A stretch of DNA of 52,449 nucleotides, from positions 1 to 52,449 of the forward strand of contig CALXYN010000009.1 of the NCBI GenBank assembly GCA_944392975.1, read 5' to 3'. The notes under the pieces are model-generated. The model was not told the origin of the DNA, ran no database searches, and saw only the letters and a program-made list of their open reading frames with translations. The position numbers and the translations under genes were made by a program. This DNA comes from an uncultured Spirochaetaceae bacterium. Lineage in GTDB: Bacteria; Spirochaetota; Spirochaetia; Sphaerochaetales; Sphaerochaetaceae. Below are positions 1 through 52,449 of this stretch, in pieces; position 1 is the first letter of the stretch; the number at the start of each line of letters is the position of its first letter.

Positions 1-1
1 T

Positions 2-394
2 TCTCATATAACAATGCGTCCATCGATTACCAATCTATGGGCAGGGCTATACGCTGTCAATTACGATTTCCGAGGTGCGAAGACAGAATTCGACAATACA
101 GCCCGTTCTATAGGTTCCAGCATGTATGAATGGGTACAACAAGTGAAGGGAATGTGGGAGTGCGAAGCTGATTCATACAGGACACTTCTCGGTGTCTTCT
201 CTTGGATACAGCGGTTACCTGCGGATATTGCCGAAGCAGCTGCCAGCCAGGTATTGCACTCGGGCATATTCAGCGTCAGAGGATTCAAGGCGATAGTTTC
301 CAGATGCATCGCAGACAGGGATAAGGCAAGACAGGAGAAACAGACCCTCAACAGCATCTACATCGCTCATGTGGAGGATGGCAATGGATACTAA
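2..394 (+). CDS. istA: IS21-family transposase IstA, C-terminal fragment (cut by window edge)
   Basis: The frame is open from base 2, so this is the 3' part of a longer gene that starts outside the window. About 130 residues are visible. The call rests mainly on the partner: an istB-type ATPase gene starts inside its last codons. The C-terminal half is helical (LPADIAEAAASQVLHSG followed by a basic KARQEKQ stretch) and resembles the helical tail of IstA proteins, where an Ala-rich helix precedes the end. IstA is the DDE transposase of IS21 elements; its catalytic core would lie left of the window. Its own sequence is too divergent to be certain. Confidence 0.6.
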   Translation, partial: SHITMRPSITNLWAGLYAVNYDFRGAKTEFDNTARSIGSSMYEWVQQVKGMWECEADSYRTLLGVFSWIQRLPADIAEAAASQVLHSGIFSVRGFKAIVSRCIADRDKARQEKQTLNSIYIAHVEDGNGY

Positions 395-1121
395 GAATAG
401 CATACTCTCAATCTGTGATTCGCTTTATGTACTTGGACAGCAGAAGGCTGCTGAGGACATCCGCATGATAGCAGAGAAAGGCCGTCCGTCACTTGAGGAT
501 CTTTCATCATGCCTTCGTGATCATGCTGCCAGATTCTCGAATGAGAGATTCGAGCGCTATGCCAGGCGAGCCAAGATAGGAAACCTCTGCTCCTTTGATG
601 ACATCATCGATTCTCCTGACCGCAAGCTGGACATGGAATACATCTGTGAACTGAATTCACTGGACTTCATACGCAATGGATTCAATCTCGTGATCTGGGG
701 GCCTCCAGGAACAGGGAAGTCATGGATTGCGAGAATGATTGCCACATCGGCATGCGCTGCCGGCCTTCGTACGAGATGGACATCTTTCCCTGTACTTTAC
801 GACCAGTTGCTACGGATTTACAGGAACACTGATGGTCAGACTCTTGAAAGCAAGATCATGTATTATTCGAGATTTGACCTTCTATGCATAGATGAATTTC
901 CGAATGTTTATGAGATGGATCCTTTTCTTGTACACCAGATATTCAATACGTTTTCCGAAAGAGGGCATTCCATACTACTTTGCATGCAGTGCCAGCCGGA
1001 GAAGATGGAGGAACTGTTCTCGATAACAAGCATAGGACAGTCAATAAAGGGCCGAATTCTTCAGAGAGCTAAGAGGCTCCATCTAAGTGGTTCTGATCTT
1101 CGCCTGACAGACATCTCTTAA
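384..1121 (+). CDS. istB: IS21-family helper ATPase IstB
   Basis: AAA+ ATPase of about 245 aa, the usual IstB length. It has a Walker A motif GPPGTGKS near residue 106 and a Walker B motif LLCIDEF near residue 168. In IS21 elements IstB assembles on DNA and directs the IstA transposase to target sites. I chose the ATG at 384 because GGAGG at 373-377 is correctly spaced for it; in-frame ATGs at 369 and 378 lie before or against that site. It overlaps the end of the istA fragment by 11 bp, the typical translationally coupled IS21 arrangement. No stop or frameshift is visible, so the helper looks intact. Confidence 0.85.
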   Translation: MDTKNSILSICDSLYVLGQQKAAEDIRMIAEKGRPSLEDLSSCLRDHAARFSNERFERYARRAKIGNLCSFDDIIDSPDRKLDMEYICELNSLDFIRNGFNLVIWGPPGTGKSWIARMIATSACAAGLRTRWTSFPVLYDQLLRIYRNTDGQTLESKIMYYSRFDLLCIDEFPNVYEMDPFLVHQIFNTFSERGHSILLCMQCQPEKMEELFSITSIGQSIKGRILQRAKRLHLSGSDLRLTDIS

Positions 1122-1138
1122 GGATTTCTACGATTCCT

Positions 1139-1190
1139 GCGGATAGGTTCTCCGAATTGCAACGGATAACCTATCCGTTTTCAAGCGGAC
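1139..1190. repeat. Repeated and inverted GCGGATA motifs, candidate IS21 right end
   Basis: Directly downstream of istB, CGGATAGGTT (1140-1149) is repeated inverted as AACCTATCCG (1168-1177). The second part also folds on itself (AACGGATA, 1161-1168, with TATCCGTT, 1172-1179). Another GCGGA lies at 1185-1189. IS21-family ends are known to carry several short repeated transposase-binding motifs, so this is a plausible right terminus. The exact boundary cannot be set without the left end. Confidence 0.4.
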
Positions 1191-1235
1191 ACGCTCTCCT
1201 TTTTAGGCGGAAGAAAACACAAACTTGAGCTTGTC

Positions 1236-1787
1236 ATGAAAAAGGCAGCTCTTATTGATTTATCAGCCGTTGAGAATATGGAGGATCTGATTAGGAAACT
1301 ATTCTGGATTGCTCTTATCGAGTTCAATGGGGATGTTACTAATGAACTTGTGATTGTAAGTGAGAATCTGGGTTATGACATCCCTGAGGATCTTGTCTTC
1401 GATGATTTCAACGAACCGATAGAGATAAGGTATTCATTCGCAGGCAATGATTGTTTCATAGAGTTTCATTGGAACAAAGAGACAGGAGATACTATATGTG
1501 TAAGAATTGATAATCCTGAAGCATTGGATTTCATAACTGCGGATCTGAAGTATCTTGCAGCACTGAGGAGTCTTGATATGGATCCGGAGATGAAGGATAT
1601 AAGAATATATGAGCCAGAGTACTTTGGTGATGAGTCAGTCTGGCTGGAACATGGTGTGAAAGGCTACGAATACTTTCTTTCTGCGGATTGTTTTGTCAAC
1701 GACGAGTTTGTGCCGCTAGAGAATGACAAATGGATTGGATACAGAGCCGGAGATAGACTTGCCGATTTATATAAACCAAAGGTTTAG
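1236..1787 (+). CDS. Hypothetical acidic protein next to IS21
   Basis: 183-aa acidic protein with no signal peptide, membrane segment or motif that I recognise. It contains alternating hydrophobic and charged stretches (for example EIRYSFAGNDCFIEFHW near residue 70) that suggest a small alpha/beta domain. The start is uncertain: no Shine-Dalgarno sequence and no -10 element sit at a useful distance from the ATG at 1236, and the frame stays open upstream to about 1170 inside the candidate IS end. The gene may therefore have lost its own 5' region when the IS21 element inserted. Small acidic orphan proteins beside mobile elements are sometimes immunity proteins, but nothing here shows that. Confidence 0.5.
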   Translation: MKKAALIDLSAVENMEDLIRKLFWIALIEFNGDVTNELVIVSENLGYDIPEDLVFDDFNEPIEIRYSFAGNDCFIEFHWNKETGDTICVRIDNPEALDFITADLKYLAALRSLDMDPEMKDIRIYEPEYFGDESVWLEHGVKGYEYFLSADCFVNDEFVPLENDKWIGYRAGDRLADLYKPKV

Positions 1788-2425
1788 CTTATCAGAGAAG
1801 TATGATAATTGAATCCTTTGATGTTGTAGTGGTTTGAGAGAGAAGATTGAATGTGCTTCAATCCTATTTTGTGACTAGTTTTTGACGAACATAATTTTGC
1901 GAAATAGAGATAATTAGAAGAATAGAAATAAATATATGGTGTTATGCATAAGTACAACTACCAGATATAGTGTGAGTACATATGTTATCATTGAGATGGA
2001 GTAGTGTCAGGAAATTTGAAACTGATTCTTCTGGATGGCTGGTATTATACATGCATAAATATAATATATTGATTCAGGACTGTCTTTCTGATGAGAACTT
2101 CTATGGTTCGCCAGTTGTCAGGGTGTTATGTCTTGGAAATTGGAAATGTTCTTTTTTGATGATGATATCCATGTTCCATCGATTGATATCACTGGTACGT
2201 TTTTGGTACGTTTTTTGGAAAAAATAGCTTATTCCTGACATAATATGGAAAATATGTAGAAAATAAGTACTTACAGGATAATAGGATATAAATGGGCTCA
2301 AAATGTCTTTTTATGTTGCGATTTGTTGTATTTGTCATTATGTGTTTTTTAACATAATTTCTGTAATTTTTTGGACAATAAGAAAATGCTTTGTCTGAAT
2401 ATAATTATGATGAATCATTCTTTGT
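1788..2425. other. AT-rich stretch without an intact gene
   Basis: Between the orphan gene and the bmp promoter the DNA is clearly richer in A and T than the flanking genes. It holds the possible frameshifted remnant listed separately and a short tandem duplication of TGGTACGTTTT (2193-2203 and 2204-2214). I see no tRNA, riboswitch or intact reading frame with a ribosome binding site. Confidence 0.5.
1982..2234 (+). pseudogene. Possible frameshifted small gene remnant
   Basis: One frame runs from 1982 to a stop at 2227 and ends in an implausible Trp/Lys-rich tail. If one T is restored in the T run at 2152-2157, the reading passes into another frame and continues as FFDDDIHVPSIDITGTF to a stop at about 2234. 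That continuation looks more protein-like. The combined product would be about 85 aa. There is no convincing ribosome binding site and no family recognised. This could be a decayed gene, a sequencing error in a homopolymer, or chance. Confidence 0.25.
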
Positions 2426-2454
2426 TTGACAGCACATTAGAGTACAGTTAGAAT
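2426..2454 (+). promoter_or_regulatory. Sigma-70 type promoter of the bmp-nucleoside transporter operon
   Basis: TTGACA at 2426-2431, a 17-bp spacer, then TAGAAT at 2449-2454. Transcription would start near 2461, giving a leader of about 24 nt that contains AAAAGGAG just before the ATG at 2485. The short leader leaves no room for a riboswitch. Confidence 0.75.
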
Positions 2455-2484
2455 GGCGCTATAACATCCTAAAAGGAGAAATCA

Positions 2485-3543
2485 ATGAAGAAAGCCCTTG
2501 CTGTTTTGATGATGGTTGTACTCTCATTGGCAGTTTTCGCATCTGGTTCTGCAGAGAGTGCAAGTAGCACAGAGCTTATGCTTGGAATGGTCACGGACTC
2601 CGGTACCATCGATGACCGTTCATTCAATCAGGGAACATATGAAGGAGTAGCTCAGGCTGCTGATGAACTGGGATTGCAGTGCACATATCTCAGACCAGCT
2701 GGAACAACTACAACAGATTATCTGACAGCTATTTCCGACCTCTATGATAATGGATACAGATTCATTGCATGCCCTGGTTACCTCTTTGCAGAAGCTGTTG
2801 CTCAGGCTCAGGAAATGTACCCGGATCTTATGCTCATCATCATCGATGACGCACTTGCCTCTGGTATTGGATCTAATACAGTAGCTATTACTTTCAAGGA
2901 GCAGGAGTCCGGATTCATGGCTGGTCTTGCAACTGCTCTCAAGCTTCAGACTGGCGATGTAGGATTTGTCGGTGGTCTTGAAATTCCTGCTGTCCAGAAG
3001 TTCAACTGGGGATTCCAGCAGGGTGTTGCATATGCCAACGAGAATTTTGGAACATCCATCAATATGGATCCTTCCAACTTTGTTTACCAGGGATCTTTTG
3101 CTGATCTTGCAGGTGGACAGCAGCTTGCTGTTGCTATGTACGACAAGGGTGTTGATGCAATCTTCGCAGCTGCAGGTGGTACAGGTGTTGGTGTTATCAA
3201 CGAAGCAAAGAACCGCCGTCTTGCAGGCGAGGATGTCTGGGCAGTAGGTGTTGATGTTGACCAGTATTCCGTAGGTGATATGGGTAATGGAGAATCATGT
3301 ATTCTTACATCTGCTATGAAGGATGTAACAGGTGTTGCTTATGACCAGGCAATGGCTGCAGCAAATGGCACATTCCAGGGTGGTACACATCTCATTCTTG
3401 GTGTTGCAGAGGGCAGGGCAGGTATTCCTGCAACAAACCCGAACCTCACTCCTGAGATTGAGGAGACTGTCGCATCTGTTGCCGAGCTTATCGCTGATGG
3501 CACAATTGTCATTCAGGATACAGCTGATGGCCTTATTCCTTAA
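2485..3543 (+). CDS. BMP-family (PnrA/TmpC-like) nucleoside ABC transporter substrate-binding protein
   Basis: 352-aa periplasmic binding protein of the basic membrane protein (Bmp/Med) family. In Treponema the family member TmpC/PnrA binds purine nucleosides. Residues 1-20 form a signal peptide ending in FASGSAES. No lipobox cysteine is present, so cleavage by signal peptidase I after FA is more likely than lipidation. The mature start (LGMVTDSGTIDDRSFNQGTYEG) is the classic family signature, and the loop AVTFKEQE-like ITFKEQESGFMAG near residue 133 is also typical. It is the first gene of an operon with an ATPase, two permeases and a purine nucleoside phosphorylase, which supports purine nucleoside import. 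Strong Shine-Dalgarno AAAAGGAG and a clear promoter point to high expression. Confidence 0.9.
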   Translation: MKKALAVLMMVVLSLAVFASGSAESASSTELMLGMVTDSGTIDDRSFNQGTYEGVAQAADELGLQCTYLRPAGTTTTDYLTAISDLYDNGYRFIACPGYLFAEAVAQAQEMYPDLMLIIIDDALASGIGSNTVAITFKEQESGFMAGLATALKLQTGDVGFVGGLEIPAVQKFNWGFQQGVAYANENFGTSINMDPSNFVYQGSFADLAGGQQLAVAMYDKGVDAIFAAAGGTGVGVINEAKNRRLAGEDVWAVGVDVDQYSVGDMGNGESCILTSAMKDVTGVAYDQAMAAANGTFQGGTHLILGVAEGRAGIPATNPNLTPEIEETVASVAELIADGTIVIQDTADGLIP

Positions 3544-3562
3544 CGGAAGAAGATGATCCAAC

Positions 3563-3590
3563 AGGCCGCCGGAATAATGGCGGCCTTTCT
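3563..3590 (+). terminator. Hairpin between binding protein and ATPase genes (partial terminator)
   Basis: AGGCCGCC (3563-3570) and GGCGGCCT (3579-3586) form an 8-bp GC-rich stem with an 8-nt loop, followed by a short T-rich run (TTTCTT). It lies between the substrate-binding protein and its ATPase. It probably terminates part of the transcripts so that the binding protein is made in excess. Confidence 0.7.
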
Positions 3591-3633
3591 TGAATTAACG
3601 CACATTATGTGCCCTCTTGGATGGGAGAAGCCA

Positions 3634-5151
3634 TTGAATTACGTTATTGAAATGCTTGATATCTGGAAGGAATTCCCTGGTATCGTGGCTAACGGCGGAA
3701 TCACCTTACAGGTCAAAGAAGGTGAGATCCATGCAATTCTGGGAGAGAACGGAGCTGGAAAATCCACGCTCATGAGTATTCTCTTCGGTCTTTATCATGC
3801 AGATAAAGGAACAATAAAAGTCAGGGGAAAGGAAGTTGATATCAAAAACCCGAATGATGCCTTTGACCTGGGTATCGGTATGGTTCATCAGCACTTCCAG
3901 CTGGTTCATAATTTTACCGTCGCAGAAAACATAATAATGGGAAAAGAAGGGGGCTTTGTTTATGACATTAAAAAAGCCTCAAGAAAGATAAAAGAAATCT
4001 CAGAGCGTTATGGTCTTTCGATTGAGCCGGATATGGTCATCGAGGATATTACGGTAGGAATGCAGCAGAGAGTAGAGATTCTTAAAATGCTCTATCGTGA
4101 TGCCGATATCCTTATTTTCGATGAGCCTACTGCCGTGCTTACCCCTCAGGAGATTGATGAGCTGATGCAGATTATGAAAAATCTGGCAGCGGAAGGAAAA
4201 TCCATCATCCTCATCACTCATAAGCTCGATGAGATTAAAGCCGTAGCGGACCGCTGTACAATCATCAGGCGAGGTAAGCTCATAGATGTTGTTGATGTGA
4301 AAACAGCAACAGTCGAGGAAATGGCTGCGGCAATGGTTGGCCGTCCTGTATCCTTCAAGGTTGATAAAAAACCTTGCAAGCCAGGAAAGCCTATTCTTGA
4401 AATTGAGCATCTGTCCGTGATGAACAGCAAAAAAGTCCTTGGAGTTGATGATTTCTCGCTTACGATTCATGGGGGAGAGATCATCGGTCTTGCCGGAGTT
4501 GACGGCAATGGTCAGACAGAACTTGTGGAAGCAATCACTGGTCTGAGGAAGGTTGAGAGCGGTCATATCAAGTTCAATGGCAAGGATATCACAATGCTCT
4601 CAATCGCAGAGCGCAATGACATGGGACTCGGGCATATCCCGGAAGACAGACAGAAAAGGGGACTCATCCTTTCAGCTCCTCTTACCTCGAACATGGTTAT
4701 AAAGAAGTTCACGAAAGAGCCGTTCGCGCACCATGGTCTTCTTGATTATGCGGAAATAAAAAAGTACTCAGAGGAAATCATCAGGAAATTTGATGTGCGT
4801 TCCGGTGAAGGTGCAGATTCTCTTGCTGGAAAGCTTTCCGGTGGTAATCAGCAGAAGGCAATCATCGGGCGTGAAATAACCTCCGATCCTGATCTTCTGA
4901 TTGCAGTACAGCCGACACGCGGTCTTGATGTCGGTGCAATCGAGTATATTCACAACCAGCTCGTTGAGGAACGTGACAAAGGAAAGGCTATTCTTCTTGT
5001 TTCCTTCGAGCTTGATGAGATTTTCAACCTCTCGGACAAGATTGTAGTTATCTCGGGTGGCAAGCTCATAGATATTGTCAATACTTCTGAGACTGATGAA
5101 CATGCTGTCGGTCTGATGATGGCCGGAATCAGAAAGGATGGTGGAAAATGA
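3634..5151 (+). CDS. BMP-type nucleoside ABC transporter, duplicated ATP-binding protein
   Basis: About 505 aa with two fused ABC domains, the usual length for this class (NupA/RbsA-like). Domain 1 has Walker A GENGAGKS near residue 37 and Walker B ILIFDEPTAVLTPQE near 159. Domain 2 has the degenerate Walker A GVDGNGQ near 290 and the signature LSGGNQQKA near 400, followed by a Walker B whose acidic residue is replaced (LLIAVQPTRGLD). This asymmetry is normal for the family. I place the start at TTG 3634 (NYVIEMLDIWKEFPG), with GGGAGA just upstream. The frame continues back to 3553, but that part overlaps the terminator hairpin and does not match the family. It energises the permeases encoded next. 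Confidence 0.9.
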   Translation: MNYVIEMLDIWKEFPGIVANGGITLQVKEGEIHAILGENGAGKSTLMSILFGLYHADKGTIKVRGKEVDIKNPNDAFDLGIGMVHQHFQLVHNFTVAENIIMGKEGGFVYDIKKASRKIKEISERYGLSIEPDMVIEDITVGMQQRVEILKMLYRDADILIFDEPTAVLTPQEIDELMQIMKNLAAEGKSIILITHKLDEIKAVADRCTIIRRGKLIDVVDVKTATVEEMAAAMVGRPVSFKVDKKPCKPGKPILEIEHLSVMNSKKVLGVDDFSLTIHGGEIIGLAGVDGNGQTELVEAITGLRKVESGHIKFNGKDITMLSIAERNDMGLGHIPEDRQKRGLILSAPLTSNMVIKKFTKEPFAHHGLLDYAEIKKYSEEIIRKFDVRSGEGADSLAGKLSGGNQQKAIIGREITSDPDLLIAVQPTRGLDVGAIEYIHNQLVEERDKGKAILLVSFELDEIFNLSDKIVVISGGKLIDIVNTSETDEHAVGLMMAGIRKDGGK

Positions 5152-6368
5152 GACAGAAAGGAGTGATTAACAAACCTCTGGAAGCAAGGACCGCATCGCC
5201 ACTGTTAGTGTCTCTTTCTGCAGTGTTCCTTGGCATTATCGCTGGCTGTATCTTTATCCTGTGTCTTGGTAAGAATCCATTTGCTGGATTCGAGAGAATC
5301 CTCTTTGGTGCCCTGTCCAATACTCGCCGTATAGGCAATACGCTTGGAATGTCCACACAGCTTATCCTTATAGGATTATCTGTAGCCTTTGCATTCAAGA
5401 CGGGTCTTTTCAACATTGGAGCCTCAGGGCAGATGCTTGTTGGCGGTATAACCGGTTCCATACTTGCTTATTATCTGCCGATGGATATGCCACGTTTTAT
5501 CTATCTCCCGATAATCATCGTCGCAGCAATGCTTGCCGGTGCGTTCTGGGGTTTTCTGTCCGGTCTTCTGAAAGCCAAGTTCAACGTGCATGAAGTTGTT
5601 TCAACAATCATGCTTAACTGGATAGCTTATTGGATTGTCTATGATTTCATTCCCCGTTTCATCATCGATCCGACAATCTCCGTGAAATCCAAACCAATTG
5701 AAACTGTGCATACTCTCAGGGCGGATTGGCTTACAGACCTCACAGCATTCTCCACACTTAATTATGGTTTCTTCCTGGCTATCATCATGTGTGTTGTTGT
5801 ATGGTTCATCCTGCAGAAGACGACTCTTGGTTTCAATCTCAAGGCTGTCGGTTCAAACCGCTTCTGCGCTGAATATGCAGGAATCAAGGTGAATCGATCC
5901 ATCATGATTTCTATGGCCATTGCAGGAGCCCTTGCAAGTCTTGCCGGCCTTACATATTACTGCGGTTATTCAAACATCATGGAAATGGGAAAGATGCCAA
6001 ATGAAGGTTACGACGGTATTGCTGTAGCCCTTCTCGGCAACTGCTCTCCTATTGGTATTTTCTTCTCTGCAATCTTCTTCGGTATCCTCAAGATGGGAAG
6101 AGGATCTCTGGCTGCAACGGGAATTCCTACAGAGATAGCAGATACAATCATCGCAACCATCATCTACTTCACAGCAACGAATGTCATTCTAGCATCGTTC
6201 TGGAATAGAATCTTCCATTCCAGTTTTGAGAAAAAGGAAGAAGCTGCAGTCAAGGCTGCTCTCAGCCATGGAGACAACACTCCCGTAAGCCAGATGACAA
6301 AAGAAAAATTCAAGGCTTATGCAAAAGAAGGCAAAGCGCTTCTGAAAGAAGAGAAGGAGGTAAGGTAA
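5148..6368 (+). CDS. Nucleoside ABC transporter permease 1
   Basis: 406-aa inner-membrane permease of the branched-chain/BMP type (YufP/NupB-like). Multiple membrane segments run from about residue 23 to 345, including the conserved GLFNIGASGQMLVGGITG near residue 85 and EVVSTIMLNWIAYW near 150. The C-terminal 50 residues are a charged, lysine- and glutamate-rich tail, longer than usual. Its ATG overlaps the ATPase stop (ATGA), so the two are translationally coupled. Confidence 0.88.
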   Translation: MRQKGVINKPLEARTASPLLVSLSAVFLGIIAGCIFILCLGKNPFAGFERILFGALSNTRRIGNTLGMSTQLILIGLSVAFAFKTGLFNIGASGQMLVGGITGSILAYYLPMDMPRFIYLPIIIVAAMLAGAFWGFLSGLLKAKFNVHEVVSTIMLNWIAYWIVYDFIPRFIIDPTISVKSKPIETVHTLRADWLTDLTAFSTLNYGFFLAIIMCVVVWFILQKTTLGFNLKAVGSNRFCAEYAGIKVNRSIMISMAIAGALASLAGLTYYCGYSNIMEMGKMPNEGYDGIAVALLGNCSPIGIFFSAIFFGILKMGRGSLAATGIPTEIADTIIATIIYFTATNVILASFWNRIFHSSFEKKEEAAVKAALSHGDNTPVSQMTKEKFKAYAKEGKALLKEEKEVR

Positions 6369-7321
6369 TGGAATTCTGGAACGTACTTACAAGCATTATA
6401 CCTTCGGCAATTGCGTATACCATCCCTATCCTCATGGGTGCGCTTGGTGGACTTTATTCGGAACGTTCCGGCGTCACAAACCTCTGTATTGAGGGTCTGA
6501 TGCTCTTCGGAGTATTCTCATCAGCGGCCACAATCGTGAAGCTGCAGGCTATTCCGGGGTTCAGTTTTACGCTTGCCATCATCATCGGAATTTTAGTGGC
6601 AATGGTTGCCTCTACGCTTTTGTCCGTACTTCATGCCTTTGCGGCAATTAACCTGAAAGCCAATCAGGTCATTTCCGGAACAGCAATCAACATGCTATCC
6701 ACAGCTGTGTCACTTTTTCTTGCACAGACCATCACTGGAAGTGGTAACATCACGATTGTCAGAGCTATTGTCCGCCAGAATGTGCCATTGCTTTCAAAGA
6801 TACCTGTCATCGGACCTTTATTCTTCACCAGCACTTACTGGACAACATGGGTCTGTCTCATACTCTGGGGCCTGTCATGGTTCCTTCTTTACAAGACTTC
6901 TTTCGGTCTTAGGCTCCGTGCTTGTGGTGAACATCCATCTGCTGTGGCTTCAGCTGGAGTGAATGTACACAAGATGCGCTACATCGGAGTACTGGCTTCC
7001 GGATTGCTATCAGGCATCGGTGGAGCCTGTATTCTCGTAACATATGCAGGAGAGTACAATGCGGGAAGCGGAATAAATGGACTTGGATTCCTTGCTATCG
7101 CTGCTCTTATATTCGGACAGTGGAAGCCGCTTGGAATTCTTGGTTCTACATTCTTCTTCGGTCTTTGTATGACGATTGCAAACATGGGCAAGGTGTTTCC
7201 TATTTTCCAGAGCATACCGACAGGTTATCTTGGTATGTTCCCGTATGTGGCAACACTTATCGCTCTTATTTTCTCCAGCCGTAAGAGCGCTGCGCCTCTT
7301 GCTTCTGGAGAACCATTCTAG
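6368..7321 (+). CDS. Nucleoside ABC transporter permease 2
   Basis: 317-aa permease (YufQ/NupC-like partner). It opens with an amphipathic helix and the conserved region LGGLYSERSGVTNLCIEGLMLFG near residues 26-48. NLKANQVISGTAINMLS near 97-113 is the permease coupling region. Translation starts within TAATG at the end of permease 1, with AAGGAGGTAAGG as ribosome binding site. The heterodimer with permease 1 would form the transmembrane channel. Confidence 0.88.
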   Translation: MEFWNVLTSIIPSAIAYTIPILMGALGGLYSERSGVTNLCIEGLMLFGVFSSAATIVKLQAIPGFSFTLAIIIGILVAMVASTLLSVLHAFAAINLKANQVISGTAINMLSTAVSLFLAQTITGSGNITIVRAIVRQNVPLLSKIPVIGPLFFTSTYWTTWVCLILWGLSWFLLYKTSFGLRLRACGEHPSAVASAGVNVHKMRYIGVLASGLLSGIGGACILVTYAGEYNAGSGINGLGFLAIAALIFGQWKPLGILGSTFFFGLCMTIANMGKVFPIFQSIPTGYLGMFPYVATLIALIFSSRKSAAPLASGEPF

Positions 7322-7330
7322 GAGGACTTT

Positions 7331-8167
7331 ATGGATCTTATGGAAAAGCTTTCGGAGACGAAAGCATATATCGAATCGAAACTTGATGGCAGAAAGCCTG
7401 TAATCGGCCTCATCCTTGGTTCTGGGCTGGGGGAGATGGCGGATGCCATCGAGAATGCCGCCATCATTGATTATCACGACATTCCTTATTTCCCCGTCTC
7501 GACAGTTCCCGGACACAAAGGCCGTCTTGTCATAGGGGAACTTGAAGGAAAGACCGTTCTCTGCATGCAGGGACGCTTCCATTACTACGAAGGATATTCA
7601 ATGGATGAGGTTGTGTATCCGATCCGGACGATGAAGGTGCTCGGAATCAATGCGCTCTTCCTTACAAATGCCGCAGGTTGCGTTAACACTTCGTGGAAAC
7701 CCGGAGATCTGATGATCATCACCGATCATATAAAGCTCATTGCGGAAAATCCTCTCAGAGGAAGAAATCCAGAAGAGCTTGGCAACCGCTTTTTTGATAT
7801 GACACGCGCTTACGATAAGACGCTTGTCTCAATGACGGAGAAAGCTGCAGAAGATCTTGGCATCGGAATAAGGAAAGGCATCTACATGCTCTTCACAGGA
7901 CCTTCTTTTGAGACGGCTGCGGAGGTACGTTTCGCGCGTCTTGCAGGCGCCGATGCTGTCGGTATGTCAACAGTTCCAGAAGCAATTGCTGCATCCCATA
8001 TGAGGATGAATACAATGGGTATCAGCTGTCTGACCAACATGGCTGCAGGAATTCTTGATCAGCCGCTTAACCATGAAGAGGTTCTGGAGACAGGAGAGAG
8101 GGTGAAAAGGACATTCTCAGCTCTTGTCAGGGAATGTGTGAAGAGATGGCCGGAGGAAAAGCTTTAA
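7331..8167 (+). CDS. Purine nucleoside phosphorylase (inosine/guanosine type)
   Basis: 278 aa, the normal length of the trimeric PNP family (PunA/human-type). It splits inosine or guanosine with phosphate into base and ribose 1-phosphate in the cytoplasm. Visible landmarks are the phosphate-binding GSGLG near residue 30, VPGHKG near 63, RFHYYEGY near 84, TNAAG near 115, GPSFET near 197 and VGMST near 215. In TNMAAG near 240 the asparagine is the residue that selects 6-oxopurines in characterised enzymes. It is the fifth gene of the nucleoside transporter operon, 9 bp after the permease with AGGAGG before the ATG, so import and phosphorolysis are coupled. Confidence 0.92.
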   Translation: MDLMEKLSETKAYIESKLDGRKPVIGLILGSGLGEMADAIENAAIIDYHDIPYFPVSTVPGHKGRLVIGELEGKTVLCMQGRFHYYEGYSMDEVVYPIRTMKVLGINALFLTNAAGCVNTSWKPGDLMIITDHIKLIAENPLRGRNPEELGNRFFDMTRAYDKTLVSMTEKAAEDLGIGIRKGIYMLFTGPSFETAAEVRFARLAGADAVGMSTVPEAIAASHMRMNTMGISCLTNMAAGILDQPLNHEEVLETGERVKRTFSALVRECVKRWPEEKL

Positions 8168-8213
8168 GCATCTTCCCACAAGATATGTTCTTCGTGATAA
8201 TCTGAAGGTGGAT

Positions 8214-8915
8214 ATGAAGATTCTCTGCATTTCGGACGCGACTGACACTCTTATCTATTCGACGATTGCTCCTGATCTCTACAAGGATGTGGATTTTGTC
8301 ATTTCTGCCGGAGATCTTCCTCTCCGGTACTATGATTATATCCAGACAATGCTGAAAAAGGATGTCTGGTATGTGTATGGCAATCATAACCTGGAGGAAT
8401 TCGGCCGGATGATGAAAGGGGCAGGACGCGATGATCTTGCTCAGCGTTATACTATCAACGACCCCCATTCACTTCCTGTTTTCGGGGGTTGTTTTGTTGA
8501 TGGAAAGTGTATTTACGATAACCGCAACGATCTGATCATTATGGGGTTAGGCGGTTCGATGCTTTACAATAATGGAGATAGCCAGTATACAGAAAAGCAG
8601 ATGCAGTGGAGAATCAACAGACTCATTCCACGTTTGATTTACAACAAAAAACGCTATGGCAGAGCTCTGGATATCCTTATAACGCATGCGCCTCCCCGGG
8701 GAATGGGAGACGGAGAGGACCTCTGTCATAAGGGATTTGAGTGTTTCTTGCAGTTCATGGAAAAATACAGGCCGAAATACCTGCTTCATGGACATGTGCA
8801 TCTCGATGATATCAATGCGCCGAGAATTTCTGAGTATTGTGACACTAAGGTGATAAACATTTATAAGAACTACATCCTGGAGGATGATACTTTGGGGAAG
8901 AGCAATGCCAATTGA
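8214..8915 (+). CDS. Calcineurin-like metallophosphoesterase
   Basis: About 233 aa, cytoplasmic. The metallophosphoesterase motifs appear in order: CISDATD near the N terminus (a variant of D-x-H), SAGDLP near residue 35, YGNHN near 60, THAPPRG near 158 and HGHVH near 195. The D-x-H histidine is replaced, as in some subfamilies. I prefer the ATG at 8214 (GAAGG spaced 5 nt) over the GTG at 8208. It follows pnp by 46 bp on the same strand and overlaps the next gene, so it may belong to the same transcript. The substrate cannot be read from the sequence. Confidence 0.8.
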   Translation: MKILCISDATDTLIYSTIAPDLYKDVDFVISAGDLPLRYYDYIQTMLKKDVWYVYGNHNLEEFGRMMKGAGRDDLAQRYTINDPHSLPVFGGCFVDGKCIYDNRNDLIIMGLGGSMLYNNGDSQYTEKQMQWRINRLIPRLIYNKKRYGRALDILITHAPPRGMGDGEDLCHKGFECFLQFMEKYRPKYLLHGHVHLDDINAPRISEYCDTKVINIYKNYILEDDTLGKSNAN

Positions 8916-9810
8916 ATCGACTACAATTGAAGATTTCGCAAGAGCTAAGAGAAAAGCAAAATTCCAGAGTCTTCTGTCTGCCCTGACATGGAAGAATAAT
9001 GATCTTTTGTCCCTGTATGAAGTCACATCAATCATTAAGCCGAAGTCTGAGACCTATCTTGGCATGAGAACCATTCCTGTATCCAGAATCATTGGCAGTG
9101 AAGGTCGTTATCATGATTTCTCCTCCGCCTTTTTCCCGAAAAGAGAGCAGCTCAAGGCTCGCTGGTGCAGCATAGATGCCGCTATCATCAACGATGTGAT
9201 TCTTCCTCCTATATCGGTTTATAGTCTTGGAGGCTATTATTTTGTAAGAGATGGAAACCACCGTGTATCCGTTGCCAAGGCTCAGGGTGTTGAATATATC
9301 GATGCAGAAGTTGTCGAACTTGATACGGAGATTCCGCTTAGCCCTGGCATGAGCATGAAGGATCTCAAACGCAAGGTTGTCGATTACGAACGAAACACTT
9401 TCATCTCTCAATACAAGCCTTCATATCTTCCAATGGGAGACATTGTTTTCACATCTCCTGGCTCATATCCGGAGATGGTCAATCACATTCTTGTGCATAA
9501 ATACTATATAAACCAGAAAATCGATCATGAGATAAGCTTTGAGGAAGCTGCAAAGAGCTGGTATGAGAACGTCTATTCCCCGATAGTCCAGGAAATAAGG
9601 GCAGAGCACCTGCTTGCTGCTTTCCCCGGCCAGAGTGAAGGTGATATGTACATGTGGCTTGTGAGAAGGTGGGATGAGTATAAAAGGAAGGATGGAAGTA
9701 TCAGCGCGGCTGAAGCTGTACGCAAGGCGGGGAAGGAAAGAGGTAAGGATATCTTCCACCGCCTAGAACGTTACCTTGCGTATTATTTCAAGAAACTCTC
9801 AAAGTCCTAA
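8905..9810 (+). CDS. ParB/Srx-like domain protein of unknown function
   Basis: About 301 aa. The central part (residues about 60-125) contains PISVYSLGGYYFVRDGNHRVSVAKAQG, which matches the ParB-like nuclease fold (a GNHR box). The C-terminal 150 residues are mostly helical with no recognised family. Unlike chromosome-partition ParB it has no obvious helix-turn-helix partner and no parA neighbour, so a role in segregation is unlikely. The ATG at 8905 is preceded by GGGGAAG and lies inside the last codons of the phosphoesterase gene, giving an 11-bp overlap. The pair is therefore probably co-expressed and functionally linked, perhaps in nucleotide or phosphate chemistry. Its end overlaps the convergent flavodoxin gene by 12 bp. 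Confidence 0.65.
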   Translation: MPIESTTIEDFARAKRKAKFQSLLSALTWKNNDLLSLYEVTSIIKPKSETYLGMRTIPVSRIIGSEGRYHDFSSAFFPKREQLKARWCSIDAAIINDVILPPISVYSLGGYYFVRDGNHRVSVAKAQGVEYIDAEVVELDTEIPLSPGMSMKDLKRKVVDYERNTFISQYKPSYLPMGDIVFTSPGSYPEMVNHILVHKYYINQKIDHEISFEEAAKSWYENVYSPIVQEIRAEHLLAAFPGQSEGDMYMWLVRRWDEYKRKDGSISAAEAVRKAGKERGKDIFHRLERYLAYYFKKLSKS

Positions 9811-10350
9811 ATCTGGAAGCACTGCCATCTCTGCCATGTGTTCCGCTATGCTGTCTATCATATCCGATGGACGCTGTGGCATGATTTCATTCTCAAGATG
9901 GACATATGGTTCAAATGGAATGGGATAAAGCTTCATCATCTCTGCCCATCTGTAAAGTCCGGAAACTGCAAGAAGACCATCGTTCTCACCTGCAGTCGTG
10001 GATGAGAAGCCGTAGAATTTCTTTCCCTTGAGACCTTCTTTCAGATAAAGAGGCCAAGTTGAGTCTAGAAAAGCTTTCATCTCTGCTGTCGGAAGACCGA
10101 ATCGTGAAGGCGTTCCAAGTATGATGATGTCTGCACTCAGCAGTTTCTCAGTTGTTGCTTCTGGAAGCGATGTGATTTCCTCATAGTATTCAATTGCTTC
10201 TGTCTTTTCATTTGCTGCAAGATGCAAGTCTGGATCTGATACGCCGTAGATACGTGCATCTATTCCTCTCGCTTTCAACTTTTCCGTAAAAGCGTTTGAA
10301 ATAAGATAAAGATTGCCGGAAATGGAGTGTATTATGATATTCGCTCGCAT
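9799..10350 (-). CDS. Flavodoxin-family FMN protein (WrbA/quinone reductase-like)
   Basis: 183 aa. Flavodoxin fold: MRANIIIHSISGNLYLISNAF at the N terminus is the FMN phosphate-binding loop region, IIILGTPSRFGLPTAEMKAFLDST near 75-98 is the second flavin loop, and GKKFYGFSSTTAGENDG near 110 the third. This resembles NAD(P)H:quinone oxidoreductase-type flavodoxins, which act as cytoplasmic redox enzymes. AAAGGAGG precedes the ATG. It is a single gene and converges with the ParB-like gene with a 12-bp overlap. Confidence 0.8.
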   Translation of the reverse strand: MRANIIIHSISGNLYLISNAFTEKLKARGIDARIYGVSDPDLHLAANEKTEAIEYYEEITSLPEATTEKLLSADIIILGTPSRFGLPTAEMKAFLDSTWPLYLKEGLKGKKFYGFSSTTAGENDGLLAVSGLYRWAEMMKLYPIPFEPYVHLENEIMPQRPSDMIDSIAEHMAEMAVLPDLGL

Positions 10351-10403
10351 ATTTCCTCCTTTATAAGAGTATATGCGATTTAGTGTCTTTCCGGTTAAAA
10401 ATC

Positions 10404-11180
10404 TCAGCAGAATGCCGTATAAATCCCGTCAGCAACAGCTATATGCACAGTTCTTGAATAGAGCTCTGAGAGTATATCCTCTCTGAGTGTCTCCTCTTTT
10501 GTTCCCTCTTTCACGATTATCCCATCCTTCATCAGGATAATTCTGTTAATAGCAGGAATGATCTCTGAGAGTTCATGTGTGACCATCACAATTGTTCTGT
10601 TGTCTGTCGCATAGTCGGAAATCGTATTCCTCAGATCTGCACGTGAAGGAAAATCCAGACCAGCACTTGCCTCATCAAGAAGGAGAATTGAAGGACTTGT
10701 TATTGCGGCTCTTGCCAGAAGAACTCTCCTCATCTCTCCTGTGGAGAGCGTGTTCATCGTTCTGTCCTTCTTGTTCAGCATCGATACTTTTGCAAGTTCG
10801 GCATCAGCTCTTTCCCAGTCTTCCTTGTCGATGACATGATGGAAGTCGAAACCAAGAGAGGCATGAAGACCGGAAGCGACAATCTCTCTTGCTGTATATG
10901 AAGTCCTGAAAAACTCATCCTGCCCAGGGGAGACGTGCCCGATTCTCTTTCTCAGATCAGATATTATCCAGCGCTCCTCTCCGAAAAGTGATGACCTGTA
11001 ATTATCGTTTGCAAGTGGGTAGAGCCTGCGGTCAATGACATCCACAAGTGTGGATTTTCCTGCACCATTTGGCCCTATGATTGCGATTCTTTCCCCGATT
11101 TCCGCTTTGATGGAAACATCTGAGAGAATGTATTTTCCGTCTCTTCTGACAAATGCGTGTTCGATGCTGAAAGCTTCCAT
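10404..11180 (-). CDS. Lone ABC transporter ATP-binding protein (ModF/YlmA-like)
   Basis: About 258 aa, a single ABC domain: Walker A GPNGAGKS at residues 36-43, variant signature LSTGEMRRVLLAR near 140, Walker B ILLLDEASAGLD near 162, and the switch histidine in VTHELSE. The STGE signature and length resemble COG1119 (ModF/YlmA) ATPases, which often occur without a permease. No membrane partner is adjacent, so the role is unknown. I place the start at ATG 11180, because a promoter (TTAACA, 18 bp, TATCAT) ends 6 nt before it and there is no Shine-Dalgarno. The frame extends to a GTG at 11204. Confidence 0.8.
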   Translation of the reverse strand: MEAFSIEHAFVRRDGKYILSDVSIKAEIGERIAIIGPNGAGKSTLVDVIDRRLYPLANDNYRSSLFGEERWIISDLRKRIGHVSPGQDEFFRTSYTAREIVASGLHASLGFDFHHVIDKEDWERADAELAKVSMLNKKDRTMNTLSTGEMRRVLLARAAITSPSILLLDEASAGLDFPSRADLRNTISDYATDNRTIVMVTHELSEIIPAINRIILMKDGIIVKEGTKEETLREDILSELYSRTVHIAVADGIYTAFC

Positions 11181-11186
11181 AGCCCA

Positions 11187-11216
11187 ATGATAATTAAAAG
11201 CCACCGTTTTTGTTAA
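11187..11216 (-). promoter_or_regulatory. Leaderless promoter of the lone ABC ATPase gene
   Basis: On the minus strand: TTAACA (11216-11211), an 18-bp spacer, TATCAT (11192-11187), then 6 nt (TGGGCT) and the ATG. Transcription would start at or next to the start codon. Confidence 0.6.
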
Positions 11217-11295
11217 CGACTTCTGTGGATTCTTTACAGTTCAGATAAGCCATTGTTAAGTCTTCGTGAAATTTTTACTGAATTTTACTAAATCA

Positions 11296-11325
11296 TTGAC
11301 AGCTTCCATTTTTCCATTGTCTAAT
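11296..11325 (+). promoter_or_regulatory. Leaderless promoter of the LacI regulator gene
   Basis: TTGACA at 11296-11301, an 18-bp spacer, TCTAAT at 11320-11325, then 6 nt and the ATG at 11332. There is no Shine-Dalgarno sequence. Confidence 0.65.
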
Positions 11326-11331
11326 ACAAGT

Positions 11332-12348
11332 ATGGCTGGAATAAAGGACATTGCCAGAAACTGCGGTGTAAGTACTGCCACGGTATCCAGGGTCCTCAAT
11401 GAAGATCCTACGCTTTCCGTCACCGATGCTGTCAGGAAGGCTATTGAAGCCGAAGCTCTGAAACAGGGGTATAAAACACCCCGGCAGCGTAGGAGCGGAA
11501 TGTTTCACGTGATGCTCGTGCTTTCCCCTCTCGATAAGCCAGGTTTTGAAGAAGGTCTGCTGACTCTTCTTGAACCATTAGCAAAAAAGGAGGGCATTCA
11601 GCTTTCCCTTTCTCCATTTGAGAGGACCGACGGAATTATTGCACTAGGTGAGTTCTCTTCTGAGGAGATTGCCTTTTTCCAGAGAACTGCAGATAACCTC
11701 CTTTTAATAAATAATCTGGGTTCTGATTACTCCTACGACTCAATACGCATCGACTATAGCAATGCTGAAAAACAGGTTCTCGATTATTTCCTTTCAGCCG
11801 GAATCAGGAAAATCGGATACATTGGAGGTATATTCCACAGATCCTCCTCTGTCATTGGAAGACACAGGGCGGAGGAGTTCAGAAAGCTCCTTGCTGCAGA
11901 TGGTCTTTTCCGCGAAGACTGGTTTGTTATGGGAACAATGGATGAGAGCTCAGGGTATTCTCTGCTGATGGAGATGGATGAGATTCCCGATGGCATCTTC
12001 ATCTCTGACCCTGATACGGCAAAGGGTGTATTCAGAGCGCTTGATGAGCGCATGTCTGATGCTGTGACTATCACATATAACAACTTTTTCCCTATGAAGG
12101 TAATGCGTGGCCTTGAACTGAGGATATTCTCCTCCGATGTTTGGCGTACTGCATTGAAAATGATCAGAGAGAAAGCGAAAGGCGAGAGGGAACAGGGGCT
12201 TTGTGTCCTGTGTCCTGCCCGGCTTTCTGAAAATACAGCTTCATTGAAGCAAGGAGTCGAAAATGAAAAAGGCACTATTAGTAATCGCTGTGGCACTTAT
12301 GTCGCTCAGTCTGTTTGCCCAGGGCGGTCAGGAGACAACTGTCTCTGA
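11332..12348 (+). CDS. LacI-family transcriptional regulator
   Basis: 338 aa as read. The N-terminal helix-turn-helix MAGIKDIARNCGVSTATVSRVLN is diagnostic. The rest is a periplasmic-binding-protein-like effector domain of the compact EbgR type, with IRKIGYIGG and PDGIFISDPDTAKGVFRAL recognisable. I reject the in-frame ATG at 11266, because the HTH of this family begins a few residues after the start and a leaderless promoter fits 11332. Odd feature: the last 28 codons run through the start and signal peptide of the next gene, an 86-bp overlap. Family members would be expected to end near PARLSENTASLKQG. The gene most likely controls the downstream PhnD-C-E-E and nucleotidase genes. Confidence 0.88.
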   Translation: MAGIKDIARNCGVSTATVSRVLNEDPTLSVTDAVRKAIEAEALKQGYKTPRQRRSGMFHVMLVLSPLDKPGFEEGLLTLLEPLAKKEGIQLSLSPFERTDGIIALGEFSSEEIAFFQRTADNLLLINNLGSDYSYDSIRIDYSNAEKQVLDYFLSAGIRKIGYIGGIFHRSSSVIGRHRAEEFRKLLAADGLFREDWFVMGTMDESSGYSLLMEMDEIPDGIFISDPDTAKGVFRALDERMSDAVTITYNNFFPMKVMRGLELRIFSSDVWRTALKMIREKAKGEREQGLCVLCPARLSENTASLKQGVENEKGTISNRCGTYVAQSVCPGRSGDNCL

Positions 12349-13306
12349 GTCCGGAAACACTGTTATCAAGGATCTCAACATCATGTATGTACCTTCTCGC
12401 GAACCGAGCGAGATTATCATGGTGACAGAACCTCTGAAGAACCTTCTGACAACAGAACTCGCAGCTCTTGGCTATGACGTTGAGAACGTGAATATCTCCG
12501 TAGGTACAAATTATGAGGCTGTAGGTATTGCACTCTCTGCTGGAACTGCAGATATTGCAGTTGGTATGCCTGCTAACACATACATCCTTTACGAAGATGG
12601 CTGCGATGTTATTCTCACAGCAACTCGTGATGGTCTTTCTGTAGACAGTGATGATCCAAGAGACTGGAATAATAATGAACCTACCACCGCAAGCCAGAAC
12701 CAGGCTGTAGGATACCGCGCACTTATCATTGCAGGTCCTTCAGCAAAGGGACAGGAACTTGCTGCAAAGGTAAATAGCGGAGAGGCTCTTACATGGGATG
12801 ATCTCAATTCTGCTAACTGGGCAGTCATGAGCTCTACAAGCTCTGCAGGTTATGTTTATCCGACAATCTGGCTTATGAACAATTATGACGGAAAGACAAT
12901 CGGTGACCTGCAGCATACTGTACAGGTTGATTCCTACCCATCAGCTTTTGCACGCCTCGCTTCAGGACAGGTTGATGTTCTCTGCACATTCGCAGATGCA
13001 AGAAGGGATTATGAGGCTGACTGGACATCAACATTCGGACGCACTGCAGATATCTGGACAGAGACAGATCTTATTGGTGTAACACCGATGATCTACAACG
13101 ATACTGTCTGTGTTTCCAAGACAAGCAAGACCATCACTCCGGAATTTGTTGAAGCCCTGCAGACAGCTTTCATGAACCTCAACAAGACAGAGGAAGGAAG
13201 AAATGTCATCGCAATTTACAGCCACACTGGATATCTTCCAGCTGTATCTGCAGACTATGACAACGAGAGAGTAGCACAGGAAATCATGAAGAATTCCGGC
13301 GTATAA
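12263..13306 (+). CDS. PhnD-like phosphonate/phosphate-ester ABC transporter substrate-binding protein
   Basis: 347 aa. The signal peptide MKKALLVIAVALMSLSLFAQGG is followed by a mature protein that resembles PhnD-type binding proteins: IMYVPSREPSEI at the start, SAGTADIAVGMPANTYILYE near residue 90, SSTSSAGYVYPTIWLM near 195, and ASGQVDVLCTFAD near 235. There is no lipobox cysteine. AAGGAG lies just before the ATG, which sits inside the end of the regulator gene. No C-P lyase genes are nearby, so phosphonate as the substrate is not established. The linked nucleotidase-like gene suggests an organophosphate. Transcripts are probably controlled by the upstream LacI protein. Confidence 0.8.
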   Translation: MKKALLVIAVALMSLSLFAQGGQETTVSESGNTVIKDLNIMYVPSREPSEIIMVTEPLKNLLTTELAALGYDVENVNISVGTNYEAVGIALSAGTADIAVGMPANTYILYEDGCDVILTATRDGLSVDSDDPRDWNNNEPTTASQNQAVGYRALIIAGPSAKGQELAAKVNSGEALTWDDLNSANWAVMSSTSSAGYVYPTIWLMNNYDGKTIGDLQHTVQVDSYPSAFARLASGQVDVLCTFADARRDYEADWTSTFGRTADIWTETDLIGVTPMIYNDTVCVSKTSKTITPEFVEALQTAFMNLNKTEEGRNVIAIYSHTGYLPAVSADYDNERVAQEIMKNSGV

Positions 13307-13315
13307 CGCGGAAGG

Positions 13316-13340
13316 GGAGAGGGGAAACCCTCTCCTTTTA
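13316..13340 (+). terminator. Hairpin between PhnD-like and PhnC-like genes (partial terminator)
   Basis: GGAGAGGG (13316-13323) pairs with CCCTCTCC (13328-13335) around a GAAA tetraloop and is followed by TTTTA. The position, right after the binding protein gene and before the ATPase, is the same as in the bmp operon. Confidence 0.75.
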
Positions 13341-13351
13341 TATGGAAGAAG

Positions 13352-14104
13352 ATGATAGTTTTCAACGATGTAACGAAGGTATACCCGAATGGAACAGTCG
13401 GGCTTAAGGATGTGAATCTCACCATCAAAGATGGGGAGTTTGTCGCTATAATAGGACTCTCTGGAGCTGGAAAGTCAACATTGATCAGGGCCATAAACAG
13501 GATGCACCCGATATCAGAAGGAACGCTCACCGTAAATGATACGGATGTGATGAAGCTCTCCGGAAAAGAGCTCAGGAAACTCCGCAGAAGCATCGGTATG
13601 ATATTCCAGTCCTTCAATCTCGTGACCAGGACAAGTGTTATCCGCAATGTTCTCACAGCATTCGTTCCTGAGCTCCCTCTCTGGAGAAGAGTTCTTGGGA
13701 TATTCCCGAAGAGTGCGAAACTGAAAGCTCTTGAAGCTCTGGATAAGGTTGGAATTCTTGAAAAGGCATATACGAGAGTGGACCAGCTTTCAGGCGGTCA
13801 GCAGCAGAGAGTCGCACTGGCAAGAACCCTGGCACAGAATCCATCGATAATACTCGCAGATGAACCTGTCGCATCTCTCGATCCTGTGACAGCAAAAGCG
13901 GTAATGGATGACTTCAGGAATATCAACAAGAATATGGGCATCACAGTTATTATCAACATCCATCATGTTGAACTTGCTCTTGAATACTGCGATAGGGTAA
14001 TCGGAGTGAAAAGCGGACAGGTTATCTTTGACGGTCCGTCCAGGGATGTTGATAAGAAGGTACTTGCATCCATTTATGGAGATGAGAATTATGAAACAGT
14101 CTGA
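13352..14104 (+). CDS. PhnC-like ABC transporter ATP-binding protein
   Basis: 250 aa with Walker A GLSGAGKS near residue 35, signature LSGGQQQRVALAR near 147, and Walker B ILADEPVASLDP near 168. The N terminus (MIVFNDVTKVYPNGTVGLKDVNL) and the segment NRMHPISEGTLTV match PhnC/PtxA ATPases. It is followed by two permease genes of the PhnE family, so the operon order is D-C-E-E, as in complete phosphonate-type importers. Confidence 0.87.
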   Translation: MIVFNDVTKVYPNGTVGLKDVNLTIKDGEFVAIIGLSGAGKSTLIRAINRMHPISEGTLTVNDTDVMKLSGKELRKLRRSIGMIFQSFNLVTRTSVIRNVLTAFVPELPLWRRVLGIFPKSAKLKALEALDKVGILEKAYTRVDQLSGGQQQRVALARTLAQNPSIILADEPVASLDPVTAKAVMDDFRNINKNMGITVIINIHHVELALEYCDRVIGVKSGQVIFDGPSRDVDKKVLASIYGDENYETV

Positions 14105-14930
14105 AAGCCTCAGGCTCTATGACCGTATATTCCGGCCAAGGACATATACGCTTGAGAATGGTAAGACAATAGAAGAGAAGCGTTCCAGAATGCCCTTCAT
14201 CCTTCTGGTTCTCCTTGCGGCAACGATATTCTCCGGCGAGATAACTGGATTCAGTATTTCCACATTATTCAGCAGAATCGGATACTTTTTTGTGATGCTG
14301 GGGGATATGTTTCCACCGGATTTCGCTTATATGTCACAGGTATGGACTCCGCTTTGGGATACGATAAAGATGAGTCTTCTTGGTTCTGTTATCGGGGCTC
14401 TTCTATGCATCCCATTTGCTGTGTTTTCAAGTGAGAACCTGCTTAAGAACAAGGTCGTGACAACGGTTTTCAAATTCTTCTTTTCTGTTGTCAGAACACT
14501 GCCGACGCTTGTCGTGGCTCTCATTGCCACATATGTTTTCGGACTGGGGACTCTTGCCGGAACCGTTGCTATCGCAGTCTTCACTTTCGCATATTGTGGA
14601 AAGATCCTCTATGAACAGATTGAGACTGTTGATATGGGATCCCATGAAGCTCTGGAGGCACTTGGTATGGGTAGGCTGTCTTCCATCAGATATGCAGTAT
14701 GGCCACAAGTCCTGCCATCATTCCTTTCAACAGTGCTCTTCTGTTTCGAAGGAAATGTCCGCTATGCCTCAATTTTAGGCTATGTCGGTGCTGGTGGCCT
14801 TGGCCTGATTCTCAATGAGAAAATCGGATGGAGAGAGTATCCGAGAGTGGGAATGATTCTCCTTGCGCTCTTTGTAGCTGTCGTCGTGATAGAAAGCCTG
14901 AGCTCCTGGCTCAGAAGCAAACTTACCTGA
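14091..14930 (+). CDS. PhnE-like ABC transporter permease 1
   Basis: About 279 aa, inner-membrane permease. The binding-protein-dependent permease motif lies near residues 180-200 (QIETVDMGSHEALEALGMGRL), where the EA---G loop contacts the ATPase. VRTLPTLVVALI near 140 and YVGAGGLGLILNE near 230 are typical PhnE segments. I choose ATG 14091 (MKQSES, with GGAGATGAGA upstream), which overlaps phnC by 14 bp; the longer frame to 14028 lies inside phnC. It pairs with permease 2. Confidence 0.85.
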   Translation: MKQSESLRLYDRIFRPRTYTLENGKTIEEKRSRMPFILLVLLAATIFSGEITGFSISTLFSRIGYFFVMLGDMFPPDFAYMSQVWTPLWDTIKMSLLGSVIGALLCIPFAVFSSENLLKNKVVTTVFKFFFSVVRTLPTLVVALIATYVFGLGTLAGTVAIAVFTFAYCGKILYEQIETVDMGSHEALEALGMGRLSSIRYAVWPQVLPSFLSTVLFCFEGNVRYASILGYVGAGGLGLILNEKIGWREYPRVGMILLALFVAVVVIESLSSWLRSKLT

Positions 14931-14940
14931 GGAGGTGGAG

Positions 14941-15759
14941 ATGCCTGAAATCAAACTTACAGTTGCAGAGACCCTCTCCAGAGAGCCGAAGAGATGGATG
15001 GTAACGCTTTTCATAGTCCTTGTCTCTGTGCTTCTTATTGCCTGGTCCGGTAGTGCGCTTGAATCGAATTCAACAGGAGGTTCAGGTCTTGCCGTTGCCA
15101 AGGGAATCATTCTTGGAATACTTCATCCAACAACTGATATCCTCTTCACTCTGCAGAAGAATGGAGTTCCATACCTTCTTGTAGAGACAATGTGCATTGC
15201 TTTTCTGGGAACACTTGTCGGTGCTGTGATCTCAATTCCGCTTGCATTCCTCGGAGCAGGGAACATCATTCCCAAACCTATTGCCGTGATCTTCCGTGTT
15301 TTTGTAATGGCTGTCAGAACGATTCCATCATTTGTCTATGGTCTGATGTTCATCATGGTTACCGGCCCTGGTGCATTTGCAGGCCTTCTGACAATGTCTG
15401 TCTGTTCAATAGGTATGCTCTCGAAGATGTTCATTGAGACTATTGAGGATCTGGATAAAGGTATTCTTGAGTCTTTGTCCGCATCAGGCTGTACGACATT
15501 TGATAAAATCCGCTACGGTATCATTCCACAGCTTCTTCCGTCATTCTCATCAACATTGATTTACCGTTTTGACATGAACCTGAGGGATGCCACTGTTCTT
15601 GGTATTGTCGGTGCAGGCGGTATCGGTGCACCTCTCATCTTTGCGATGAATTCGTACAGATGGAATGATGTAGGTGCGATTCTGCTTGGTCTTGTGGTTC
15701 TTGTCCTCATTGTCGAATGGTTCTCGTCAAAGCTTCGCAATGCGCTTATGAGGGGATGA
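14941..15759 (+). CDS. PhnE-like ABC transporter permease 2
   Basis: About 272 aa. Permease with the same landmarks as its neighbour: AVRTIPSFVYGLMF near 120, a coupling loop FIETIEDLDKGILESLSASG near 160, and IVGAGGIGAPLIF near 220. I choose ATG 14941, because GGAGG (14931-14935) is correctly spaced for it and the GTG at 14935 lies within that site. Two different PhnE proteins in one operon are common and form a heterodimeric channel. Confidence 0.85.
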   Translation: MPEIKLTVAETLSREPKRWMVTLFIVLVSVLLIAWSGSALESNSTGGSGLAVAKGIILGILHPTTDILFTLQKNGVPYLLVETMCIAFLGTLVGAVISIPLAFLGAGNIIPKPIAVIFRVFVMAVRTIPSFVYGLMFIMVTGPGAFAGLLTMSVCSIGMLSKMFIETIEDLDKGILESLSASGCTTFDKIRYGIIPQLLPSFSSTLIYRFDMNLRDATVLGIVGAGGIGAPLIFAMNSYRWNDVGAILLGLVVLVLIVEWFSSKLRNALMRG

Positions 15760-15760
15760 T

Positions 15761-17245
15761 ATGGCAGAGCTGTATTTCACCAGTGACACACATTCTTATG
15801 TCTATCCCACTGATTACATCTCAGAGGGGAGGAAGAATATGGGATATATGGCACTTTCGTCATTATTTGCAGAAGGTGCCATCATTGTGGATGGCGGAGA
15901 TGTCCTTCAAGGTTCTCCGCTGATACGTTATGAGATGAAGAAAGGCTCAAGACCTTTTCTTGCAGCTGAGGCCTTCAACAGAGCAGGTCTCTCCATCTAT
16001 GTTCCAGGAAACCATGATTTTAATTTCGGCTATGATGTCCTTGAATCTTTTCTCTCTTCGCTGAATGCAGAGAAGATTGCGGCAAATGTCATCGATGAGA
16101 GAGGCAGGCTGGGACTTAAGCCTTATGTTCTAAAGAGGGCGGATGATGGTCTCAGAATACTCTTTGTCGGTGTTGTCACGGATTATGTGAATATCTGGGA
16201 GAGTAAAGAGAATCTTCAGGGATTGAAAGTAATTGATTCTGTATCGTCTGCAAAGAAAGCCCTTGAAGAAGGAATGAAGCTTGAACCGGATTTTACTGTA
16301 TGTGTCTATCATGGTGGATTCGGAGAGGAAGATGGGCCTGTGAAGGAGAACAGGGGCTCGGAACTTGCAGCTCTCGGTTTTGATGTCCTTCTCACAGCCC
16401 ATCAGCACACTCTGATAGAGCCGAAGCATATTGGCAGTGCATTGACGCTGCAGACCGGGGCAAAAGCAATGCATGCAGCACATCTGACCTTTAATGAAAA
16501 TGGCGTCATCGATGCAGAGATCATCGATGCAGATGCCTCTAAGCCGATGAAGAAGGAGATGATTGGAATAGGGGAAGAAATCGAGAAGGAGGTCCTCCTT
16601 TCCCTATCTGAGCCAATAGGAGAAATTGATGGCTGCCTTTCTGATAATTCCAAACTTGAAAGTGCAGTGCATGGTTCATCCCTTGCAGACTTTTTCAATG
16701 ATGTCCAGCTTGAATTTTCCAAAGCTGATGTCTCGGCCCTTTCTCTTTTCAACGATCCTGTGTCGCTGGGGCCTGTTGTCACGCTTGGACGCTTGCTTGC
16801 TGCCTATCCCTTTGCCAATACGCTTTTGAAGCTGAAGATAAATGGGCGGATTCTCCGGGATGCCATGGAACGTTCTGCAGGTTATTTTGAGGAAGAGAAT
16901 GGAATCGTGAGGATAAGTGACCGATTTGTGATACCAAAGGAAGAACACTACAACTACGATTTCTACCGTGGAGTGTCCTATTCCTTTGATATCAGCCGTG
17001 GCCTGGGCGAACGGGTTGTCCGTCTGGAGCTTAATGGGATAGATCTGCTGAAGCATCCTGAACATGAATTCACAATTGTCCTCAATAGTTACAGGGCAAC
17101 CGGAACCGGCGGGTATGGCGTATACAGGAAAGCAGAAGTACTTGAACGCTACAGCCAGGATGTCCAGGATCTTTTAATTGGTTACTTCGAAAAAAACGGG
17201 AAGATAAGCATTCCTGAGAAAACGGATTTTCTGCTCATTCTCTGA
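15761..17245 (+). CDS. Cytoplasmic 5'-nucleotidase/2',3'-cyclic phosphodiesterase-like enzyme (UshA family)
   Basis: 494 aa, the two-domain UshA/YfkN architecture. The N-terminal metallophosphoesterase domain has FTSDTHSY (residues 6-13), GDVLQGSP near 45, GNHDFNFG near 84, VYHGGFGEED near 184, and TAHQHT near 210. The C-terminal 5'-nucleotidase domain (from about 310) has FPANTLLKLKINGR-like FANTLLKLKINGRILRDAMERS and NSYRATGTGGY near 447. Family members are normally exported, but this one starts directly with the catalytic domain and has no signal peptide. It would therefore act on phosphorylated compounds inside the cell. The ATG lies 1 nt after the permease stop, so the enzyme and the Phn-like importer are tightly linked. 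Its last 11 bp overlap the convergent ECF ATPase gene. Confidence 0.85.
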   Translation: MAELYFTSDTHSYVYPTDYISEGRKNMGYMALSSLFAEGAIIVDGGDVLQGSPLIRYEMKKGSRPFLAAEAFNRAGLSIYVPGNHDFNFGYDVLESFLSSLNAEKIAANVIDERGRLGLKPYVLKRADDGLRILFVGVVTDYVNIWESKENLQGLKVIDSVSSAKKALEEGMKLEPDFTVCVYHGGFGEEDGPVKENRGSELAALGFDVLLTAHQHTLIEPKHIGSALTLQTGAKAMHAAHLTFNENGVIDAEIIDADASKPMKKEMIGIGEEIEKEVLLSLSEPIGEIDGCLSDNSKLESAVHGSSLADFFNDVQLEFSKADVSALSLFNDPVSLGPVVTLGRLLAAYPFANTLLKLKINGRILRDAMERSAGYFEEENGIVRISDRFVIPKEEHYNYDFYRGVSYSFDISRGLGERVVRLELNGIDLLKHPEHEFTIVLNSYRATGTGGYGVYRKAEVLERYSQDVQDLLIGYFEKNGKISIPEKTDFLLIL

Positions 17246-18911
17246 TGAATGCGCTTTCCAGGAAATCCTTGTCGGTGAGCAGTACGCTTTCAGAGCCAAG
17301 CTTTCTTCCAAGTGATGCAACATGCGGAAGTTCGAGCCCGGCTTTCATAAGCGTACTCTCATCCCGGAATACATCCTCCGGCTTTCCATCATCGATGACG
17401 GAACCGTTTGCCATTGCAATTACACGGGTGAAAGCTGTTGCGACAAGATCCATATCATGAAGTATTGAGACGACAAGCTTGCCTTTTTCTGCAAGTTCTC
17501 CAATGATTCTGGCAATCAGGTTCTTACCGCTATCATCCTGTGCAATCGTGGGCTCATCGAGGATTATCGCATCTGTGTCCATTGCAATCACGGAGGCCAG
17601 TGCGACCATCTTTCTCTCATGAAGATCCAGATCATATGGATTGCGGTTTTTTGCATTCTCAAGATGTACAAGGCCAAGCGCTTCTATGGCTTTCCTTTCA
17701 GCATCTTCTTTGCTCATTCCGATGTTCACAGGTCCGAACATGACTTCATCAAGCACACGTGGCTTGAATATCTGGTCATCGGGGTTCTGGAAGACATACC
17801 CAATAGAAGAGGAGAGTGCAGCTGCCGTTTTTGCCTTTGTGTCTTCTCCTTTGAAAAAGATGCTCCCTTCAGATGGTTTCAGAAGTCCTTTCATCAGCTT
17901 TGCAAGCGTTGTCTTTCCAGCTCCGTTCTGTCCGATTATTGCTGTCGGTCGTTTGTCAAAGGAAAGAGAGACGGAGTGAAGGACATTGATGCCTTCTGTA
18001 TAATGAAATGAGAGGTTCTCAATACGGAATACTTCTTCAGAAGATGTTGTTCTCTCTTTTTCCCTAACATCTTTGAATGAGACTTTTCCATTCATTATCC
18101 TGACAGCTGCTTCTTCCGTTGCCGGATAGGAATTGTTCTCATCCGCAATATTCAGAGCTCTTGAAAGCCTTAATGGGGCAGGTGGAATGACACCATGCGC
18201 CTCGCTTTCTGCAAATACTTCTGAAGGGGTGCCATAGGTAACCATCTTGCCATCATCGAGTAGCAGTATCTTATCTGAATACTTTGCAATTTTATCAATC
18301 TTCTGCTCAATCATGATGACAGTGATACCATCGTTTGTGAGCTGCTCGACAACTTTGAAGACTTCCTCGGATCCTGCTGGATCTAGCTGGCTTGTAGGTT
18401 CATCAAGGATAAGAACGTCAGGCTGAAGTACAAGAATGGAGGCTATAGCAACACGTTGCATCTGCCCGCCTGAAAGATCAAATGGATTTCTGTCCCTGAA
18501 CTGCGCTATTCCAAGTTTTTCGAGCATTGCATCGGCTCTTCTCCTCATCTCGTCTGACGGGATGCCGAAATTCTGCATGCCGAAACATACTTCATCGTAG
18601 ACTGTGTCCTTTGCCCCTGAGAGCTGATTAAACGGATTCTGGAAGACAAGCCCCACTTTTCTTGAAAGTTCGCTTACGGGTGTTCTTGATGCATCCAGTC
18701 CGTCTACAATGACAGATCCGCCGTATGCACCTTTGTAAAACTGTGGTACAAGACCGATGATTGCACTCGATAATGTTGATTTTCCGGCACCATTACGGCC
18801 GATGACTCCCAGAAAACTGCCTTTTTCTATCTGGATGGATATGCCATCAAGTGCCAGTTTCTTTGTCTTGGGATACCTGTATTTCAGATTGTCTATTTCT
18901 ATATAAGCCAT
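17235..18911 (-). CDS. ECF transporter duplicated ATPase (A-A' fusion)
   Basis: 558 aa with two ABC domains. Domain 1 has GRNGAGKS near residue 39, LSGGQMQRVAIA near 147 and VLILDEPTSQLDP near 167. Domain 2 has GQNGAGKT near 320, a modified signature DLDLHERKMVALAS near 425 and AIILDEPTIAQD near 447. The fused layout is the YkoD type. The second signature lacks LSGGQ (it reads YDLDLHERK), as seen in other ECF ATPase halves. It is the last gene of a four-gene minus-strand operon with the T and S components. The start ATG overlaps the end of the T component by 13 bp. Confidence 0.9.
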   Translation of the reverse strand: MAYIEIDNLKYRYPKTKKLALDGISIQIEKGSFLGVIGRNGAGKSTLSSAIIGLVPQFYKGAYGGSVIVDGLDASRTPVSELSRKVGLVFQNPFNQLSGAKDTVYDEVCFGMQNFGIPSDEMRRRADAMLEKLGIAQFRDRNPFDLSGGQMQRVAIASILVLQPDVLILDEPTSQLDPAGSEEVFKVVEQLTNDGITVIMIEQKIDKIAKYSDKILLLDDGKMVTYGTPSEVFAESEAHGVIPPAPLRLSRALNIADENNSYPATEEAAVRIMNGKVSFKDVREKERTTSSEEVFRIENLSFHYTEGINVLHSVSLSFDKRPTAIIGQNGAGKTTLAKLMKGLLKPSEGSIFFKGEDTKAKTAAALSSSIGYVFQNPDDQIFKPRVLDEVMFGPVNIGMSKEDAERKAIEALGLVHLENAKNRNPYDLDLHERKMVALASVIAMDTDAIILDEPTIAQDDSGKNLIARIIGELAEKGKLVVSILHDMDLVATAFTRVIAMANGSVIDDGKPEDVFRDESTLMKAGLELPHVASLGRKLGSESVLLTDKDFLESAFIRE

Positions 18912-19675
18912 GTTATGATCTTCCAGATGAATGCTAAGAACGTGGCAATTATCAAAAGGATTGTGATTGCTTTGTCGCCTTTATGTTTCTTCCATGTCCG
19001 GAGATAGCTTCTCTTTCCTTTTGCACCGAATCCTCGTACTTCAAGTGCGATTGCCCTTTCCCGCGTATTGATGAGCGAGCTTGTCACAACAGGAGTGATG
19101 AGAGGAATGAAGGCCTTCATCCTCACGCTCAGCTTTCCTTCCGTCTCCATACCTCGGCTTCTCTGGGCATCTGTGATGGTGTCCATAGTTCCCATCATCT
19201 GCGGAATGATACTGAATACCGAGGAAATTACGTAGCTGAGACGAGGCGAAAATCCATGCCTTTCCATCTCGTCTGCGATATCCTCTGGTTTTGTCGTGAG
19301 TACCAGTATAGAGAAGGATAGGAGCATGTTGATGATCACACACCCTGTTCTCAGGGCTTTAAGCAGGCCTTCTTTGTAGAACACTATTGACCCCAGTGAG
19401 AACAGAGGAGTGATGTTATCCCCATCAAAGAGGCCTTTGATGAGGAAGATTGTCGCGATGATTGTAAATGAGAAGATGATGAGTGCTCTTGCCCGTTTGA
19501 GAGACTTTCCACTGATGAGTATTGCCACATCGAGGGCAATTGCCACAGCGTAAGCCCAGAGCGTATGGAGAAAGAGCGGTATCAGAATCACCGCGGCGAT
19601 ATACATCAGTTTGGTGAAGGGATGAACACGGCATAACCATGTTCCGTTATCCTTATACAGGCTGATGCTTTTCAC
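18899..19675 (-). CDS. ECF transporter transmembrane (T) component
   Basis: 258-aa EcfT/CbiQ-family protein. About five membrane helices occupy the N-terminal two thirds. The two Ala-Arg-Gly coupling helices characteristic of T components are visible as DAQRSRGME near residue 167 and RERAIALEVRGFGAKGKRS near 205. It links the S component to the ATPase. The start overlaps the S component stop by 1 nt. Confidence 0.9.
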   Translation of the reverse strand: MKSISLYKDNGTWLCRVHPFTKLMYIAAVILIPLFLHTLWAYAVAIALDVAILISGKSLKRARALIIFSFTIIATIFLIKGLFDGDNITPLFSLGSIVFYKEGLLKALRTGCVIINMLLSFSILVLTTKPEDIADEMERHGFSPRLSYVISSVFSIIPQMMGTMDTITDAQRSRGMETEGKLSVRMKAFIPLITPVVTSSLINTRERAIALEVRGFGAKGKRSYLRTWKKHKGDKAITILLIIATFLAFIWKIITWLI

Positions 19676-20283
19676 TAGTCAAGCCTCTCGACTTCATCGC
19701 TTGCGTCGTAAAGTGATGTGAGTTTGTCAGGAAGTGCCTTGAGAATCAGGAATGTGAGGATAAGAGTGATAATCTTGTCCGGCACATCGACTATGATTTC
19801 ATCAAAGAGGGATGAAAGCCAGAGAGGAAGGGATGCTGCCTGAGAAGCTGCGAATACCGCATCGCCCCATACATTTCCTGTCTGTCCTCCCCAGAACACG
19901 ATGTTCAGTGGAGTGGAGATTACTATTGCGACAGCTCCGGCAACGAGTGCTGTGATGATTGAGCGAGGGAAGCTCTTCATGAATCCCGCTCTTGCCATGA
20001 TGCCTACAAAGAAACCGATGAAAAGGCTTGTAAGTGCATAAATGAGGGTGATTGAATCACCTGTGGTAAGACCGTAGATAAGGTTGTTCGCCGCACCGCA
20101 GATTCCTCCGATGATTGGACCGCCGAGACATGCGCCGAGACATGTTCCTATGGAATCAAGCCATAGTGGTAGCTTGAGCGCGGAAGCAAACAGCTTTCCG
20201 ATGTAGTTGATACCAATACATGCTGGAATCAAAACGATAGAAGCAACATCAAATTTTGTTCTGAAAATGTCTTTTGCTGTCAT
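19675..20283 (-). CDS. ECF transporter substrate-binding (S) component, probably nucleoside or base
   Basis: 202-aa, six-helix S component. PLWLDSIGTCLGACLGGPIIGGICGAANNLIYGL (about residues 39-72) has the small-residue-rich helices of the ECF S fold. I do not recognise the sequence as a known vitamin-specific family (ThiT, BioY, RibU, YkoE). The gene lies 1 nt downstream of the uridine-phosphorylase-like gene, so a nucleoside or nucleobase is the best guess, by context only. AGGAGGTCTGAA precedes the ATG. Confidence 0.75.
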   Translation of the reverse strand: MTAKDIFRTKFDVASIVLIPACIGINYIGKLFASALKLPLWLDSIGTCLGACLGGPIIGGICGAANNLIYGLTTGDSITLIYALTSLFIGFFVGIMARAGFMKSFPRSIITALVAGAVAIVISTPLNIVFWGGQTGNVWGDAVFAASQAASLPLWLSSLFDEIIVDVPDKIITLILTFLILKALPDKLTSLYDASDEVERLD

Positions 20284-20284
20284 T

Positions 20285-21025
20285 TCAGACCTCCTTCAAT
20301 CCGCACAGTGCTTCGAGTGCGAGGATTATCTCATTTTCCTCTCCTTCCATGGAAAGGCGTTCATGATCCGCGTATTTCCCGACAGAAGAGGGAACATCGC
20401 TCTGGAATGCGGAAACCGTATTGAGAATTGAAGCGGCATGCACTCCTCTCAGAGAGGCGATTGTCAGTACAGTAGCTGTTTCCATGTCAGATGCCATGGC
20501 AGGAGTTGCAGCCCACTTTCTGTACAGTTCTGGATTACGGTCGCCATACATTGTATCATGGCTTCTGCATATTCCCATATGATGCGGGAAGTTCAGTTTC
20601 TCTGCATTTTCCTTCAGCTTTGTAAGGAGTGTGAAATCTGCAACAGCGGGATAGGATGTATCGATATATCCACGGCTTGTGCCATCGTCTCTGATTGCTC
20701 CTGTCACAATCACGAGATCCCCGACTTGTACATCCTCCTTCAATGATCCGGAGCTTCCTATGCGCACAATCCAGCTGACGCCCAGTTTTGCAAGCTCTTC
20801 CACAGCAATGGCAGCAGATGGTCCACCCATACCTGTGGACATGGCCAGAATCCTTCTTCCTTTGTATGTCCCGGCAATGCTGCGATACTCCCTGCTCATC
20901 CCATAGTCATCAGCTGTATCGAAGTGTTTTGCTATTCTTTCAACCCTTTTCGGATCTCCTGGAAGAATTGCCATCCTAGTGTTTATTTCATCTCCAAGCT
21001 GTATGTGAGGCATTCTTGTCATCAT
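20285..21025 (-). CDS. udp: Uridine phosphorylase-like nucleoside phosphorylase
   Basis: About 246 aa of the hexameric NP-I family. Landmarks: AILPGDPKRVERIA near residue 20, STGMGGPSAAIAVEELAKLG near 70, RIGSSGSL near 95, and AMASDMETATVLTIASLRG near 175, where the D-M-E-T segment binds ribose. The family phosphorolyses pyrimidine (UdP) or purine (DeoD) nucleosides; the pattern fits uridine phosphorylase slightly better, but substrate is not certain. I choose ATG 21025, which has AAGGAG 7 nt upstream; the frame extends uselessly to 21076. It is the first gene of the ECF operon, so uptake and cleavage are linked. Confidence 0.8.
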   Translation of the reverse strand: MMTRMPHIQLGDEINTRMAILPGDPKRVERIAKHFDTADDYGMSREYRSIAGTYKGRRILAMSTGMGGPSAAIAVEELAKLGVSWIVRIGSSGSLKEDVQVGDLVIVTGAIRDDGTSRGYIDTSYPAVADFTLLTKLKENAEKLNFPHHMGICRSHDTMYGDRNPELYRKWAATPAMASDMETATVLTIASLRGVHAASILNTVSAFQSDVPSSVGKYADHERLSMEGEENEIILALEALCGLKEV

Positions 21026-21044
21026 GTGGAATCTCCTTGCACTT

Positions 21045-21077
21045 ATTCTAACGCAATCTGGACAAACAGGATACAAT
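21045..21077. promoter_or_regulatory. Overlapping divergent promoters of udp-ECF and the isochorismatase-like gene
   Basis: On the minus strand TAGAAT (21050-21045) is a good -10 for the udp-ECF operon, about 12 nt before AAGGAG; the -35 is weak. On the plus strand TACAAT (21072-21077) lies 7 nt before the ATG at 21085, giving a leaderless start. It also lacks a good -35. Confidence 0.5.
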
Positions 21078-21084
21078 ACTGTTC

Positions 21085-21642
21085 ATGAATGATTTGATTC
21101 TTGTTATAGATATGCAGAATGTCTACGGCCGAGGAGGCGCATGGGAATGCAGCAATATGGAAAGGACAAAGGATAATATCCATAAACTGCTTTCTTCAGG
21201 TCTTGATGTAGCTTTCACTGTCTTCGATCCGCCTTCTTCTCCGCAAGGTGCCTGGAATGAATACTGCAGAGTCAATAAGGATATAAATGAGGATATTTTT
21301 GCAAATGACTTGATGTCTGATTTCAAGGACTGTCTTTCTGTTCATCCTCTTTTTCATAAAAGCACGTATTCATCACTCTCGAATCCTGAACTCCGAGCTT
21401 TAATTAGTAAATATGACAGGGTCGTCGTTACTGGCGTCGTTGCAGAGTGCTGCGTGCTGTCGACTGTAATGGCTCTGATTGACGAGGGTGTTCCGTTTGT
21501 CTATCTGCCAGATGCTGTATCAGGGCTTACGGATAAATCAGAAGAAGAGGCAAAAGCCATAGTTTCATATATGGAACCTGTTCACGGAGTCACAATGCTG
21601 ACAGATGATTATCTAAAATTAATTTTTAGAGAAAATCTTTAA
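21085..21642 (+). CDS. Isochorismatase-family cysteine hydrolase
   Basis: 185 aa. Catalytic triad positions are visible: Asp in VIDMQN (residue 9), Lys in HKSTYSSL near 93, and Cys in TGVVAECCVLSTVMAL near 130. The cis-peptide GVVAECC region is the family hallmark. Members include nicotinamidases, peroxyureidoacrylate amidohydrolases and N-carbamoyl amidases; the substrate cannot be told here. Divergent placement beside udp hints at pyrimidine or NAD salvage, but weakly. There is no Shine-Dalgarno; the -10 sits 7 nt before the ATG. Confidence 0.8.
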   Translation: MNDLILVIDMQNVYGRGGAWECSNMERTKDNIHKLLSSGLDVAFTVFDPPSSPQGAWNEYCRVNKDINEDIFANDLMSDFKDCLSVHPLFHKSTYSSLSNPELRALISKYDRVVVTGVVAECCVLSTVMALIDEGVPFVYLPDAVSGLTDKSEEEAKAIVSYMEPVHGVTMLTDDYLKLIFRENL

Positions 21643-21701
21643 CAAAAACATAAAATTCATTTGATTTCCTGAGAATTACGTGTAACAATGTTTTCCGTTG
21701 A

Positions 21702-21732
21702 AGGGAATCATGATTGACCCAGCAGATTCCCT
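21702..21732. repeat. Inverted repeat AGGGAATC/GATTCCCT
   Basis: An 8-bp perfect inverted repeat (21702-21709 and 21725-21732) with a 15-nt loop. No T run follows on either strand, so it is not a classical terminator. On the minus strand it would be the 3' structure of the possible third small RNA described next to it. Confidence 0.45.
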
Positions 21733-21759
21733 GATGACTCTCATTATAAAAAGTGGGAA

Positions 21760-21815
21760 CAAGGAGGTTTGCCGCTGGTTTGCTCCAGCGGTGATTTTTT
21801 TACTTTTCCTCCTTG
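21760..21815 (+). terminator. Nested stems: terminator of the isochorismatase-like gene, enclosed by CAAGGAGG/CCTCCTTG
   Basis: Inner stem CCGCTGG (21772-21778) with CCAGCGG (21785-21791), 6-nt loop, followed by TGATTTTTTT: a good plus-strand terminator. It lies 130 nt after the isochorismatase-like stop. An outer stem CAAGGAGG (21760-21767) with CCTCCTTG (21808-21815) encloses it. On the minus strand the block reads GGAGCAAACCAG..CAAACCTCCTT, close to the small RNA unit at 27617-27691. Confidence 0.6.
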
Positions 21816-21931
21816 CAAATCTCCATGCCGATGAAAATTCTGTCATCTTTTAGAAAAGAATGACAATTTCCCCGCTAGATCTCTGATGGCGGGAATGGCA
21901 GATTTCTCTTTTATATGATTCTTTCAAAGGA

Positions 21932-21937
21932 TATAAT
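21932..21937 (+). promoter_or_regulatory. -10 element of galM
   Basis: Perfect TATAAT at 21932-21937, with only a weak -35 (TTTTAT at 21909). TAGGAGG lies close to the ATG at 21959. Confidence 0.45.
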
Positions 21938-21958
21938 CTTTTCCTGCTAGGAGGAGTC

Positions 21959-22912
21959 ATGACCGAAATCAGGAAAATCGATGATAAGGTATCTGAAGCA
22001 ATCATCACTTCAGGGGAATATAGGGTATCTATATATACACTTGGTGCAATTATTCACTCATTTTCGCACAAGGATAGGGATATCATCATAGGTTATGACA
22101 GCTATGAACCATATCTGACAGCTGTCGGCCATATTGCAGAGGTCGTGGGACCATATGCAAACAGAATCTGCGATGCCGAGTTCGAGATGGATGGAACTCG
22201 TTATGTTCTTGAGAAGAACAATGGCAAGAACAATCTTCATTCCGGTTCAAAGAATTTCGGAAGCAAATTCTGGAAAATTGCTGAAACTACAGATAACAGC
22301 GTGAAGCTTTCTCTGGAATCTCCGGAAGCAGGAGGTTTCCCTGGAAGCCATCATGCGGAAATCACATATACGCTTACAGAAGATGGTGCTCTTTCCCTTC
22401 ATTATCGTGTAGAGAGCGAGAAAAAGTGCCCGGTCAACGTAACAAACCATGCATATTTCAATCTTAATGGAGAAGGGGATATCAAAGGACATAAGCTGAT
22501 GCTTACATGTCCTGAATACCTGACTGTCGATGATGGCCTTATCCCTGTAGACAGAGTATCTGTGGAAGGAACTCCATATGATTTCCGTAGTCCGGAACTT
22601 ATTGGGGCAAGGCTTGATGGCGCTTATGACAACTGTCTTGTTTTCGGAGAAGAGAAAAAGGCTGTGGTGGAAGGAAAGGATTATATTCTTGAAATGACCA
22701 CGGATCTTCCGGCTGTTCAGCTTTATACAGGAATCTCCCTTTCATCAAAAGTTCCCGGAAAGAACGGTAAGATGCTGTTCCCGTATCAGGGCTTTGCTCT
22801 GGAGACGGAGTTCTTCCCAGACAGCCCCAACCGTCCGGATTTCCCGGGAGCATACACAGACTCTGACAAACCATTTGAGACCACGACTGTCTATAAGTTG
22901 ATTGTAAAATAA
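21959..22912 (+). CDS. galM: Aldose 1-epimerase (galactose mutarotase)
   Basis: 317 aa, typical length. The enzyme interconverts alpha and beta anomers of hexoses in the cytoplasm. GPYANRI near residue 65 and NNLHSGSKNFG near 91 hold the first active-site histidine region; VNVTNHAYFNLNG near 160 holds the second histidine; and the C-terminal FALETEFFPDSPNRPDFP near 280 holds the catalytic glutamate. It stands alone between terminators, with TAGGAGG before the ATG. Confidence 0.93.
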   Translation: MTEIRKIDDKVSEAIITSGEYRVSIYTLGAIIHSFSHKDRDIIIGYDSYEPYLTAVGHIAEVVGPYANRICDAEFEMDGTRYVLEKNNGKNNLHSGSKNFGSKFWKIAETTDNSVKLSLESPEAGGFPGSHHAEITYTLTEDGALSLHYRVESEKKCPVNVTNHAYFNLNGEGDIKGHKLMLTCPEYLTVDDGLIPVDRVSVEGTPYDFRSPELIGARLDGAYDNCLVFGEEKKAVVEGKDYILEMTTDLPAVQLYTGISLSSKVPGKNGKMLFPYQGFALETEFFPDSPNRPDFPGAYTDSDKPFETTTVYKLIVK

Positions 22913-22986
22913 GCAGTGTGTAGATTCTGCGAAGTACTGCTCTCTATATTGCAAGGTGTCTCTTTTGCTGATAGAAGAAAGGGTAG

Positions 22987-23775
22987 ATGAAAAGACTTTC
23001 CGCATTGCTTCTGATATGTATCATAATGTTTTCCGCCTGTACTACAACAGGCGGAAACGTTCCTGCGCCTGTAGATCGGACAACCATGCTCATTGAGGCA
23101 CTGGCTACCAGTCCTACTGGTGAGGTCGTTGAGGAAGAAAAGGAAACGATAACTCCGGCCAAGGAGATTATTAAGGAACCTTCTTCTCCTGTGAAAACAG
23201 AAGAAACTGCAGAGGAAAAGTTGCCAGAAAGCGTGGAAGAGACTGTAATTAATCCTCCTGTTGAAGTTTCAGAGCCGGAAAATGAAATCATCGTACAAGA
23301 AGCGGAACAGCCGGCTGATGTTGAGGAAGCTTCTGATGCTGAAGTGCCTCTTGTGATACCATTTGAAGAAGCAAAAGAGGATGAGATTGCCACTTCTCCA
23401 TCTCCGGATGAAAACGCTGATATAATTCCAGTCTCCGGTGAGAGCGGGGATGCTGAACCGATACTCTATCCTGTAGCGCCATCCAGCAGGCCTTCTATCA
23501 ATATGGCAGAAGATAACATGGCTCCCTGGATGATTTCCCTGATGATCATCCTTGTTGTCATCATGGTTCTCTATACAGCATCCTCTGCTATCCGCAATGC
23601 GTATAAAGCACCGCTTAACAGATTTGTCGCTGTTGCAATTGCATTGTTGCTGACAGCTCTCTCGTGGGTGCTTTCATATATTATTTTGGGACCATCTCTC
23701 CTGTATCTGGCTTATCTTGTGCTTCTTGGGACATATTTTGTTCTTCGTTCCACAAAACGTTCAGATCATGAATAA
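22987..23775 (+). CDS. Putative lipoprotein with acidic linker and C-terminal membrane helices
   Basis: 262 aa. Residues 1-18 are a lipoprotein signal with lipobox FSAC (Cys at 18). Residues about 25-175 are low-complexity, rich in Glu, Val, Pro and Ser, and probably disordered. Residues about 178-255 contain three hydrophobic helices (MISLMIILVVIMVLYTA, FVAVAIALLLTALSWVLS, LLYLAYLVLLGTYFVL) and end in a short basic tail. A lipid anchor followed by a flexible spacer and inner-membrane helices is unusual. No family recognised. GAAAGGG precedes the ATG. It abuts the convergent ROK gene with no gap. Confidence 0.65.
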   Translation: MKRLSALLLICIIMFSACTTTGGNVPAPVDRTTMLIEALATSPTGEVVEEEKETITPAKEIIKEPSSPVKTEETAEEKLPESVEETVINPPVEVSEPENEIIVQEAEQPADVEEASDAEVPLVIPFEEAKEDEIATSPSPDENADIIPVSGESGDAEPILYPVAPSSRPSINMAEDNMAPWMISLMIILVVIMVLYTASSAIRNAYKAPLNRFVAVAIALLLTALSWVLSYIILGPSLLYLAYLVLLGTYFVLRSTKRSDHE

Positions 23776-24825
23776 TCAGAGGGCATTCTCAATTCTCTGA
23801 ATCATTTCAAGTTTTTTCAGAAGTTGTGTCCTGTAAAAGAACAGGTCCAGGGCAGCAATTGCCGCGCCTTCTCTTGTTCCATTTTCACCAGAAAGAGATC
23901 TGTAAACCGTAACGCCTCTGTCCGGTGGTAGCAGTGCTGTCACGAGATTCTGAAGATATGCATATGCAGAGTCCGGAAGCGCAGACAAGTCCCCTGTGAT
24001 CATCACATCACTTGCCGCTGTTGCCTGTACAGCTTCTGACAGTGCCATGGCAATTGGTCTCAGCGCCTCCTTGATTGATGCAGCATAACTTGGATTCCTG
24101 ACAAGATCCCTGATAGATGGCGCACCGGTTCTCTCCATCAGTGTCCTGCCGGAAGCAGCAACCTCAAGGCAGCCTTTTCCGCCACAGTAACAGGCTCCAT
24201 CCTTCTGTGCCTTTATGTGAGCAAGTGTCGGAATGTGCATGAGCTCTTCTCTCTGCAGTGCCGCATCGAAACTCTCTGACCAGGAGAGGAATAGAAAGCC
24301 TTCCATATTCTTCGTCTTATATATCTCAGCGGAAGCTTCTGCAATTGCCCTCGGGATTGTTATCAGGGGACGGGGAAAATAAGATGTGTCAAAGTCAGTG
24401 TCGGTGGTAATAACGGCACTTCCGAAGATCTTCACATTCTCTCCGCTTCTCATTCTCTCTATGGCTTTTTTTATATTTGCCGCAGTCTCATCATTTTTCG
24501 GGAAGCGTTCAAATCGTAGTACGTTGCCTACAGTATCTGAAACAGAGATAGAAATGGAGCGTGTTCTTATGTCAAAAGCAAAGACGCGACCAGCAGATTT
24601 GTTTATTGAAATAAGTGTTCCTGGACGTCCTGCTTGTGAAGTGTCCTTCTTTCCTTCTGTGACCAGACCTTCCGCGATCATGTCCTGTATCATGTCACCG
24701 ATTGAAACCTTGTTGATGCCAAGGCGTCTGGAAAGCTCTGCGCGTGAGCATTCTCCAGTCCTTAATTCTGAAAGAACCTTGAGCCTGTTAATGGCTCTTG
24801 CGTTATCCGGTCGTGAGAAATCCAT
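23776..24825 (-). CDS. ROK-family transcriptional regulator
   Basis: About 349 aa. The N-terminal winged helix-turn-helix (AINRLKVLSELRTGECSRAELSRRLGINKVSIGDMIQDMI) is followed by a ROK domain. The zinc-binding motif CYCGGKGCLE is present near residue 215. The ATP-binding D-x-G-x-T is replaced by DIRTRS near 85, so it should be a regulator and not a sugar kinase. I choose ATG 24825 because TACAAT ends exactly 6 nt before it; the frame also contains an ATG at 24861, again without a Shine-Dalgarno. Targets are not obvious from the neighbours. Confidence 0.82.
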   Translation of the reverse strand: MDFSRPDNARAINRLKVLSELRTGECSRAELSRRLGINKVSIGDMIQDMIAEGLVTEGKKDTSQAGRPGTLISINKSAGRVFAFDIRTRSISISVSDTVGNVLRFERFPKNDETAANIKKAIERMRSGENVKIFGSAVITTDTDFDTSYFPRPLITIPRAIAEASAEIYKTKNMEGFLFLSWSESFDAALQREELMHIPTLAHIKAQKDGACYCGGKGCLEVAASGRTLMERTGAPSIRDLVRNPSYAASIKEALRPIAMALSEAVQATAASDVMITGDLSALPDSAYAYLQNLVTALLPPDRGVTVYRSLSGENGTREGAAIAALDLFFYRTQLLKKLEMIQRIENAL

Positions 24826-24831
24826 ACCGTA

Positions 24832-24860
24832 ATTGTATACGCCTAATGGCTGTTTTTCCA
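24832..24860 (-). promoter_or_regulatory. Leaderless promoter of the ROK regulator gene
   Basis: Minus strand: TGGAAA (24860-24855), 17-bp spacer, TACAAT (24837-24832), 6 nt (TACGGT), ATG. Confidence 0.55.
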
Positions 24861-24915
24861 TTGCCGATTGCTGTCTGTGTTAGTATCTTCCATTCTGGAA
24901 CCCTAGGAGGGAAGT

Positions 24916-26790
24916 ATGTCCAGCAGAAAATTTAAGACAGAGGTTGCTGATCTCCTGCACCTCATCATACATTCACTATATTCAAATAAGGAGATATTCC
25001 TGCGTGAGCTCATCTCCAACGCATCGGATGCTATCGACAAGCTCAGGTACCTTTCACTTACTGATGAAAAACTGAAAGGGTATTCTTTTGAACCTCGTAT
25101 TGATATCAGCTTCACGGAAGAAGGCGGAAGAACTCTTACAATCAAGGATAACGGTATCGGAATGAATGAGGCTGATCTCAATGATAATCTCGGTACTATA
25201 GCATCTTCAGGTACAAGAAAATTCCTTGCATCGCTGACTGAGGATCAGAAGAAGGATTCAAACCTCATCGGACAGTTCGGTGTCGGATTCTATTCTGCTT
25301 TCATGGTTGCGAAGAAAATTACAGTTATTTCCAGAAAAGCCGGAGAGGATGGTGCCTGGAAATGGGAGTCCGACGGAGAGTCATCATATTCAATTGAACC
25401 CGCAGAGCGCAGTGAGCAGGGCTCTACTATCATTCTCACACTTAATGAAGAAGGTGAGGAGTATGCAAATCGCTGGTCTCTTGAAAACCTGATTAAGAAA
25501 TATTCTGATAATATCGCTTATCCTATCTACCTCGAGTATGATCAGGTTCACTATGACAACGATAAGAAAGACGAGAAGGGAGAACCTCTGAAGACAAAGG
25601 AGCATAAGGTTGAGCAGATCAACAGTGCTTCTGCTCTCTGGAAGAGGCCTAAATCATCGCTGAAAGATGAGGACTACAAGGAATTCTACAAGAACTCATT
25701 CTATGATTCCGATGATCCGCTTTTCTATATTCATACACAGGCAGAGGGCGCTACAGAGTATACGACACTCTTCTATATCCCTGCAAAGGCTCCTTTCGAT
25801 ATGTACTATGCAGACTATCGTCCAGGTGTGAAGCTCTATGTGAAGAGAGTCTACATCACTGATGATGAGAAGGATCTGCTTCCGACTTATCTCAGATTCG
25901 TTCGTGGAGTCATTGACAGCGAGGATCTTCCTCTCAACGTTTCCAGGGAGATTCTGCAGGAAAACAGGGTGATGGCTTCAATCAGAAGTGCATCTGTGAA
26001 GAAACTTCTCGGCGAATTCAAGAAGATCAGTGAGAATAATCCTGAGCTTTATGCGAAATTCATTGCTGAATACAACAGACCGCTTAAGGAAGGTCTGTAC
26101 TCCGATTACTCCAATAGGGACACTCTTCTTGATCTGGTCCGTTATAAGAGCAGTACTGAGGATGGATATGTGTCTCTCAAAGAGTACAAGTCAAGAATGA
26201 AGGATGGCCAGAAGGCAATCTACTACATCTCTGGTGGCAAAGAGGATGTGCTCCGTACATCTCCTCTTGTGGCCGCATATCGTGAGAAAGGCTATGAAGT
26301 TCTGATCATGTGTGATGATATCGATGATATCGTTGTCTCCACAATCGGAGAGTATGACAAGACTCCGCTCAGGGCCATCAACAAAGCTGGTGCCCTTGAT
26401 GATCTCAAGAGCGACGAGGATAAGGCCAAGGAAGAGGAGAAGAAGCCTGTTGCAGAGAAGATTAAGAAGGCGCTTGGAGATAAGGTAAAGGATGTTGTTA
26501 TTTCTTCCCGCCTTACGGATTCTCCTGCTGCAGTCATCCTTGGAGATGATGATCCATCGGTGCAGATGCAGCGCCTCATGAAGCAGATGGGCGGAGAGAT
26601 TCCAGAGGTTAAGCCTCTTCTGGAAATCAATCCAGATTCTGCTGTAATTGCAAGAATCGAGAATAGCGATGATGAGGAGTTTGTAAAGGCTCTCAGTACT
26701 GTTGTCCTCGATCAGGCATTGCTTCAGGAGGGTGTGATGCCTTCTGATATCAAGGCATTCACAGAAAATCTTACGAAACTTCTTTCCTGA
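24916..26790 (+). CDS. htpG: Molecular chaperone HtpG (bacterial Hsp90)
   Basis: 624 aa, full-length. The N-terminal GHKL ATPase domain carries ELISNASDAIDKLR near residue 30, IKDNGIGMNEADL near 80, and GQFGVGFYSAFMVA near 117. The middle domain (about 230-490) has the catalytic-arginine loop region NVSREILQEN near 340, and the C-terminal dimerisation domain ends in a typical helical tail. A dimeric ATP-dependent chaperone in the cytoplasm. AGGAGGG precedes the ATG. I saw no CIRCE element upstream. The stop codon abuts the convergent rlmE stop. Confidence 0.97.
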   Translation: MSSRKFKTEVADLLHLIIHSLYSNKEIFLRELISNASDAIDKLRYLSLTDEKLKGYSFEPRIDISFTEEGGRTLTIKDNGIGMNEADLNDNLGTIASSGTRKFLASLTEDQKKDSNLIGQFGVGFYSAFMVAKKITVISRKAGEDGAWKWESDGESSYSIEPAERSEQGSTIILTLNEEGEEYANRWSLENLIKKYSDNIAYPIYLEYDQVHYDNDKKDEKGEPLKTKEHKVEQINSASALWKRPKSSLKDEDYKEFYKNSFYDSDDPLFYIHTQAEGATEYTTLFYIPAKAPFDMYYADYRPGVKLYVKRVYITDDEKDLLPTYLRFVRGVIDSEDLPLNVSREILQENRVMASIRSASVKKLLGEFKKISENNPELYAKFIAEYNRPLKEGLYSDYSNRDTLLDLVRYKSSTEDGYVSLKEYKSRMKDGQKAIYYISGGKEDVLRTSPLVAAYREKGYEVLIMCDDIDDIVVSTIGEYDKTPLRAINKAGALDDLKSDEDKAKEEEKKPVAEKIKKALGDKVKDVVISSRLTDSPAAVILGDDDPSVQMQRLMKQMGGEIPEVKPLLEINPDSAVIARIENSDDEEFVKALSTVVLDQALLQEGVMPSDIKAFTENLTKLLS

Positions 26791-27390
26791 TTATTTCTTA
26801 TCCAGTCCGATAAGAAAGATTTCAAATGAATCATCGCGCGAAGCCTTCGGTTTGAAGGCTTTCGCTTTCTGGAAAATAGTACGCATTTTCTTCAGTATTT
26901 CCTGTTCTCCACCACCCTGGAATATCTTAATCACCATGTTGCCGTGGGTTTTCAGCTGTTCTTCCGCCAGGAATACGACCTGTTCGGCAAGATATTCAGA
27001 ACGCGTTGTATCAACAATCCTGTTTCCCGTTGTCATTGGAGCGGCATCTGAGATGATGGCATCATATGGGCCTTCCTCAACGAGCTTGGCCCTTATTTCC
27101 TTTGAAAAGGCATCTCCTGTGAACTCTATGACGGTCGGTGGAATGGGATCAAGGGCAAGAGGATTCAGATCCACTGAAACAATCTTTCCTTTTCCTTTTA
27201 TAAGCTCTCTATGGGTATAAAGTGTCCAGGATCCAGGAGCAGCTCCTACGTCGAGTACGGAATCTCCCGGTTTTATCAGCCTTTGTGTGGCATTTATCTC
27301 CTCAAGTTTGTAGACGGATCTTGCCGGGTACCCTTCTTTATGTGCTCTCTGTGTATAAGAATCTGCTTTGTCTCTGCGTGAATTTGCCAT
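26791..27390 (-). CDS. rlmE: 23S rRNA (uridine-2'-O-)-methyltransferase RlmE (FtsJ/RrmJ)
   Basis: 199 aa, typical length. It methylates U2552 of 23S rRNA using S-adenosylmethionine. The SAM motif VLDVGAAPGSW lies near residue 44. The K-D-K-E catalytic tetrad can be traced as Lys in SVYKLEE near 28, Asp in IISDAAP near 114, Lys in MVIKIFQGG near 153 and Glu in DSFEIFLIG near 189. There is no Shine-Dalgarno; a promoter ends 6 nt before the ATG. Confidence 0.93.
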   Translation of the reverse strand: MANSRRDKADSYTQRAHKEGYPARSVYKLEEINATQRLIKPGDSVLDVGAAPGSWTLYTHRELIKGKGKIVSVDLNPLALDPIPPTVIEFTGDAFSKEIRAKLVEEGPYDAIISDAAPMTTGNRIVDTTRSEYLAEQVVFLAEEQLKTHGNMVIKIFQGGGEQEILKKMRTIFQKAKAFKPKASRDDSFEIFLIGLDKK

Positions 27391-27396
27391 AGCGTG

Positions 27397-27425
27397 AGTC
27401 TATACATAGAAAAACGATTGGTCAA
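27397..27425 (-). promoter_or_regulatory. Leaderless promoter of rlmE
   Basis: Minus strand: TTGACC (27425-27420), 17-bp spacer, TAGACT (27402-27397), 6 nt (CACGCT), ATG. Confidence 0.6.
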
Positions 27426-27457
27426 ACCTGTGCATTCTGTGAAGAAATAGCTTGCTT

Positions 27458-27510
27458 AAAAATAAAAAACCGCCGGACAGCATATTGGGGTGGGAGAGAG
27501 CTGTCCGGCG
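27458..27510 (-). terminator. Terminator of small RNA B
   Basis: A 10-bp perfect stem CGCCGGACAG/CTGTCCGGCG (27471-27480 and 27501-27510) around a 20-nt loop. On the minus strand it is followed by GTTTTTTATTTTT, a classical terminator tail. The loop is CT-rich (CTCTCTCCCACCCC on the minus strand), a second stretch able to pair with purine-rich ribosome binding sites. The plus strand also has a T run, so it may act both ways. Confidence 0.85.
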
Positions 27511-27559
27511 TTAGTTTTTTTCACACGTTGCAAGGAGGTATGAAAAACTGTTGCTCTGT
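27459..27559 (-). ncRNA. Candidate sigma-54-dependent small RNA B with anti-Shine-Dalgarno motif
   Basis: Predicted transcript of about 100 nt, starting about 12 nt after the -12 element of the sigma-54 promoter at 27572-27586 and ending at the terminator. The 5' part on the minus strand contains AGAGCAACAG, then a T run, then UACCUCCUUG, whose CCUCCUU core equals the 3' tail of 16S rRNA. This block is shared with small RNA A, 130 bp upstream. No reading frame on the minus strand explains it. It is not one of the standard RNAs (SRP, tmRNA, 6S, RNase P). The start point is inferred from promoter spacing. Confidence 0.65.
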
Positions 27560-27571
27560 ATTATTCTTTTA

Positions 27572-27586
27572 GCAAATTCCGTGCCA
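27572..27586 (-). promoter_or_regulatory. Sigma-54 promoter of small RNA B
   Basis: Minus strand reads TGGCACGGAATTTGC, an exact match to the sigma-54 consensus TGGCACG-N4-TTGC, with the GG and GC pairs separated by 10 bp and followed by T as preferred. Confidence 0.8.
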
Positions 27587-27616
27587 AAACAGTCAAAAAC
27601 AAGGTTGAATTGTTGG

Positions 27617-27691
27617 TAAATGCAAAGACGCCCATAAACAGGCGTCTTTGATACACTAAAAAGGAGGTTTGTTGAAAAAACTGTTTGCTCT
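27617..27691 (-). ncRNA. Candidate sigma-54-dependent small RNA A with anti-Shine-Dalgarno motif
   Basis: Predicted transcript of about 75 nt. The minus strand begins AGAGCAAACAG, a T run, CAACAAACCTCCTTTTTAG, then a 10-bp hairpin CAAAGACGCC/GGCGTCTTTG with an 8-nt loop (27623-27650). The T run after the hairpin is weak (GCATTT), so termination may be leaky and some transcripts could run into small RNA B. Promoter, 5' block and layout are the same as in B, so the two look like a tandem duplication with diverged terminators. Confidence 0.65.
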
Positions 27692-27703
27692 AAAAGTTAT
27701 ATA

Positions 27704-27718
27704 GCAAAATCCGTGCCA
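27704..27718 (-). promoter_or_regulatory. Sigma-54 promoter of small RNA A
   Basis: Minus strand reads TGGCACGGATTTTGC, again an exact match to TGGCACG-N4-TTGC. Confidence 0.8.
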
Positions 27719-27762
27719 ACTTTTTATGTGATTTAACGCGTCTATTTCAAGTTTATTGGAAA

Positions 27763-27790
27763 ACATGTGTGAAAAATTTACACACTATGT
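27763..27790. promoter_or_regulatory. Inverted repeat, candidate enhancer-binding-protein site
   Basis: ACATGTGTG (27763-27771), a 9-bp AT-rich centre, then CACACTATGT (27781-27790): a near-perfect dyad with one bulged T. Its centre is about 85 bp upstream of the predicted start of small RNA A. Sigma-54 promoters need such upstream activator sites. Which activator binds is unknown. Confidence 0.4.
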
Positions 27791-27806
27791 GCATATTTTT
27801 CTCATA

Positions 27807-27835
27807 TTGACCGCGATTTCATCTTTGATTACTTT
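27807..27835 (+). promoter_or_regulatory. Leaderless promoter of the rhomboid gene
   Basis: TTGACC (27807-27812), 17-bp spacer, TACTTT (27830-27835), 6 nt, ATG at 27842; no Shine-Dalgarno. Confidence 0.55.
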
Positions 27836-27841
27836 CCAAAA

Positions 27842-28468
27842 ATGAACAGTATCATAAACAGGAGATTCCGTTATACATATTCTAATGCGGCCACAATCAT
27901 CATTATTGTGAACTGTCTTGTCTTTCTTGTTTCCTATCTTATTTCACCTGCACTGACGTATTATCTTGCGATGGTACCTTCAGCTATTGTCTACGGCCAT
28001 TATTACTGGCAATTCGTGACATATATGTTTGTGCATGGCGGAATATGGCATCTCTTTTCCAATATGCTGGGTCTCTTCATATTCGGGACAGCTGTTGAAA
28101 GATCCGTTGGAACGAGAGAGTTTGTACTTTTCTATTTCCTAACGGGAATACTTTCAGGAATAGCTAGTTTCCTTGTATATCTTTTTACAGGCACTAATGC
28201 AATTCTCCTTGGAGCTTCCGGTGCACTTTATGCCGTAATGCTGCTCTTCTCGGTTATCTATCCAAGAGCTATGATATACCTTTTTGGTGTTTTCCCTGTC
28301 CGCGCCCCTGTTCTTGTGCTTCTTTATTTCTGCATAGAGCTTTTCAGCCAGATGGGTTCTTACATGGGAACAGTTGCACATATGACCCATCTTTTTGGCC
28401 TTTTTTTTGCTTATCTGTATGTGGTAATCAGAATGAGGATCCGGCCATTCAGGGTGTGGTTCTCATGA
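27842..28468 (+). CDS. Rhomboid-family intramembrane serine protease
   Basis: 208 aa with six membrane segments. The catalytic serine is in LLGASGALYA (Ser about 126), and the histidine partner is in AHMTHLFG (His 180 or 183). The loop helix motif HGGIWHLFSNMLGLFIFG near residue 67 is characteristic, including the W-x-H-x-x-x-N region. The core six-helix form without extra domains is the commonest bacterial type. It cleaves membrane proteins; the substrate is unknown. Its last 6 bp overlap the convergent adenosine deaminase gene. Confidence 0.88.
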   Translation: MNSIINRRFRYTYSNAATIIIIVNCLVFLVSYLISPALTYYLAMVPSAIVYGHYYWQFVTYMFVHGGIWHLFSNMLGLFIFGTAVERSVGTREFVLFYFLTGILSGIASFLVYLFTGTNAILLGASGALYAVMLLFSVIYPRAMIYLFGVFPVRAPVLVLLYFCIELFSQMGSYMGTVAHMTHLFGLFFAYLYVVIRMRIRPFRVWFS

Positions 28469-29545
28469 CAAACCGTATTCATCCCTGATCTCTGCGTATC
28501 TTCTCTTGATTACATCATAGATGAGCCTGAGTCTCTTTTCGTGATGGATGAATGCGCTCTTCATGGCATTGAGCGTTATTTTTTCCATATCACGTATGTC
28601 CAGGCCATATTCCATGGAGGCTATCATGAACTCCTTAGAGAGGCTTGTGCCGCTCATCAGCCTGTTGTCTGTGGAGAGAAATACACGGAAATGATTGCGG
28701 AAGAAAATGGGGAAGGGATGATCCTTGTAACTCTTGGAAGCACCTGTTCCGACATTGCTTGTAAGGCACATTTCAAGTGGAATTCTTTTGTCCAGGACAA
28801 AGTGCGCAAGGCTTCCCATTTTCATTATTTTTCCATCTTTGATGGTCATGTCCTCTGTCAGTCTTGTCCCATGTCCTATTCTATGGGCTCCGCAGATCTG
28901 GATAGCCTGCCAGATTGATTCAAGACCAAATGCCTCACCGGCATGAATCGTGATGTTGAAATTCTGTGCACGTATGAATTCGAATGCCTTGATATGCTTC
29001 TTTGCAGGATTTCCAGATTCATCGCCAGCTAGGTCAAAGCCGACAACTCCGCGCTCGGAGAATGCTACAGCAAGCTCTGCTGTCCGGAGGGATATCTCAG
29101 GGCTCTGATCCCTCATTGCAGAAAGAATGAGGCCGAATTCCACGCCAGTCTTCTTCCTGCCTTCCTGCATGCCTTCAATAACTGCTGTGACGACTTCATC
29201 CATTGAAAGCCCTTCTTTTGTATGAAGAATCGGAGCGAAGCGGATTTCCGCGTAAACAACCCCATCTTCTGCCAGATCCTCAATTTCTTCCCGGGCGATG
29301 CGTCTGAGGCTTTCCTTGTCCTGCATTAAAGCAGTCGTAATTGAAAATGACTGGAGATAAAGACTCAGGGATTTCTCTTCCGAACCCTTAGAGAACCATT
29401 TGGCAAGTTCTTCCGGATCGTATGATGGAAGCGCCATTCCTTTCTTCATCGCCAGCTCAATCACTGTTTCTGGACGTACAGATCCGTCCAGGTGTTCATG
29501 GAGTTCAACCTTTGGTGCTTTCCTGATGATTTCCTCACTTAGCAT
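28463..29545 (-). CDS. add: Adenosine deaminase
   Basis: About 360 aa. It converts adenosine (and deoxyadenosine) to inosine plus ammonia. Zinc and catalytic residues: HEHLDGS near residue 16 (two His), IHAGEAFG near 205 (His and Glu), GHGTRL near 228, and FLSTDNRLMSGTSL near 285 (Asp). The inosine formed is a substrate for the purine nucleoside phosphorylase at 7.3 kb. I choose ATG 29545, because TACAAT ends 6 nt upstream; a TTG at 29581 in the same frame lies inside the promoter palindrome. Confidence 0.93.
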   Translation of the reverse strand: MLSEEIIRKAPKVELHEHLDGSVRPETVIELAMKKGMALPSYDPEELAKWFSKGSEEKSLSLYLQSFSITTALMQDKESLRRIAREEIEDLAEDGVVYAEIRFAPILHTKEGLSMDEVVTAVIEGMQEGRKKTGVEFGLILSAMRDQSPEISLRTAELAVAFSERGVVGFDLAGDESGNPAKKHIKAFEFIRAQNFNITIHAGEAFGLESIWQAIQICGAHRIGHGTRLTEDMTIKDGKIMKMGSLAHFVLDKRIPLEMCLTSNVGTGASKSYKDHPFPIFFRNHFRVFLSTDNRLMSGTSLSKEFMIASMEYGLDIRDMEKITLNAMKSAFIHHEKRLRLIYDVIKRRYAEIRDEYGLS

Positions 29546-29551
29546 ATTGTG

Positions 29552-29581
29552 ATTGTACACTGCATTATCGCGATAATGCAA
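29552..29581 (-). promoter_or_regulatory. Leaderless add promoter with a 20-bp perfect palindromic operator
   Basis: Minus strand: TTGCAT (29581-29576), 18-bp spacer, TACAAT (29557-29552), 6 nt, ATG. Positions 29561-29580 read TGCATTATCG-CGATAATGCA, a perfect palindrome covering the -35 and most of the spacer. A repressor bound there would block RNA polymerase. I saw no second copy in the window. Confidence 0.75.
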
Positions 29582-29734
29582 AGAAAACGGGCAAGAATCC
29601 AGATATTTTTAGAAATATGTGCCTAACTTTTTGAATGAAAGCAACTTATATTCAACAAAACATGACTTTTTCTCTTTACAACATGGATTTTTAAAGACAT
29701 TATCATAATTACCATTGCTTGGAGGATTATAAAA

Positions 29735-30247
29735 ATGGCAAAGACTTCTGAAACTATTAACAAAAAGCTCCTCGCTGCTGCTATCAGCGCAACGAAGGCT
29801 AGGGATATCAAAGATCTTCTCGATAAGGGCGCTGATATCAATGCTCATAACGAGTGGGGACTCACACCAGTGATGCTCGCAGCTCAGTATAATCATTCAG
29901 TTGCTGTACTCAAGGCTCTCATTGAAGCTGGTGCAGATATTCATGAGGCTGAGCCAAAGTACAGGTCAAACGCACTCCACCTTGCTGCTAACAGCTCAAA
30001 GAACCCAAAGATCATTGAGGCTCTTCTTGATGCCGGTGCTAACATCGATGCAAGAAACTATCTTGGTGAGACAGCACTGATCATGGCAGTGAACAGCAAT
30101 GACGAGACAAAGATCACAACTCAGCTTATCAAGTCAGGTGCAGATATCAATGCCCGCGACTATCAGGGCCACTCTGTTCTTGATTATGCAAAGAATGCAA
30201 AGAAGACATATATCATCAATCTTCTCAAGGACAAGGGAGCTGTATGA
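29735..30247 (+). CDS. Ankyrin-repeat protein
   Basis: 170 aa made almost wholly of ankyrin repeats: about four to five units with the consensus L-L-x-x-G-A-D-I-N-A-x-N/D-x-x-G-x-T/S-x-L-x-x-A (KDLLDKGADINAHNEWG near 25, KALIEAGADIHEAE near 60, EALLDAGANIDARNYLGETAL near 95, TQLIKSGADINARDYQG near 130). No signal peptide, so a cytoplasmic protein-binding scaffold is expected. TTGGAGG lies 9 nt before the ATG. A strong terminator follows. Partner unknown. Confidence 0.88.
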   Translation: MAKTSETINKKLLAAAISATKARDIKDLLDKGADINAHNEWGLTPVMLAAQYNHSVAVLKALIEAGADIHEAEPKYRSNALHLAANSSKNPKIIEALLDAGANIDARNYLGETALIMAVNSNDETKITTQLIKSGADINARDYQGHSVLDYAKNAKKTYIINLLKDKGAV

Positions 30248-30268
30248 GCTCCAGATGACACGGAGATG

Positions 30269-30306
30269 AAACTGCCAGGGCTTATGCCTATGGCAGTTTT
30301 TTTTGT
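30269..30306 (+). terminator. Terminator of the ankyrin gene
   Basis: AAACTGCCA (30269-30277) pairs with TGGCAGTTT (30291-30299), followed by a run of T. Confidence 0.9.
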
Positions 30307-30314
30307 GTAACGAA

Positions 30315-30337
30315 AACCTCCGCATTGTGCGGAGGTT
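30315..30337 (+). repeat. Left-end hairpin of the IS200 element
   Basis: A 10-bp stem AACCTCCGCA/TGCGGAGGTT with a TTG loop, about 90 bp before tnpA. It would be the transposase-binding hairpin and could also limit read-through from outside. Confidence 0.6.
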
Positions 30338-30368
30338 CCTGAAAGCTTTAGCTATACATAAGACAAAG

Positions 30369-30425
30369 CCCATTCTACTATCGAAGGTGCGACTGCCAGG
30401 AAGCACCGAAGATAAGGAGAATGGG
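30369..30425 (+). promoter_or_regulatory. Leader hairpin that sequesters the tnpA ribosome binding site
   Basis: CCCATTCT (30369-30376) pairs with AGAATGGG (30418-30425), with inner pairs TATC/GATA and GGTGC/GCACC. The 3' arm covers part of AAGGAG and the first ATG. Such a structure is an established means of translational repression in IS200 elements. Confidence 0.65.
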
Positions 30426-30426
30426 A

Positions 30427-30897
30427 ATGGATAGTGAGAGTCTAGCTCATACGAAATGGAACTGCAAATACCACATAGTGTTCGCGCCTAAGTACAGGAG
30501 GCAGGTGATCTATGGCCGCCTGAGGACAGAGATAGGCAAGATACTGAGGGAGCTGTGCAAGAGGAAGGGAATAGAGCTCCTGGAGGCAGAGGCCTGCCCT
30601 GACCATATACACATGCTGGTATCGATACCGCCGAAGTATAGCGTGGCAAGCGTGATGGGGTACCTGAAGGGGAAGAGCAGCCTGATGATATTCGACAGGT
30701 TCGCGAACCTTAAATACAAGTACGGGAACAGGGAGTTCTGGTGCCGAGGATACTATGTCGATACAGTGGGACGGAACAAGGCTGCGATAGAGAAGTACAT
30801 CAGGAACCAGCTGGTGGAAGATAGGAATGAGGAGCAGCTAGTGATGAAGGAGCTGTTTGACCCGTTTACGGGTGAGCCTGCAAAAAAGGACAAGTAG
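30427..30897 (+). CDS. tnpA: IS200/IS605-family Y1 (HUH) transposase TnpA
   Basis: About 156 aa, the standard TnpA length. The HUH motif is in CPDHIHMLVSIPP near residue 62 (His-Ile-His), and the catalytic tyrosine is in AIEKYIRNQL near 127. The N terminus (HTKWNCKYHIVFAPKYRRQVIYG) is the family signature. The reading frame is intact, so it may be active. I choose ATG 30427, which has AAGGAG at the right distance; the ATG at 30421 is too close to it. Confidence 0.93.
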   Translation: MDSESLAHTKWNCKYHIVFAPKYRRQVIYGRLRTEIGKILRELCKRKGIELLEAEACPDHIHMLVSIPPKYSVASVMGYLKGKSSLMIFDRFANLKYKYGNREFWCRGYYVDTVGRNKAAIEKYIRNQLVEDRNEEQLVMKELFDPFTGEPAKKDK

Positions 30898-31053
30898 CAG
30901 CTGGATAGGATCCGGTGATCAAGTAGAGACGTCGGATAGGGGGATAGACGGGAAGCTGCTTTAGCAGCTGTCCGGGAAGGTGTGCAACTGGCAGTCTGTT
31001 TCAGGGCACGTATCAGCGCTTGCCGGTGACATGCCCTTATAGGGCTTGATCAA

Positions 31054-31074
31054 ACCACCGGCTGGGCCGGTGGT
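31054..31074 (+). repeat. Right-end hairpin of the IS200 element
   Basis: ACCACCGG and CCGGTGGT form an 8-bp stem with a 5-nt loop (CTGGG). It resembles the right-end hairpins of many IS200/IS605 elements. Confidence 0.75.
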
Positions 31075-31085
31075 CATGATTGTAA

Positions 31086-31122
31086 TTAAAAAGATGCTCC
31101 CAGACCTTTGTGGAATGGGAGC
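31086..31122 (-). terminator. Terminator of the phosphomutase gene
   Basis: GCTCCCA/TGGGAGC stem (31096-31102 and 31116-31122), followed on the minus strand by ATCTTTTT. Confidence 0.8.
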
Positions 31123-31132
31123 TTGTTTTCAT

Positions 31133-32917
31133 TTAGCTGTTGAGTGTTCTGTCATCAGCCCGTTTTACCATCTCGTGCTGCCAGTCAAGAAGAGCATCGT
31201 GGAGCTTCTTGTCGTTGCCTTTGATGTCCACCATTGTCCTGATTACAGGTTCTGTCCTTGATTTTGATAACCACAGATAACCTATGGCTTTGTCCTTGTC
31301 ATCGTAGAACTGTACCTTGAGTCCTCCTGTTGAGTCCGGAGCCCTGTGGTCCTTGCCGATGCCGATCTCTTCTTCAGAACCTTCATACTGCCTTACTTCC
31401 CATCTGGAGAATCCTTCTGGCATTCTTCCGTTTCCTTCGTATTGCAGAATGTCCTCATATGCATCCTTGAGCTTGTTGTAATCCGTACTCTGAATGTGCA
31501 TTACTGCGTCTGATGAGAACGCTGATGTTGTGATGTATTTAGGAAGGGCAGAGATTACAGAATGAAGCGAAGGTTTATCGTCAGCTTTCTTTCCCAGTCT
31601 TTCCATCACGAACTGATACAGTCCCTCAACAGACCAGAGCTTGGCAAATGTCATCAGGGAATTCATCGGATCCCTGACTTTTGCAGGATAAGTTATATTA
31701 CCGCCATTGCTTCCTTCTCCACAGACGCGGCATGTATAACCCACTGCTCTCAGTTTTTCGGAAAGTGAAACAACATTTGCTTCCCCGATATCTGAACGGA
31801 AGACTTCTGCTCCCAGCTTCGTTGCAATGTCATCAATAAGAAGAGATGTCGGGCCATTCACTGCAATTGCGATTTTCTTCTTGCCTCTCATTGAGTCATA
31901 TGAGAGTTCAATTAAGGCAACTAGGGCAAAAACAGTCTGTGCGCTGAGGATATGGGCTTTGCCATGCTTGTCTGTATATACGAAATTTCCTCTGTCTCCA
32001 TCATTATCTGGCATATAGCCGAGGACGAAGGATTCATCCTTTTTGTACTGACTTTCCAGCTCCTTCCTCACATATTCCAGATTTTCACCTTCCGGAACGA
32101 TTGCATGAGCTATTTCACCAGGTTCTGAGTTTATCATCCAGAGTTTTGCATCATGCTTTCTCAGAAACTGCTTGTCGATAGAGGCTGCACGGGCAGATCC
32201 ATTGAAATCTATCGCAATACCAAACGGTAATGAAAAAGGCTCGCTTGTTTTTGCTGTCCTGATTACAAATGAGCGATATGTCTCAAGTGCATTCCTCTTT
32301 GCTGTATTGTGCCCTCTGAGAACATTGCAGAGACCTTCGCCACTTGCCCCTAGTATAAGCTTTCTGAGATTCTCAGCAGCGCCTTCTGTTTCGATCATTT
32401 CTTTAAGATGCGGGATGACTTTGTCGATTTCCTCTTTGCTTAGGACTCCGCCATTCACACCGAATTTATATCCGTTGTGCCCGATTGGATTGTGGGAGGC
32501 TGAGATATAGAAGAAACCATCATATCTGTGAGATGCTGCCATGATTTCCGGAGCGGAAGAGATTCCTATGTCATCGAGTAGCGCTCCTTTTGCGATGAAA
32601 GCTCTTCTTACAGCTGCAGACAGAAGCCTTCCTGTAGGTCTTGCATCCTGTCCCATGATAATCCTTGGCGATTCCATTTTCAGATAATCAAAGAAAGCTG
32701 CGGCTGCAGCTACTGCAATCAGCAGCATTTCTTCGCTAACGTTTTCTCTTCTATCTTCCTCATCTCCGCTTTCTGCCATTACAGCTCGCCAGCCGGATGC
32801 AGAGAGTATGCATTTCGATAATGTTGTTTTGAGACTTTCATCGGTTGCTTTTCCGTAGAGAAGGGTAGAGTCCGTATCTTCAATGAAAAGACCGGCGTTT
32901 TTATCATAATACTTCAT
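31133..32917 (-). CDS. Phosphoglucomutase/phosphomannomutase family enzyme
   Basis: 594 aa, alpha-D-phosphohexomutase superfamily, four domains. The active-site phosphoserine loop is FYISASHNPIGHNG near residue 136. The metal loop is GYMPDNDGDRGN near 300 (D-x-D-x-D). The sugar-binding loop is VCGEGSNGGNITYP near 405. The phosphate-binding loop in domain 4 is SKSRTEPVIRTM near 560. It interconverts hexose 1- and 6-phosphates; whether glucose or mannose is preferred cannot be told. AAAGGAAAAGGAG precedes the ATG. It has its own promoter and terminator. Confidence 0.88.
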   Translation of the reverse strand: MKYYDKNAGLFIEDTDSTLLYGKATDESLKTTLSKCILSASGWRAVMAESGDEEDRRENVSEEMLLIAVAAAAAFFDYLKMESPRIIMGQDARPTGRLLSAAVRRAFIAKGALLDDIGISSAPEIMAASHRYDGFFYISASHNPIGHNGYKFGVNGGVLSKEEIDKVIPHLKEMIETEGAAENLRKLILGASGEGLCNVLRGHNTAKRNALETYRSFVIRTAKTSEPFSLPFGIAIDFNGSARAASIDKQFLRKHDAKLWMINSEPGEIAHAIVPEGENLEYVRKELESQYKKDESFVLGYMPDNDGDRGNFVYTDKHGKAHILSAQTVFALVALIELSYDSMRGKKKIAIAVNGPTSLLIDDIATKLGAEVFRSDIGEANVVSLSEKLRAVGYTCRVCGEGSNGGNITYPAKVRDPMNSLMTFAKLWSVEGLYQFVMERLGKKADDKPSLHSVISALPKYITTSAFSSDAVMHIQSTDYNKLKDAYEDILQYEGNGRMPEGFSRWEVRQYEGSEEEIGIGKDHRAPDSTGGLKVQFYDDKDKAIGYLWLSKSRTEPVIRTMVDIKGNDKKLHDALLDWQHEMVKRADDRTLNS

Positions 32918-32939
32918 TTATTTGGCTCCTTTTCCTTTG

Positions 32940-32968
32940 ATTATATTCCGTAATACACATATTGTGAA
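32940..32968 (-). promoter_or_regulatory. Promoter of the phosphomutase gene
   Basis: Minus strand: TTCACA (32968-32963), 17-bp spacer, TATAAT (32945-32940). The -35 lies inside the T tract of the proS terminator. Confidence 0.7.
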
Positions 32969-33006
32969 AAAGAAAGAGACTACCTCGGAATTCCTCTGGT
33001 AGTCTC
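32964..33006 (-). terminator. Terminator of proS
   Basis: GAGACTACC/GGTAGTCTC 9-bp stem (32976-32984 and 32998-33006) with a T-rich tail (TTTCTTTTT) on the minus strand. Confidence 0.88.
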
Positions 33007-33027
33007 CTGCTTTTTGTAATAAGAATC

Positions 33028-34785
33028 TTATTCGAGATCTTTTTCTACAATGTTGGCATCGATTTCTGCCATTTCCCTGGCAATCTCTGCCTTGATTTCC
33101 TCGGCGATATCGGAGATGTCGTAACTTGTCTCTTCGCCTGTGCTTCTGAGTTTAACCTCAACCTTTCCATCCTTGAGACTGCGGTTTCCAAGTGTGATCC
33201 TGATTGGTACTCCAATTAAATCTGCATCTGCGAACTTGACACCAGCTGTCTCTTTCCTGTCATCGTAAAGGACCTCGATTCCAGCTTTTGTGAGTTCCTC
33301 GTAAATTGATTCTGCAACTGCTGTATCTTTTACGAGTGATACGAGATGTACCTGGTATGGTGATACGGACATTGGAAGCTTCAGTCCGCCTTCGTCGTTG
33401 TATTCCTCTGCCAGACATGCAAGAAGTCTTCCAACACCTATTCCATAAGATCCCATTACTACAGGAATCTGCTTTCCTTCTTCATCCTGATACGTTGCAT
33501 TCATGGATTCGGAGTATCTTGTTCCCAGCTGGAAGATATTGCCGATCTCCACACCCTTTGATGCCTTCAGAGGCTTGCCGCAGTGTGGACAGAGAGCTCC
33601 TTCGCGTGCTGATGCGATATCAGCAACAATGCCGGTATAGTCCCTTCCATAATTTGTATTGAGATAGTGGTATCCTGTTTCGTTTGCACCAGCAACAAGG
33701 TTGTTTGATTCAGCTACAGTGTCATCGACAACTGTGATGATCTCCCCGGTTGCTCCAATTGGGGAAGCAAAGCCAGGAACCATGCCATGAGCTTCGATTT
33801 CCTCAGGACGTGCCGGGCGGAGGGAATTTGCCTTCACTGCATTGGAAAGCTTGGATTCTTCCACTTCCAGGTCTCCCCTGACGAGTGCGACAATAAGCTT
33901 GTCCTCTTCCTCTCCATTCTTGTCATTGATGAATGAACCGACCATGAATACGCATTTTGCAGTCTTCTTTGCATCAATTTTAAGGTATTCAGCGAGAGCT
34001 TCGATGGTTTTTGCCTCAGGTGTCTCCACCTTCTCAATAGGCTTCATCTCCTCCTTGAGATACTCTTTCTTCATCTTTGCAACCTGTCTGTTTGCTGTGT
34101 ATCCGCATTCAGGGCAGAGAATGATGGTATCTTCGCCGATTGGAGAGAGATACATATACTCATGAGAAACCTTTCCTCCCATCATTCCTGTATCAGCGGC
34201 TACTGCAACACAAGGAAGTGCACAGCGCGAATAAATTCTGAAATATGCCTTGTAATGTGCAGCATACTGCTTCTGCAGTCCCTCATAGTCCTTATCGAAG
34301 GTATAGGAATCAAGCATCGTGAATTCACGCACACGGATAAGACCAGCCCTCGGTCTTGGATCATCTCTCCACTTTGTCTGAATGTGATAGACGAGCAATG
34401 GCAGACGCTTATATGAATCAATGAGATTTCTTGCAAGATCCGTTACAGCTTCCTCGTGTGTCATGGCAAGAACCATGTCGCGGTTGTTGCGGTCCTTGAA
34501 ACGTCCCATTTCCTTATCGATGGAGTAGAATCTTCCAGTTTCCTTCCAGATATCTGCAGGGTTTACGACAGGCATCAAAAGCTCTTCAGCCCCGATTCTA
34601 TCCATTTCTTCCCTGATTATTGTCTCGATTTTCTGGGTCGCCCTGAACCCAAGCGGCAGGAGGGAGAAGATTCCTGCACCCATCTGTCTGATATACCCAG
34701 CCCTTAAAAGGTATTCGTATCCTTTTGTATCTGCTCCGCTCGGTGCTTCCCTGAGCGTCTTGGAAAACATTTTGGACATTCTCAT
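33028..34785 (-). CDS. proS: Proline--tRNA ligase (bacterial type, with editing domain)
   Basis: 585 aa, bacterial ProS. Class II motif 1 is RQMGAGIFSLLPLGFRATQKIE near residue 32. Motif 2 is TKWRDDPRPRAGLIRVREFTMLDSYTFD near 137. Motif 3 is SYGIGVGRLLA near 441. The insert between motifs 2 and 3 (about 225-395) is the editing (INS/YbaK) domain that removes misacylated alanine: KTAKCVFMVGS is visible near 265. It charges tRNA-Pro. TAGGAG precedes the ATG. Single gene with its own terminator. Confidence 0.96.
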   Translation of the reverse strand: MRMSKMFSKTLREAPSGADTKGYEYLLRAGYIRQMGAGIFSLLPLGFRATQKIETIIREEMDRIGAEELLMPVVNPADIWKETGRFYSIDKEMGRFKDRNNRDMVLAMTHEEAVTDLARNLIDSYKRLPLLVYHIQTKWRDDPRPRAGLIRVREFTMLDSYTFDKDYEGLQKQYAAHYKAYFRIYSRCALPCVAVAADTGMMGGKVSHEYMYLSPIGEDTIILCPECGYTANRQVAKMKKEYLKEEMKPIEKVETPEAKTIEALAEYLKIDAKKTAKCVFMVGSFINDKNGEEEDKLIVALVRGDLEVEESKLSNAVKANSLRPARPEEIEAHGMVPGFASPIGATGEIITVVDDTVAESNNLVAGANETGYHYLNTNYGRDYTGIVADIASAREGALCPHCGKPLKASKGVEIGNIFQLGTRYSESMNATYQDEEGKQIPVVMGSYGIGVGRLLACLAEEYNDEGGLKLPMSVSPYQVHLVSLVKDTAVAESIYEELTKAGIEVLYDDRKETAGVKFADADLIGVPIRITLGNRSLKDGKVEVKLRSTGEETSYDISDIAEEIKAEIAREMAEIDANIVEKDLE

Positions 34786-34920
34786 GGTTGATATCTCCTA
34801 AACATTCCGGATTATATGGATAAGAATGAAATGGGGCAATATATAACCTTTGTACCTATATATTATGTGTTTTGAATCTGCTTGCCTTTCGTTGTTCTTA
34901 TAATTGATGAATTAAAATAA

Positions 34921-34997
34921 TTTAGAAAATTTATTAAATCTTTTCTAAAAAATTTAGTTGACATATTAAAATTTAGCACTAATCTTTAATCAAGATT
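34921..34997 (+). promoter_or_regulatory. Promoter and operator-like repeats of the rbsK operon
   Basis: TTGACA (34958-34963), 16-bp spacer, TAATCT (34980-34985). Just upstream is a 9-bp inverted repeat TTTAGAAAA/TTTTCTAAA (34921-34929 and 34941-34949). Over the -10 and the start is a second one, AATCTT-TAATC-AAGATT (34981-34997). The downstream repeat is well placed for a repressor; the LacI gene at 44.6 kb is the obvious candidate, by inference. Confidence 0.6.
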
Positions 34998-35015
34998 TAA
35001 TTGGAAAGTGCTGCT

Positions 35016-35951
35016 ATGAAAAAGATACTTGTTATTGGAAGTTCAAATGTTGATGTTTCAATCAGGGCTACCTCGATTCCAAAAGCTGGAGAGACTGTTA
35101 AGGGACTATCTGTATCGCTGAATGCTGGTGGAAAAGGAGCAAATCAGGCAGTTGCCTGTAGCCGTTTAGGTGGAAATACAGGGTTTATCACAGTGCTTGG
35201 AAGCGAGGGAAGCTCTTCTCTTCTTCCGATGTTCCATGAATCTGGTATTGACTGTCGTGGTATAGATGTTCTTGATGGCAAACAGACAGGAACTGCATAT
35301 ATAACAGTTGATAATGATGGTAAGAATACCATCGTCGTGATTCCTGGTACAAATTATGATTGTAGTGCTGACTATATAAAATCAAAGGATTATCTAATTC
35401 AGGAATCTGATATAATTGTATTGCAGCTTGAAATTCCAGAAGAAGCTGTCGATTATGCAATTAAACGCAGTGCTGAACTTGGAAAGACTGTCATTCTAAA
35501 TCCAGCTCCTGCTCCAGCTTCCCTTAATCCAGACTGGTTGTCCAAAATAGATTATCTTACTCCCAATGAAACTGAACTTGAGAAAATTTCAGGAATGTCT
35601 GTTTCCTCCGTTCAAGAGGCAAAAATTGCTGCCCAGTCTCTCATTTCAAAGGGTGTGAAAAATGTGATTGCAACTTTGGGGGGCGGAGGTGCACTGCTTG
35701 TTAGTTCTTCGTGTTCTGAACAATTCACACCACCTGATATAAAAGTTGTTGATACAACAGCAGCCGGTGACACCTTCAACGGTGCTGTGGTTGTATATCT
35801 TGCTGAAGGTAAGGATATTTCAGAGGCTATTGTTTTTGCAAATGCCGCAGCAACATTATCTGTATCAAGAAAGGGTGCTCAGGAATCAATTCCTTCTAGA
35901 GAAGAAACCGAGAAGTTCCTTGCCTCATTGGCAAAAGAGGGGGCTATATGA
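35016..35951 (+). CDS. rbsK: Ribokinase
   Basis: About 311 aa, PfkB family. GSSNVDVSIRATSIPKAGETVKG near residue 8 and AGGKGANQAVACSRLGG near 38 are the sugar-binding motifs. VVDTTAAGDTFNGA near 245 is the catalytic anion-hole motif with the base Asp. It phosphorylates ribose to ribose 5-phosphate. I choose ATG 35016 with TTGGAAAG upstream. First gene of a long operon; the next gene overlaps by 4 bp. Confidence 0.92.
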   Translation: MKKILVIGSSNVDVSIRATSIPKAGETVKGLSVSLNAGGKGANQAVACSRLGGNTGFITVLGSEGSSSLLPMFHESGIDCRGIDVLDGKQTGTAYITVDNDGKNTIVVIPGTNYDCSADYIKSKDYLIQESDIIVLQLEIPEEAVDYAIKRSAELGKTVILNPAPAPASLNPDWLSKIDYLTPNETELEKISGMSVSSVQEAKIAAQSLISKGVKNVIATLGGGGALLVSSSCSEQFTPPDIKVVDTTAAGDTFNGAVVVYLAEGKDISEAIVFANAAATLSVSRKGAQESIPSREETEKFLASLAKEGAI

Positions 35952-36343
35952 AAAAGAGCGGAATTCTGAATAGCCGGCTTGAATATGGGCTTACAAAACT
36001 GGGGCACACACAGCGCATTGCTATATGTGATGCTGGAATGCCTTTGCCATTCGATGCTGACGTTATCGATCTGGCATTTATTCCTGGTGTGCCATCTTTT
36101 ATCCAGGTTCTGGAAGCAATTGCTGTTGAGCTAAAAATCGAAAGCTACTGGATTGCTCAGGAAACCAGTAAAGCAAATCCTGCCATAAAAAAGGAAATGG
36201 AACGTGTTCTTTGCGATCTTCCTTTTCAGGAAGTTCCTCACGAAGAGCTCAAGAAGATAACAAATGAATCTCAGCTTTTTGTGCGTACCGGAGAATGTTC
36301 GTCATTTGCTAATGTCGTGCTTGTTTGCGGTGTGACGTTCTGA
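35948..36343 (+). CDS. rbsD: D-ribose pyranase
   Basis: 131 aa, typical RbsD length. KSGILNSRLEYGLTKLGHTQRIAICDAGMPLP at the N terminus contains the conserved His (about 20) and Asp. The C-terminal VRTGECSSFANVVLVCGVTF ends with the F/Y-A-N active-site element. It speeds pyranose to furanose conversion of ribose, giving ribokinase its substrate. Its ATG overlaps the rbsK stop. Confidence 0.95.
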   Translation: MKKSGILNSRLEYGLTKLGHTQRIAICDAGMPLPFDADVIDLAFIPGVPSFIQVLEAIAVELKIESYWIAQETSKANPAIKKEMERVLCDLPFQEVPHEELKKITNESQLFVRTGECSSFANVVLVCGVTF

Positions 36344-36364
36344 ATTAACAAAAGGAGGAAAATA

Positions 36365-37387
36365 ATGGGAAAAACTATGTTGGCAGCTGTTTTTGAGAAA
36401 GCCGGATGTTTTGACGTAAAAGAACATCCAATTCCGGAACTTATTAATGATGATGATATTATAGTGCAGGTAGATGCTGTGAGCATCTGCGGTACTGATG
36501 TTCATATAACAGCTGTTCCTCCCCGATATGAAGCAACAGAAGGAACAATCCTTGGTCATGAAATTTGCGGTACGGTTGTGGAAAAGGGGAGCCGTGTTTC
36601 TCATTTAGATATTGGGGATAGGATAGTAGTCAATCCTAATAACTACTGTGGCAATTGTGTTTATTGTCGGAAGAATCTACCTAATGAATGTGAACATATA
36701 GAAGCACTTGGCATTGATTATGATGGTGGATTTGCAAAATATGTCAGAATCAACTCTAAAGTTGCATATAAGATATCAAAAGATGTAGATGTCTGTGTTG
36801 CTTCATGTGCAGAGCCTCTTGCCTGCGCAATCAATGGTTTGAATAAAGTAAGTGTATCTCCTTCTGATGCTGTTGTGATAATCGGATCTGGACCAATTGG
36901 TCTGATGATTGCAATGCTCCTTAAAGCTTCTGGAGCAACTAAAATTTATATTCTCGAAACGTCTGATTATAGAAATCAGTTTGCTAAAAATCTAAAACTT
37001 GGAACAGTTCTCAATCCTCTTAAGGATGACGTTCGCTCCATAATTTATGCAGATACAGAAATTGGAGCTGATTTGGTTTTTGACGTTACTGGATCTCAGT
37101 TCAGCTCTTCTGTTGATTATGTTCGGAAAGGAGGTTCTGTTGTCCTTTTCGGAGTTAACAAGCTTGCACATGCGGAGATAAAGCAAAGCGAAATAACCAC
37201 GAAGGAACTCAAGGTTTTCGGAACATGGCTTGCGAATGCAACATTCCCGACAGCTGTAAGGGTTATTGAGGATGGCCGTATCAATATTGGTTCTCTTATT
37301 ACAGATGTGATTCCCCTCACAGATATAAAGAGTGGAATTGAGAAACTTGCAAAAGGCCAGGCAGTGAAAGTCATTGTGAAGCCGTGA
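36365..37387 (+). CDS. Zinc-dependent alcohol/polyol dehydrogenase (MDR family)
   Basis: 340 aa. Catalytic zinc ligands: Cys in VSICGTDVH near residue 42, His-Glu in LGHEICG near 64, and Glu in SCAEPLACAI near 155. Structural zinc: CGNCVYCRKNLPNEC near 97 (C-x2-C-x2-C-x7-C). The NAD-binding Rossmann motif is IIGSGPIGLMIA near 177. This pattern matches sorbitol, threonine and scyllo-inosose-type dehydrogenases. The substrate is unknown; the neighbours suggest a sugar or sugar-derived polyol. AAAAGGAGG precedes the ATG. Confidence 0.85.
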   Translation: MGKTMLAAVFEKAGCFDVKEHPIPELINDDDIIVQVDAVSICGTDVHITAVPPRYEATEGTILGHEICGTVVEKGSRVSHLDIGDRIVVNPNNYCGNCVYCRKNLPNECEHIEALGIDYDGGFAKYVRINSKVAYKISKDVDVCVASCAEPLACAINGLNKVSVSPSDAVVIIGSGPIGLMIAMLLKASGATKIYILETSDYRNQFAKNLKLGTVLNPLKDDVRSIIYADTEIGADLVFDVTGSQFSSSVDYVRKGGSVVLFGVNKLAHAEIKQSEITTKELKVFGTWLANATFPTAVRVIEDGRINIGSLITDVIPLTDIKSGIEKLAKGQAVKVIVKP

Positions 37388-37405
37388 AAATCAGGAGGCA
37401 TTTCT

Positions 37406-38476
37406 ATGAGGAAAATAAAGATTGGGGTTCTTGGATGTGGTCAAATCGCGCAGATAATGCATCTTCCATATCTTAGCGCTTCTGATGAATTCAGTATTTA
37501 TGCATTATGCGATGTTTCCGTAGAGTTGATGAGAGCTGTAGGTTTTGAATATGGGGTTCCGGAAGAACGGCAGTATGCAGATTTCAATCAAATGCTTTCC
37601 AATTCGGATATTGAAGCTGTTCTGATTTGTTCAAAGGAACACTTTACACCAGTCATCGCAGCTGCAAAAGCACATAAGCATATTTTTGTTGAAAAGCCAT
37701 TTGGTTTTTCTCTTGCTCAGGCTGAAGAGATGGTCAGAACTGCGGATGAGAATCATGTGAAACTAATGGTTGGATATATGAAGGTTTATGATTCTGGTTT
37801 CGAATTCGTCAAGAGAAAAATCCAGGAAATGAACAATATAAGTCTAGTCCGTGTACATGATTTCGGAGGTTCTTTTGCTTATACCAGGGATGTTTTCGAT
37901 ATCAAGAAAGGTAATGATGTTGATCCCGCTTTCTTTGATAAAGGAAAAGCTGAAAATAACCAGATGATGCTTGATGGAATAGGAGAGGAAAACAAAGAAT
38001 TCCTGCCTGCCTATAGCCTTCTCCTTGGTGTGTCCTCTCATGATCTCGTATTACTTCGTCATGCATTTGGAAATGATGCAGAAGTCCTTTTTACAAGTGT
38101 CCATAATGGAAGTTTTGTTTCATCGGTAATCCGGTTCGGCGATGTTGAGTGTATCTTTGAAAGTGGCTTAGTTATGAAAAGAGCTATATGGGATGAAAAT
38201 TTCTCTGTTTATTCAGATGATGTGAATCTCCGTATTGATTTTCCCTGGCCATATTTGAAGAATGCGCCATCTGTTGTACATGTCAGTGAAAATTACGGTG
38301 AAAGCAGTATGCCATGTGAAACAAAGATAAGTACATCTTTTTCTGAGGCATATCGTAATGAAATTCATCATTTCTATGATTGCATCATCAATGATAAAGA
38401 ACCGATTACTAGCGGTAGGGATGCTGTAAATGATTTGAAATTGATGCGTGACATTATTGCAGCTGCAAGGAGATGA
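37406..38476 (+). CDS. Gfo/Idh/MocA-family oxidoreductase
   Basis: 356 aa. The N-terminal NAD(P)-binding Rossmann fold begins GVLGCGQIAQIMHLPYLS near residue 7. The E-K-P motif is HIFVEKPFGFSLAQAEEM near 94. The C-terminal alpha/beta domain carries a likely catalytic His in LLGVSSHDLVLLRHAFG near 212. The family oxidises or reduces hydroxyls of sugars, inositols and sugar nucleotides. Together with the preceding dehydrogenase it may act on successive carbons of one substrate. ATG at 37406 with AGGAGG upstream. Confidence 0.85.
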   Translation: MRKIKIGVLGCGQIAQIMHLPYLSASDEFSIYALCDVSVELMRAVGFEYGVPEERQYADFNQMLSNSDIEAVLICSKEHFTPVIAAAKAHKHIFVEKPFGFSLAQAEEMVRTADENHVKLMVGYMKVYDSGFEFVKRKIQEMNNISLVRVHDFGGSFAYTRDVFDIKKGNDVDPAFFDKGKAENNQMMLDGIGEENKEFLPAYSLLLGVSSHDLVLLRHAFGNDAEVLFTSVHNGSFVSSVIRFGDVECIFESGLVMKRAIWDENFSVYSDDVNLRIDFPWPYLKNAPSVVHVSENYGESSMPCETKISTSFSEAYRNEIHHFYDCIINDKEPITSGRDAVNDLKLMRDIIAAARR

Positions 38477-38478
38477 TA

Positions 38479-39465
38479 ATGAGTGAGACAACCGCGATAA
38501 TCCTTGTATTCATTACATCATTTCTTTGGGGTACATGGCTACAGGCGAGAAAATATACAGGGACATTCCCTCTGACTTCGTTCATGGTTTGGCTTTATTT
38601 TGCTTCAATGGTTCTCGTTTTGGTTTTTGCTGCAGTCTATGGAATATTTGTACCGTCAGACATCCTGGGAGAAATTGTTTCTGATCCATATCGTGCATTT
38701 GCTGTCATACTTTGTGGTGCTGGTTTAGCAATTGGTATGTACATCCAGATGAATGTCATTGATCGGGTTGGCCTTATACTTGCCAATTCTGTAAGTGCGA
38801 CGTTTGGAGTGATTCTTGGAACTTTATTAACTGTATGTCTTGGTGGTATTCCAGAGAATGTTTCCATGACTGTTGTCTGGCTGAGTGTTGTTATTCTTAT
38901 TCTTGCAACGTTTCTTTGCCAGTATTCAGGGAAAATGCGTGATACTGATTTGCAGCGAAAATCTGTAAGACCAGAAAAGACGCAGGATACAAAGGCTGTT
39001 TTCCTTCTTATATTGAGTTCTATCCTGATAACAGCTTACCCCCTTGGAATGTCTATAGGAGTTAAGACTGTTTCTTCCGGCGTAGGTTTTTCTTCCATTG
39101 CATGTATTTCACTCCTCTCAATTGGATCATTCCTTGGTGTGTTTGCTTTCTGTGCATTCCCTATGACAAAGAACAAGGAATGGGGGACTCTTGTAAGCCG
39201 TCAATATAAAAAGGAAATTGCAATCTCCTGCCTTTGTGGTGTCTGTCATTATGGAGGCAACCTGATACATGTATTCACTGCCTCTGTTCTGAGTACTGCT
39301 ATTTCCTGGCTGCTCGGCAGACTTGGAAATATGTGGACATATCTTTGGGGACTTTATCACAAAGAATACAAGGGAGCATCAAGAAAAACTTACACAATGC
39401 TTTTCTGTGGAATCGGTGTGTATATCGTTGGGATTGTTTTATTAGCTCAGAGCTTCTATAGCTGA
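38479..39465 (+). CDS. RhaT/DMT-like sugar permease
   Basis: About 328 aa with ten hydrophobic helices. The C-terminal LSTAISWLLGRLGNMWTYLWGLYHKEYKG near residue 277 resembles the glucose/rhamnose-type (GRP/RhaT) permeases of the drug/metabolite transporter superfamily. The N terminus ITSFLWGTWLQARKY also fits this group. It would be a secondary carrier for a sugar, alongside the ABC system encoded next. The ATG at 38479 is favoured over 38473 by spacing from AAGGAG; either overlaps or abuts the preceding stop. Confidence 0.7.
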   Translation: MSETTAIILVFITSFLWGTWLQARKYTGTFPLTSFMVWLYFASMVLVLVFAAVYGIFVPSDILGEIVSDPYRAFAVILCGAGLAIGMYIQMNVIDRVGLILANSVSATFGVILGTLLTVCLGGIPENVSMTVVWLSVVILILATFLCQYSGKMRDTDLQRKSVRPEKTQDTKAVFLLILSSILITAYPLGMSIGVKTVSSGVGFSSIACISLLSIGSFLGVFAFCAFPMTKNKEWGTLVSRQYKKEIAISCLCGVCHYGGNLIHVFTASVLSTAISWLLGRLGNMWTYLWGLYHKEYKGASRKTYTMLFCGIGVYIVGIVLLAQSFYS

Positions 39466-39478
39466 CGGGGGTTTCGAT

Positions 39479-40378
39479 ATGACTATAGGTAAAACCAAAA
39501 GACTGTCCAGTTCTCGTCTTTTCGGATATTGGATGTGTCTGCCAGCTCTTATTCTTTTCACAATCTTTGTAATCTATCCTCTCTTCAAAGGATTTTATAT
39601 CAGTTTGAACCAGTGGGATGGATTCAGTTCCATGAAATGGAATGGCCTGAAGAACTATGGTTTTGTTTTTGAGGATCCTGTATTCTGGCAGGCTCTTAAA
39701 AATACATTCATTTATGCGATTGTATCCCCTGTTTTGAAAAATGTAGTAGGACTCATTGTTGCACTTATATTTGTCCAGCCAATTTTCGGAAGCTATTTCT
39801 TCCGTGTTTGTACATACATTCCTTATACATTCTCATATGTAATCGTTGGTGTTCTTTTTGGCTGGATATATAACCCGACATTTGGACTTTTGAACAACTT
39901 TCTTACTGCAATCGGAGCAGAGGAACTGATTCGAGGATGGCTTAGTGATCCGGATATTGCATTGTTTTCTGTGATAATGGTTGATGTCTGGAAATGTATG
40001 GGTTTCCATGGCGTGCTCTTCATGGCCGGTCTTAATGCCATCCCGCAGGATCTTTATGAAGCTGCGGATATTGATGGGGCAGGTACACTCAAGAAGTTCT
40101 GGCATATAACATTGCCTCAGCTAAACAGTACTCTTGTAACAGGATTCCTTTTGGCAATGACTGGTGCCTTCGTCAATAACTATGATGTCGTGAATGTTAT
40201 GACAGGTGGCGGTCCTTTCCATTCTACAGAAGTTGCTATCTATACGATTATGACAACTGCCTTCCGCTATTCAAATATGGGCAAGGCTAATGCAATGAGC
40301 ACAATTCTGGTCATTTTCGTTGCGATTGTAGGATTCATACAGCTTAAAGTTATGACTCGTGATGAGAACTATGAATGA
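39479..40378 (+). CDS. Sugar ABC transporter permease, MalF/UgpA-like
   Basis: 299 aa, six membrane segments. YISLNQWDG near residue 41 and the coupling loop EAADIDGAGTLKKFWHITLPQLNST near 195 (EAA---G---------I-LP) are diagnostic for CUT1 permeases. It pairs with the following permease. No ATP-binding gene is present in the operon, so a shared MsmX-type ATPase encoded elsewhere is expected. Confidence 0.9.
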   Translation: MTIGKTKRLSSSRLFGYWMCLPALILFTIFVIYPLFKGFYISLNQWDGFSSMKWNGLKNYGFVFEDPVFWQALKNTFIYAIVSPVLKNVVGLIVALIFVQPIFGSYFFRVCTYIPYTFSYVIVGVLFGWIYNPTFGLLNNFLTAIGAEELIRGWLSDPDIALFSVIMVDVWKCMGFHGVLFMAGLNAIPQDLYEAADIDGAGTLKKFWHITLPQLNSTLVTGFLLAMTGAFVNNYDVVNVMTGGGPFHSTEVAIYTIMTTAFRYSNMGKANAMSTILVIFVAIVGFIQLKVMTRDENYE

Positions 40379-40390
40379 GAGGTTTAGGCT

Positions 40391-41230
40391 ATGAAGAACT
40401 ATGCATTCAGAAAAGTTATGTTCCGTATTTTCCTGTATCTGCTTATGGCATTCTTCCTCATCCTGACTCTTTATCCGATTTTCTGGATGTTGTCTGGATC
40501 GCTGAAAACAGAATCTGAGTTTTTCAGCAATGTCTGGGGATTGCCTCATAATCCTCAGTTCCAGAATTACGCAGAAGCGTGGCAACGAGCTGGGCTTGGA
40601 ATGAAGTTTTTAAACAGTCTTCTTACTACCGGATCATTCCTTTTGATTCTTATTCCGATGAATAGCTGTGCAGGATATGCGTTAGCTAGGCTATCATTTA
40701 AGGGAAAGAAGATTATTTATAATTACCTGCTTCTTGGTATCATGATTCCAGCTGGCGTTCTTGCCATGCCTACATTCACGATAGTCAATGAAATGGGCTT
40801 GCTGAATAGCAGAGTAGGACTTGTTCTGGTTTATTCCGGACAGGCTATTAGCTTCGGTATGTTCATAATGCGAAACTACTTTATTTCATTGCCAAAGTCA
40901 CTGGAAGAAGCTGCCAGAATTGACGGAAGTTCTGATTTCGGAGCATTTGTGCGGATTATTCTTCCATTAGCGGTTCCCGGTATTGTTACTCAAGTTATCT
41001 TTAGTGGCCTTGCTAATTGGAATGAGTATCTAAGAGCAAATCTCCTTATTCGAAGTGCTGAGCTCCAAACACTTCCTCTTGGAATGGCGAGCTTTGCAAA
41101 CCAGGATACTATCAATTATCCCGTTATGTTTGCAGCTCTGGCAATGGCAACGGCACCAGTAATTGTCATTTACCTTGTGTGTCAGAAAACATTCGTCAAA
41201 GGTGTATCACAAGGTGCTGTAAAAGGATAA
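40391..41230 (+). CDS. Sugar ABC transporter permease, MalG/UgpE-like
   Basis: 279 aa. The N-terminal LILTLYPIFWMLSGSLKTESEF near residue 20 is typical of MalG-like proteins. The coupling loop is EEAARIDGSSDFGAFVRIILPLAVPG near 175. Partner of the preceding permease; AGAGGTTTAGGCT lies before the ATG. It would import a sugar or nucleoside-like compound. Confidence 0.9.
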   Translation: MKNYAFRKVMFRIFLYLLMAFFLILTLYPIFWMLSGSLKTESEFFSNVWGLPHNPQFQNYAEAWQRAGLGMKFLNSLLTTGSFLLILIPMNSCAGYALARLSFKGKKIIYNYLLLGIMIPAGVLAMPTFTIVNEMGLLNSRVGLVLVYSGQAISFGMFIMRNYFISLPKSLEEAARIDGSSDFGAFVRIILPLAVPGIVTQVIFSGLANWNEYLRANLLIRSAELQTLPLGMASFANQDTINYPVMFAALAMATAPVIVIYLVCQKTFVKGVSQGAVKG

Positions 41231-41283
41231 CAGATACCTTTTGTACTATTTTCGTCGAAAAAATCCTTTAAAAGGAGGAAAAT

Positions 41284-42612
41284 ATGAAACGGATTCTTTT
41301 TACCGTATTATTGACCGTGTTGGCACTGTCTCTGGTATTCGCTGGAGGTGCGAATGAAGAGCCGGAGAAACCGCAGGTTGTCGTAATGGGCAATGCCCGC
41401 ATGTATGAAGGGGAAGAAGCCGCATGGGAAAAGGTTGCCGCTGATTTTGAAGCAGAAACTGGAATTGAGGTTGTGCTTCGCTGGCAGGGAAAGTGGAATG
41501 AGGTCCCTCAGAATCTGTCTACAGCGAGTCTTGCAGGTGAGAAGGTCGATCTTGTAACAGTCGGAGCAGGTCTGATTAATTCAATTGTCGCAAGAACAGG
41601 CCTTCTGATGGATATCACTGACCTTATGGAACCGTATAGAGACAGATTCGGTGAAGGCATGCTTGATTCCTATACAATTGGTGGCAGACTCTGGGGCTTC
41701 CCTTATGGAAATTCCGCAGCAGGATTCACTTATTACAACAAGGATATTTTCAACAATCTCGGTATTGAGCCTCCAACGACTTATGAAGAGCTTGTTGAGA
41801 TTTCCAAAACGATTTCAGATGCTGGTTATATTCCTATGATTTTCAGAGGAAAGGATGAAACATATTGGTCCAATCTCTTCTTCTATGCATTTGCTCAGAC
41901 AACTATGAATCAGCCTATTGAAAAGACGAATGACTTCCTCACAGGAAAGAGATCTTTCAGCAGTCCTGAAGAAATCGAAGCTGTGAATGCAGTTGTGTCT
42001 TTCTTTGAAGATGGAATTCTTACATCTGATAGTCTTGATACAAATGGTGATGGAATGAAGGCTGCATTCCTACAGCAGAAAGCTGCTATGATGCATACTC
42101 ATAATTTCCAGCTTCTGCAGACTGACTGCCCAGATTTTGAACTTGGTATTTTTGAGTTCCCTATTATTGTGGAAGGAGCATATTCCCAGCCATTCGGTGG
42201 ACCTGGTACAGGTATAGCTATTCCTTCGTTTGCAGATAGGGACAACCTCGACAACACAATGAAATTTGTTGAATTCCTGCTTCGTCCGGAAAATGCAGAT
42301 CTTATTATTGGTTGCTACAAGCCTGTTGTAGAGGTGGTAAAGGGTATAAATCTTGTAGATGATCCTAATGTCCAGTATCTGAATGAGGTAATGATTCCGA
42401 AGACTGTTCCATATCTTGATTGGATTTGGCCAACAGAAGTCAATGCTGCTGTCTGTCAGATAATTCCTGCTGTAATTGCCGGAACGATGACAGCTGAGGA
42501 AGGAACGGAAGCCGTTCAGGCAGCACTGGAAAGAATTCAGAGGGAAACTGGATATCAGTATGACTGGTGGAATTCCTGGACAGAAAGTGATTGGGAAAGA
42601 GTCACGCCATAA
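41284..42612 (+). CDS. Sugar ABC transporter extracellular binding protein (family 1)
   Basis: 442 aa. The signal peptide MKRILFTVLLTVLALSLVF is followed by AGGANEEPEKP, a common start of spirochaete sugar-binding proteins; no lipobox cysteine is visible. The mature protein has the MalE-like fold: WEKVAADFEAETGIEVVLRW near residue 50, GFPYGNSAAGFTYYNKDIFNNLGIEPPTTYEEL near 138, and PFGGPGTGIAIPSF near 302. AAAAGGAGG precedes the ATG. The ligand is unknown. Confidence 0.9.
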   Translation: MKRILFTVLLTVLALSLVFAGGANEEPEKPQVVVMGNARMYEGEEAAWEKVAADFEAETGIEVVLRWQGKWNEVPQNLSTASLAGEKVDLVTVGAGLINSIVARTGLLMDITDLMEPYRDRFGEGMLDSYTIGGRLWGFPYGNSAAGFTYYNKDIFNNLGIEPPTTYEELVEISKTISDAGYIPMIFRGKDETYWSNLFFYAFAQTTMNQPIEKTNDFLTGKRSFSSPEEIEAVNAVVSFFEDGILTSDSLDTNGDGMKAAFLQQKAAMMHTHNFQLLQTDCPDFELGIFEFPIIVEGAYSQPFGGPGTGIAIPSFADRDNLDNTMKFVEFLLRPENADLIIGCYKPVVEVVKGINLVDDPNVQYLNEVMIPKTVPYLDWIWPTEVNAAVCQIIPAVIAGTMTAEEGTEAVQAALERIQRETGYQYDWWNSWTESDWERVTP

Positions 42613-42648
42613 ACCATAGGGCAGTCTGAAAAATCAAGGAGGTACTAA

Positions 42649-43482
42649 ATGAAGATTGCATATACAGTCTGGACTTGGCAGATGGATCCTTTCAATAAAT
42701 TTGTAAGGAGCAATGATAAAGAAATACAGAAAATCGAATTTGAGAAAGCTGCAAGGGAAATATCTTTCCTTGGCTACAAGGGTATCGAGAACTTCAATAT
42801 TATAGCAGATACATTTGGCGATGATATCGATTCTCTTAAAGCCATACTAAACAGGTACAATCTCGATCTTACAGCTGTCTATACTTACATAAAGACAGAT
42901 TTTGATGCTGATCTGAAGATGGCTGAGCGCTGTATAAAGCTGCTTAATGATATAGGCTGTGATATTCTTAATCTCCAAGGGCCTAAGCATGGTCCTGATG
43001 GTACTTCCGAAAAGGATATTCTTGATACTGTGGAAAAGGCGACTATAATCGGAAAGTTGGCTCATGACCATGGTGTAAAATGCTGTTTCCATCCACATTG
43101 GGGAAGTACTGTAGAGAAGGAACACGAAATTGCACTCTTTGCAGAGAAAACAGATCCTGAACTCGTACATTTCTGTATCGATACAGCTCATACCCAGTTA
43201 ATGGATATGGATCCTATCAAAATCGTAGAACAGTATAAGGATAGGATTGCGTATATGCATTTCAAGGATGTTGACCCAGATGTGACAATTACACCAGAAC
43301 GTCCTATGAACAGATTCAGGGCAGTGGGACAGGGAACGGTTGACTTCAAGGGTGTTTACAAAAAACTTAAAGAGGTTGGCTATGATGGAACAATCTGTGT
43401 AGAGCTCGACTATCCTATCATCTGTAATTATCAATCAGCACAGACATCTCGACAGTATATTCATGATGTTCTTGGAGAATGA
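42649..43482 (+). CDS. Sugar phosphate isomerase/epimerase-like TIM-barrel protein
   Basis: 277 aa, xylose-isomerase-like (AP endonuclease 2) fold. Likely metal ligands: Glu in YKGIENFNI near 39, His in CCFHPHWGS near 146, Asp-His in FCIDTAHTQLMD near 177, His in AYMHFKDVDPDV near 205, and Glu in GTICVELDYP near 251. The family includes inosose dehydratases, tagatose epimerases and 3-dehydroshikimate dehydratases, so the exact reaction is open. The ribosome binding site CAAGGAGGTA (42635-42644) is fully complementary to the anti-SD block of small RNA B. Confidence 0.82.
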   Translation: MKIAYTVWTWQMDPFNKFVRSNDKEIQKIEFEKAAREISFLGYKGIENFNIIADTFGDDIDSLKAILNRYNLDLTAVYTYIKTDFDADLKMAERCIKLLNDIGCDILNLQGPKHGPDGTSEKDILDTVEKATIIGKLAHDHGVKCCFHPHWGSTVEKEHEIALFAEKTDPELVHFCIDTAHTQLMDMDPIKIVEQYKDRIAYMHFKDVDPDVTITPERPMNRFRAVGQGTVDFKGVYKKLKEVGYDGTICVELDYPIICNYQSAQTSRQYIHDVLGE

Positions 43483-43494
43483 TAACTGATGAAA

Positions 43495-43522
43495 GAGGCT
43501 GTACAGAAAACTGTGCAGCCTC
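43495..43522 (+). other. Intra-operon hairpin
   Basis: GAGGCTGTACA (43495-43505) pairs with TGTGCAGCCTC (43512-43522), one G-T pair, 6-nt loop. No T run follows, so it is more likely an mRNA processing or stability element than a terminator. It separates the isomerase and nucleoside hydrolase genes. Confidence 0.55.
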
Positions 43523-43538
43523 ACATTTGGGGAGAGAA

Positions 43539-44441
43539 ATGGAAAAGACAAGAATAATCATAGATACGGACATTGGAGATGATGTGGATGATGCATTGGC
43601 AATAGCATTGGCTCTGTATTCTCCTGAGATTGAGCTATGCGGTATTACAACTGTATATAAAAACGTTGGAATGCGGTCTGCACTGGCATATGATCTGTTA
43701 CGGATATTTGGCAAAGAAAAGGATATACCTGTTATATCTGGTTTCTCACAGCCGATTCGATATCATGTTGATGATACAATCATTCCACATCAATGCCGTG
43801 GCATAAGCAATTGCTCTATAACAGGAAAACCTAGAGAAGCTATTGATTTTATCATTAATACAATCAAGAAGAATCCAGAAACTGTAATTGTCGCAATTGG
43901 GCCTATGACAAATATTGGCTTGGCTATAAAACTTGCTCCAGAAGTTATGAAGAATTCAAAAATTCTGGCAATGGGAGGTGCTTTTTCTGCGGTATATCCT
44001 GAGTACAACATAATGTGTGATCCGGAAGCTGCGGATATAATGATAAATTCCGGTGCGGATGTTTCTATGATTGGTTTGGATGTAACAACCAAGTGTGTGC
44101 TTTCAAAAGAGGATGAAGGTCTTATACTGAACCAGGTGTCACAGAGAGGGCGGTATCTTGCAGAACTTGCTGGAATTTGGTTAGAAACAAGTAAGGCAAA
44201 GAAGATAACACTGCATGATCCTCTTACCATCGCTGCTATAGTGTCCCCTGATATCCTTTCAATGAGGAGAGAACCAATACGCATTGAGCTTGAGGGCACG
44301 TTTACAAGAGGACTTACTGCTTTGTGTCGTACGCCTTTTAGACAAAGAGAACCTTATCCTGAGAGCATTGTTAGTGTCGCAGATGGAGTAGACTCTTCAA
44401 AAATGCGTGATTTACTTTTCTCACGATTATTCAATAAGTAA
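43539..44441 (+). CDS. Inosine/uridine-preferring nucleoside hydrolase family protein
   Basis: About 300 aa. The calcium-binding ribose pocket DTDIGDDVDDALAIALAL lies near residue 8, the defining motif of nucleoside hydrolases. AIGPMTNIGLAIKLAPE near 122 and GGAFSAVYPEYNIMCDPEAADIMINSGA near 145 are further family segments. The catalytic His is probably in KKITLHDPLTIAAI near 225. It hydrolyses the N-glycosidic bond to give base and free ribose, which fits rbsK and rbsD in the same operon. I choose ATG 43539, with GGGGAGAG upstream; the longer frame to 43479 crosses the hairpin. Confidence 0.9.
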   Translation: MEKTRIIIDTDIGDDVDDALAIALALYSPEIELCGITTVYKNVGMRSALAYDLLRIFGKEKDIPVISGFSQPIRYHVDDTIIPHQCRGISNCSITGKPREAIDFIINTIKKNPETVIVAIGPMTNIGLAIKLAPEVMKNSKILAMGGAFSAVYPEYNIMCDPEAADIMINSGADVSMIGLDVTTKCVLSKEDEGLILNQVSQRGRYLAELAGIWLETSKAKKITLHDPLTIAAIVSPDILSMRREPIRIELEGTFTRGLTALCRTPFRQREPYPESIVSVADGVDSSKMRDLLFSRLFNK

Positions 44442-44568
44442 AACCCTTCATTTTGAATTGTACTTGTTGAACATTCATTTGAAGTTTATTGAATAATTAA
44501 AAATAGATTTATCAGTTGGGTTTTATTTTTTAATATGTAAGTTAAATATGATTAAATGGAAGTGATTT

Positions 44569-45594
44569 ATGGCATGTACCTTGAAAGACGTTGCATCTGC
44601 TGCTGGTGTTTCTCCGGCAACTGTATCTTTAGTATTAAATAATCGTTCCGGTATCAGTCAGGAGACTCGTGAAACGGTAATAGCGGCAGCCATGCGGCTG
44701 AATTATCCCCTTCGCGCATCTTCTACGGTAAAAGAGAATGCAACAAGACCTGTTTGTTTTATTAAAATCGCATCTCACGGTCTTGTCATAAATGATGATC
44801 ATAAAGCTTTTATTTCTGATTATATTGATGGGATTGAAAACAGTGCTAGAAGATATGGATATCCGCTTGAAGTCAGGTCATATGTAGGTTTTGATGTTGA
44901 TCAGATTCTTTCCGATATCTATAAGCAGAATTACAGTGGTATTATCATTCTTGCCACAGAGCTGTTGGAACAGGATATTCTGAAGTTCAAAGAGCTCTCA
45001 ATTCCCAAGGTCTTCATTGACGTTAATTATCCTTTGTTTTCTTTTGATTTCGTAAATATGGATAATGAAAGTGCAGTATATACGGTAGTCAAAAGATTCA
45101 AGGATCGGGGTATAACAAAAATCGGATTAGTGAAATCGAAAATATATACCCGTAATTTCTTTCTTCGTAGCAAGTATTTTTATGAGGTCCTTAAATATTT
45201 TGACATGGAAATCAATAAGGATTGGGAATTTACAGTTGGCCCATCTTTTGATACTGCCTATGATGACATGCTTGAGAATCTTGAAGGAAAGAAAGATCTT
45301 CCTGAAGGATTGTTTTGTGTGTGTGATGTCATAGGAATAGGTGTTATGAAGGCTCTCAGGGAGAAAGGCATAAAAGTCCCTGATGATATATCAATCATAG
45401 GATTTGATGACTCCCCAAAATGCCGGATGACAGATCCCGAGTTAAGTTCAGTCCGGGTTCCCACAGCGCTTATCGGAAAAAGAGCTTTTGAATACCTTCG
45501 GAATCTTATGAAACGGGAACAAAGAATAGCCTCTGAAAAAATACTTATAGGATGTGATGTTATATTACGTGATAGTGTCCGTAAAGTTCTTTGA
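44569..45594 (+). CDS. LacI-family transcriptional regulator
   Basis: 341 aa. The HTH MACTLKDVASAAGVSPATVSLVLNNRSGIS is followed by a ribose-binding-protein-like domain (SGIIILATELLEQ near 125, KVFIDVNYP near 145, LFCVCDVIGIGVMKALREKGIKVPDDISIIGFDDSP near 245), with the usual C-terminal IGKRAFEYLRNLM. It lies between the ribose/nucleoside hydrolase operon and the aldolase-transketolase genes and probably controls one or both. GGAAGTG precedes the ATG. Confidence 0.9.
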   Translation: MACTLKDVASAAGVSPATVSLVLNNRSGISQETRETVIAAAMRLNYPLRASSTVKENATRPVCFIKIASHGLVINDDHKAFISDYIDGIENSARRYGYPLEVRSYVGFDVDQILSDIYKQNYSGIIILATELLEQDILKFKELSIPKVFIDVNYPLFSFDFVNMDNESAVYTVVKRFKDRGITKIGLVKSKIYTRNFFLRSKYFYEVLKYFDMEINKDWEFTVGPSFDTAYDDMLENLEGKKDLPEGLFCVCDVIGIGVMKALREKGIKVPDDISIIGFDDSPKCRMTDPELSSVRVPTALIGKRAFEYLRNLMKREQRIASEKILIGCDVILRDSVRKVL

Positions 45595-45636
45595 TTGTTA
45601 TTCAAAGATAATGACTTGATGTTGTATTCTGAAGAT

Positions 45637-46257
45637 ATGGAATATAAAGAAGAAAGAGAAAGCATCGCGGTGTTCATGAAGCGCTGCTATGATAGGGGAC
45701 TTACAACTGCTACGGGCGGGAATATAAGCATGCGGGTAGGAAGCGTTATGCTTATAACACCCTCTGGAAAGGATAAAGCCTTGCTCTCTGCTGATGATAT
45801 TGCCGTTGTTCAGATAGCAGATGGCTTGAATCTTACTCCGGACAAAAAACTCAGCATTGAGAGTGATATGCATAGGCGTATTTACCTGAAAAGACCGGAT
45901 GCCGGCGCTGTTGTACATTGTCATCCCGTCTTCTGTTGTCTTTTTTCCGCAAGCGAAGATGAGATTGATACATCTCTGATAGCTGAAAGTTGGTTTTTGC
46001 TGGATAAGGTCAAAAAGGTATCGTATGCTTTAATGGGGACAGAGGAATTAGCAGAGGTTGTCTCGGATTCATCTCTTGAAAGAGATGCTCTCCTTCTTGA
46101 GAATCATGGAGCTCTGACAATCGGTAATACGCTTCTTTCTGCTTTTGACAGGATGGAGTGTCTTGAGCAGGCAGCAAAGCTGACATATCTGTCCAAAGCC
46201 GTGCATGTGCGTGGTTTGAGTGGTGAAGAAAGGGCAGCCATAGCCCGTATGAGATAG
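45637..46257 (+). CDS. Class II aldolase (fuculose/ribulose phosphate aldolase-like)
   Basis: About 206 aa, AraD/FucA family. ATGGNISMRVG near residue 21 is the substrate phosphate loop; SIESDMHRRIYLKRP near 72 has the catalytic Glu; AVVHCHPVFCCLF near 92 (His-x-His) and LLENHGALTIG near 152 supply the zinc ligands. It splits a ketose or aldose phosphate to dihydroxyacetone phosphate or glycolaldehyde products. The ATG at 45637 matches the family start; the frame is open back to 45595. Confidence 0.85.
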   Translation: MEYKEERESIAVFMKRCYDRGLTTATGGNISMRVGSVMLITPSGKDKALLSADDIAVVQIADGLNLTPDKKLSIESDMHRRIYLKRPDAGAVVHCHPVFCCLFSASEDEIDTSLIAESWFLLDKVKKVSYALMGTEELAEVVSDSSLERDALLLENHGALTIGNTLLSAFDRMECLEQAAKLTYLSKAVHVRGLSGEERAAIARMR

Positions 46258-46267
46258 GAGATTAGTT

Positions 46268-47104
46268 ATGGAGAAAGTGGTTCTTGATGCGCTGAAAGAC
46301 AAAGCGTTCGAGATAAGATGTAGCACAATCCGTGAGATATCCTCATTTGGATCCGGCCACATCGGTGGAAGCATGTCCATTGTGGAAATCCTTTCGTATC
46401 TGTATTACAAGGAAATGAATATAGATCCTGAAAACCCGAAGAAGATTGACAGGGACAGACTTGTAGTCTCCAAAGGACATGCGGGTCCTGCAGTTTATGC
46501 AACTCTTGCTTCGAAGGGTTTCTTTCCTGAAGATTGGCTCAAAACGCTTAATCAGGGAGGAACAAAGCTTCCTTCCCATTGTGATATGACCAAAACTCCT
46601 GGTGTGGACTTCACAGGCGGATCCCTTGGACAAGGGTTCTCTGCTGCTGTCGGTATTGCTTTAGGACAGAGAGTGCAGAAAATAAATGCAAGGACATTTA
46701 CGATCATCGGAGACGGGGAATCCCAGGAGGGACAAATCTGGGAAGGTGCAGAAGCTGCAGGAGCATGGAAGCTGGACAATCTCTTTGCATTCCTCGATCT
46801 GAATGGGCAGCAGCTCGATGGTTATACAAAGGATATCATCCCACAGGTGAATATTCCTGAACGCTGGCAATCATTCGGCTGGGATGTTCATGTGATCAAC
46901 GGTCATGATTTCGAAGAGATTGAGAAGGCAATTGAGAAGGCAAAGAGCACTTCTGGAAAGCCTCACATGATAGTGATGAATACAATCAAGAGCTATGGAT
47001 ATATCCCGGGTGAAGGCATAAAGAGCAATCACTCAATGCCTATTACTCCAGAAGCAGCAGAAGAGGCAATCAAGGCTCTCAAGGAAAGGGAGGGAAGAGT
47101 ATGA
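46268..47104 (+). CDS. Transketolase, N-terminal subunit
   Basis: 278 aa, thiamine-diphosphate-binding half. GSGHIGGSMSIVEILSYLYY near residue 29 and the ThDP/Mg motif GDGESQEGQIWEGAEAAGAWKLDNLFAFLDLNGQQLDG near 147-184 (GDG...N) are clear. The HGKP-like FEEIEKAIEKAKSTSGKPHMIVMNTIKSYG follows near 218. In the split type the protein pairs with the C-terminal half encoded next. It moves two-carbon units between sugar phosphates. TAGGAG precedes the ATG. Confidence 0.95.
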   Translation: MEKVVLDALKDKAFEIRCSTIREISSFGSGHIGGSMSIVEILSYLYYKEMNIDPENPKKIDRDRLVVSKGHAGPAVYATLASKGFFPEDWLKTLNQGGTKLPSHCDMTKTPGVDFTGGSLGQGFSAAVGIALGQRVQKINARTFTIIGDGESQEGQIWEGAEAAGAWKLDNLFAFLDLNGQQLDGYTKDIIPQVNIPERWQSFGWDVHVINGHDFEEIEKAIEKAKSTSGKPHMIVMNTIKSYGYIPGEGIKSNHSMPITPEAAEEAIKALKEREGRV

Positions 47105-48048
47105 AAGACGCACATGTATTTTCCCATTACAAGGAAGCTGTAATCGGTGCTGTTGTAGATCTTGCAGCAGAGCATCCTGAGATTGTTTTCCTCGATGCTG
47201 ACCTTTCTTCCTGTATCGGATCGACAACATTCCAGAAAACATATCCTGACCGTTTCTTCAACTGCGGTATTGCAGAGGCAAACATGGTGGGCGTAGCTGC
47301 CGGTCTTGCTTCTACAGGTCTTGTGCCATTCATCCATTCTTTTGGATGTTTTGCTTCTCGTCGTGACTATGATCAGCTTTTCATTTCTGTCGGCTATACA
47401 CATCAGACAGTGCATGTTATTGGTTCGGATCCCGGTATTACCGCTCAGTATAATGGCGGTACTCACATGCCTTTTGAAGATATTGCCCTGATGAGACAGA
47501 TTCCTGGTATGGTAATTGTCGAGCCATCAGATGCTCAGTCCCTTTATGAACTGACACTGCAGGTTTATGCCAATGGTCATTCCTCGTATATCAGGACACC
47601 GAGAAAAGGTATTTGCTTCAGATATTCTCCAGAGGACAAGATTGAGCTTGGAAAGGGCATTGAGCTTGCAGATGGCAAGGATGTTGCAATCATTGCAACT
47701 GGTGCTCTGATGGTCGATGCTGCTGTTGAAGCAGAGAAAATGCTTGCTGCAGATGGCATCAAGGCTACTGTTATTGATCTCCATACAATTCGGCCTCTTG
47801 ATACAGAGCTGATTGAGAAAGTCGCTTCACGAACCGGTCATGTACTTGTTTGTGAGAATGGCCGCTATGCCGGCGGTATCGGTGAAATGATTGCAGGTCA
47901 TCTTGCTGCAGTGAACCCTGTGAAGATGGGTTTTGTAAATGTCGGAGAGAGATTCGGAGAGGTTGGAAATCTCAAGTATCTATCATCAGCTTTTGGTTTC
48001 ACTGCAGATAATGTGGCACAGAAAGCTAAGGAGCTTCTTGGAAAGTGA
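47101..48048 (+). CDS. Transketolase, C-terminal subunit
   Basis: 315 aa, pyrimidine-binding and C-terminal domains. FFNCGIAEANMVGVAAGLASTG near residue 59 carries the catalytic Glu that activates thiamine. HQTVHVIGSDPGITAQYNGGTHMPFEDIALMRQIPG near 101-136 and the C-terminal VIDLHTIRPLDTELI near 226 are typical. Its ATG overlaps the N-terminal subunit stop (ATGA), so the two halves are made together. Confidence 0.95.
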   Translation: MKDAHVFSHYKEAVIGAVVDLAAEHPEIVFLDADLSSCIGSTTFQKTYPDRFFNCGIAEANMVGVAAGLASTGLVPFIHSFGCFASRRDYDQLFISVGYTHQTVHVIGSDPGITAQYNGGTHMPFEDIALMRQIPGMVIVEPSDAQSLYELTLQVYANGHSSYIRTPRKGICFRYSPEDKIELGKGIELADGKDVAIIATGALMVDAAVEAEKMLAADGIKATVIDLHTIRPLDTELIEKVASRTGHVLVCENGRYAGGIGEMIAGHLAAVNPVKMGFVNVGERFGEVGNLKYLSSAFGFTADNVAQKAKELLGK

Positions 48049-48785
48049 AATTACAGCTTCAGCTGGAAACAATCCCAGTATGGGATGGACTGAAGGAAGA
48101 CAGTGAGTGCTTCCTATGCTCATTGATGAAAAAGGCAGAGGAGGATGGTATCAGGTACTACCTTTCCTCTGCTGTCATGACACCAGAGGTGAGGGTGGAG
48201 ATGAACAGGTACGGATTCTGCCCTCATCATTCTGCACTTCTGGCAGAGGGCGGAAAACCACAGTCCCTCGCTTTGGCTATGGATACCTATTACGATGAGA
48301 ACAAGAAAGTTTTCACTCCGCACATCGAGAACGTCCTGAAGGCCGGAAATGCAAGAAAGACAATGAAAGCCGCAGAGGCCCTTTTTGAGGCTGCTCATGA
48401 ACGTGAGAAAGGCTGTCTTGTCTGTGCACGTATGGATGAGAGACTTCTCCGGTATGCATATACCATTGCCTCGCTCTGGAATACCGACATGGATTTCCGT
48501 AAGGCCTTGGAGGATTCAAAGGGGTTCTGTCTTCATCATACAGAAGCTTTGATAAGAACCGCGGAAAAAGCTCTCTCTGGAGATGATCTTGCTGCTTTCT
48601 GTAAATCCATGGTCACGCTCTTGCAGAAGAATCTTGACCGCGTTCAGCATGATGACTGGTGGATGACTCAGAAGTATAAGAGCGAAAACAAGGATAAGCC
48701 CTGGAATGGAGCAGAAGATGCACAGAAGAGGGCAGTGTATAAACTCATAGGAGAAGGAAGAGTTATTGATCCTGTCAGGAAGTAA
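48045..48785 (+). CDS. Conserved protein with Cys-x2-Cys and His motifs (DUF6062-like)
   Basis: 246 aa, start GTG overlapping the transketolase stop (GTGA). Two similar halves each carry a metal-site-like pattern: ECFLCSLM near residue 23 with YGFCPHHSALL near 58, then GCLVCARMDE near 124 with GFCLHHTEALI near 163. This suggests an internal duplication and one or two zinc ions. No catalytic motif recognised. It is coupled to transketolase, but its role is unknown. Its last 11 bp overlap the convergent gene. Confidence 0.65.
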   Translation: MKLQLQLETIPVWDGLKEDSECFLCSLMKKAEEDGIRYYLSSAVMTPEVRVEMNRYGFCPHHSALLAEGGKPQSLALAMDTYYDENKKVFTPHIENVLKAGNARKTMKAAEALFEAAHEREKGCLVCARMDERLLRYAYTIASLWNTDMDFRKALEDSKGFCLHHTEALIRTAEKALSGDDLAAFCKSMVTLLQKNLDRVQHDDWWMTQKYKSENKDKPWNGAEDAQKRAVYKLIGEGRVIDPVRK

Positions 48786-49281
48786 CCTTCTTCCTTCTTA
48801 CCTTCAGGGGAAGAAGAAGCTGGTCAGGGTTTCTTCTTCCTTCATCGATTGTACACCTTCTCAGAACATCTTCAGAGAAGGTGTTTTTATCAACATGCAG
48901 GTAGTCGATAAATCCATTCTCGATTCTGTAGACAAGAAAATGATTCTTTCCCGGGAAAAGGGAACAGGCAAGAGTCAGTGGAGTCTTCTCCCTTTCATGA
49001 AAGGAAATGGCTGAGAGCTTTCTTTTCTTCGCAAGATATGACGATGACCAGAAAAGTGCCAGAATGAGGCCGTTTTCATCCCATACCAGAATATCTGTTC
49101 CAAGCAAGTCTGTGTCTATGTTGACGTTTGCCGGAAAGTATGGCCGGAGCGATGTGGCGAGGCGTGCAGAGATACTCGCGCGTTTTGGTTTCAGCGTTCT
49201 TGGAAGTGCCGGAAGCTGGAAGAATGCTTCCATGCCTTTTCTAAATGACTGGTAGATATCGAGAAGTTCTGATTCCTGCAT
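48775..49281 (-). CDS. Hypothetical protein
   Basis: 168 aa. The middle (ANVNIDTDLLGTDILVWDENGLILALFWSSSYLAKKRK, about 50-87) alternates strands with D, E and K residues in an order reminiscent of PD-(D/E)xK nuclease folds, but I cannot confirm it. The C terminus is strongly basic (KVRRKKVTS). No signal peptide or membrane segment. It follows osmC closely on the minus strand. Function unknown. Confidence 0.5.
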   Translation of the reverse strand: MQESELLDIYQSFRKGMEAFFQLPALPRTLKPKRASISARLATSLRPYFPANVNIDTDLLGTDILVWDENGLILALFWSSSYLAKKRKLSAISFHEREKTPLTLACSLFPGKNHFLVYRIENGFIDYLHVDKNTFSEDVLRRCTIDEGRRNPDQLLLPLKVRRKKVTS

Positions 49282-49284
49282 AGG

Positions 49285-49665
49285 CTACCTGTATGATATC
49301 GTTATCTCCATCTTGCTGACCTGGGAAATTGTGTTGAAGATGGAGCATTCCTTTGCTGCACTGTCTGCCAGTGCTTCAAATTCTGCTTTGTCCGTAACAC
49401 CTGTTGCTGTAATGGCAATGACTGTTTTCTCAAGAGTAGTCGGAGCTGTATCTCGTTTTGTTCCTGTCACTGTGATTTCCACTTCATCCCATCTCACCGC
49501 ATGCTTTATGGACAGCATTGTTAGATAAAAGCATCCTGAGAGTGCGCCTAAGAGGTATTCATATGGACCTGTGGTCTGTGTGAAGTCAAATTCCTTTCCG
49601 ATAGAGTTCTCGAAAAAACGTCTTGATCCATTGAAATGTGCTGTAATAGTTCTAACTTGTCCCAT
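49285..49665 (-). CDS. OsmC/Ohr-family peroxide-related protein
   Basis: 126 aa. Two family cysteines are visible: LLGALSGCFYLTMLS (Cys about 46) and AAKECSIFNTIS (Cys about 105), spaced as in OsmC-type thiol peroxidases. It probably reduces organic hydroperoxides. There is no Shine-Dalgarno; TATAAT lies 7 nt before the ATG, so it may be transcribed separately as a leaderless mRNA, although it lies just after the BaiN-like gene on the same strand. Confidence 0.83.
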   Translation of the reverse strand: MGQVRTITAHFNGSRRFFENSIGKEFDFTQTTGPYEYLLGALSGCFYLTMLSIKHAVRWDEVEITVTGTKRDTAPTTLEKTVIAITATGVTDKAEFEALADSAAKECSIFNTISQVSKMEITISYR

Positions 49666-49672
49666 GCTGTGG

Positions 49673-49701
49673 ATTATATCACAGGGAGGCGATGGTGTGA
49701 G
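49673..49701 (-). promoter_or_regulatory. Leaderless promoter of the osmC-like gene
   Basis: Minus strand: CTCACA (49701-49696), 17-bp spacer, TATAAT (49678-49673), 7 nt, ATG. It overlaps the end of the upstream flavoprotein gene. Confidence 0.55.
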
Positions 49702-50797
49702 AAGCTATAAATGCAGTTGCAAATGCCCATGTTAGGCTGTATCCACCGCAATCTGCATCGACATCTATTATATCGCCTGCAAAATAGAGCCCTTTGCATA
49801 ACTTTGATTCCATCGTGTCTGGGTTTATTTCAGATGTTCTGATTCCTCCCGCAGTGCTCATAGCACTAGCTGCAATTGCTTCTGCTTTGCAGGGGAAAGC
49901 GGAGAGAAGTATTTCAGCTTTTCTCGCATCGGACGAAGACAAGCTGGCGATTTTCCTGTTCCCAAGATCTCCGAGAAGAGCAGAGGCAAGACGAGGGGGA
50001 AGAGGTATTGCATTTTTCAGAAGCATGGCTCCTTTGTCCTTTCTTAATGTGCTTATGTCTGTCTTGCAGAATTCAATTGCAATGTCTTCCTTTCCATTCA
50101 GAAGGTATGAGAAATTCTCTGCAGCTGGCCCTGATATTCCTCTTCTTGTAATGACAGCATCCCCTGTTACCCTGGTTTTTCCTTTTTTGATTGTTATCTC
50201 TGTTGAAACTCCTTCCGCTTCCTTTAGATCTGGGAGGAGTGAGAGCGCAGATAGTGCAGGGTGTGGTGGGGTTACACTATGTCCGAGAAGGGTTGCAATA
50301 TGGTACCCTGAACCATCTGAGCCCGTTCTCGGGTAAGCGATGCCTCCTGTAGCAAGTATTATATTTTCCGCTTTGATTGCCGTGCTGTCTGTTTTTACAA
50401 GAAAAGCATCCTCTGTTTTCTCTATCACAGAGACTTTCCCCTGTATTATTCTTGGCTTGTGTTTTGTCAGTGCCTTAAGAACTGAAGCGGCATCTCCTCC
50501 TTTGGGGAAGATCTTTCCATTCTCTTCGGAAGGTGTGATTCCAAGTTCCTTCATGTGGGAGATGATGTCTGTATTTGTATGTGAATAGAGAACCTTCCTT
50601 ACAAAAGGAAGGCTCCCATGATAGTGGGGAAGGAAATCCTGGACAGTACCGCTATGCGTATAATTGCAACGACCCCCTCCTGTCAGAAGGAGTTTTCTGC
50701 CACAGCCCTCATTTCCTTCCAGAATCACTGCATCGGGGAGAAGCGTTGAGGCATAAAGTCCTGCGGCTCCTCCTCCGATAATCAGCGTCTTATTCAT
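49679..50797 (-). CDS. BaiN/HI0933-family FAD-dependent oxidoreductase
   Basis: About 372 aa. The N-terminal FAD motif is LIIGGGAAGLYASTLLP near residue 4, followed by EGNEGCGRKLLLTGGGRCNYTHSG, the hallmark of the BaiN/YhiN family (GRKLL-TGGGRCN). NIILATGGIAYPRTGSDGSGYHIA near 150 and the C-terminal GLYFAGDIIDVDADCGGYSLTWAFATA near 333 complete the fold. I choose ATG 50797; it overlaps the aspS stop by 8 bp. The substrate is not known; homologues reduce bile acid intermediates in some gut bacteria. Confidence 0.85.
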   Translation of the reverse strand: MNKTLIIGGGAAGLYASTLLPDAVILEGNEGCGRKLLLTGGGRCNYTHSGTVQDFLPHYHGSLPFVRKVLYSHTNTDIISHMKELGITPSEENGKIFPKGGDAASVLKALTKHKPRIIQGKVSVIEKTEDAFLVKTDSTAIKAENIILATGGIAYPRTGSDGSGYHIATLLGHSVTPPHPALSALSLLPDLKEAEGVSTEITIKKGKTRVTGDAVITRRGISGPAAENFSYLLNGKEDIAIEFCKTDISTLRKDKGAMLLKNAIPLPPRLASALLGDLGNRKIASLSSSDARKAEILLSAFPCKAEAIAASAMSTAGGIRTSEINPDTMESKLCKGLYFAGDIIDVDADCGGYSLTWAFATAFIASHTIASL

Positions 50798-52449
50798 CCT
50801 TTTCCTGAGTAACAGCGAGATGGAGTTCATCAAGCTGCTTCTGCTCTACATATGATGGGCTGTCGTCCATCGGTGACAGAGCTGCTGTATTCTTCGGGAA
50901 TGCAATGACTTCCTTGATTGACTGCTCGTTTGCAATAATCATGCAGAGCCTGTCGATTCCAGGAGCGATTCCTCCATGTGGTGGTGGGCTGAAGCGGAAG
51001 GCATCGAGAAGGAATCCGAAACGTTCTTTTGACACCTCATCAGGAATGTTGCAGATTCTGAATATTCTCTTCTGCAGTTCTACATCATGGATTCTTATAG
51101 AACCGGAAGCAAGCTCATAGCCATTGAGAACGAGGTCGTAGAGATCTCCCTTGACAGAACCTGGATCCGATTCAAGAGTATCGAGATACTCGGTCTGTGG
51201 CATTGAGAACATATGGTGAGCAGCTTCCCAGTGTCCTTCATCCTCATTGTATTCAAAGAGCGGGAAGTCGATGATCCAGCAGAACTCGAAGCCTGGCTTT
51301 ATAAGGTGGAGATCCGCACCAAGGCGGGAACGTACGGCACCCATTGAAGTGCAGCATTTCTTCCAGTCTTTTTCTGCGATGAGGAGAATCACATCTCCGT
51401 CTTTCGCTCCGGTTTCCTGCAATACTTCGTTTTCCATGCCCTCGAAGAATTTGGAAACGCCTCCGGAGATTGTGCCATTCTCGCACTTCATCCATGCCAG
51501 TCCGTGAGCTCCATAGATCTTTGCTGCACTTTCAAGCTCGGAAAGATACTTTCTTGTATAGTCATGACCCTCTGTTTTAGGAGCAACGACATACTTTACA
51601 TATCCACCCTCAGCAAGAGTCTCTGTGAAAGCCTTGAAAGAAGATTTTGCGGCAAATGATGATGCATCCTTGATTTCCACTCCGAATCTGAGATCTGGCT
51701 TGTCACAGCCATATGTATTCATTGCATCGTGGTATGCGATACGGCGGAAATGCGCAGGAAGCTCTACGCCGAGAACATTCTTGAAAACATGTCCGAAGAG
51801 GTCCTCCATAAGAACCAGAACATCATCTCTTTTCACATAGCTCATCTCGATATCGAGCTGAGTGAATTCGAGCTGCCTATCTCCTCTGGGATCTTCATCC
51901 CTGTAGCACCTTGCAATCTGGAAGTACTTGTCAAAACCGGAGACCATCAGTAACTGCTTGTAAAGCTGTGGTGACTGTGGCAGGGCGAAGAACTTGCCCG
52001 GATAGATTCTGGATGGTACGAGGAAGTCCCTTGCACCTTCCGGTGTGCTTCTTATGAGAGTCGGGGTTTCAATCTCAAGGAAATCTGTATTGTAGAAATA
52101 CTCCCTGATGGCCTTTACTATCTCATGACGCATCTTGATTCTCTTCTGCATTCCAAAGCATCTGAGGTCAAGATATCTGTACTTGAGTCTGAGGTCTTCT
52201 CTTGAGTTGTTTTCCTCGTCAATCATGAATGGCAAAGTATCGCACTTGGAGAGGATTTCGATTTCCTCAGCTTTCACCTCAATCTCTCCGGTTGCCATCT
52301 CTGCGTTAATCATCTCATCTGGACGACGGCGTACGATGCCACGTACTGCAATACAGTATTCAAGCTTGAGCTCGTTTGCCTTTTCTTGAAGGCTTGCAGT
52401 TGCGTCATCATCGACAACGACCTGTGTTATGCCATAGCGGTCGCGGAGA
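50790..52449 (-). CDS. aspS: Aspartate--tRNA ligase (5' end outside the window)
   Basis: About 553 C-terminal residues are visible; the frame stays open to the right edge, so roughly the first 40 residues of the anticodon-binding domain are missing. Class II motifs: IETPTLIRSTPEGARDFLVPSR, YKQLLMVSGFDKYFQIARCYRDEDPRGDRQLEFTQLD (motif 2) and GGIAPGIDRL (motif 3). A bacterial-type GAD insertion domain lies between motifs 2 and 3. It charges tRNA-Asp. The stop overlaps the start of the BaiN-like gene, so the two are co-transcribed. Confidence 0.95.
   Translation of the reverse strand, partial: LRDRYGITQVVVDDDATASLQEKANELKLEYCIAVRGIVRRRPDEMINAEMATGEIEVKAEEIEILSKCDTLPFMIDEENNSREDLRLKYRYLDLRCFGMQKRIKMRHEIVKAIREYFYNTDFLEIETPTLIRSTPEGARDFLVPSRIYPGKFFALPQSPQLYKQLLMVSGFDKYFQIARCYRDEDPRGDRQLEFTQLDIEMSYVKRDDVLVLMEDLFGHVFKNVLGVELPAHFRRIAYHDAMNTYGCDKPDLRFGVEIKDASSFAAKSSFKAFTETLAEGGYVKYVVAPKTEGHDYTRKYLSELESAAKIYGAHGLAWMKCENGTISGGVSKFFEGMENEVLQETGAKDGDVILLIAEKDWKKCCTSMGAVRSRLGADLHLIKPGFEFCWIIDFPLFEYNEDEGHWEAAHHMFSMPQTEYLDTLESDPGSVKGDLYDLVLNGYELASGSIRIHDVELQKRIFRICNIPDEVSKERFGFLLDAFRFSPPPHGGIAPGIDRLCMIIANEQSIKEVIAFPKNTAALSPMDDSPSYVEQKQLDELHLAVTQEKDE

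Follow-up and report, generated by a model that had tools for sequence, protein, structure and literature searches.

A conserved family of predicted sigma-54-dependent tandem small RNAs in Sphaerochaetaceae, with a 5' block antisense to the Shine-Dalgarno sequence and signal-peptide start

The stretch of DNA analysed here (the window) comprises 52,449 nucleotides from an uncultured Spirochaetaceae bacterium. On its minus strand, two full promoter-to-terminator units lie between a divergent upstream neighbour, a rhomboid-like protease gene (27842-28468, plus strand), and rlmE (rrmJ, 23S rRNA methyltransferase; 26791-27390, minus strand). Both genes were named from synteny and from NCBIfam matches that fell below cut-off (rhombosortase/GlpG for the former and rrmJ/RlmE, the best match, for the latter). 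A sigma-70-like promoter (27397-27425, minus strand), assigned by consensus match only, sits between the terminator of the second unit and the rlmE start codon, which sets rlmE apart from the two units. Elsewhere in the window, an open reading frame at 30421-30897 (plus strand) resembles an IS200/IS605-type transposase, as judged by its sequence.

The motif TGGCACG-N4-TTGC, for which ∼0.03 exact occurrences are expected per 52 kb, was located exactly on the minus strand at 27704-27718 and 27572-27586, as an earlier note on this DNA had reported. The sigma-54 promoters designated A (TTGGCACGGATTTTGC, 27704-27719) and B (TTGGCACGGAATTTGC, 27572-27587) are thus exact matches. Each is followed by the shared block AGAGCAA(A)CAG-Tn-CA..ACCTCCTT (27691-27661 and 27557-27532), which begins 12 and 14 nt, respectively, past the promoter C. 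The block contains CCUCCUU, which we take to be a copy of the organism's own 16S anti-Shine-Dalgarno sequence; the 3' end of 16S rRNA was not found in the loci collected. From promoter position, conserved block and hairpin, RNA A is predicted to span 27622-27692 (minus strand, ∼70 nt), with its 5' block (AGAGCAAACAGUUUUUUCAACAAACCUCCUU) at 27661-27691, CCUCCUU at 27661-27667 and a terminator hairpin at 27623-27650. RNA B is predicted from its promoter, block, hairpins and fold z-score to span 27463-27559 (minus strand, ∼97 nt), with its 5' block (AGAGCAACAGUUUUUCAUACCUCCUU) at 27532-27557, CCUCCUU at 27532-27538, and a terminator hairpin with the conserved loop CUCUCUCCCACCCCA at 27471-27510. 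Both hairpins fold as claimed, that of B carries a strong T tail (27462-27470), and no open reading frame lies downstream ahead of either. The tail of unit A is weak in the window copy (GCATTT) and reads TTTTT in relatives.

Units of type A are short: CCUCCUU sits in a U-rich, linear stretch, and the terminator has a small loop. Those of type B are ∼95 nt long and end in a terminator with a large loop, CUCUC(U)CCCACCCC. Fold z-scores against shuffled sequences were -2.6 for A and -5.5 for B. The hairpins of B units were not aligned by MAFFT and RNAalifold, and covariation was examined by arm-swapping in place of these programs. The 60 distinct B units show 51 versions of the terminator 5' arm; on average, these pair with their own 3' arms at -22.7 kcal/mol and with swapped arms at -10.2 kcal/mol. 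The corresponding values for A, which has 52 distinct 5' arms across relatives, are -16.4 and -6.4 kcal/mol. The terminator stems are therefore maintained through compensatory change. Since the stems of B vary in this manner while the strongly conserved loop sequence persists, the loop is taken to be functional. A further hairpin is predicted by folding in RNA B (hairpin 1, 27517-27547, minus strand; UUUUUCAUAC paired with GUGUGAAAAA, and CUCCUUGCAAC in the loop). It places CUCCUU in its loop, is missing from A units, and gave no covariation in the test of own versus swapped arms. Note that the U run of RNA B is predicted to fall inside hairpin 1, so that part of the block would be hidden.

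Conservation of the promoter-block-hairpin unit in relatives had been set beforehand as a refutation test for the small RNA claim. To define its extent, a pattern consisting of the promoter and ACCTCCTT, with AGAGCAA omitted, was scanned over 60 relatives. It matched 18 genomes, each of them from the same genus, and AGAGCAA(A)(A)CAG-Tn was present in every match though it lay outside the query. The converse pattern, the block without the promoter, was scanned over 84,980 species (one genome each) and returned 115 stretches. A -24/-12 site was found upstream of 129/129 evaluable spirochaete copies of the block (those with enough upstream sequence), versus 0/18 chance copies in other phyla. For the 129 evaluable units, the spacing from the promoter GC to AGAGC was mostly 11-17 nt. 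The joint recurrence of block and promoter is far beyond chance.

A sequence-only model of promoter and block was then run on 139 genomes of the order. The unit was recovered in 121 of these, representing 17 of 22 genera, all within the family of the window, with at most four copies per genome. When the 18 negative genomes were searched less strictly, only partial, weak matches were obtained (best E 0.002). The host family consists of gut and sediment spirochaetes, and the matched names include Sphaerochaeta halotolerans, Bullifex porci, Pleomorphochaeta and Ca. Ornithospirochaeta. Units occur solo or paired, pairs being mostly 115-190 nt apart. Rhomboid and/or rlmE genes are found within 1.5 kb in 78 of 94 loci, and many of the remaining loci end at contig edges. 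One unit with all its parts (sigma-54 site, block, and a terminator with the CUCUCC loop) was found on an IMG/VR contig filed as viral (L358:2600-2850); this contig is probably misfiled, or is prophage-adjacent host DNA. The opposite strand was also considered as possibly coding (AAGGAGG..TTG AAAAAA..). Among relatives, however, the A and T runs differ by one-base indels that break any frame, and coding readings of either strand were excluded for this reason.

The gene rpoN, whose presence the earlier note had proposed to check, was found in the genome of the window and in 136 of 139 genomes of the order. The proposal of tandem sibling small RNA genes with sigma-54 promoters is thus supported by exact sites, conserved units and rpoN, the transcripts themselves being predicted. 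The earlier note did not include an additional element, the palindrome GTGTG-TAAATTTTT-CACA(C) at 27767-27785 (minus strand), which is a candidate upstream activating sequence ∼48 bp upstream of promoter A. In 82/96 cases, a first or solo unit has the 17-bp pattern TGTG-N9-CACA, with at least seven of eight matches, within 160 bp upstream, and 46 perfect copies were observed versus 0.45 expected from shuffles. With one mismatch or less allowed, it is found at a single place in the window's own genome, 27767-27785. On these sequence grounds, the palindrome resembles an enhancer that serves a single dedicated activator.

The same genome encodes five clear sigma-54 activators. One of these, an NtrC-type response regulator (G000:C2:14176-15504; hereafter the C2 activator), has its gene next to that of an AtoS-like kinase. 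Within the genus of the window, the C2 activator was detected in 41/43 genomes positive for the small RNAs versus 0/5 negative genomes (Fisher 1.2e-5). For all genomes, the values were 106/121 and 10/18, respectively (p 0.0025). These statistics should be read with the caveat that genomes are not independent by descent. The C2 activator is apparently missing in 15 positive genomes and present in seven negative genomes (ten in the tally above), and many assemblies are fragmented. From this co-occurrence, we infer that the C2 regulator is a candidate activator of the small RNAs. In five genomes of the genus (G013, G030, G093, G022 and G005), the small RNAs and the C2-type activator are both absent and PspF is kept; rpoN is kept in four of the five, with no rpoN match in G030. 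This looks like joint loss or absence of the RNAs and the activator.

Further plausible sigma-54 sites in the window's genome precede pspA, two hsp20 genes, a gene for a sigma-70-family factor and a gene for an HTH protein. At contig C33 (positions 5399 and 7232), two pspA-like genes flank a gene for a PspF-like activator, and each of the two has a sigma-54 site; relatives share this arrangement (L246, L247, L254 and L255), with an upstream motif unlike the palindrome of the small RNAs. Other sites are found ahead of two Hsp20 genes (C6:5082), before the gene of a 326-aa protein whose only recognisable domain is a weak HTH match (C43:5551), and, together with a Shine-Dalgarno sequence, directly ahead of the sigma-70-family factor gene (C88:3491). 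The arrangement of the last site suggests a cascade from RpoN to a sigma factor, like the RpoN-RpoS pathway of Borrelia. The remaining one-mismatch sites in the genome lie inside open reading frames and were taken as chance. Given the pspA, hsp20 and sigma-factor sites, the sigma-54 regulon looks like an envelope/heat stress programme with a sigma cascade, and the small RNAs may answer the same signal. Comparative analyses have been used to argue that sigma-54 tends to govern the bacterial exterior (PMC3162934).

The chance matches of the block outside spirochaetes provided a clue to possible targets. In Clostridia and others, the opposite strand of these matches reads as a Shine-Dalgarno sequence followed by AUG-AAA-AAA-CUG-(G)UU-GCU, the start of a gene for a signal-peptide protein. 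The whole 5' block is antisense to a Shine-Dalgarno sequence plus a typical signal-peptide start (SD...AUG-AAA-AAA-CUG-UUU-GCU), and the reverse complements of family variants encode MKKLFAL, MKKTVAL or MKKLLL starts. Pairing energies with the 5' domain were calculated for 1317 gene starts from ∼2/3 of the window's genome. Simple heuristics were used to assign both the starts and the signal peptides, and 118 of the genes were scored as carrying one of the latter. Controls were 60 shuffles of the flanks in which CCUCCUU was kept. For RNA A, signal-peptide genes were ranked with an AUC of 0.705 versus 0.545 ± 0.037 in the shuffles, and occupied 24 of the first 50 places (5.7 in controls). RNA B gave an AUC of 0.607 versus 0.493 ± 0.036. 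In two other genera, tested with their own RNAs, AUC values were 0.671, 0.694 and 0.700 versus 0.53-0.55.

Parts of the block were then altered separately. Shuffling AGAGCAAACAG alone lowered the top-50 count from 24 to 16.8 (0/45 shuffles as high) and left the AUC unchanged. When the U run and CA were shuffled, both the AUC and the top-50 count dropped; pairing of the U run with A-rich MKK starts supplies much of the predicted preference. The preference vanished (AUC 0.528) with the block placed 3' of CCUCCUU, and scrambling CCUCCUU left it in place. Ten top candidates were checked, of which seven matched periplasmic substrate-binding families of several kinds and one a patatin-like phospholipase. 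The pairing with ribosome-binding sites through CCUCCUU suggested in the earlier note fits, and is extended to the whole 5' block by the computed target preference. The CT-rich loop of B, also suggested there as a specificity element, fared differently: it is strongly conserved, but it showed no excess complementarity to translation starts of the window's genome relative to shuffles, and may have some other role. No Hfq was detected by the Pfam model, which a very divergent Hfq would escape, and pairing is therefore probably Hfq-independent.

We favour, with moderate confidence, a reading in which the locus encodes trans-acting, sigma-54-dependent small RNAs that repress translation of signal-peptide and substrate-binding protein mRNAs under a C2-type activator. 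Conservation establishes the promoter, palindrome, RNA unit and terminator as sequence elements; transcription, activator binding, repression and the signal are what we infer beyond these. The locus would specify two such RNAs (elsewhere one to four). An NtrC-type two-component activator, for which G000:C2:14176-15504 is the candidate, would bind TGTG-N9-CACA and drive RNA polymerase-sigma-54 at the -24/-12 sites. As judged from sequence and covariation, each RNA would start at or just before AGAGCAA and end at the terminator hairpin. Pairing would be in register, CCUCCUU with the Shine-Dalgarno sequence, (U)n-CA with UG-AAA-AAA, and CAG/AGAGCAA with codons 4-7, and would thereby favour mRNAs with Sec-signal-peptide-like starts (MKKLFAL, MKKTVAL, MKKLLL). 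By computed preference, many such mRNAs would encode ABC substrate-binding proteins and lipoproteins. Pairing would block 30S binding, and less exported protein would be made while the sigma-54 stress programme (PspA, Hsp20, alternative sigma factor) is on. The RNAs are best read as Hfq-independent small RNAs of envelope or nutrient stress. The broadest form of this proposal, that one short Hfq-independent RNA family reads the Shine-Dalgarno sequence together with Sec signal-peptide codons and lowers the export load during sigma-54 stress across Sphaerochaetaceae, is put forward tentatively, with somewhat more doubt than belief.

Other explanations were weighed against this reading. CCUCCUU could act as a general anti-Shine-Dalgarno sequence, making the RNAs a broad translation damper or ribosome mimic with no preferred target class. 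Besides AGAGCAA, CCUCCUU is the most constant part of the unit, it would pair with any strong Shine-Dalgarno sequence, and the loop of B is likewise C-rich. However, the flanks are conserved as much as CCUCCUU, the signal-peptide preference derives from the order of the flanks and disappears once the block is relocated, and it survives the scrambling of CCUCCUU itself, so that we regard a general damper as unlikely. It is improbable that the 5' block is instead a protein-binding or structural element (hairpin 1 with its CUCCUU loop), in which case the RNA might be a protein sponge or regulator and the antisense match to gene starts incidental. Hairpin 1 does fold well in many B copies, and a strongly conserved hairpin 2 loop on a changing stem fits a protein site; yet covariation does not support hairpin 1, which is missing from A units although they share the block, and no known protein site was recognised.

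The identity of the activator and the independence of the RNAs from rlmE were considered likewise. Another enhancer-binding protein (PspF or a C38-type regulator) might activate the promoters and place the RNAs in the phage-shock response proper, and the sigma-54 sites of pspA and hsp20 in the window's genome are in keeping with this. Within the genus, however, PspF was found in 26/43 genomes positive for the small RNAs versus 5/5 negative genomes, being missing in many of the former and present in all of the latter, and in five genomes the sigma-54 sites of the psp loci are not accompanied by the palindrome. PspF as the activator is contradicted by both observations, and we consider this alternative rather unlikely. 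Finally, with rlmE downstream at most loci, the units could form a cis-regulatory leader or attenuator of that gene. This we hold to be highly improbable: both units are complete from promoter to terminator, a promoter-like site precedes rlmE itself, and this gene is 5 kb distant at one locus (L123) and on the opposite strand at another (L057), a layout that does not fit a leader of rlmE.

The statement in the earlier note that no described family has this design in spirochaetes was borne out: no Rfam model scored above its gathering threshold, and this held when matches with E values up to 10 were considered. For example, ErsA/Pseudomon-1 (RF01719) scored 21.5 bits (E 0.046) versus a gathering threshold of 50 bits. 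There was no Rfam match to Qrr, GlmY/GlmZ or CrcZ, and the candidate activator scored 337 bits with the LuxO model (cut-off 800) and 356 with the GlrR model (cut-off 763). A literature search for Sphaerochaeta and small RNA found nothing relevant. To our knowledge, very few trans-acting small RNAs have been described in spirochaetes other than Borrelia. The units constitute a new RNA family of a familiar type, distinct from the related families with which it was compared. It combines in a new way sigma-54 promoters, a spirochaete host and a 5' block that is antisense to the Shine-Dalgarno sequence and signal-peptide start.

The closest parallels are found in rhizobia. AbcR1 and AbcR2 (alpha-r15) are tandem small RNAs with anti-Shine-Dalgarno motifs that repress ABC transporter mRNAs, often those of periplasmic substrate-binding proteins (PMC8844928). 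The present RNAs resemble them in being tandem homologues in one intergenic region, in carrying an anti-Shine-Dalgarno motif and in their targets, which are predicted here. AbcR1/AbcR2, however, are alphaproteobacterial, with LsrB and RpoH1 promoters rather than sigma-54 and with known Hfq biology, and their motifs CUCCUCCC and UUCCCCUC do not occur here, where the motif is CCUCCUU and no Rfam match was obtained. NfeR1 has conserved anti-Shine-Dalgarno motifs in variable stems, is Hfq-independent and acts on substrate-binding proteins; it and the other alpha-r14 'cuckoo' RNAs share with the present family an ultraconserved anti-Shine-Dalgarno motif, freely varying stems and a tie to an NtrC-type system (PMC10746234). 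Unlike the present RNAs, NfeR1 belongs to another phylum, has a sigma-70 promoter repressed by NtrC, and contains three hairpins each with CCUCCUCCC unpaired; here, one CCUCCUU was found and the second loop of B is CUCUCCCACCCC. Qrr RNAs of Vibrio are also sigma-54-dependent siblings with an NtrC-type activator, LuxO (PMC2680268), but they are Hfq-dependent and differ in seed and targets, and the activator here falls far below the LuxO cut-off. RybB and MicA of the sigma-E envelope stress response (PMC1804206) are similar in that small RNAs under a stress sigma factor lower the synthesis of many envelope proteins; they differ in being dependent on sigma-E and Hfq, in acting on porin mRNAs and in belonging to Gammaproteobacteria. 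By analogy, the spirochaete RNAs are best read as sigma-54-controlled functional counterparts of the AbcR1/2 and NfeR1 RNAs of rhizobia.

If the target reading is true, anti-Shine-Dalgarno small RNAs controlling ABC transporters would have arisen convergently in rhizobia (AbcR/NfeR1) and spirochaetes, and the RNA would in effect sense that an mRNA encodes an exported protein. What appears to be present is a family-wide small RNA with promoter, enhancer site and candidate activator in a lineage without detected Hfq. At least two of its hosts, Bullifex porci and Sphaerochaeta halotolerans, are cultured, and the small RNA is therefore directly testable.
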